Assembly: GCA_029262235.1 (NCBI GenBank)
Contig: JAJCZU010000009.1
Coordinates: forward strand, 1 to 36,657
Reading direction: 5' to 3'
Length of the DNA: 36,657 bases
From: Candidatus Eiseniibacteriota bacterium
GTDB lineage: Bacteria; Orphanbacterota; Orphanbacteria; Orphanbacterales; Orphanbacteraceae
This document shows positions 1 through 36,657 of this stretch, piece by piece (position 1 is the first letter of the stretch; every line of letters begins with the position of its first letter). The position numbers were made by a program, and so were the translations under genes. The notes under the pieces are model-generated. The model was not told the DNA's origin, did no database searches, and worked only from the letters and a program-made list of their open reading frames with translations.

Positions 1-669
1 GGGGGGGGGCAATTCCGAAGATTCTTCGTCGCCACGGCAGCATGTATTGCGATTTGTGCGATTGCGGTTCCACCAGTTATCCGGGCCATGGAGCATCGCC
101 TGCCCGATACTCGAACACTTGCAAGGGACTGGATTGTCGAAAACCTGCCAGATCGATCGGGAATCGTGATCGATCGGGAAGAGTACAATCCTCAACTCCT
201 GAGAGTCGATCGAGTAGAGGGAGTCTCGTATGGAATGCGTTTCCTGCATGGACAAGACGACGCGCTCCGAAATCTCAGATCCCAGAAGGCGTTCCGCATT
301 AGCCCCTTGCGATACAATGCGGAGACTTTGGAATGGCCCCCGGATACACCTCTGGAGGTGATTCAAAAGTATGAGAATGAGCCATATGTAGAACGGATGA
401 TGAGCACGGCGTTCCGGCTCCGGAAGGATCTGATTGAATCAGATTATCTTTACATGATCGAGTCATCGTATATCACGAGGAGCTGGAATCCGGATGTGCT
501 CTATCCGCCAGGAAACCCTGTTCACTATCAGGCACTTCGCGAGAAAACAAAGTATCGCGAGCTGCTGGAAGACGCTGAACTGCTGAAGGAGTGGGAGCCT
601 GTACCTGGCGAGATCCAGGGACCCGAGCTTCGACTTTATAAGTTGGCTGTATCTCCCGAGGCCCGTTGA
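1..669 (+). CDS. C-terminal part of a membrane protein, probably a GT39-type glycosyltransferase (5' end outside window)
   Basis: The frame is open from base 1 to the TGA at 667-669, so the gene enters from the left. An internal ATG at 88 is unlikely to be the true start, because the codons before it encode a hydrophobic segment (FFVATAACIAICAIAVPPVI) that reads as the last transmembrane helix. It is followed by MEHRLPDTRTLARDWIVENLP and GIVIDREEY. The pattern D-TR-x-A-x-W-I-x-x-N-x-P is common just after the last helix of bacterial dolichyl-phosphate-mannose-type (GT39/PMT) membrane glycosyltransferases, where a soluble domain faces the periplasm. No catalytic residues lie in the visible part, so the enzyme class is an inference. 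Base use is more AT-rich than the respiratory genes nearby. It converges on the sigma-54 regulator with a 10-base gap and no obvious terminator. Confidence 0.6.
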   Translation, partial: GGGQFRRFFVATAACIAICAIAVPPVIRAMEHRLPDTRTLARDWIVENLPDRSGIVIDREEYNPQLLRVDRVEGVSYGMRFLHGQDDALRNLRSQKAFRISPLRYNAETLEWPPDTPLEVIQKYENEPYVERMMSTAFRLRKDLIESDYLYMIESSYITRSWNPDVLYPPGNPVHYQALREKTKYRELLEDAELLKEWEPVPGEIQGPELRLYKLAVSPEAR

Positions 670-679
670 GACTCTTTCC

Positions 680-2128
680 CTAATCCTTGAAGTCCTCTTT
701 CGCCAGACCCAGGTTCTTCATTTTTTCGTAAAGCGCGCGGGGCGTGATGCCGGCGGACCGTGCCGTAGGTCCGATGCGCCCTTCGTGTTTCGTGAGCAGG
801 CGCGAGAGATAGCGGCGTTCGAATTCTTCGACGAGCCGATGGCGCGCTTCGGGCAGCTTTGCGCTGAACAGCGCGCGCGGAAATCCGGCGGTGTCGCGGG
901 ATTCGGGGTCGTCGGTTTCGCTGGGTGTGGCGGCGTCGGTCGTGAAGTCGCCCGGGGCATGCGGCGTGATCGATTGCGGCAGGTCCTCGAGGCCGACTTC
1001 ATTCTCGGCGGCAAGCAGCACGGCGCGTTCGATGACGTTGATGAGCTCGCGCACATTGCCCGGCCATGCATGATCGATCAGGGCTTCCATGGCGTCGGCC
1101 CGTATCTCGACTGCGGGCCGGCCGAGCTGCTGGCGATACACCTCCAGATAACTCTGCGCGAGCTCCTCGATATCCTCCCTGCGTTCGCGAAGTGGTGGAA
1201 TGCGCAGGTTCACGACGGCAAGCCTGTAATAGAGATCGGGCCGGAACTGCTTCGTGCGCACGGCCTCATCGAGGTCGCGGTTCGTGGCCGCCATGATGCG
1301 GACGTCGGTCTGGATCTCGTCTTCGCTTCCGAGCCGCTGGATGGTCTTTGTCTGCAGTACGCGCAGGAGCTTCACCTGCAGGTGCAGGGGCATCTCGGCG
1401 ATCTCGTCGAGGAAGATCGTCCCCTTGTGCGCGAGTTCGAATCGCCCCCGGCGGGGTCGGCTGGCGCCGGTGAACGCCCCCTCTTCGTGACCGAACAGCT
1501 CGCTTTCGAGCAGCGTTTCGGGGAGCGCGCCGCAGTTGACGGCGATGAACGAGCCGCCGGGCCGCGTGCCGTCGGCATGAATCGCGCGCGCAAGCCACTC
1601 TTTTCCGACGCCGGTCTCGCCGAGCAGCAATACGCTCGTGTCGGTGCCGGCGACTTTGCGCGCGAGCTGGATCAGGTCGCGCATGGCGGGGCTCTTCGTC
1701 ACGTAGCTGGCAAGGCCGCTCTCGTCGACGCCCTCTTCGGACTTGACTCGCACGAGCAGGTCCTCGGTGCGACGATTGATGTGCGCTTCGAGTTCCGCGC
1801 GCAGGAATGCGGGGGAGAGCGACGGGTCGACGCAGGCGAGCGCGCCGGCGGAGAGAATGCGCGCGCGGTCTTCGGGCGTGGGGTTTTCCTGGGCGACCAG
1901 GACTTCCGGGCGGTCGGGGAGCCTGCGGATCGACTCGATGGTCTCCTCCCACGGCGAAGGGACGGAGCCCCGGTCGAGCAGCACGACGTCGTGGTCGTCG
2001 AGCGCGATCCGCTTCCAGAAATCGTCCTCGTGCTCGAGCGTGGTCGTCAGGCACCCCATCTCGGTCAGGAGACGGGCGAGTTTCGGCCTTGCGCCGGGGC
2101 GGAGAGCAAGAAACACGCGGATAACCAT
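680..2128 (-). CDS. Sigma-54-dependent response-regulator-like activator with degenerate receiver
   Basis: The 482-residue protein has NtrC/AtoC architecture. Residues 1-125 look like a receiver, 145-380 form the AAA+ domain and about 440-475 a Fis-type helix-turn-helix (PTARSAGITPRALYEKMKN). The AAA+ core is intact: Walker A GETGVGKE at 170-177, the sigma-54 contact loop GAFTGA at 217-222, Walker B TIFLDEIAE at 237-245. The receiver is not intact. D52 (VVLLDRG) could be the phosphorylation site, but the acidic pair near residues 8-10 is missing (FLALRPG) and the conserved Lys is replaced (ACVDPS). It is therefore probably a pseudo-receiver controlled by something other than ordinary phosphorylation. 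The ATG is preceded by AGGAGGG. It is transcribed away from the 2526 gene, whose upstream region carries a GG-N10-GC element. Target genes are unknown. Confidence 0.9.
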   Translation of the reverse strand: MVIRVFLALRPGARPKLARLLTEMGCLTTTLEHEDDFWKRIALDDHDVVLLDRGSVPSPWEETIESIRRLPDRPEVLVAQENPTPEDRARILSAGALACVDPSLSPAFLRAELEAHINRRTEDLLVRVKSEEGVDESGLASYVTKSPAMRDLIQLARKVAGTDTSVLLLGETGVGKEWLARAIHADGTRPGGSFIAVNCGALPETLLESELFGHEEGAFTGASRPRRGRFELAHKGTIFLDEIAEMPLHLQVKLLRVLQTKTIQRLGSEDEIQTDVRIMAATNRDLDEAVRTKQFRPDLYYRLAVVNLRIPPLRERREDIEELAQSYLEVYRQQLGRPAVEIRADAMEALIDHAWPGNVRELINVIERAVLLAAENEVGLEDLPQSITPHAPGDFTTDAATPSETDDPESRDTAGFPRALFSAKLPEARHRLVEEFERRYLSRLLTKHEGRIGPTARSAGITPRALYEKMKNLGLAKEDFKD

Positions 2129-2220
2129 TCGGAAACAACCCTCCTGAAAATCAGAGAAATCATACCGGAAAGATCGGTCATTCCGTGCCGAAAATCGAGT
2201 CCCCTGCGGGGCGCGGGAGC

Positions 2221-2232
2221 AAAAAATTTTTT
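2221..2232. other. A6T6 palindrome in the divergent spacer
   Basis: Six A followed by six T form a perfect 12-base palindrome in an otherwise GC-rich spacer (2129-2525). Such a tract may bend DNA or act as an UP-like element. It lies about 50 bases upstream of the candidate sigma-54 promoter, near where bending could help activator looping. Its function is inferred only. Confidence 0.4.
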
Positions 2233-2283
2233 AGTCGACTCATTCACAATGCCTTAGGGAATCGCCGGATTCCCCCGGTGTCC

Positions 2284-2298
2284 GGTCCGCGGCTTGCT
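2284..2298 (+). promoter_or_regulatory. Candidate sigma-54 (-24/-12) promoter
   Basis: GG at 2284-2285 and GC at 2296-2297 have the required 10-base spacing, and the -12 block reads TTGCT. The element CGGTCCGCGGCTTGCT matches the consensus TGGCACG-N4-TTGCW at GG, C, G and TTGCT but differs at three bases. It would start transcription near 2309 and give the 2526 gene a leader of about 215 bases. The next-door gene encodes a sigma-54 activator, which makes the match more believable. No upstream activator site was identified. Confidence 0.35.
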
Positions 2299-2336
2299 AT
2301 GCAAACGGGTTGCATTCGGTATTGCGCCTTGTTCTT

Positions 2337-2362
2337 CGAGAAGCGCATCTCATCGCTTCTCG
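2337..2362 (+). other. 9-bp stem hairpin in the leader of the 2526 gene
   Basis: CGAGAAGCG (2337-2345) is exactly complementary to CGCTTCTCG (2354-2362), with an 8-base loop. If transcription starts near 2309 this forms early in the 5' leader. There is no U-run after it, so it is not an intrinsic terminator. An mRNA stabiliser or protein site is possible. Confidence 0.45.
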
Positions 2363-2525
2363 CCAACGTTGGGGCAGTTTCGAGGGCCGTCCAAGTGCAG
2401 CCACGTTTGCCGGATGTGTGCCCTCTTCTGCCTCGCGAAATCCAGGGGAACCCGGTCCCCGACGCTCATACCAGGAGCCAGGGGCCGGGTTCCATTTATC
2501 CATCGAGAGAGGATCGGGGAGACAG

Positions 2526-3077
2526 ATGATTCAGCTCGTCGGCATCGGCATCGATCGTTCCAGAGCCCACATCGTTCAGTTCGACGAAGAAGGTCACTAC
2601 ACCCTCCGGACGCTGGAACGTGACGACAAGCTGCAGCGCCCCCGCCCCTCGCACGCCGCGCCGCCGGAGCCGGTCATCCCCGATTCGCCGCTTCTCGAGG
2701 GCGAGACGGCCGACGAAGAGTACGAGGAGTACGGGTACTTCCAGGGGGATGCCGTCTCGCTGCTTTCGCGCCGACGCCTTCATCCGTGGGGGAACAACCC
2801 GGACCGGCGCTTCTGCAGCCGGATCGTCTCGTCCGTGGCCGGCGCCGATCGCGTCGCGCTGTTCGGGTCGGATTACATGATGGGTGAACTCGACACCGAG
2901 TTCCGCCGCCGCCCCGCGTTTCTGATGAAGCTGGTGGGCGTGGAGCCGTTCGAAGGGAAGAGCCCGGCGAAGCTCGTTGAAGCGGTCCGCCAGTACTATC
3001 ACTTGCCGAATCCGACCGGCCTTTCGGGCGTGGAAGGGTCGGGCGTCAAGTCGCGGCGATTTCCGAAGAGCGCGTAG
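2526..3077 (+). CDS. Small eRF1-like (bacterial release-factor-related / VWIDHRKA-type) protein
   Basis: The 183-residue protein starts at ATG 2526 behind GGGGAG. The frame is open further upstream, but that extension looks non-coding. The N-terminus (VGIGIDRSRAHIVQFDEEGHY) resembles the VGVWIDHRKAVIV opening of a poorly characterised family with an archaeo-eukaryotic eRF1-like fold. The C-terminus fits the same family: FCSRIVSSVAGADRVALFG, then LVGVEPFEGKSPAKLVEAVRQYY, parallels their ILIFGPGEAK...IVGVETxDxxTDxQIxAxVRxYF. Between lies an acidic, proline-rich linker (residues 35-70). Family members are often described as translation-machinery or host-attachment-like proteins; no activity can be deduced here. 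The assignment rests on motif memory and is moderate. It is divergent from the sigma-54 activator and convergent with the kinase at 3159. Confidence 0.6.
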   Translation: MIQLVGIGIDRSRAHIVQFDEEGHYTLRTLERDDKLQRPRPSHAAPPEPVIPDSPLLEGETADEEYEEYGYFQGDAVSLLSRRRLHPWGNNPDRRFCSRIVSSVAGADRVALFGSDYMMGELDTEFRRRPAFLMKLVGVEPFEGKSPAKLVEAVRQYYHLPNPTGLSGVEGSGVKSRRFPKSA

Positions 3078-3113
3078 GGTCAGTACAAGAAAATCAACAC
3101 TGGTTGGTTTCTT

Positions 3114-3130
3114 ACCGCCGAAATGGCGGT
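3114..3130. other. Short hairpin between convergent genes
   Basis: ACCGCC (3114-3119) pairs with GGCGGT (3125-3130) around a 5-base loop in the 81-base gap between the converging 2526 and 3159 genes. Neither strand has a U-run after the stem. It may help end transcription but is not a standard intrinsic terminator. Confidence 0.3.
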
Positions 3131-3158
3131 CGGGAACTGGCCGATCCGTGCCGCTCGC

Positions 3159-3881
3159 TCAGCTCCAGTCGAGCCCTTCGAGATACTGGCGCAGCTGGCC
3201 GGCGGTCTTGAACTTCTTCTCGATGAGCGAGTGCTTGAGCCCGCAGCAGATCTCTTTGACGACCTGCGGCTGTTTGGCGTAATGCTTCTGCCCGCCGATC
3301 GCTTCATGAAACAGATTCACCATGTCGAGCACGTCGGCGAAGATGTTGGTTCGCGCCGACCCCTCCCGCAGGTGGCAGTCGATCAGCTTGATTTCGAACT
3401 GCAGTCCGAGGCGTTCCAGGATGATGTTGTCGGAGTGGATATCGCCGTGGTACTCGCGGCGGGCGTGCAGCTTCTCCATGCCAACGGCGAGCGCGTAGAG
3501 CAGGTGCCCGGCCTGGAAGGCGTCGAGCCGTTTGCCGCGGCGCGTCTTCAGCAGGTCGCTCAGCATGATGCCGTCGACATACTCGGACACGAGGAACGAA
3601 ATGGCCTGCCCGCGAAAGCGGATCTTCTCGGGCGTCACGTACTGAATCATGATCGGGCAGTGCTGCAGGCGGTGCAGTTTCTGCGCGTACTTGCGAAGCG
3701 CCTTGTTCCCCACGTTCCGTTCGGGATAGAAGAACTTCGCGGCCCGGTGGATTTCCGTTTCGAGTTCCTTGACCCGATACACTTCACCTTCCCAGCCGGT
3801 ACCGAGCTTCGCGACCACTTCGTACTTTCCCGCGAGAACGCGCCCCACTGGGAAATCGTATGCTTCGATCTTTTTTACCAT
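3159..3881 (-). CDS. Small atypical serine/threonine protein kinase
   Basis: The 240-residue protein is essentially a bare Hanks-type kinase domain with no membrane segment or sensor region. Visible motifs are the glycine loop GTGWEGEVY (27-35), the ATP lysine in AAKFF (K49), the catalytic loop YHGDIHSDNI with D147 and N152 (HGD in place of HRD), and LIDCH with D168 in the DFG position. The catalytic residues are present, so activity is likely. HGD and DCH variants also occur in aminoglycoside-phosphotransferase-like and atypical bacterial kinases. It follows the last oxidase gene on the same strand after 43 bases that hold a hairpin. It could be the final cistron of the respiratory operon, or separately expressed. 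The start is supported by GAGGA about 10 bases upstream. The substrate is unknown. Confidence 0.85.
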   Translation of the reverse strand: MVKKIEAYDFPVGRVLAGKYEVVAKLGTGWEGEVYRVKELETEIHRAAKFFYPERNVGNKALRKYAQKLHRLQHCPIMIQYVTPEKIRFRGQAISFLVSEYVDGIMLSDLLKTRRGKRLDAFQAGHLLYALAVGMEKLHARREYHGDIHSDNIILERLGLQFEIKLIDCHLREGSARTNIFADVLDMVNLFHEAIGGQKHYAKQPQVVKEICCGLKHSLIEKKFKTAGQLRQYLEGLDWS

Positions 3882-3904
3882 GGTGAGCGTCCTCGATGAG
3901 CGCG

Positions 3905-3921
3905 GCGTACGAGCCGTACGC
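3905..3921. other. 7-bp inverted repeat between oxidase operon and kinase gene
   Basis: GCGTACG (3905-3911) and CGTACGC (3915-3921) form a perfect 7-bp stem with a 3-base loop just after the stop codon of the last oxidase gene. There is no U-run, so a processing site, attenuator or protein-binding operator is as likely as a terminator. Confidence 0.4.
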
Positions 3922-3924
3922 GGG

Positions 3925-4572
3925 CTAGATCGCCCCTTCGGGCGGGGGGAGGGATGATCCGGAGCCGACGCTGCCGATGAACAGAATGGCGAAGACGATG
4001 AACCACATGACGGTCAGAAAGTGCCAGTACATGGTCGAGTAGAGCGGGCCGGGGTAGTAGTCGGCCCCGTACCGTCCCTTGAACGCTTTGACGAGCACGA
4101 TCGTCATCGGCAGCAGCCCGCCGAATACGTGAAGCGCGTGGAGGCCGGTCAGCATGTAGAACGTGAACGCGAACAGGTTGTGCGCGCCGGCAGCCTGGTA
4201 GCCGACCATGTCGAACCAGTTGAACGTCTGGAACCCGAGAAAGACGAGTCCGAAAGCGTATGTGACGCTCAGGTAGCGCTTGAGTGCCGCGGTGTCGCCG
4301 CGTTTGATGCCGTCGAAGGCAAGCTGCTGCGTGAGCGAGCTGAACGCGATTACGAGCGTGCTGATCCAGAGTCCTGTCGAAGTGAGCTTGGTGCCGGGCG
4401 GGGGCCAGTCAGGCGATTTCATGCGTACGACGAGATATCCGATGATGCTGGCGCCGAAGAGCATCGTGAGAGAGGCGAGCAGGACCCACATCCCGAGCTT
4501 GCCCGCGCCCGGAATCGGACGGAGTCTCTCGTCGCTGACTGCGGGCGGGTTGGCCGTTGCCTGGTCGCTCAT
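3925..4572 (-). CDS. Second heme-copper oxidase subunit III-family protein
   Basis: The 215-residue integral membrane protein has about five helices. GKLGMWVLLASLTMLFGASIIGY begins the first, and later segments carry FTFYMLTGLHALHVFGGL and LYSTMYWHFLTVMWFIVFAILF, the typical subunit III signature with His-rich helix starts. Subunit III binds lipid and stabilises oxygen delivery and proton uptake at subunit I; it holds no redox centre. This is the second III-type gene in the cluster; the other is at 4936. Having both a long and a short subunit III is known in several Act-caa3 clusters. The gene starts 4 bases after the subunit IV stop. The C-terminus is a short Gly/Pro tail. Confidence 0.9.
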   Translation of the reverse strand: MSDQATANPPAVSDERLRPIPGAGKLGMWVLLASLTMLFGASIIGYLVVRMKSPDWPPPGTKLTSTGLWISTLVIAFSSLTQQLAFDGIKRGDTAALKRYLSVTYAFGLVFLGFQTFNWFDMVGYQAAGAHNLFAFTFYMLTGLHALHVFGGLLPMTIVLVKAFKGRYGADYYPGPLYSTMYWHFLTVMWFIVFAILFIGSVGSGSSLPPPEGAI

Positions 4573-4576
4573 GGTT

Positions 4577-4924
4577 CTACTCGGTGGCTACGGCGGGGGC
4601 AGGCCCTTCGTACATATCCGGCATGTTCTCGGCGGTGTCCATGAGCGAAATCCCGAGGAACAGGATCACGAACATGAATGCGCCGACGAGGACGATTCCG
4701 TTGTACGGCTTGTCCCAGATCAGGTGCATGAAGAAGAGCGCGACAAGCGTCGCCTTCATACTCGCAATGATCAGCGCGAGCCAGATGTTGAATGCGCCCA
4801 GATGCAGGTGCGTCGCCGTCCAGACGGTAAGAGCCGTCAGGATGATCAGCGCGAAGAAAACGCCGAACAGAAGCCAGAGCGGAACAATGTGCCCGACCTG
4901 TTCGCTGTCATGACCGTGAGACAT
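4577..4924 (-). CDS. ctaF: Cytochrome c oxidase subunit IV
   Basis: The 115-residue small membrane protein has three predicted helices, with the family signature FNIWLALIIASMKATLVALFFMHL (quoted in part: ASMKATLVALFFMHL). It is an accessory subunit of caa3-type oxidases, thought to stabilise CuB or assembly. I chose the ATG complementary to 4922-4924 because a strong GGGAGG site sits 5 bases upstream; an upstream in-frame start would overlap the subunit III gene by over 100 bases and add a non-homologous tail. The Shine-Dalgarno site lies right after the TAA of the preceding subunit III gene, which suggests coupled translation. Confidence 0.9.
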   Translation of the reverse strand: MSHGHDSEQVGHIVPLWLLFGVFFALIILTALTVWTATHLHLGAFNIWLALIIASMKATLVALFFMHLIWDKPYNGIVLVGAFMFVILFLGISLMDTAENMPDMYEGPAPAVATE

Positions 4925-4935
4925 CGTAACCTCCC

Positions 4936-6000
4936 TTACCCGATCAAATAGAGGAGCGGGAAGAGGAAAATCCAGATAAGGTCGACAAGGTGCCAGTAAA
5001 GGACGCCGAGGTCGACCGGCGTAAAGTACTCGGGGCTGAAGTCGTTTTTCAGCGCGCGATAGATGAGCCATCCGAGAATGATCATGCCGATCAGAACGTG
5101 AATTCCGTGCAGACCCGTCATCCCGAAATAGATGCCGAAGAAGATGTGAACGTTGTCCGGGATCGGGCCTTCCCAGTGATGGCCGCCGGCCTCCGCGTGT
5201 GCGGCGTCCGTTTCGGCGACGGGAACGAGGCCGCGCGGGCCGATGGCCGCGGGCTGTGTCGCCGAGCGTTCGGCCGCGTCGATCGCGAGTACGTCGGCAG
5301 GCAGCTCCGTTGCGTGCATGGCACCGGCTTCGGCGGGCGGGGCGGCTGTGGTCGCGTTCCCGTCGCCTGCAGCGTGCGCGTCGCCTGCAGTGTGTGCGTC
5401 GCCGGCAGCTTTCGCGTCGCCGGCAGCTTTCGCACCGTGCGCCGCTTCGATGGCAGCCACCTGCTCGGCTTCGGTATGCCCGGCGTCGACGCGTCCGTGT
5501 GCGCCGCCGAGGTCGCCCGCGGCGTGCGCTTCTTCGCCGTGAATGACTTCAGCGGCATGTCCGGTCGGCTTGTATTGCGTGCCCCAGAGCAGGCCGTCAT
5601 GAATCTTGTGCGAGTACTCGACGTACTTGATGGCCATGAATCCGCCGCCGCAGCACATCGTCAGGAAGAGCAGTACGATCATGAGCGTTTTCTGGCCGAC
5701 CTGCGCGGCGCGCACCGACCAGGCCGCCGTGAGCGAGCTGAACAGCAGCACGCACGTGTTGATCGCGCCCCATTTCACATCGAGGAACTGATGCCCGAAT
5801 ACGAACATTTCCATATGGTTCGCGCGGTACACGGCGTACGCGCAGAACAGGCCCGCGAACAGGAGCACTTCCGTGGCGAGGAAAAGCCACATGCCCATTT
5901 TGCTCGACGCGAACTGCTGCGACGGTGTGTCGAAATGATGCTGCATCCACTTGGGATGCTCCGCGTGCCCCGCGCCGTCAGATGAGTGCTTCTTGCCCAT
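4936..6000 (-). CDS. ctaE: Cytochrome c oxidase subunit III with large His/Ala/Asp-rich insertion
   Basis: The 354-residue protein is about 130 residues longer than a usual bacterial subunit III. Residues 1-135 give the first helices (KMGMWLFLATEVLLFAGLF, then WGAINTCVLLFSSLTAAWSV). The last 80 residues give VHIFFGIYFGMTGLHGIHVL and VLYWHLVDLIWIFLFPLLYL. Between them, about residues 145-275, lies a low-complexity loop rich in His, Ala, Asp, Glu and Gly, including four tandem copies of a hexapeptide like AKAAGD or AHTAGD. The loop sits in an extramembrane position. It may bind metal, for example copper supplied by the nearby Sco protein, but that is inference. The ATG directly follows the subunit I stop (TAAATG), indicating translational coupling. 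Confidence 0.92.
   Translation of the reverse strand: MGKKHSSDGAGHAEHPKWMQHHFDTPSQQFASSKMGMWLFLATEVLLFAGLFCAYAVYRANHMEMFVFGHQFLDVKWGAINTCVLLFSSLTAAWSVRAAQVGQKTLMIVLLFLTMCCGGGFMAIKYVEYSHKIHDGLLWGTQYKPTGHAAEVIHGEEAHAAGDLGGAHGRVDAGHTEAEQVAAIEAAHGAKAAGDAKAAGDAHTAGDAHAAGDGNATTAAPPAEAGAMHATELPADVLAIDAAERSATQPAAIGPRGLVPVAETDAAHAEAGGHHWEGPIPDNVHIFFGIYFGMTGLHGIHVLIGMIILGWLIYRALKNDFSPEYFTPVDLGVLYWHLVDLIWIFLFPLLYLIG
5361..5432. repeat. Four tandem 18-bp repeats inside subunit III gene
   Basis: Units begin at 5361, 5379, 5397 and 5415, each starting CGTCGCC(T/G)GCAG. The last two are identical (CGTCGCCGGCAGCTTTCG); the first two differ at a few bases. They encode the repeating hexapeptide A(K/H)(A/T)AGD on the minus strand. 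The unit is a multiple of three, so copy number can change without breaking the frame. Confidence 0.9.
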
Positions 6001-7692
<1,692 letters not shown>

Positions 7693-7710
7693 CTCGTCCT
7701 CTCTTTATTG

Positions 7711-8691
7711 CTACTGAAGCGATTTGATGTAAGCGATGATCGCCGTGATTTCCTGGTCTTTCAGGCGGCCTTTGTACGTCGGCATGACCGCGTCGTATCC
7801 CGCCACGACCTGCGACGCCGGATCCAGGATCGACTGACGTACGTAGTTCTCTTCCACGGTAACCTTGCTGCCGTCCGAGAGCGCGTGTTCGGCGCCCCAG
7901 GCGCCTTTGAAGCTCGGGCCGATGCGGATCGTGCCGTCGACCGTATGGCACTGCTTGCAGCCGCGCATGTTATAGAGCATGGCTCCGGCTTCCGCCGGGG
8001 CGAGCTTGTCGAGGAAGTTCGAGGCGTCCTCGAGCCACGGCTCGAATTCGCCGGCCGGATGCACGACCACCTTCGACAACATGTCCGAATGGCCCGTGCC
8101 GCAGTACTCGGTGCAGAAAATGACGTGTTCGCCCGCCTCCGTCGCTTCGAACCACGCGATATTGTAGCGGCCCGGAACGATGTCGCGCTTCACACGGAAG
8201 TTCGGCACGAAGAACGAATGAATGACGTCCTCGGACTGCATGACCAGCTTCACGGGGCGGTCGACCGGGACGTGCAGGTTCTCGTCGACGTATCCGTTCG
8301 GATACGTGAACATCCACGCCCATCGCTGCGCCGTGACGCCGATTTCATAGGAGTTGGCGGGGGGGACCGTCATGTCCAGATACGCTTTGAAACCGAACCA
8401 GAAAATCGGAATGATCAGCAGCGAGGGAATGATCGTCCACGTGAGCTCGAGCGTCATATTGTGCGACGAGTGTTTCCTGGCGGTCGCGTACCCCGGGCGC
8501 GCCCTGTACTGGATGGCGAACAGGATCGTCAGGCCCACGATGATCACGAAGAAGATCGCGGAGAGCCAGAAGATGAAGCCCCACACCCAGTCAATTTCAG
8601 CAGCGATGGTCGACGACTGCTTCGGCAGCCAGAACGTCTTTTCCTTGCCCGCGAGGGCAAGGCCTGCCAACGCGATGAGAAGCGCGCCCAT
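7711..8691 (-). CDS. ctaC: caa3 oxidase subunit II with fused cytochrome c domain
   Basis: The 326-residue protein has two N-terminal membrane helices (about 36-60 and 84-104), a periplasmic cupredoxin domain and a C-terminal cytochrome c domain. The CuA ligands are H158, then C193, E195, C197, H201 and M204 in FCTEYCGTGHSDM. The c-type heme site is CKQCH at 245-249, with M303 (VMPTYKG) as likely axial ligand. The fused cytochrome makes this caa3 type, able to take electrons directly from alternative complex III. The first residues (MGALLIALAGLALA) may be an uncleaved or signal segment. GGGAG precedes the start. It follows the sco gene, which fits CuA loading. Confidence 0.97.
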   Translation of the reverse strand: MGALLIALAGLALAGKEKTFWLPKQSSTIAAEIDWVWGFIFWLSAIFFVIIVGLTILFAIQYRARPGYATARKHSSHNMTLELTWTIIPSLLIIPIFWFGFKAYLDMTVPPANSYEIGVTAQRWAWMFTYPNGYVDENLHVPVDRPVKLVMQSEDVIHSFFVPNFRVKRDIVPGRYNIAWFEATEAGEHVIFCTEYCGTGHSDMLSKVVVHPAGEFEPWLEDASNFLDKLAPAEAGAMLYNMRGCKQCHTVDGTIRIGPSFKGAWGAEHALSDGSKVTVEENYVRQSILDPASQVVAGYDAVMPTYKGRLKDQEITAIIAYIKSLQ

Positions 8692-8707
8692 ATCGTAAGT
8701 ACTCCCT

Positions 8708-9526
8708 TTAAGCTGCGGGATCGGCCCGGTGGGACCCGCGTCGTTTCATGACGAGGATGCTGCCGCCGAGGACGAGAATCGTCAGAAGCCCGCCGCCGCG
8801 CATCATGTTCATTGCCGCCGGCGCATAGCGCCCTTTCGCGGAATCATAGTGAAAACAGTACAGCAGTATTCTATCAAAGGCGGACCCCATTTTCCCTTCG
8901 GAAGCTTCCAGAAGCGCCAGCCTGAGATCTTTCGGCGAATATTCGATCCCGTACAGATAACGGGAGATCTTTCCTTCGGGCGTCAGGACGAAGAGCGCCG
9001 CCGCGTGCGCGTATTCCTTGCGATCGTCGTTCCATGCATATTGAAATCCGACCGACTCCGTCACACGCTTGATCTGGGCTTCCGTACCCGTCAGAAAGTG
9101 CCAGCCCGTCGCTGCCTCGGGGCGGCCGAATTCCTTGATGTAATTCTGCTTCTTCAGTTTCGCGAGCGTGTGCGATTCGAGGGGGTCGATGCTCAGCGTC
9201 AGGACTTCGAACCGGTCGCCCGGCGTCCACGTGAGTCCCTCCATCCCCTCCATCATGCCGTTCGTCACGAGACCGCAGAGCATCGGGCAGCTGAAGTAGC
9301 CCAGGTTCAGAATCACCGGGCGTCCGCTCTCGAAATACTCTGCGAGAGTGACCTGGCGTCCCGTCTCGTCCGTGAACGAGGCGTCGAGCGGCACGTTCTC
9401 GCCGAGATGCTCCTCGATGCCGACGCCTTCGAGTTCCGCCGGCAATGGCTCCTGACGCTGTGCGAAGACCGGGGCTGCGGCGAACGAAACCGCCGCGATC
9501 AGGGAAAGTGCCCGCAAGGTCTTCAT
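8708..9526 (-). CDS. sco: SCO1/SenC-family copper chaperone
   Basis: The 272-residue thioredoxin-fold protein delivers copper or reduces thiols at the CuA site of oxidase subunit II. It has a signal peptide (cut near AQRQ), a CPMLC motif with C80 and C84, and the conserved distal H174 (EYAHAAALF); these three residues bind copper. A C-terminal membrane helix near 240-260 (GGGLLTILVLGGSILVM) is followed by RRGSHR. The tail anchor is a variation seen in some Act-caa3 clusters; many Sco proteins are anchored at the N-terminus. The gene lies 4 bases after the small membrane protein gene and 16 before ctaC, so it is surely co-transcribed. Its GGAG site lies within the end of the previous gene. Confidence 0.93.
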   Translation of the reverse strand: MKTLRALSLIAAVSFAAAPVFAQRQEPLPAELEGVGIEEHLGENVPLDASFTDETGRQVTLAEYFESGRPVILNLGYFSCPMLCGLVTNGMMEGMEGLTWTPGDRFEVLTLSIDPLESHTLAKLKKQNYIKEFGRPEAATGWHFLTGTEAQIKRVTESVGFQYAWNDDRKEYAHAAALFVLTPEGKISRYLYGIEYSPKDLRLALLEASEGKMGSAFDRILLYCFHYDSAKGRYAPAAMNMMRGGGLLTILVLGGSILVMKRRGSHRADPAA

Positions 9527-9530
9527 GATG

Positions 9531-9836
9531 TCAGTCTCCTGCTCTGGCTCCCGCGTCGCGGGCCACGAGTTCCATGGCCCGATCGATCGGTATGCCGACT
9601 ACGCCTTCTTTTTCGCTCACCCAGCGGTAACTGTTCAGCTCGGCGAGTTGCTTCGATCGGAGCTGGGTCAGCTCTTCCGGCACCTGTGAAATTACTTTGC
9701 GCTCCATCTCGCCCGCCTCCAGATGATAGAAGGCAGCCTGCAATGCCACAATACTGGCGAGGATAAAAGCGGCGCCGGTGAGGCCCCAAAGCGCTGTCCA
9801 GTACGGATTCGGGTCGTTTCCGCTGTCTAGAGCCAC
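9531..9836 (-). CDS. Small single-span membrane protein of the act-cox operon
   Basis: The 101-residue protein has one N-terminal helix (WTALWGLTGAAFILASIVAL) and a soluble tail ending in LNSYRWVSEKEGVVGIPIDRAMELVA (key part: YRWVSEKEGVVGIPIDRAM). The phrase 'Y-x-W-V-x-x-x-x-G-V-V-x-I-P-I-x-x-A-M' recurs in small proteins encoded beside Sco and caa3 genes in Act clusters. No catalytic residue is apparent. It may be an assembly factor or a small Act/oxidase subunit, possibly in the position of ActG, but homology to ActG cannot be shown here. An ideal AAGGAG precedes the ATG. It is the first gene after the 64-base act-cox gap. Confidence 0.8.
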   Translation of the reverse strand: MALDSGNDPNPYWTALWGLTGAAFILASIVALQAAFYHLEAGEMERKVISQVPEELTQLRSKQLAELNSYRWVSEKEGVVGIPIDRAMELVARDAGARAGD

Positions 9837-9850
9837 GATCGATTCTCCTT

Positions 9851-9896
9851 ATTCGCGCGATGCGAATGCACAATCAGTCCGCCTGCCCGCGGGCAG
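9851..9896. other. Two inverted repeats in the act-cox intercistronic gap
   Basis: ATTCGC (9851-9856) pairs with GCGAAT (9862-9867) around five bases, and CTGCCCGCGGGCAG at 9883-9896 is a perfect 14-base palindrome. They occupy the only sizeable gap inside the operon, between actF and the first oxidase-side gene. There is no U-run on the minus strand. They may set an RNA processing or stability boundary between the act and cox halves. Confidence 0.45.
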
Positions 9897-9900
9897 CGGC

Positions 9901-11109
9901 TTAGTAGTTCTCGAATGCGAGCGAACCCTCGAGGCGCGGATCCTTCTCGGGAACCAGCGATGCTTTTCCGAGCCCGCGCGCCATACCGACGAGGTACAGG
10001 CCGCCCATGGCGAAGAAGAGGGTGATGTCCATCAGGCTGAAATGGATGCCGTCCGTATACCATTCCGGCATCGTGACCCAGTACATGTCGCACCAGTGAA
10101 TGATCAGAATATAGGCCGCGCCGAAACGGAAGAACGCGCGGCTTCGCTTCGGGACTCGCGAGATGAAGAACAGGAACGGCACGACGAAGTGCGCGATCAG
10201 GATTCCCCACGAGAACGGAAGCCAGCTGCCCGTGATGCGGTGCAGGTACCATTCCGTCTCTTCGGGAATGTTCGCGTACCAGATCAGCATGAACTGCGAG
10301 AAGCCGATGTATGCCCAGAAGATCGTGAACGCGAAGCAGAGCTTGCCCAGATCGTGATAGTGCTCGGTCGTGACCGACTGTGTGATCCGCCCCTTTGCCT
10401 GCAGCCACATCGATGACATCGCGATCAGTGCGAACGCGCTGAGCGCGCTCCCGGCGAAGTAGTAGACGCCGAGAATCGTCGAGTACCAGTGCGGGTTCAG
10501 CGACATGATGAGGTCGAACGCCGCGAACGTCGTCGTGAGCGCGAACAGCACGATGGCCGGCGCGCTCCATTTCTGCATACGGAGCGTGTGGTCGATATCG
10601 CCCGTCGTGTCCTGCTTCACGCTCTGGCCGTGGAAAAAGCGGGAAACGACGACCCAGATCAGGAAATAGACGCCCCAGCGAATCAGAAAGAACGGCTTGT
10701 TCAGGTAGCCCAGTTTGGCGGCGAGTACGGGATCGGAAGCGGCGTGCGGGTCGGTCCAGTGGTGATAAATGATGTCCATGCCGAAGACGATCGGGATGAA
10801 CAGGCCGAGCAGCAGCAGCATGTTCGCCGCGATCGCCTCGGCGATCCGGCGTACCGTAACGCTCCACGTGGCGCCCGTCAGATGCTGAATGACGACGAAA
10901 AAGATGCCGCCGAGCGAAAGGCTCAGGAAGTACGCGAAATTCGTCGTGTACGACTTGAAGAAGCGCTCCACGCCGTGGTCGGCCGTGAATGCCAGCGCCA
11001 GTGTCGCCAGGATGCCCAGAGCCGCGACGATGCCGCCGACGCGCGTCAGCAGCGGTCCGAGATCGCCGAGTGTTCTGTTTTCGCTGCTTCGATCGATGGT
11101 TCTCTTCAT
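9901..11109 (-). CDS. actF: Alternative complex III subunit ActF (membrane quinol-binding subunit)
   Basis: The 402-residue polytopic protein has about ten helices and belongs with ActC to the NrfD/PsrC-like membrane subunits of the quinol:cytochrome c oxidoreductase. Recognisable stretches are FKSYTTNFAYFLSLSLGGIF, LNPHWYSTILGVYYFAGS, FTIFWAYIGFSQFMLIWYAN and FVVPFLFFISRVPKR, all typical of ActF. It has no heme motif. Compared with ActC it is thought not to hold the main quinol site, although this differs between reports. It lies 20 bases after actE. Confidence 0.92.
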   Translation of the reverse strand: MKRTIDRSSENRTLGDLGPLLTRVGGIVAALGILATLALAFTADHGVERFFKSYTTNFAYFLSLSLGGIFFVVIQHLTGATWSVTVRRIAEAIAANMLLLLGLFIPIVFGMDIIYHHWTDPHAASDPVLAAKLGYLNKPFFLIRWGVYFLIWVVVSRFFHGQSVKQDTTGDIDHTLRMQKWSAPAIVLFALTTTFAAFDLIMSLNPHWYSTILGVYYFAGSALSAFALIAMSSMWLQAKGRITQSVTTEHYHDLGKLCFAFTIFWAYIGFSQFMLIWYANIPEETEWYLHRITGSWLPFSWGILIAHFVVPFLFFISRVPKRSRAFFRFGAAYILIIHWCDMYWVTMPEWYTDGIHFSLMDITLFFAMGGLYLVGMARGLGKASLVPEKDPRLEGSLAFENY

Positions 11110-11129
11110 CTCTCTCGTCTTCTCCTGCG

Positions 11130-11780
11130 CTAGCGCAGTTTGTCGCGAAGGTTCGCGGGCACGTCGTCGATCGTCGCGTTCTGGCTTCGCTGCAACGCGC
11201 GGATGTAAGCCACGATCGCCCAGCGATCCTCGACTTTCACCTGCAGCCCGTAGGCGGGCATCGTACGAATCCCGTTACTGATCGTATTGAATATGTGGCC
11301 GGCCGGGCGATTCCGGAGTTCGTCGCTGTGATACGAAATGGGGGGAATCCACGTGCCCTGCTGCAGCGCGTCGGCGCGCTGGGATACGATGCCGTCGCCG
11401 GCGCCCGTATAACCGTGGCACGGCAGGCAGAACACTTCGTAGCGCTCCTTCCCGCGTGCGAGCATCGCCCGATTCACTTCGATGCCCGGCGGGAAGGTCG
11501 TGGCGAATTCGCCGTTCACCTTGCCGCGGTACATGTGATCGTCGGCGCGCAGTTCGCCGCGCGCGACCGTGCCGTTCACTTCGGGGCGCATCGCGCGACC
11601 GTCGCGGAAGAGCGCGTTCGGCTGCTGCGACTGGTACGCGTAGCCCTGGTCCATGTCCCAGATGATCTGCGGGCGCGGGTCCGGCGATTTCGTGGCGCGC
11701 AGCTTCGCGACGACCGCGAACGGAACGAGGGCGAGACAGACGGCGATCAGACCCAGCGGGTAAAACCATCGGGGGATCAT
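11130..11780 (-). CDS. actE: Alternative complex III monoheme cytochrome c subunit ActE
   Basis: The 216-residue protein has an N-terminal membrane anchor (residues 7-25) and a periplasmic cytochrome c domain with one heme site, CLPCH at 118-122, followed by GYTGAGDG. A likely axial Met lies in GIRTMPAYGLQV. The C-terminal helix DRWAIVAYIRALQRSQ is standard for class I cytochrome c. ActE accepts electrons from ActA hemes and passes them to the oxidase or a soluble carrier. The ATG follows the actD stop directly (TAGATG), so the two are tightly coupled. The N-terminus could be a lipobox-less signal anchor. Confidence 0.93.
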   Translation of the reverse strand: MIPRWFYPLGLIAVCLALVPFAVVAKLRATKSPDPRPQIIWDMDQGYAYQSQQPNALFRDGRAMRPEVNGTVARGELRADDHMYRGKVNGEFATTFPPGIEVNRAMLARGKERYEVFCLPCHGYTGAGDGIVSQRADALQQGTWIPPISYHSDELRNRPAGHIFNTISNGIRTMPAYGLQVKVEDRWAIVAYIRALQRSQNATIDDVPANLRDKLR

Positions 11781-12335
11781 CTAATGGTCCTCCTCTTCCA
11801 CTGCTTCGACGGCATCGCCGCCCAGCGTATCGGCGAACGACCGTGTCTTCTCCGCGTGAAACTTCGGATCCTTCGCTTCGATCGAAATGAAGAAGCGGTC
11901 CGAAGTGGCCCGCCGGAATCGCTCGGCCGAGAACAGCGGATGATAAAGCTCCGGCAGCTGATTGAAGCCCAGCATGCCGAAGAACGTCGAAAAGGCGCTG
12001 AAGAGCACCGTCAGTTCGAACATGACCGGGAAGTTGGCCGGGATCGACCACATCGGCTTGCCCGAAATGATGTACGGATAGTCGTAGGCGTTCATCCACC
12101 ACTGCATGACGATCGCGATGATCAGCCCGGTGAAGCCGCCGACAAATACGAGATAGGGAAGAATGGTCCGCTTGACCCCCATCGCCTTGTCGAGGCCGTG
12201 CACCGGGAACGGCGTGTGGGCGTCCCACTTGTCGAAGCCGGCGTCGCGCACTTTCTCCGCGGCGTGGATCAGCTGATCGACCGTTTCGAACTCGATCAGA
12301 TAGCCCCAGAGCGACGTTTTGTGCTCAGCGCTCAA
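11781..12335 (-). CDS. actD: Alternative complex III membrane subunit ActD (TTG start)
   Basis: The 184-residue protein has two central helices (about 58-80 and 103-122). It shows the ActD signature: [39 protein letters not shown], and a conserved [12 protein letters not shown] segment. I place the start at TTG (complement of 12333-12335), giving [11 protein letters not shown], because no ATG or GTG is suitable and GGAGGGG lies 5 bases upstream, inside the end of actC. The stop of actC (TGA) overlaps this TTG in the sequence TTGA. A longer open frame continues upstream through actC but gives an unrelated Arg-rich translation. The role is structural, helping hold the membrane part of the complex. 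Confidence 0.9.
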
Positions 12336-13709
12336 TGTTCCCCTCCTTCGTGTCCGTGCCCGGCATGCGCCTGGGGCAGGACTCCCTTGATCTCCGCAAT
12401 CGCGACCATCGGAAGGAAGCGTATGAAGAGCAGGAACAGCGTGAAGAACAGACCGAAGCTCCCGATCAGCGTGCAGATGTCGACCCAGGTCGGCATGTAG
12501 AAGCCCCAGCTGCCGGGCAGGAAGTCGCGATGCAGCGACGTCACGGTAATCACGAATCGTTCGAACCACATGCCGACGTTCACGAAGAACGCGACGACCA
12601 TCATGACCGGGATGCTGCGACGCATCTTCTTGAACCAGTAGACCTGGGGAATGAACACGTTGCAGCTTGCCATCGTCCAGTACGCCCACCAGTAGGGCCC
12701 GAACGCGCGGTTCTGGAACGCGAACTGTTCATAGATGTTGCCCGAATACCACGCCACGAAGAACTCGATCGCGTACGCGTACCCGACCATGGAACCTGTG
12801 GCGAGGATGATCTTGTTCATCGACTCGAGGTGTCTCATCGTGATGATCGATTTCAGCCCGTAGAGTTCGCGCGCCGGCACGGCCAGGAACACCACCATCG
12901 CGAAGCCCGAGAAGATGGCGCCCGCAACGAAGTACGGCGGGAAGATCGTCGTATGCCACCCCGGAAGGTTCGCGACGGCGAAGTCGAAACTAACGACCGA
13001 GTGTACGGAAAGAACGAGCGGCGTCGCGAGTGCGGCGAGCAGCAGATAAGCGCGCTCGTACACATGCCACTGGCGGTTCGAACCGCGCCAGCCGAGTGAG
13101 AACAGGCCGTATGCGAAACGGCGGATGCCGCTCGTCGCGCGGTCGCGAATCGTGGCGAGGTCGGGAATGAGTCCCATGTACCAGAAGAGAAGCGAAACGG
13201 TGAAGTAAGTACCGACTGCGAATACGTCCCAGAGAAGCGGGCTGCGGAACTGGGGCCACGCCATCTGCTGATACGGCAGCGGGAACATCCACCACGCGAA
13301 CCAGACGCGCCCGACGTGAATGCCCGGGAAGACGAGCGCGCAGATGACCGCGAAGATCGTCATGGCCTCGGCGAACCGGTTGATACTCGTGCGCCACTGC
13401 TGCCTGAACAGGAACAGGATGGCGGAGATGAGCGTACCGGCGTGACCGATCCCGACCCAGAAGACGAAGTTTACGATCGCGAATCCCCACCCGACCGGGT
13501 TGTTGACGCCCCAGACGCCGATCCCGGTCCAGAAGAGATACGCGATCATCGCAAGCAGCAGCATCAGACCGCTGCCCGCGATGAAGAACGAGATCCACCA
13601 CGCCTTCGTGATTGGCGGCTTCTCGACTACGCTGCAGACGGCATCGGTTACGCTGCCGAAATCGTGGTGCGCCTCAACAAGAGGCTTACCTTTGATCGGG
13701 TCGTCCCGA

Positions 13710-13729
<20 letters not shown>
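12332..13729 (-). CDS. actC: Alternative complex III subunit ActC (NrfD/PsrC-like quinol-binding membrane protein)
   Basis: The 465-residue protein has about ten membrane helices of the polysulfide-reductase NrfD family. Seen motifs include [60 protein letters not shown] and [20 protein letters not shown], all strongly conserved in ActC. The protein is the probable quinol oxidation site on the periplasmic side, beside the iron-sulfur subunit ActB. Its first 20 bases overlap the end of actB in another frame, with GGAG about 10 bases upstream. Its last four bases overlap actD. The C-terminus is His/Gly-rich. Confidence 0.95.
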
Positions 13730-16744
<3,015 letters not shown>

Positions 16745-16757
<13 letters not shown>

Positions 16758-17410
16758 GTCGAACAGTCCTCACGCGGATTCAGGTTGTTTTCCGCAGCGA
16801 AACGGGCGCCGAAGACCGCGGGGTCCTCGTTGGGCGCCCAGCCCATGGCCGTCGCGAATTCCGGCGGGCGTAGATTGACTTCGGGTGCGCGGTGGCATTC
16901 GAGGCACCACGCCATCGAGAGCTTCTTGTCCTGGAATACCACTTCCATCTTGTCCACGCGGCCGTGGCACGACTCGCATCCGACCCCGCGCGTCACGTGT
17001 GCGCTGTGATCGAACTGGACGAAGGCGGGAAGATCATGGACGCGGACCCACGGAATCGGCATTCCGGTCGCAAAGCTCTCGCGTACCTTGAGCAGCTTGG
17101 GCGATTCGGTCCAGATAGACGCGTGGCAGTTCATGCAGACCTGGGTCGGTGGAATCGAGGCGTGCGCGCCCTCGGTTACCGTGTAGTGACAGTACTGGCA
17201 GTCGATGCCGAGCTCGCCCGCGTGCAGCGCGTGGCTGTACGGGACGGGCTGAACCGGCTGATAGCCGACCATCGTGGTCTGCGGGCTCCACGCATAATAT
17301 ATGAGCACAATGAGATAAACGGGTCCGACCAGCGCGCCCAGGGCGAGATGCGGACGGATCGTATTCAGCCATTTGGGAAACTGGAAGCTTTTCGACTTCT
17401 TGTCGCTCAT
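16745..17410 (-). CDS. actA: Alternative complex III pentaheme cytochrome c subunit ActA
   Basis: The 221-residue protein has one N-terminal membrane anchor (about 22-40) and five c-heme sites: CQYCH 71-75, CMNCH 92-96, CESCH 145-149, CLECH 169-173 and CSTCH 216-220. Extra His residues (SHALHAGELG, FDHSAHVTRG) can serve as distal ligands. ActA carries electrons from the iron-sulfur clusters of ActB to ActE on the periplasmic face. It is the first gene of the operon. The ATG is preceded by GGAGA. The last heme motif ends one residue before the stop, and this end overlaps the actB start, so a small change there would affect both proteins. Confidence 0.96.
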
Positions 17411-17421
17411 GAATTCTCCGC

Positions 17422-17441
17422 GAACCGACCGGAACCGACCG
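17422..17441. repeat. Tandem 10-bp direct repeat just upstream of actA
   Basis: GAACCGACCG occurs twice without a gap (17422-17431 and 17432-17441), 12 to 31 bases before the actA start. The period is one DNA helical turn, so a dimeric regulator could bind one face. It could also be a simple duplication in the leader. Confidence 0.5.
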
Positions 17442-17452
17442 TTTTATGCCCT

Positions 17453-17533
17453 CATCCTGAAGGCGCACCTCTCCGCTTGAGTGGGGGATGTATGCCAGCA
17501 GGGCCGCCCGCAGAGTGAGAGTATTTCAGGATG
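17453..17533. repeat. Inverted repeat in the actA leader
   Basis: CATCCTGAA (17453-17461) and TTCAGGATG (17525-17533) are exact inverted copies 63 bases apart in the 336-base divergent spacer 17411-17746. A weak minus-strand promoter with TTGCAC at 17676-17681 and TAGACT at 17653-17658 (17-base spacing) would place this repeat in the 5' leader of the act operon. No other feature is seen in the spacer except the divergent promoter at 17728. Confidence 0.4.
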
Positions 17534-17727
17534 TTTGAAGTGCGGCGTCGGATTGTGTCGTGCAATATCCCTCGACACCGGGGATGGTCCCGGGCCTGGT
17601 CGTGATCGGTTTCGTGACAACTGAAAAATTTCTTGCTCACCAACCCCCGGAGAGTCTATCGGTCCGTTTGAACGAGTGCAACCTTTTGGCAATAAAAATC
17701 CACCTGAAATCCCGGTTGTTCCACTCC

Positions 17728-17736
17728 TGTTATAAT
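17728..17736 (+). promoter_or_regulatory. Extended -10 promoter of the NYN gene; transcript probably leaderless
   Basis: TGTTATAAT is a perfect extended -10 (TG-n-TATAAT). The ATG of the downstream gene is at 17747, 10 bases after the hexamer, so transcription would start about 2-4 bases before or at the start codon. No Shine-Dalgarno is present. No good -35 is found, as expected for an extended -10 promoter. Confidence 0.6.
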
Positions 17737-17746
17737 TCGCACTGAC

Positions 17747-18493
17747 ATGAAGCCGCAGAACGTCATTTTAATCGACGGGCACAACTGGATTCACCAGGTG
17801 CCGTTCCTCGCTTCGTATCTTGCGGAGGCGGGCGAAGAGAACGCCAGGATGCGCGCGATCGGGCAGGCCGGCGTCTACGCGAATACCCGCAAAGGAGTCC
17901 TCGTGTGGCTTCTGTTCGATGGGAATCGGCACAGCGGCGGGAATACCGGCGGCAAGGGATCCGTGCGCGTTCGTTTCAGCAGCCCCCCGCGCACGGCTGA
18001 CGACGAAATCGTGGCGATGGGCGAGAAGCTCGCGCGGCAGAAGCTGTCGATCACGGTCGTGACCGACGATCGCGGCATTCACGCCAGGCTCGCGGGGATC
18101 GGGATCGCGTTCGAAGGCGCGGCGGCGTTCTGGGGGCGGATCACGGCGAAGGGGAGCAGGACGGCCCCGGGGAATCGCGGGGACGCGGCCGAGGACGGGC
18201 CGACGAAAGAGTCGGCGCTCAGCGCGGCCGATCGTGCCGAGCTCGATACGCTGCTCGCGCGGAGCGCGGAAGAGAGGCAGGCGCGTGATCGGGAGCGCGA
18301 GGCGGCAGAAGGGCGCAACGCGCGGGCGAAACGGCCGGCTCCGGCCCCTCCGCCGCGGGCGCCCGGTCCTTCTGTGCAGGAGCGTGCGTCGCGCGAAGAG
18401 CGTCGGCGCCGGTTCGAAGAGAAACAGAAGCGCGCCGAGCCCGGGCCCGCGAAACCCAAACCGAAGAAGCGAAAGAAGCGACGCGGCTTCTAG
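17747..18493 (+). CDS. NYN/PIN-like nuclease (YacP-type) with basic C-terminal tail
   Basis: The 248-residue protein opens with NVILIDGHNWIHQ. D10, D58 (LLFDGN), D85-D86 (RTADDEI) and D107-D108 (VVTDDRGI) form the acidic metal site expected in PIN-like YacP/Rae1 RNases. In Bacillus, Rae1 cuts mRNA on the ribosome; whether this one does is inference. After about residue 136 the protein becomes a low-complexity tail of Ala, Arg, Glu, Pro and Lys, ending in PKPKKRKKRRGF, which suits RNA or ribosome binding. The start at 17747 is fixed by the position of the nuclease core and the strong -10 just upstream. It ends 5 bases from the converging 5'-nucleotidase gene. Confidence 0.8.
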   Translation: MKPQNVILIDGHNWIHQVPFLASYLAEAGEENARMRAIGQAGVYANTRKGVLVWLLFDGNRHSGGNTGGKGSVRVRFSSPPRTADDEIVAMGEKLARQKLSITVVTDDRGIHARLAGIGIAFEGAAAFWGRITAKGSRTAPGNRGDAAEDGPTKESALSAADRAELDTLLARSAEERQARDREREAAEGRNARAKRPAPAPPPRAPGPSVQERASREERRRRFEEKQKRAEPGPAKPKPKKRKKRRGF

Positions 18494-18498
18494 CCCGC

Positions 18499-20076
18499 TC
18501 AGCCCGCGTTCTGGATCGAGTGTGTCGGACTCGACTGATGGTGCCGGATTGCACGGCGCGCTTTCGGCGCCGTGATCGCCGGATCATCCGCGAGCGTTTC
18601 GAGAATCGAGTCCGCGAGTACGCGGCCGAGTCCCTGCACGTTTTCGGGCTGATACCCGAGGTACTTGAGCGGCTGGCTCTTCCCGACATAATCGACGGTG
18701 CCCACGGTATAAACCGCGTCCGGATCGACCGGCGTCGAGTATCCGTCGCGGTCGTTTCCGAGCATCGCTTCGGCTACGTACACTTTATCTTCCGTCTGCC
18801 CCCACTCCACTTGAATCCCCGACATCTGCAATATGCCGTGCTCCTCCGACAGTCCAGTCTCGATGTTCTGCTCGATCACTTCGATCAGCTTCGCGCCCGT
18901 GATCGGGAACGTGCAGAGCATGTTGCTGAACGGCAGGATTTCGACGATGTCGAGTTTCTTGATCTCGCCCGCGGGCATGTTCTTGCGAAGACCCCCGCTG
19001 TTCAGAAACGCCACGTCGGCCCCGGTCGCGCGACGCACGCGCTCGGACATCCAGTTCCCGAGATCGCTTTCCCGATGATAGTTTCGGCCGAGTTCGCCCG
19101 CGGACTGACCGACCACGACACCGTATTCGTCGTCGATCTGCTTCTCGATTTCCGCAATCATGGCCACGGTCGCTTCAGGCGGCGTGATGTTGTCTGCCCA
19201 GAGCGGGATCAGCCGGTACTCGACGTCCGTTACGGCGTCGTTTTCGACCAGGAAGTCCATGCGGCCGACGTAACGCAGCTTGGAACCCGCCTGCACGATA
19301 AAGACCCCGTTCACCCACTCGCCGTTTTCAAGCCGCGTATGACTGTGGCCGCCCACGATGATGTCGATCCCGGGCACCGCTGCCGCGACCTTGCGGTCGA
19401 CCTCGACCCCTTCGTGCGTCAGCAGCACGATCACGTCCGTCACGGGATCGATTTCCGCGATGATCGCCGGGAGCACGTCGAGCGAAGTCTTCGTCGTGAG
19501 GCCCGCGAGCGCGCTGCCGCCCACGAGTTCCGCGAGATCGTCGGGCGAGAGGCCGATGATGCCGATGCGCGCGCCGCCGACTTCGCGAATCACGTACGGC
19601 TTGTCTGTGAAATACGTGCCGTCTTCTCGCAGCACGTTCGCGGAGAGGATCGGAAACGACGCCGTTTCGATGATCTTGCGCGGATTCGGCTGCGGATGAT
19701 CGAACTCGTGATTGCCGAGCGCCATCGCGTCGAGCCCGGCGCGTTCGAACAGCTCGATCAGAGCGCCGCCGAGGACGCCGTTCCGGGAGATGTTCGATAT
19801 GGGGTTCCCCGTCATGAAATCGCCCGCGTCGAGATAGAGCGAGTGAGGCGCCGTTTTCCGTTCGTTCGCGAGATGGTATTCGAGTGCCGCGAAGCCCCCG
19901 ATCTGGGGTTCGTCGTCCTCCCAGGTCGCGACCGAACTCGTGAAGCTCGCATGGACGTCGTTCGTGTGAAAGATCGTGATGCGGTTCGGACCGGCGTCTT
20001 TCTGCGCGTCCGGGCGGGAGGAGGCGCAGGAAAGTGACAGCGTGAGAGCGAGCAGAAGTGCGAAGTTTCGTTTCAT
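18499..20076 (-). CDS. 5'-nucleotidase / UDP-sugar hydrolase family lipoprotein
   Basis: The 525-residue exported enzyme belongs to the UshA/CD73 family. A lipobox-like LSLSC (C17) suggests an outer-membrane or periplasmic lipoprotein. The metallophosphatase domain has FHTNDVHA (D40, H42), LDAGDF (D86), GNHEFD (N122, H123), LLTHEG and GGHSH. The C-terminal substrate domain has NSGGLRKNMPAGEI and LPFSNMLCTFPITGAKL. It probably removes phosphate from nucleotides or nucleotide sugars outside the cytoplasm for scavenging. TATATT at 20127-20132 on the same strand and GGAAGGA before the ATG support the start. The final residues (KARRAIRHHQSSPTHS) are basic and unusual for the family. It appears monocistronic. 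Confidence 0.93.
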   Translation of the reverse strand: MKRNFALLLALTLSLSCASSRPDAQKDAGPNRITIFHTNDVHASFTSSVATWEDDEPQIGGFAALEYHLANERKTAPHSLYLDAGDFMTGNPISNISRNGVLGGALIELFERAGLDAMALGNHEFDHPQPNPRKIIETASFPILSANVLREDGTYFTDKPYVIREVGGARIGIIGLSPDDLAELVGGSALAGLTTKTSLDVLPAIIAEIDPVTDVIVLLTHEGVEVDRKVAAAVPGIDIIVGGHSHTRLENGEWVNGVFIVQAGSKLRYVGRMDFLVENDAVTDVEYRLIPLWADNITPPEATVAMIAEIEKQIDDEYGVVVGQSAGELGRNYHRESDLGNWMSERVRRATGADVAFLNSGGLRKNMPAGEIKKLDIVEILPFSNMLCTFPITGAKLIEVIEQNIETGLSEEHGILQMSGIQVEWGQTEDKVYVAEAMLGNDRDGYSTPVDPDAVYTVGTVDYVGKSQPLKYLGYQPENVQGLGRVLADSILETLADDPAITAPKARRAIRHHQSSPTHSIQNAG

Positions 20077-20126
20077 CGAAGGTCCTTCCGTCGGAATCGG
20101 TCGGCTGGGGGTGTGAAGATGTTTTC

Positions 20127-20132
20127 AATATA
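20127..20132 (-). promoter_or_regulatory. Candidate -10 of the 5'-nucleotidase gene
   Basis: The minus strand reads CGCTTATATTGAAAAC in an AT-rich patch 51 bases before the start codon. TATATT matches the -10 consensus in five of six positions. No convincing -35 was found. Confidence 0.35.
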
Positions 20133-20172
20133 AGCGAAGAGTGGGGGGAAGAGAAAGGGGGAGGTGCTGGAT

Positions 20173-20360
20173 GAGGTTCGAGGGGTGAGGAGGGCGTGCG
20201 CGGCAAGCGATCCCTGGCCGGCCGCCTTGTTGCGGGGTGGTGGCGGGCGAAATGGATCGGGCCTTCTGTTGCATGCGGACGGGAAATGCGGGTGCGCCGA
20301 GGTCTGGCCGGCTCAATGGGTCTCGCTCACCGCGCACGCCCCCCTCACCCTCCGAACCTC
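20173..20360. repeat. Long inverted-repeat element in intergenic DNA
   Basis: Two 31-base arms, 20173-20203 and 20330-20360, are inverted copies with 28 of 31 matches (arm starts GAGGTTCG, inner end GCGTGCGCGG). The 126 bases between them contain TGGCCGGC twice. The element fills much of the 380-base gap 20077-20457. No gene is evident inside. It resembles GC-rich dispersed intergenic repeats or a MITE-like remnant. No target duplication was identified. Confidence 0.65.
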
Positions 20361-20457
20361 ACCGGCAGAGTGAGATGGGGAGCGGGAGTGGGCGCGGAGA
20401 GAAGGAGCCTGAGACGTTCGCTGTCCGAACTGAATGCGAGAGGGTTCGCCTGTGCCG

Positions 20458-22287
20458 CTACCGAATGATCACGGTCTTCATCGTGCGTTCGTCCTTCCCT
20501 GCTCGCAATCTCAGGAAGTACACGCCGCTTGCACTAGTCGCACCCTGATCGTTTCGCCCGTCCCACTCCACCAAATGGATTCCAGCGGGAACCTCTCGAT
20601 TGACGAGCGAGCGAACGAGCCGCCCACTTACGGCATACACTTCCAACGTGGTCTTGGCAGGAGCGGGGAGTCCGTACTCGATCCTGAGAGGGCTCGCGCC
20701 CGACGCTCGATGAGCACTGAGCCTGAGTGTGGTGACAGTAGCTGCGCCATCGGCTTTCTCTATGTAGGTCGAGTAGAGTCCGGTTGTCATCAGGAGAAAG
20801 TCTCTCTCTAGTCCTGGCGCGAGCGGAGGGGCTTCAAACTCCAAGGTGATTTTCTCGTTGGGAAGGAGCTCCACCTTACTCTCATCCTCCTCCATGAGCC
20901 AGGCTGAGACGTCTCCAAGTGTCGAATGCGAGGCAGAAAGCATCGCAAGCGTATCGAAAATCAGTGGCTCCGATGTAAGCCACACAAACCCGACATCATC
21001 GATCGAGTGCTCTGCTGTCCATCGAAGCCGCATGCGGGGATCTTCCTGAAGGGAAGACAGATATGGCGAAAGGTCCGTGAAGAATGGGGAGGTCTCCTCG
21101 CGGGGATGGATCACGGCAACTTCATTCCAGGTTCCGGGCTCATCCTGGTCCGGCAGGTCAACGCGGATCGACGGCTCGGCCTTCTGTCTAAGATTCTGAA
21201 TGATCCCTCCGCTTCCCTCCGTCGCAATCTTCCCCGCCGAGACCTGAAAGTCCTCACGTAGAAACTCGACTTCAAGATGCGACTCCGCGAGCCCCTCAAA
21301 CTCCAGCCCGTCGTTGGCCGAAAGCGATGCGCTCTGGTCAACTCCGAGATTGTCTCGGACGCTGAGCGGTCGCGCTATGTCGCGATACGACACAACTTGA
21401 TCCCCCAGGGTGAGTACAAGTTCGGATTCTGGCGCGTGATCGATCGCGACCAGACGTACATCATCGAACAGACTTCGTTCGGTCTCAAACTCACGAATTT
21501 CAATTCTGTAGCGTCCTGATTCGGCCACAGGTTCTTCAGTCAGCAGGTATCGATCGGAAACGGAAGAACTGTCACCGGATTCTGAAAGGATCGTATTGTC
21601 AAGCTGGAATCCAGAGCCATCCCAACTGGACACGTAGGGACATGACCCACCTCCGCCGCACCCAGTTCGAATCTTGAAGTACCCCTCTGTCGTATCCGAA
21701 TTCCCCGACGGAATCATATCGACTCGTATCTTGCAATTCTCGTTCGTCGGGCCTGCAACCTCCCAAACGTATTCCTGAGTCCCGCGGTAATCGGGAGCCG
21801 TGCCGTTGGGGACGGTGTCGATTACAGTCCAAGTTGCTCCCCTCAACACGTGGATTGAAACAAGAGTGTCGGTAAACGGCGATGCATCCCACCGAATGGT
21901 CAGATCCTTCCCCACTCCATAGCATGCACTATCTGCGTTCTCAACTTCGATATCCGTGCAGTCGGTCCAAATCGGGAAATATTCGGTCGTGTCGGATTTC
22001 CCCACGATGGGGGCGTTCGCACGATGCGGGATGAAATCGACGCGGAACCGTGCCCAGTGGGAGATGGAGTCCGTATCGACGATCCAGTCATCCCATGCCC
22101 AGGTACTGTCAAGGTCATAGCCGAGGGACGACAGTTTAAGGGAATCGGCGAGCGGCTCCCATATGTCGCATCGCTCCATGAAGATATCGACATAGCCTCG
22201 ATGAAACTCAGGGCTCGCCCACTCCAGCGTGAGCGTATCCCCCGGCGCATAGCACGATTCGATTTCTGTCACTGTCATCGGCTTCAT
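20458..22287 (-). CDS. Secreted-protein 3' part with FlgD/Por-like C-terminal domain (continues the 22348 frame after an amber codon)
   Basis: This 609-residue frame has Ig-like beta-rich segments (for example CYAPGDTLTLEWASP and GKDLTIRWDASPF, both TIG or Ig-like repeats). A region near CGGGGSCPYVSSWDGSGFQLDN is typical of extracellular repeat proteins. The C-terminal 80 residues read LEVYAVSGRLVRSLV, then WDGRNDQGATSASGVYFLRL and a basic end (MKTVIIR). That is the FlgD-like or Por/type IX sorting domain used by FCB bacteria to export and anchor proteins. The ATG at 22287 has no Shine-Dalgarno and no signal peptide follows. The same frame stays open upstream until the TAG at 22348-22350 and then continues as the 22348-23571 gene, so this is very likely the second half of one protein. 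Confidence 0.75.
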   Translation of the reverse strand: MKPMTVTEIESCYAPGDTLTLEWASPEFHRGYVDIFMERCDIWEPLADSLKLSSLGYDLDSTWAWDDWIVDTDSISHWARFRVDFIPHRANAPIVGKSDTTEYFPIWTDCTDIEVENADSACYGVGKDLTIRWDASPFTDTLVSIHVLRGATWTVIDTVPNGTAPDYRGTQEYVWEVAGPTNENCKIRVDMIPSGNSDTTEGYFKIRTGCGGGGSCPYVSSWDGSGFQLDNTILSESGDSSSVSDRYLLTEEPVAESGRYRIEIREFETERSLFDDVRLVAIDHAPESELVLTLGDQVVSYRDIARPLSVRDNLGVDQSASLSANDGLEFEGLAESHLEVEFLREDFQVSAGKIATEGSGGIIQNLRQKAEPSIRVDLPDQDEPGTWNEVAVIHPREETSPFFTDLSPYLSSLQEDPRMRLRWTAEHSIDDVGFVWLTSEPLIFDTLAMLSASHSTLGDVSAWLMEEDESKVELLPNEKITLEFEAPPLAPGLERDFLLMTTGLYSTYIEKADGAATVTTLRLSAHRASGASPLRIEYGLPAPAKTTLEVYAVSGRLVRSLVNREVPAGIHLVEWDGRNDQGATSASGVYFLRLRAGKDERTMKTVIIR

Positions 22288-22347
22288 CCAGTGAACTTTG
22301 AGCCGGGAGGTATGTGTATCGACGGCGACGATCCCCGCTGTCGGCGA

Positions 22348-22350
22348 CTA
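22348..22350 (-). other. In-frame amber codon splitting one secreted-protein gene
   Basis: The minus strand reads ATC TAG TCG. Both sides stay in the same frame, and the 20 codons after TAG (SPTAGIVAVDTHTSRLKVHW) are sensible coding sequence that runs straight into the next domain. A single C-to-T change from CAG (Gln) would explain it. Recent nonsense mutation, base-call error, or suppressed stop are the options. TAG serves as a normal stop elsewhere here (for example actA, actD and ctaF). Confidence 0.8.
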
Positions 22351-23571
22351 GATCGTGTCTCTCACCATGCAGCGGTAATCCTGCGATACAAGGCTGTCGC
22401 TCGGAAGCTGAATACGAAGATTGGGCCAAATCACATACTTGGGAAGGGAATCCCCCTGGCTGGTTGCATCGCTTTCCGTAAGCACCTGATGCAGGCTGTC
22501 GTAAGGGATCCAGGTCCCGCTCGAATCGATATCGATTTTCATCTCGACGTGAACAGCGCTCGAGTCCTGCCACAGCACGTAGATATCGAAACCTGATTTC
22601 ATGTAGACGATGTCGCCGATCGCGTAGTAGTGGACGCTTTCGGTATTGTTGAAAGGGTCATTGTCGGGTACGGTTTGATCCCCTCTCGAAAAGAGATCGA
22701 CCCAGCCCTTCTCCTGTGACGCGACGAGAATCCGGGGCTGGCCGACCTCCAGATCGCTGTTTTTGGCTGCTTCCAGCAATTGAGAATTGACAACTGGGTT
22801 GCCCGGATCCGCAAGCTTCGCACCCGGAATCAGGCCTCCCCGCCCCTCGGCAAATGGCTTGCTGATGCAAACGCTGTCCGGATGGATATTGCAGTCATGC
22901 GGCTCGGCGGTCGGGTTCCCGGCCTTCACATAAAAGTAATGGTCCCTCGTATCGACAAATGTGGTGTCAAGCGATTCGTTCTGATAGCGCATGGTCACGA
23001 TCGTCCGCAGCGTGTCGGGAGTCCAAAGCCACTGGGGGCCCGTGACATTCGGTGTCGTCAGCGTGCAGGGAAAATCGACCACGAAACAGGCAATCGCATT
23101 GCATCCGGTCTCCAACGGATCATGAAAATGACGCGCGGGAGGGGCCTTGATCCGGAGAGATGTGCTGCACGCCCAGGCCCACGTAGGGCTTGTCTTGGCC
23201 GGAGAAGCGTTGACTCCTTTCACTTCTGCTTCGAACGAAACTTCGAGAGTTCCGCGATAGAACGGATCCTCCATAAAAGGCACCCGTGGGAACCAGACGA
23301 AATCATAAAGACATTGTACGGTAAGACTCTCTCCGGTCTCGTACAGCCATCCCTTTTGTCCGGGGGCACCGTTTTGTGGGATATTGCCATCGTGAAAGAG
23401 TGCGAAATAGCAGGAGTCTTCGGGAGAGATCCAGGCCCGCAGTTCGGGCGCGATGATGTCGTCAGGAGTGTGGCCAAGAGTGAGAGCTGGCGTAGTGATC
23501 AGAACAAGGAGGCAAGTGAGAAGTTTCGTCGCGAGAATCGAATCACGGTAGTCGCCCGCCCGAGACTGCAT
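22348..23571 (-). CDS. Secreted-protein 5' part, signal peptide plus unknown beta-rich domain
   Basis: The 407-residue frame begins with a signal peptide (hydrophobic LLTCLLVLITTPALTLG near residues 17-33). The rest is an unrecognised extracellular domain rich in Cys, Trp, Pro and Asp, with DCNIHPDSVCISKPFAEG, DLEVGQPRILVASQEKGWVDLF and VHYYAIGDIVYMKSGFDIYVLW. The segment SDLEVGQPRI...DNDPFNNT is reminiscent of CARDB or Ig-like surface domains, but no family is certain. It stops at TAG 22348 just after QDYRCMVRDTI, in the middle of what looks like a beta-sandwich. GGAG 8 bases before the ATG overlaps the TAG stop of the upstream exported-protein gene, so the two are co-translated. Confidence 0.75.
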   Translation of the reverse strand: MQSRAGDYRDSILATKLLTCLLVLITTPALTLGHTPDDIIAPELRAWISPEDSCYFALFHDGNIPQNGAPGQKGWLYETGESLTVQCLYDFVWFPRVPFMEDPFYRGTLEVSFEAEVKGVNASPAKTSPTWAWACSTSLRIKAPPARHFHDPLETGCNAIACFVVDFPCTLTTPNVTGPQWLWTPDTLRTIVTMRYQNESLDTTFVDTRDHYFYVKAGNPTAEPHDCNIHPDSVCISKPFAEGRGGLIPGAKLADPGNPVVNSQLLEAAKNSDLEVGQPRILVASQEKGWVDLFSRGDQTVPDNDPFNNTESVHYYAIGDIVYMKSGFDIYVLWQDSSAVHVEMKIDIDSSGTWIPYDSLHQVLTESDATSQGDSLPKYVIWPNLRIQLPSDSLVSQDYRCMVRDTI

Positions 23572-23580
23572 GCCTGACTC

Positions 23581-24144
23581 CTAACGGAAGATGGACTTGA
23601 TGCTCCCCCAGCTCGACAGTTTTTCTTTCTTCGCCCGCGCTTCCTCGCGATTCAAATTCCAGCAGTAACGGATCGTGCTCGCATCCAGTCCATACCCCCA
23701 GCTCGAGGAGCCGTCACCGACAACGTAGTAGCGTCTTCCGCCCTGGAGGCATATGGTGATACGTTCGAAATAGTCGTTGCTTGCTGAATACGCGATACAA
23801 TCATTTTCATCACAACTGTTCAGCAGGAATAAGCTGGCGTCGGCGAAATGAGCATCCGGTCCAGTCTGTGTAATCTGGACAACTCGACGGGGTCCGGGGG
23901 GGATGTCGAGGATGCAGATGACTTCGCCTCCGGCCTGAAACCCGCCAAAGCAGTTATAAAACGGGACATTGCTCGGATGCTGACTAGGGTCTCCACCAAT
24001 CGGGCCACCGTCCAGCGGAAGTACGAGCAGGTTCTCGTCGCTGCAATCCAAGTTCCCGGCATAGGTTATGGCTGGTGATGTGATGTGGAATACGCCAAGG
24101 AGGTAAACAAGAGCGAGAGAAGGAAGGAAAAATATTTTGGACAT
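23581..24144 (-). CDS. Small exported Cys-rich protein, paralog 1 (PPC-like)
   Basis: The 187-residue protein starts at ATG 24144 (MSKIFFLPSL), chosen because GGAG lies 8 bases upstream; a longer frame adds a non-hydrophobic tail before the signal peptide. The mature part resembles a PPC-like beta-sandwich: GGEVICILDIPPGPRRVVQI, then LFLLNSCDENDCIAYS, then CLQGGRRYYVVGDGS. Seven Cys residues suggest disulfides in the periplasm or outside. The tail reads YCWNLNREEARAKKEKLSSWG-x-x-K-x-IFR (in part). It shares about half its residues, by eye, with the 24330 protein, including HP-x-NV-x-x-YNC and the whole tail. Function unknown. It is followed immediately by the long secreted-protein gene. Confidence 0.8.
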   Translation of the reverse strand: MSKIFFLPSLALVYLLGVFHITSPAITYAGNLDCSDENLLVLPLDGGPIGGDPSQHPSNVPFYNCFGGFQAGGEVICILDIPPGPRRVVQITQTGPDAHFADASLFLLNSCDENDCIAYSASNDYFERITICLQGGRRYYVVGDGSSSWGYGLDASTIRYCWNLNREEARAKKEKLSSWGSIKSIFR

Positions 24145-24190
24145 CAAATACTCCTTGGATTCTCTCGTGGAACGAAACAATCCTGTGGGA

Positions 24191-24212
24191 GCTAACGTAG
24201 GCTTACGCTAGC
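24191..24212 (-). other. Hairpin in the leader of paralog 1
   Basis: On the minus strand GCTAGCGTA and TACGTTAGC form a 9-bp stem with one G-U pair and a 4-base loop, 47 bases before the start codon. The wobble pair only works in minus-strand RNA, which fits a structured leader. There is no U-run. Confidence 0.4.
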
Positions 24213-24273
24213 ATGCCAAAATGTTTTTGTCCAGCAGATTCGATGTATGAACTACTTTCTTGGCTTTTCAGGG

Positions 24274-24288
24274 CCTGCTAGAAGCAGG
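24274..24288. other. Short hairpin after paralog 2
   Basis: CCTGCT and AGCAGG form a 6-bp stem with a 3-base loop about 40 bases after the paralog 2 stop codon. It is not followed by a U-run on the minus strand. It may limit read-through from paralog 2 into paralog 1. Confidence 0.3.
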
Positions 24289-24329
24289 ACTTTAAGTGTG
24301 TTTGTCCCTAAATCCATCCTTTCTGCCTC

Positions 24330-24872
24330 CTAGCGAAAGATCTCTTTAACTCTCCCCCAACTCGAAGACTCTCCGCGTTTCACGCGGCCTTCCTCTCGGT
24401 TTAGATTCCAGCAATAGCCCAAGTCATGGGCCTGCATCGTGTGTCCTTCGCCCAACGACCCATCGGAAACGATATAGTAGCGACGCCCCCCTTCCAGGCA
24501 GCGCGTGATTTCTGCACGTCCCAAACCAACGTCCCAAGCGATACAGCTTTCCTCATCGCAGTTTTCCAGAAGTAGGAGGCCCGCCCCCCCGATGTGGGGA
24601 TCGGGCCCTATCATGATGATCTCGATTCTTCTCCAGGGGCCCTCTGGTATGTCCAGTGTGTAGATTACTTCCCCACCTCCCCAAACTCCTCTGTTGCAAT
24701 TATAGGACAGAACATTGTCAGGATGACCGTCCGGTCCTCCAACTGCAGCACCGGTATCGAGGCCGAGCATCGTTACGTTGCCCTCACTGCAATCGAGAAG
24801 GCCTGCGGTGGCATGGCCGACAGAGGCGCAGAGTGACATCAGGATTAGCAGGCTGGTGAGGAAGAGATTCAT
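24330..24872 (-). CDS. Small exported Cys-rich protein, paralog 2 (PPC-like)
   Basis: The 180-residue protein starts at ATG 24872 (MNLFLTSLLILMSLCASVGHATA), a clear signal peptide; a longer frame would place extra residues before it. The mature domain matches paralog 1 in order: LDCS, HPDNVLSYNC, GGEVIYTLDIPEGP, LLLENCDEESCIAW, CLEGGRRYYIVSDGS, YCWNLNREE and the C-terminal SSWG-x-x-K-x-IFR. The beta-strand pattern and the 'aGrrYYiv' step are like bacterial pre-peptidase C-terminal (PPC) domains, which often attach to secreted proteins; here it stands alone. Function unknown. A TATAAT lies upstream at 24920-24925. Codon use is less GC-rich than in the operons on either side. Confidence 0.8.
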   Translation of the reverse strand: MNLFLTSLLILMSLCASVGHATAGLLDCSEGNVTMLGLDTGAAVGGPDGHPDNVLSYNCNRGVWGGGEVIYTLDIPEGPWRRIEIIMIGPDPHIGGAGLLLLENCDEESCIAWDVGLGRAEITRCLEGGRRYYIVSDGSLGEGHTMQAHDLGYCWNLNREEGRVKRGESSSWGRVKEIFR

Positions 24873-24919
24873 GGCCTTCTTTCGCGTAGCAATGGAGAGA
24901 AGAAGCACTGGTAACAATA

Positions 24920-24925
24920 ATTATA
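24920..24925 (-). promoter_or_regulatory. Candidate -10 for the exported-protein cluster
   Basis: The minus strand reads ACATATAATTATTG, giving a perfect TATAAT 47 bases before the ATG at 24872, in a short very AT-rich patch. No clear -35 is present. It could drive paralog 2, paralog 1 and the long secreted-protein gene. Confidence 0.45.
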
Positions 24926-24982
24926 TGTTAGGAGGGCATGCCGCGTCGAGAACCTTCGACATTAAAGGAAGTGCGATGTCTG

Positions 24983-25696
24983 TTACGGAAGCAGCGTGCG
25001 GAACTGGGCGAGAGCTTCGGTGCGCGCGGTGAACGCGGTGCGCACGTCGGCCATGCGCTCGTCGTCGATGCCGAGGAGGTCGAGGACCTTCGGATGAATC
25101 GTGTCGAGTGTGGCGTTCCAGTTGTCGGATTCGGCGAGTCTGTCGGCGACGTGGATCGCGGAGGTCGCGAGAAAGTAGGCGCCGGCGCCGAAGGGGTGCG
25201 CGAAGAATCGAATGGGCTCGTCGACACAGCGCGGGAGTTGCCACGGCGTCAGGAGCGGGCGATAGGAACGAAGCGCGGCGGACGTGAAGATGGCGCCGGG
25301 CATCGGGAGCTCGAGAGAGCGGGCGATTTCGTACGCGAGAAATGCACCGGGAGCGGCGGCGTCCCAGCGCTTCTTGCAATCCCGGTAGAGTGCGGCCCCG
25401 CGTGATGCTTCGAGCGCGTTTCTTACGTAGGCGAGCGTGAGTTCGGCGGCGCGACGATCGGCGATGTCGCCTTCCCATCCCACGACCTGGTTGATGCCGG
25501 CGGCCATCCCGTTCAGAACGGGACCGTGCCCGTTGCGACCGACGGCACGCTTGATCTCTTCGCGGCTTCCGCACGATTCGGCGAGCTGCCAGACCAGCGA
25601 AATCCAGTGGGGTGGGTTCGTGATGTCGAATGAGGGGACGGAGGAAGCCGTTTGCGACGCTTCCGCTTTTCCCCGAATGACTCCGCTCAAGATCAT
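24983..25696 (-). CDS. Divergent HDOD-like domain protein
   Basis: The 237-residue cytoplasmic protein has no signal or membrane segment. The order of pieces fits an HDOD domain: REEIKRAVGRNGHGPVLNGM, then AAELTLAYVRNALEAS, then AFLAYEIARSLELPMPGAIF, then WQLPRCVDEPIRFFAHP and AIHVADRLAES. These correspond to the 'lP..i..ai..Hh...' and 'hlAD.la' parts of HDOD proteins, which link to signalling. The fit is loose and I am not certain. The start is doubtful: the ATG at 25696 has GAGG directly abutting it, so a start a few codons later is possible. It stands alone between the exported cluster and the SGNH gene. Confidence 0.5.
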   Translation of the reverse strand: MILSGVIRGKAEASQTASSVPSFDITNPPHWISLVWQLAESCGSREEIKRAVGRNGHGPVLNGMAAGINQVVGWEGDIADRRAAELTLAYVRNALEASRGAALYRDCKKRWDAAAPGAFLAYEIARSLELPMPGAIFTSAALRSYRPLLTPWQLPRCVDEPIRFFAHPFGAGAYFLATSAIHVADRLAESDNWNATLDTIHPKVLDLLGIDDERMADVRTAFTARTEALAQFRTLLP

Positions 25697-25827
25697 CCTC
25701 GTTTGTGAAGCAGTGCTCGTGAAGCGGTCCCCGAAACAATAAGAAGGCGGATGCGGGGTGGAGGTTTAGAACAATGGGGACGACAAACGAAAACCCCCAC
25801 ACCCGACATCTGCCTGTCTCGTTACTG

Positions 25828-26853
25828 TTATCGGACCTCGTGGAGCGAGTCTTGAGCGGCGCGCGAGGCGTTGATAAATTCGCGCAAATGCGGATCAATC
25901 TGGTCGAAAAGGGCGCGATGTCCGCGGGCGTTCGGGTGGCGGTCGACGTACGAATTCCGCGTGTCGGGCGCATCGGATCGATGCAGGATTGCGAAGGGAA
26001 TGTGGAGTGCCCGGAGCGCGGATTCGTAGCGCTCGCGGAAGACGGCCTGATAGTGAGAGTCGTCGTCCGTCATGTAAAGAAAGGCGAGCAGCGGCACGCC
26101 GGCTTCTTCGGTGAGCGCGGCCATTTGCGAGAGCGCGGCGCTGGCGTCGCGCCATGAGGGGGCGCTCTCGTCGTAGTGAGCGGCGAGCGTTTCGCGCGTG
26201 TCCGGTTGCAGCGCTATGTGCTGCACGGTGGCGGCGAAATACGAAACCCGAACGAGACTCTTCCACCAGCGCGGATGCGTGGGTCCTGTCCGGCGGTACT
26301 GCGCCAGGAGCGAGTCGCGCGGCACGGTAGTGGTGCCCGTTCGCTTCGGAAGGACGTCGTTCGGCAGGATCACGAGAGCAACGTAGTCAGGCTCGAGCGC
26401 GAGGCCACGCGCACGCAGATATTCGAATTCGGTCCGCGTGTTCCATGACCCGGTACCGGCGGCAACCACGTCGACGTTCTCGCCGCGCGCGGAAAACGCA
26501 CGCTGCAGATGCGAGGCGAACAGCGAATCCTGCGGCGCCCCCCAGCCGAAGACGAGCGAATCCCCGAGCAGGAGAATGCGCCGGCGACCGGCAGGCTTCG
26601 GCAGTTCGATGGCGGGGGAGCGCAGGCCCTCGCCGTTCGTAATGACCTTCACTCCCTGGTACGTGCTCGTGTCGTTTGCAGCATGAATGTATGCGAACGT
26701 TTCATCGGGCTGCATCGCGCGAAAGTACCGGTCGGTTTCAAAGTAGTACGCGACTCCCACAGGGTCGAACACACGCAGGAAGATTTCGAGCAGGAGCAGG
26801 GTCGCGAAGATCGTGTAGGCGAGAAAGCCCGCGGTTCGGATCACGGCTTTCAT
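25828..26853 (-). CDS. Membrane-anchored SGNH/GDSL hydrolase or acyltransferase
   Basis: The 341-residue protein has an N-terminal helix (about 8-27) and an SGNH fold facing the periplasm. Block I is LLLGDSLVFGWG with catalytic S99, block II AGTGSWNT (G134), block III LPND (N165), and block V DRHPNARGH with D304 and H306. This arrangement is like AlgJ/AlgX/PatB-type enzymes that add or remove O-acetyl groups on polysaccharides. The substrate is not shown. The ATG abuts the stop of the phosphodiesterase gene (TAGATG), so the two are translated together. It is the last gene of the three-gene unit. Confidence 0.85.
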   Translation of the reverse strand: MKAVIRTAGFLAYTIFATLLLLEIFLRVFDPVGVAYYFETDRYFRAMQPDETFAYIHAANDTSTYQGVKVITNGEGLRSPAIELPKPAGRRRILLLGDSLVFGWGAPQDSLFASHLQRAFSARGENVDVVAAGTGSWNTRTEFEYLRARGLALEPDYVALVILPNDVLPKRTGTTTVPRDSLLAQYRRTGPTHPRWWKSLVRVSYFAATVQHIALQPDTRETLAAHYDESAPSWRDASAALSQMAALTEEAGVPLLAFLYMTDDDSHYQAVFRERYESALRALHIPFAILHRSDAPDTRNSYVDRHPNARGHRALFDQIDPHLREFINASRAAQDSLHEVR

Positions 26854-28521
26854 CTAGCGCGTGTACGCCATGGACCGGAGACGCGCCTTCAGTTCCTGCA
26901 GTTCTTCGTCCGTGTAAACGGTGTTCGATGCCGGCGCCAGCAAAGCCGCGGGCTCGGCCTCCCTGCGCACGGCGCGATCGATCGCGAGCAGGTCGGTGCG
27001 GGGCTTGCCGTCCATGTTGTCGTACACGGGAAGATCGAGCAGGTGCAGGATCGTAGGCGTGATGTCCATGATGGAGGCGTTGCCCCGTTCGCGGTCGTAG
27101 TGGAACGAAGGGCCCGCCGCGGCGAAGATTCCGTTCAGCGTGTGATCGGAAAACGGTGTGTGAAGCTTCACGATCGACGGAATGCCGGCTTCCGCGTCGA
27201 CGAAAATCGAGTCGTGCGCTTCGAACAGAATGTCGGGCAGGCTGCTTTCGTACGGGCCTCGATAGAGATCCGTCGCGCGCATGGCGCGTTTTACGAGCGG
27301 AGGTCCGCCCGGATACACGAGTGCGGACGACAGCGAGTCGAGGATGCGATCGATCGTGGCGTCGCGATCGGCAGGTTCGACGGTGCCGTTCGGTTCACGT
27401 CCTTTCTGATTCAATTGTATTGATCCGAAGTTTCCTTCGCACGGCCCGGCGAACGCAACGGTTCTATCCAGTTCGAGCAGCGAGATTTCCGTCATGTGCT
27501 CGCTCGCTCTTCGCTCCGCGATCGGGTCGTGGGATGCCGCGCGTTCCTGCATGCGCTCTTCGTTCAGTTGTGCAAAGCCCTTCTCGCTCAGCCATCCGTT
27601 CAGGAATATTTTGTTCTGGTAAGAAGTGAACCCGTGATCCGAAAGCACGATCACGTCGCAGTTCTTTCCCGCAAGCGCGAGAAGCCCGCCGAGAACTCCG
27701 TCGAGATAAATGTACAGTTCGTCAATCCGCGCGCGTTCTTCGGGCTGCGCCACCCCCCGGTGCTTCAGCACATCGAGGCTCTTGAATACGACGAACCCGA
27801 GATCCCAGTTGTTGCCCGCCAGCAGTCCGTTCACGACATGTCGTTTGATTTCGAGCTGCCCGTAGAGCAGGTCGCGCGTCAGGGTACGCTGTTCGCGCCA
27901 GATACCGAGGTCCGGCAGGAAGTCGAGCGAGCGGAGCGCGTCGGCAAGTTCGGGGGGCCATGTGTAGTCGGCCTGCTCGGGGGAGAGCATGCCGGCCACG
28001 AGAATGTCCTTCACGGGTTCGGGCGGATACGTGACGGGAACGCCGAACACGACGCACCGCTTGTCCTGGTGATTCAGAATGCGCCAGATGGACGGCGCCT
28101 TCTTCTGAAGCGAACTGATGACTTCGATTTCGTACGAATCGGGAACGCCCCGGAAGAACGAAAACACGTCGGTCTTTGCCGGAGACTTACCCGTGGTGGC
28201 GGTCGTCCATGCCGCGGAAGAGATCGGAATGATCGTGGACGCGAGCTCCGCGGAAACGCCCCGGCGAAGAATCGACTCGAGGTGCGGCATCCTCCCCGTG
28301 CGTAGCAGAGGATCGAGGAATGCGAACGAGGCGCCGTCCCAGCCGACGACGAGCACACGATGCTTGTCGCGGTCGAGCGGCTGCAGAAAGTAGGGCGCGA
28401 GCGCCTGGAGAACCGTAGGATCGATGCGCGGCGTTTGCGCGGGGCGCGTTTTGGCGATGAACTGACCGAGGAAAGCGCCCGCCAGCACCACCATCAGGAA
28501 TAGAACGACACGGATGTTCAC
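26854..28521 (-). CDS. Alkaline-phosphatase-superfamily phosphodiesterase, membrane-anchored
   Basis: The 555-residue protein has an N-terminal anchor (about 4-22) and a type I phosphodiesterase/nucleotide pyrophosphatase domain. Candidate two-metal ligands are D62 (VVGWDGAS), a Ser/Thr nucleophile in PISSAAWTT near 101, D250 and H254 (SLDVLKHRG), D295-H296 (VLSDHGF) and H460 (PFSDHTLNG). All canonical positions appear filled, so it is probably active on a phosphodiester or phospho-substituent outside the membrane. The start is GTG 28521, overlapping the upstream stop (GTGA). It lies between the TMTC-like and SGNH genes, suggesting removal or transfer of a phospho-group during envelope polymer making. 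Confidence 0.85.
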   Translation of the reverse strand: MNIRVVLFLMVVLAGAFLGQFIAKTRPAQTPRIDPTVLQALAPYFLQPLDRDKHRVLVVGWDGASFAFLDPLLRTGRMPHLESILRRGVSAELASTIIPISSAAWTTATTGKSPAKTDVFSFFRGVPDSYEIEVISSLQKKAPSIWRILNHQDKRCVVFGVPVTYPPEPVKDILVAGMLSPEQADYTWPPELADALRSLDFLPDLGIWREQRTLTRDLLYGQLEIKRHVVNGLLAGNNWDLGFVVFKSLDVLKHRGVAQPEERARIDELYIYLDGVLGGLLALAGKNCDVIVLSDHGFTSYQNKIFLNGWLSEKGFAQLNEERMQERAASHDPIAERRASEHMTEISLLELDRTVAFAGPCEGNFGSIQLNQKGREPNGTVEPADRDATIDRILDSLSSALVYPGGPPLVKRAMRATDLYRGPYESSLPDILFEAHDSIFVDAEAGIPSIVKLHTPFSDHTLNGIFAAAGPSFHYDRERGNASIMDITPTILHLLDLPVYDNMDGKPRTDLLAIDRAVRREAEPAALLAPASNTVYTDEELQELKARLRSMAYTR

Positions 28522-30044
28522 GGTTTCTGCTCGACTCGCAGGAGGATCAGGATTTCGTCGGGGGCCGCGGCCGGCACCCCGGGTTTCGGGAATGTAGCGC
28601 GCACCTTTCGTTCAGGATACAGGATGTCGACGTATGCCTGCACCGTGTAATCGCTCATTCCGGCCGCGACGAATATGGGCGTGCCGGGCTGACGGGGCGC
28701 GCTGTACGGAAGCCCGTACACGGTAAACGTGTCGCCCGCGTTCGCCCGCGCTATCTGTTCGTCGAGTTCCGCCAGAAATCGGTCCGTGCGTTCGCTTACG
28801 AACGGCCACTGGGGATGATTCGTGAACGGCTCGGCGCTCTTTGCGTAGCAGACGAAAAGTGCAATGAGCCCCGCGGCGAACAGTGCGGCAGCGCCACGCG
28901 CGAGCGGGTTGGCACGTGGGGCAGCGTTGTCGTGACTGTCGTGCCCGAACGCGCCGCCGCGACCGATCGCAACGCGGATCGCCGCGACCGTGAGCAGCGC
29001 GAACACGAGTGTGAACGGCACGATCGTATGAAGCGCGTACCACGGCGAGATCGATCCGCTGAACGCGTGAATGCCCCAGGCCGCGAAAAACCAGAGAGTG
29101 CACGCGGCGAAGTAGCGGCGCAGAAGAGAGTCGCGCACGGCGAACGCGATCATGCCGATCGCCACGAATGCGATGATCGCGATCCGGGCCATCCACGGCA
29201 CGACAAGACCGCCGAAGAACGGATACGGGTAGAATGTGCCGCGCTGCATCTCGGGAAAGATGCGCAGGGCGTTTCTGATGACCGTGGCGATCGACACTTC
29301 GTCGTGCCCGCCCGCGCCGCCGACGACGAGCGCGCGCACGATGAAGTAGGGCGCCGCGCACACGATGGCGAGCCCTGCCGTGCGGAGCGCGCGTCCGGCG
29401 GTTCCGGGCCCGCGGTTCCGCGAGAGGCGATAGCCGTCGGCCTCGGCCCGGATCCACGCGGCGAGCAGAACGGGCGTGATAGCCCCGGTCTCTTTGCCGG
29501 CCGCGGCGAGCAGCGTGAAGATCGCGGGCAGCACGAGCCCCCGCTTCCCTTCGAGCCGCGTCGCGAGAAGCGCCGCGAGCATGAAGACGAGCGCGATCAT
29601 GTCGGCCCGCCGCGGGGCAACGGGAACTACGTTCAGGTGCACGGGATGAAACAGGAAGAACACGACGGCCACGAGCGCGCAGGCGCGCACGGCCGGATCC
29701 GGCGCCCGCGCGAACAGCAGGCCGGCCAGCCAGGCCGCGACCAGCAGCAGCAGAACATCGGTCAGGTGATAGCCGAACGGGTTCAGTTTCCACACCGCGT
29801 AGTCGATCGCGAACGACGCGTTCAGCAGCGGGCGGTAGAAATGCCCCTTATGATCGTAATAGCCGTCCATCAGGCGCTCGGTAAACGTGCCGAGAAAGTC
29901 GCCGAACGATTCGACGCGCGCGCTCTTGATAATAGGATAGGAATCGTGTCCGAGATGGCTGTAGGAAAGGACGTCGTAATGAACCCAGAAAGCCAGGACG
30001 GCCGCAATCGGCAGAAGCCAGCGGTTCCATTTGTTCGCGTCGAT
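28518..30044 (-). CDS. Polytopic TMTC/GT39-like membrane protein; start codon uncertain (ATC at 30044)
   Basis: The protein is about 508 residues with some ten helices. Its N-terminus resembles TMTC/GT39 proteins: GHDSYPIIKSARVESFGDFL, then FYRPLLNASFAIDYAVWKLN and PFGYHLTDVLL. The first in-frame ATG (29870) would remove the first helix and the HDSYP loop, yet no ATG, GTG or TTG occurs in frame upstream. An AAAAGGAG lies 7 bases before an ATC at 30042-30044, giving IDANKWNRWLLPIAAVLAFW. A noncanonical ATC start, or a base error in the start codon, is therefore the best guess. The protein may handle lipid-linked sugars. It is first of the three-gene unit and its stop overlaps the phosphodiesterase start. 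Confidence 0.7.
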   Translation of the reverse strand: MDANKWNRWLLPIAAVLAFWVHYDVLSYSHLGHDSYPIIKSARVESFGDFLGTFTERLMDGYYDHKGHFYRPLLNASFAIDYAVWKLNPFGYHLTDVLLLLVAAWLAGLLFARAPDPAVRACALVAVVFFLFHPVHLNVVPVAPRRADMIALVFMLAALLATRLEGKRGLVLPAIFTLLAAAGKETGAITPVLLAAWIRAEADGYRLSRNRGPGTAGRALRTAGLAIVCAAPYFIVRALVVGGAGGHDEVSIATVIRNALRIFPEMQRGTFYPYPFFGGLVVPWMARIAIIAFVAIGMIAFAVRDSLLRRYFAACTLWFFAAWGIHAFSGSISPWYALHTIVPFTLVFALLTVAAIRVAIGRGGAFGHDSHDNAAPRANPLARGAAALFAAGLIALFVCYAKSAEPFTNHPQWPFVSERTDRFLAELDEQIARANAGDTFTVYGLPYSAPRQPGTPIFVAAGMSDYTVQAYVDILYPERKVRATFPKPGVPAAAPDEILILLRVEQKP

Positions 30045-30232
30045 CGCTCCGCTCCTTTTCTTTCGCGCCGACCGCTTTTCGCGCGCCGGAAACGGATGTA
30101 TTGTGCCATATGGCAGCCCTGAGGGGGAGCCTGATCAGTTTTCGAACGAGAGCCCTTATTTTCAGGCTATGCTGTCGATAAGCAGGGAAGGGACGGGAAC
30201 GGTACGAACCGGGCCCCCAGCTGGAGGAACCG

Positions 30233-30778
30233 ATGTTACGAAACAAGATGATTTTTGCCGGCGCAGTGTGCGCCCTTCTTTTCACGGCCTTTCCGGCCAC
30301 CGCCGCGCCCCCTCCGGGACGCGCTCATTATCACCACCTGATCGGGGTGCGCACCGCGGCCGGCGCCCGGCACGCCGCGATCCTCTTTCAGGCGGCCGGC
30401 TCGCCGGGACTGAACCTGCGGCTCGCGAAGGAAAACGCCGACGCGATGGAGGCGCTCGCCGGTCAGATTCACGAACGTGTGATCTGGATCGAGACGATTC
30501 AGGAGCCGGATGAGCAGAAGCTCGTCAGCCAGCATCTCGAAGAGATCCGTCTGCTGACGCTCGAAGTGAACGAGTCAGCCGGCGCGCTTCGCGCATGGAT
30601 CGACGAGACGGGCGCATCGAGCAGCGTGCAGGCTTCGACGTATCTCAGGACGCGCATGCAGGAACGGTGCCGCGTGATTTTTGCGCGCTACAAGGAAATG
30701 GATGTGCTGAATCGGATTGTCCTGGATAAGCTGGGCATGTCGCCGCCGAGTGATCCGCCCATGATCAGCCGGGACTGA
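30233..30778 (+). CDS. Exported helical protein of unknown function
   Basis: The 181-residue protein starts behind GGAGG and carries a signal peptide (MIFAGAVCALLFTAFPATA, cut before APPPG). The mature part is almost all helix, with long amphipathic stretches such as LVSQHLEEIRLLTLEVNESAGALR (part) and a single Cys. A His cluster (HYHH) follows the signal. It may be a periplasmic coiled-coil or helical-bundle protein; I do not recognise a family. It is monocistronic and its stop lies 35 bases before the converging FHA gene end. A GATAAG at 30177-30182 sits 50 bases before the start. Confidence 0.7.
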   Translation: MLRNKMIFAGAVCALLFTAFPATAAPPPGRAHYHHLIGVRTAAGARHAAILFQAAGSPGLNLRLAKENADAMEALAGQIHERVIWIETIQEPDEQKLVSQHLEEIRLLTLEVNESAGALRAWIDETGASSSVQASTYLRTRMQERCRVIFARYKEMDVLNRIVLDKLGMSPPSDPPMISRD

Positions 30779-30813
30779 TGACAGGTCGGGGAGTGATGAC
30801 CGGCCGGGAGTGA

Positions 30814-32493
30814 TCAGCGGCGTCGAATCACGAGCACGGTGGCGTCGTCGCCGGGATCGCGGTTTTCGGAGAAATCGAATACGGTGTCGAGGAGCTTGGG
30901 TACGAACACGTCCGGCTCCTCGCCCGCGTGGGCCCGCAGGAACTCCGCAAGGCGGTCTTCGCCGAACATGTCGCCCGATTCGTCCGCGGCCTCCGTGATG
31001 CCGTCACTGTAAAGCAGAAGCGTGTCTCCCTCGCCCAGAGCGAAAACTCCTCTTTCGTACGCGCATTCCGGGAACGAACCGAGAAAGAGCCCGCCCTCCT
31101 CGAGCGTGTCGATCGAACCATCCTTCCGCAGCAGAAACGGCGGGTTGTGGCCTGCGTTGACGTAGGCCCCCTCGCCCGTGCGCGGGTCGAACCGCGCGAC
31201 AAAGAACGTAATGAAACGTTCGCCGTGCGTGATCCGGAACACCGACTTGTTCAGCTGCGTCGTAAGGTCCGCGAGGCGCGGTGACGCCTCGACGTGCGCG
31301 TGCAGCATCGCATGCAGGTTCGACATCAGCATCGCGGCCGAGAGTCCCTTGCCCGAAACGTCTCCGAGCACCGCCCAGATCTGCCCGTCACTCTGCGGAA
31401 AATAATCGAAGTAGTCGCCGCCCACTTCGAACGACGGAATGTTCTCGCCGTACAACGTGACCGCGCTCGACTGCAATTTCTGCTTGGGGAGCAGATTCTG
31501 CTGAATCTCGGCCGCGGTGCGCATCTCTTCTTCGAGTTTCTTCTGGCGCGCCACCTGCTCCGAAGCGATCGTTTCGCGGATCTTGATCGCCGCGAAATGT
31601 CCGATCAGCGTGAGCAGCTTGAGGTCGTCTTCCTTGAACGGCAGCACACTCCTGTTGTCGGCGTACAGAAGCCCGATCACGTCCTTGTCGTCCCAGAGCG
31701 GCACGCACATGGCCGAGTGAATCCTGAGGTCCGCGACGCTCGCCTGCGCCTGGAAACGGTCGTCCTTCATCGCGTCGGAAGAAAGAATCGCCTGCCGTTC
31801 CCTGATCGCCTGCTGCGCGATGCTCTTGCTGATCACGATGTCCGCCGCGGCCGGCCCGCCCTTGTCGTGCGTCGCTTTCGTTGCAAGCGAGCCGTCATCG
31901 AGAATGAGCAGCGCCACGCGGTCGGGGGCAAGCAGTTCGACCGTCAGGTCGATCACGGTCTGGTAGATCTCCTGCAGCGGGCGATGGCTCAGCAGGCGCC
32001 GCCCGACCGCATCGATGTTCTTGAAGAACGCGTCGACGCCGGTTCCCTGCGCGGGGCCGGCTGCGGCGGGGATGCTCCCCTTCTTGATCGACGTGGGATC
32101 TTCGGAGCTGATGAGGTCCTGCAGGCTCAGCGAATGCATCGTGAGCTGGGCGGGCGCGTCGACGTCCATGACCCGCGCGCGGCTCGGCGTCTTCTCCGTT
32201 TCGAGACGCATTTCGAACGGCCCCATTTCGACGATGTCGCCCGGAAGCACCGGTGTCTTTCCCGGAATCGTCTGCCCGTTGACGATCGTGCCGTTCATGC
32301 TGCCGAGATCTTCGACCGCGAGCACACCGTTTTCGTTCGTGAAGCGCGCATGAAAGCGGGAGACGGCTCGATCGGTCAGCACGATCTCGTTCGAGGAACT
32401 CCGGCCGCATCCGAGAACAGTGTCCGGGCCCACCTTGTGTTTCTCGATCTGAGTCGCGCCTTTGCGCACGATCAACTGCAGTTTGTCATTCAC
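30814..32493 (-). CDS. FHA-GAF-PP2C (RsbU/SpoIIE-type) serine phosphatase
   Basis: The 559-residue cytoplasmic protein has an FHA domain at about 20-95 (GRSSSNEIVL, SRFHARF, GSMNGTIVNG), which binds phosphothreonine peptides. A GAF domain follows at about 165-310 (AMCVPLWDDKDVIGLLYADN), then a short coiled linker and a PP2C-type phosphatase at about 330-559. Metal motifs are GGDYFD (358-363), GDVSGKG (377-383), SDGITEA (496-502) and DD (549-550). Such proteins release sigma factors or dephosphorylate anti-sigma antagonists in response to a signal and to kinase output. The FHA module implies partnership with a Ser/Thr kinase; the small kinase at 3159 is one candidate, but this is speculative. 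No antagonist or sigma gene is nearby. Confidence 0.92.
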   Translation of the reverse strand: MNDKLQLIVRKGATQIEKHKVGPDTVLGCGRSSSNEIVLTDRAVSRFHARFTNENGVLAVEDLGSMNGTIVNGQTIPGKTPVLPGDIVEMGPFEMRLETEKTPSRARVMDVDAPAQLTMHSLSLQDLISSEDPTSIKKGSIPAAAGPAQGTGVDAFFKNIDAVGRRLLSHRPLQEIYQTVIDLTVELLAPDRVALLILDDGSLATKATHDKGGPAAADIVISKSIAQQAIRERQAILSSDAMKDDRFQAQASVADLRIHSAMCVPLWDDKDVIGLLYADNRSVLPFKEDDLKLLTLIGHFAAIKIRETIASEQVARQKKLEEEMRTAAEIQQNLLPKQKLQSSAVTLYGENIPSFEVGGDYFDYFPQSDGQIWAVLGDVSGKGLSAAMLMSNLHAMLHAHVEASPRLADLTTQLNKSVFRITHGERFITFFVARFDPRTGEGAYVNAGHNPPFLLRKDGSIDTLEEGGLFLGSFPECAYERGVFALGEGDTLLLYSDGITEAADESGDMFGEDRLAEFLRAHAGEEPDVFVPKLLDTVFDFSENRDPGDDATVLVIRRR

Positions 32494-32710
32494 GAAAGAG
32501 TCCTGCTCCGCTGGGGTTCCTGTACTGCGTCGTCAAAGCGAGAGTGCGAGCACCATAAGAATGTACCACGCGTTCCCTGCGATTCCCACGGGAAACCACG
32601 CAGTCGCAGCCGGTCTATGTGTATTCACCATAGCGGGTTATCCATGATGTTTTGCGCGTCGATAAGGAGAGAGCAGGCGAATTCCCGCCTAAGAACGCCC
32701 GGGGGAACTC

Positions 32711-35017
32711 TTGCTCGAACTGGCACGGAAGTACAACATCGAGCTCAACGAAGAACGACTCGCCGAGAAGCGGCGAATCCGTGCGCGCCGGTTTCATACC
32801 GAAATCGTCCCCCTGTTCCGTGTGTTCGGTTTCACGGTGGGTCTCGTCGGGATCTACCTGCAGCGCTCGCTCGCTTCCGACACGCTCGACTGGTGGGCGA
32901 TCGGACGCTACGCGGCTGTCTTCTACGGCTATGCCCTCTTTTCATGGCTGACTCTCCGCGCCTGGTTCGCGAAAACGAAGATCGACCTCGGGATCCTGTT
33001 TCTCTGCGTCGACATTCCGTTCATCGTCTCGGTGATCTATGCAACCGGCGCCGAATCGAGCTGGCTTTTCTGCTTTCTGATGGTGCGCGTCGCGGATCAG
33101 ACGAACACGACGTTCCGGCGAGTCTTCGGATTCTCGCACGTCGCGATCGGCTGCTACATCGCGATGCTTCTGTTCGTTCAGTTCGTCGACGGCCGCCCGA
33201 TTCCGTGGTCCGTCGAGATCGCGAAGATCGCGGCGATGTACGGAATCAACTTCTACGTGGCTCTCACCGCGAAAACGGCGGAAGGGATGCGCAGGCGAAC
33301 GGCGCAGGCGTTTCAATTCGCCCGCTCGCTGATCCTCGAGCTGCAGGAAAAGACGGTGGAGACCGAACTCGCCAAAGGCCGCGCGGAGAATGCGAATCAG
33401 GCCAAGAGCGACTTTCTCGCGAACATGAGCCACGAGATCCGTACGCCGATCAACGGGATCCTGGGCATGACCGATCTCACGCTTTCCACGAACGTGAATG
33501 ACGAGCAGCGCCTCTATCTCGAAACCGTGAAGAGCTCCTCGGACGCGCTGCTGAACATCATCAACGAGATTCTGGATTTTTCGAAGATCGAAGCGGGCAA
33601 GATCGAACTGGAGCTTGTGCCGTTCAATCTGCACGAAGTGATCGGTGGCGCGATGCGCACGATCGCGCCGCAGGCTCACGAAAAGGACCTCGAACTCATC
33701 TACCGGCCCGACCCGGAAACCGGCGCGCGTTTCATCGGCGACCCGGGCCGTATTCGCCAGATCGTGCTGAACGTAATCGGGAACGCGGTCAAGTTCACGG
33801 AGCGCGGCGAGATCGAAATCCGCGTGCGTACCGGCGACTCGGGCGACCCCGGCGCCCCGCGCGTCCTCGTGAGCGTCAGGGACACGGGCATCGGGATCAG
33901 CGAAAAGAACAGCAAGGCGATCTTTCAGGCGTTCGAGCAGGCCGACGGTTCCACCACGCGCAGGTTCGGCGGTACCGGGCTCGGGCTTTCGATTACGAAG
34001 AAGTTCGTCGAGATGATGGGCGGCACGATTGATGTCGAAAGTGAAGTGGGCCGCGGAAGCGTTTTTCGTTTCTCGATGAATCTGATGCACGCAGAAGATG
34101 ACGACTCCGTGGCCGTCCGCGATACTGCCCGCGATACCGCCCGCAATGCCGCGGCTCGTCCCGTGATCGTTTTTGAAACGCACCGCGCGATGGGAAAAGC
34201 GATTATCGCGCAGCTGGAGGCAATCGGCAGGGAGGCGCACCTGTTCGACGATGCCGCGCGCTGGTTCGATGCCGTGCGAGGCGCCCGTCCGCTCTCTGTT
34301 GCGCTCTACTCGATTGCGGGCAGCGAAACGGATCTTCCGTCCGGCGGCAGCGCCTGGGAGGCCGTCGGGCGTGAGCGTGCGCTTGTTTTCGCGCGACGGC
34401 CGGTCGGCTCTTCGGGAGGGGCGGATCTTCCTGCGGGATGTGAAACCGCGGCCGTTCTCAGCAAGCCTTTTACGCCGATCGAGCTGCGCGAGGCCCTCGA
34501 ACGCGCCGAGCAGGGGAGCGCCGCGCAGTCTGCGACCTCCGAAGCCACCGAAACCGCCCACGCCCCTCCTGCGCCTGCCCGCCCTGTCTGGGAGGGCTCC
34601 ACGGAAGACGCCGAGGGTGTGCACGGGCCGCATGTGCTGGTAGCCGAAGACAATGCCGTGAACCAGCTTGTGGTGAAGAAGATCCTCGAGTCCCTCGGCT
34701 GCGTGCCGACGATGGCAGCGAACGGGAAAGAAGCGATTGATCGCTGGCAGAACGGGACCTTCGCCCTGATCCTGATGGACATTCAGATGCCGGTCATGGA
34801 CGGATTCGAATCCGCGCGCGCGATTCGGGAGTGGGAAAGCGCGGCAGGAGAAGGGGCGCATGTTCCGATCGTGGCCGTAACCGCGAACGCGATGAAAGGC
34901 GACGAGACGGCCTGCCTCGATGCGGGCATGGACGGCTACATCGCCAAACCGATCGACCGCCACGAGCTCGAACGGGAGCTGGCGCGCCATCTTCAGACCG
35001 GACTTCCCCGCGACTGA
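32711..35017 (+). CDS. Hybrid histidine kinase with membrane sensor, dead and live receivers
   Basis: The 768-residue protein starts at TTG 32711 behind GGGGGA. Residues 30-190 carry about six helices with short loops, a membrane-embedded sensor. The HisKA domain has [12 protein letters not shown] with phospho-acceptor H241. The ATPase has the N box ([12 protein letters not shown]), DTGIGIS and GGTGLGLSI. Residues 483-600 look like a receiver without its Asp (ALYSIAG in the site position), though the Lys in LSKPFTP remains. The last domain is a full receiver: AEDN at 646-649, D690 in [11 protein letters not shown] and K746. An Ala/Pro/Thr-rich linker (600-635) separates the two. The downstream regulator is not encoded next door. 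It is divergent from the FHA gene. Confidence 0.93.
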
Positions 35018-35105
35018 TCACGCTCCCGCCCCGGCATACTACCCCTCAATTGATCACGCCCCCGGCTTATCGCACGCAAACTGAATTCCGGCATTCCACA
35101 TGCAC

Positions 35106-35134
35106 AAAAAAATGAGGCGCTTGCGGCGCCTCAT
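35106..35134 (-). terminator. Intrinsic terminator of the 35198 histidine kinase gene
   Basis: On the minus strand a 9-bp GC-rich stem (ATGAGGCGC / GCGCCTCAT) with a 5-base loop (CGCAA) is followed by seven T. Arms are 35112-35120 and 35126-35134 and the T run is the complement of 35106-35112. It lies 64 bases past the stop codon. Confidence 0.9.
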
Positions 35135-35197
35135 GAAATGCAGGATCAAAGTGTTTGCGAACGATCTTGAGAGCGATTGCCTGCGCGTGATCGGGTC

Positions 35198-36385
35198 TTA
35201 CACGTGAAGCGTCTGGGCGACTTCCTCTTCGAACGAAGGGGCCTTCGTGTCGTCGCTCGGGATCTCGTTTCCGATCGGCGTGTCGCTCTCCTCTTCGATC
35301 TTCCCGTGATCCGAGATGTCGAGCGAAAGCGTGAAGTAGATCGTGCTGCCGAGCCCCGGAAGGCTTTCGGCCCAGATCTGGCCGCCGAAGTGCTCCACGA
35401 TATCCTTGCTGATCGCGAGTCCGAGGCCGGTGCCCTTGGCGCGCACACCCATCGGCGTGGCGGCGCGATGAAAGCGGTCGAAGATCTTGCTGAGCTGGTC
35501 CGGCGGGATGCCGACGCCCGAGTCTTTCACCGAGAACTGCACGGCGTTGATCGCTTCCCCCGAGAGGTCGGTTGCCATCGCCGCGCCGACTTCGATCTCC
35601 GTGCCGTCGGGCGAGAACTTGATCGCGTTGCTGAGCAGGTTCGTCATGACCTGCATCACCCGGTCGCGGTCCGTCGGGATCTTCGGCAGGGCCGGGTCGA
35701 GATTCTTGCGGATCGTGATCTTGCGCTGGTTCGCGAGTACTTCGGACACGCGACACGAGGCGTCGATCAGCTCGGCCGCTTCGAAGTTCGCGATCTGCCA
35801 TTCCATTGTGCCCGACTCCATCTTCGCGAGGTCGAGCAGATTGCGCACGAGGTCCGAGAGCCGCTTGCTCTCCTCGCTGATCAGCCGGTAGAACTTGTTC
35901 GTCGTCGCCTCGTCGGCCTCTTCGTAGTTCAGAAGCGTCTGCGAGATCGTGTAGATGCTCGAAAGCGGCGTCTGCAGCTCGTGCGACACGGTGCTGATCA
36001 GCATGTCCTTCAGGCCGGCGACTTTCTGCAGCTCGCCGAGCGTCTCTTCGAGCTCGCGCGTGCGGTCGGCCAGGCGGCGCAGCAGGTACTGCTGGCTGAA
36101 GAGCGTGCTTTTCAGATAGAGGATTTCTTTCCGTTTCGCGGTCGTATAGAGCACGAACAGAATGATCAGACCCGGAAGCCCCACCGAGAGCGTGGTGCGG
36201 TAATGCGATTCGAAATCGAGCGAGCGCGGCATGAAGCCGTTGGCGCTCAAGTACTGCACGATGACGGTGATCGACAGGATGACAAGCAGGATCGTGGTGA
36301 GGAACCAGTAACTCTTCTCTTTGCGATTCAGCCGGTTCAGTTCGGCTTCATTGAGTGCGGGCAGTTTGCGGTCTTTGGGGGTCAT
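35198..36385 (-). CDS. Membrane sensor histidine kinase
   Basis: The 395-residue protein has two helices (about 27-46 and 66-82) around a short periplasmic loop of some 20 residues, too small for a big sensor domain. A coiled coil at 95-125 leads to HisKA with STVSHELQTPLSS (H135) and a complete HATPase (MTNLLSNAIKFS, DSGVGIPPDQ, GTGLGLAIS). It ends with an acidic tail. No response regulator gene is adjacent, so it is an orphan, perhaps acting with the hybrid kinase just upstream. The ATG is preceded by AGAGGA. A terminator follows at 35106. Confidence 0.93.
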   Translation of the reverse strand: MTPKDRKLPALNEAELNRLNRKEKSYWFLTTILLVILSITVIVQYLSANGFMPRSLDFESHYRTTLSVGLPGLIILFVLYTTAKRKEILYLKSTLFSQQYLLRRLADRTRELEETLGELQKVAGLKDMLISTVSHELQTPLSSIYTISQTLLNYEEADEATTNKFYRLISEESKRLSDLVRNLLDLAKMESGTMEWQIANFEAAELIDASCRVSEVLANQRKITIRKNLDPALPKIPTDRDRVMQVMTNLLSNAIKFSPDGTEIEVGAAMATDLSGEAINAVQFSVKDSGVGIPPDQLSKIFDRFHRAATPMGVRAKGTGLGLAISKDIVEHFGGQIWAESLPGLGSTIYFTLSLDISDHGKIEEESDTPIGNEIPSDDTKAPSFEEEVAQTLHV

Positions 36386-36443
36386 GTCCTCTACCTTTGC
36401 TCGGGTTCTTCCCGAAAATCGGCAGATTCGGCCGAAATCTTGA

Positions 36444-36455
36444 AGGAATGTTCCT
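36444..36455. promoter_or_regulatory. 12-bp palindrome between divergent genes
   Basis: AGGAATGTTCCT (AGGAA-TG-TTCCT) lies 59 bases before the 35198 kinase start. A second GAGGAATGTC lies about 20 bases further on. It could be an operator for the kinase gene or for the divergent gene at 36586. Confidence 0.35.
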
Positions 36456-36528
36456 AGGATTCGAGAGGAATGTCTTCTTTGGAGCGCTCTGCACGAACCA
36501 GCGCGCCGCCGGGTCGGCCCATTAAGTG

Positions 36529-36550
36529 TGATAAGATCGTTCTTGAACGA
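36529..36550 (+). promoter_or_regulatory. Extended -10 with overlapping inverted repeat upstream of the 36586 gene
   Basis: TGATAAGAT at 36529-36537 fits an extended -10 (TG-n-TAAGAT). It is overlapped by TCGTTC-TT-GAACGA (36537-36550), a 6-bp inverted repeat covering the expected start site of transcription. The layout is that of a repressor operator. Confidence 0.45.
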
Positions 36551-36585
36551 ATCCTGTATTCGGATCCCAACTCAGGAGAATGATC

Positions 36586-36657
36586 ATGCGCCTCCTGCCC
36601 CACGTCCTGTTGCTTTCAGCCCTGTCTCTGACCCAGAACGCAGAAGCCCGAACCTGG
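36586..36657 (+). CDS. N-terminus of an exported protein (runs off window)
   Basis: Only 24 codons are visible. ATG 36586 is chosen over the in-frame ATG at 36580 because AGGAG (36574-36578) is then 7 bases away. The residues MRLLPHVLLLSALSLTQNAEA form a signal peptide with cleavage likely after AEA. The rest is outside the window, so no family can be named. Confidence 0.65.
   Translation, partial: MRLLPHVLLLSALSLTQNAEARTW

Follow-up and report, generated by a model that had tools for sequence, protein, structure and literature searches.

On the minus strand of the window, translation of positions 23571-20458 gives a single frame of 1037 codons and a terminal TAG that is broken by exactly one internal stop, a TAG at 22348-22350 (codon 408), and this stop is probably a recent nonsense mutation in a gene for an exported protein of around 1037 residues. 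The window, the whole stretch of DNA analysed here, is one entire contig (C9, 36,657 bases) of a draft genome of 4.47 Mb in 11 contigs (95.5% complete) from a poorly known sediment bacterium. Its features are listed in Table 1.

Table 1. Features of the split gene and of the two genes upstream of it (positions in the window)
Feature	Position	Strand	Basis or remark
Upstream half, 407 codons and TAG	22348..23571	-	start and signal peptide, without sorting domain
Downstream half, 629 codons and terminal TAG	20458..22347	-	same frame, no further lesions
Internal TAG stop (codon 408), next base T	22348..22350	-	translation
Coding-like stretch, 20 codons from TAG to next ATG	22288..22347	-	codon-usage score
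Ribosome site AGGAG	23578..23582	-	-6.8 kcal/mol duplex; overlaps stop codon of preceding gene
Signal-peptide-like N-terminus, ~33 residues	23473..23571	-	by inspection
Two Ig-like repeats, residues ~433-637	21661..22275	-	repeat comparison
FlgD_ig / T9SS type A sorting domain	20497..20706	-	profile matches, FlgD structure match
Adjacent upstream gene, 199-aa secreted protein, tail SSWGSIKSIFR	23581..24180	-	9 bases from its stop to start of split gene
Paralog of 199-aa gene, tail SSWGRVKEIFR	24330..24917	-	sequence

First, the reading frame is a lone-stop frame of the kind by which a nonsense-mutated gene is recognised, with otherwise intact coding sequence on both sides. By base composition, the chance of 629 open codons 3′ of the internal TAG is about 8e-9. 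The in-frame codon-usage score per codon is 0.113 in the upstream half and 0.108 in the downstream half, and the score is negative in the two shifted same-strand frames of both halves. The initial annotation had proposed one exported protein split by a lone in-frame TAG, and the single frame, single lesion and matching codon usage bear this out; it had also called the 20 codons after the TAG good coding sequence, which stands as far as their score is positive in frame (0.059, negative in every other frame) and overstates a stretch that is only modestly coding-like, with 18% of 20-codon stretches in the sampled genes scoring lower. These gene statistics come from about 420 kb of genome regions, partly picked around tRNAs and sorting-domain genes. 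A baseline count of same-frame split frames was dropped because antisense open frames swamped the count in this GC-rich genome.

Second, the two halves carry complementary export signals. At the C-terminus of the downstream half, FlgD_ig (PF13860) matches with E = 1.1e-10 and 41.7 bits against a cut-off of 27, and TIGR04183 (Por_Secre_tail) with 25.3 bits against a cut-off of 23, so that a sorting domain typical of substrates of the type IX secretion system (T9SS) is present above both curated cut-offs; matches to solved structures were to FlgD only, for this C-terminal domain. The genome also encodes T9SS machinery, as judged from SprA and PorU, both over their cut-offs. Inspection and these profile matches agree with the earlier claim that the signal peptide lies only upstream of the stop and the sorting domain only downstream of it. 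As sequenced, the TAG places the two on different polypeptides; only translation of the whole frame would join them, as in a T9SS substrate. An orphan sorting domain thus adjoins an orphan signal peptide in the same frame, which makes one protein the best reading. No known domain was found in the upstream half.

Third, no start within the downstream half is convincing, which bears on the alternative that the locus holds two distinct genes and that an internal start serves the second. The halves are only 60 bases apart, a gap that makes translational coupling conceivable, and ATG 22179 has a moderate ribosome-site match upstream (-5.6 kcal/mol); this ATG, however, sits 56 codons into the downstream half, within an Ig-like repeat. 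The initial annotation held that the internal ATG lacks a ribosome site; the sites of the first three starts are weak, with duplexes of -1.7 kcal/mol at ATG 22287 and -3.1 kcal/mol at ATG 22278 against -6.8 kcal/mol at the N-terminal start. The first starts 3′ of the TAG lead into no signal peptide, and a search around them found no promoter-like site, so a second gene would bear a T9SS sorting domain without the signal peptide, and the 20 codons ahead of the first internal start are themselves coding-like. We regard two genes as highly improbable.

A third, weaker Ig-like repeat may precede the two in Table 1 and contain the TAG. It rests on one hhalign comparison (E = 0.005), whose 38 aligned columns take in just the initial portion of the putative domain. 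Because this local match is partial and a three-repeat alignment is poor, the case for an Ig-like domain across the stop stays weak. An AlphaFold2 model of residues 280-640, read through the stop, had a mean pLDDT of 37 and was not used.

Under the favoured explanation, a recent nonsense mutation, the locus is one gene whose full-length product would be a protein of about 1037 residues exported by Sec and then by the T9SS. The mutation at codon 408 would be either fixed in the strain or still segregating in the sampled population; translation would end at the TAG, the truncated product would lack the sorting domain and hence would not leave through the T9SS, and the downstream half would not be produced in quantity. 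A single lesion in the frame implies an event that is recent or an error, and, if a mutation, its recency would follow from the lack of a second lesion. Broken secreted-protein genes do occur in this genome, among those inspected. The second of two tandem genes at L127 (G000:C4:514000-517000) appears frameshifted, with its signal-bearing part and its C-terminal tail (described below) in different frames, and near G000:C3:626802-627400 (L093) a sorting-domain frame of 102 aa has no start and is preceded by gene fragments in several frames, likely making it a decayed pseudogene. Counting against a mutation, in-frame stops are reported to persist under purifying selection in bacteria (PMC7918605).

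The same lone TAG could also arise from a consensus or assembly error in a gene that is intact in the organism. One substitution separates TAG from a sense reading, the sequence comes from a draft genome of 11 contigs, and public genomes commonly contain internal stops that assembly has introduced (PMC11017572). Against this, no stop interrupts the long conserved frames in other parts of the contig, which mildly favours mutation over error, and a stop falls inside a sorting-domain match in none of the 148 matches listed for the genome. We hold an error to be unlikely, though it is the alternative that we take most seriously.

A further alternative is some degree of read-through of the TAG, by which the gene would yield both a short product and a full-length one that includes the sorting domain. 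The frame 3′ of the TAG is intact, as this would require, and in-frame stops under purifying selection have precedent in bacteria (PMC7918605). However, we found none of the features that would indicate read-through, namely a UAG-reading tRNA, a leaky context or a stimulating RNA structure. All 44 tRNAs found in the 95.5% complete genome have sense anticodons and none reads UAG. The base after the internal TAG is T (+4U), a context reported to lower read-through in E. coli, though the study sees this effect mainly for UAA (PMC5289835). The 100 bases 3′ of the TAG fold worse than shuffled sequences (z = +1.46), with no unusual RNA structure. TAG is, moreover, a true stop here, ending the split gene itself and 87 of 222 sampled genes of at least 200 aa (39%; TGA ends 92 and TAA 43). 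Genome-wide reassignment of UAG was rejected on the same count. Read-through is very unlikely in our estimation, and a low, perhaps regulated rate that sets the share of protein given the T9SS sorting domain is slightly less probable again. If UAG were read through, one gene would yield a short product alongside a surface form that is exported; if the stop were also conserved, the locus would be a rare example of T9SS export under translational control. Of the three causes initially put forward, mutation and error are thus the ones favoured, and nothing positive speaks for the read-through switch. An interrupted gene of the ordinary kind is the best account; a regulatory switch is possible but unsupported.

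Comparison with relatives is consistent with one gene. Among 7 genomes of the phylum, the N-terminal part has homologs only in G005, the metagenome-assembled genome LQ108M_Bin_12, which has been assigned to Orphanbacterota in the FCB superphylum (PMC9727166). It was placed in one family with the window genome, which would accordingly belong to Orphanbacterota as well. The N-terminal part occurs in G005 in two copies with about 50% identity over about 200 residues, each preceded by a secreted protein of about 190 aa of the same kind as in the window. No match was found in the same-genus genome G001 (82% complete), and beyond G005 none was found in 145 wider relatives, in the genome_contigs collection (two scans) or in plasmids. 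The two copies (C12:1-600 and C18:1-600; L048 and L047) both run out at one and the same codon, where their contigs start. Towards that point the contigs become 97-100% identical over the last 300 bases, and it was probably at this common sequence that the assembly broke. The middle common to both copies is missing from the bin. A homolog of the C-terminal part, 42% identical, lies at the end of C5 (C5:154246; L035) and is open to the last bases of that contig. The proposed check against orthologs reached as far as homologs of both ends in G005 and fell short at the critical codon, where the G005 contigs break off on both sides and leave the codon in an assembly gap. Since every homolog runs open off its contig, a single continuous gene is likely, and the arrangement in G005 fits one uninterrupted gene across the gap.

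The secreted proteins encoded upstream of the split gene share a C-terminal tail. In the two window genes it reads S-S-W-G-x-[IV]-K-x-I-F-R-stop (23581-23613 and 24330-24362, minus strand), and about 73 collected frames end in T-x-T-E-x-S-S-W-x-x-[VIL]-K-x-[LM]-F-R-stop. Searching DNA for [ST]-W-x(2)-hydrophobic-K-x-hydrophobic-F-R-stop gave 75 matches in the genome itself; the 6 relatives had between 18 and 38 apiece, and the reversed pattern, used as a control, gave 0 in the phylum. Outside the phylum, G031, G075, G140, G178 and G277 had 5-17 matches and other genomes at most 1. A signal-like N-terminus is present in 70 of 73 tail frames by a simple hydrophobicity rule, and without their last 20 residues the frames fall into 37 BLAST groups. 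Residues that the pattern does not impose are conserved as well: T at -16 (50/72), T at -14 (52/72) and E at -13 (61/72). A tandem pair of paralogous tail proteins of about 190 aa, 80% and 57% identical to the 199-aa window protein, stands at L046 (G000:C7:71101-72186) without a large gene behind it. NCBIfam models did not match the two window tail proteins, and the tail motif strings that we tried did not occur in the literature searched. The tail thus recurs on dozens of secreted proteins that belong to different families, both in the phylum and in some other genomes. Judged from sequence, it could be a C-terminal signal for sorting or processing of a kind so far undescribed, and it looks more novel than the split gene itself.

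Finally, the split gene can be set beside known systems. A probable nonsense mutation matters mainly for annotation, the two predicted proteins being fragments of one. Like bacterial one-stop genes, which comprise nonsense pseudogenes, assembly artefacts and tolerated stops (PMC7918605, PMC11017572), it has a lone stop, an intact frame and unchanged codon usage downstream. It shares with T9SS type A substrates (TIGR04183/PF13860) a signal peptide, a long extracellular-type protein, a C-terminal sorting domain and a genome that encodes SprA and PorU, but differs from them in that, as sequenced, the signal peptide and the sorting domain stand on separate open frames. With UAG recoding by pyrrolysine or suppressor tRNAs it has in common a UAG within a long frame; unlike in those systems, a UAG-reading tRNA was not found, and UAG is a common true stop, including at the end of the split gene.
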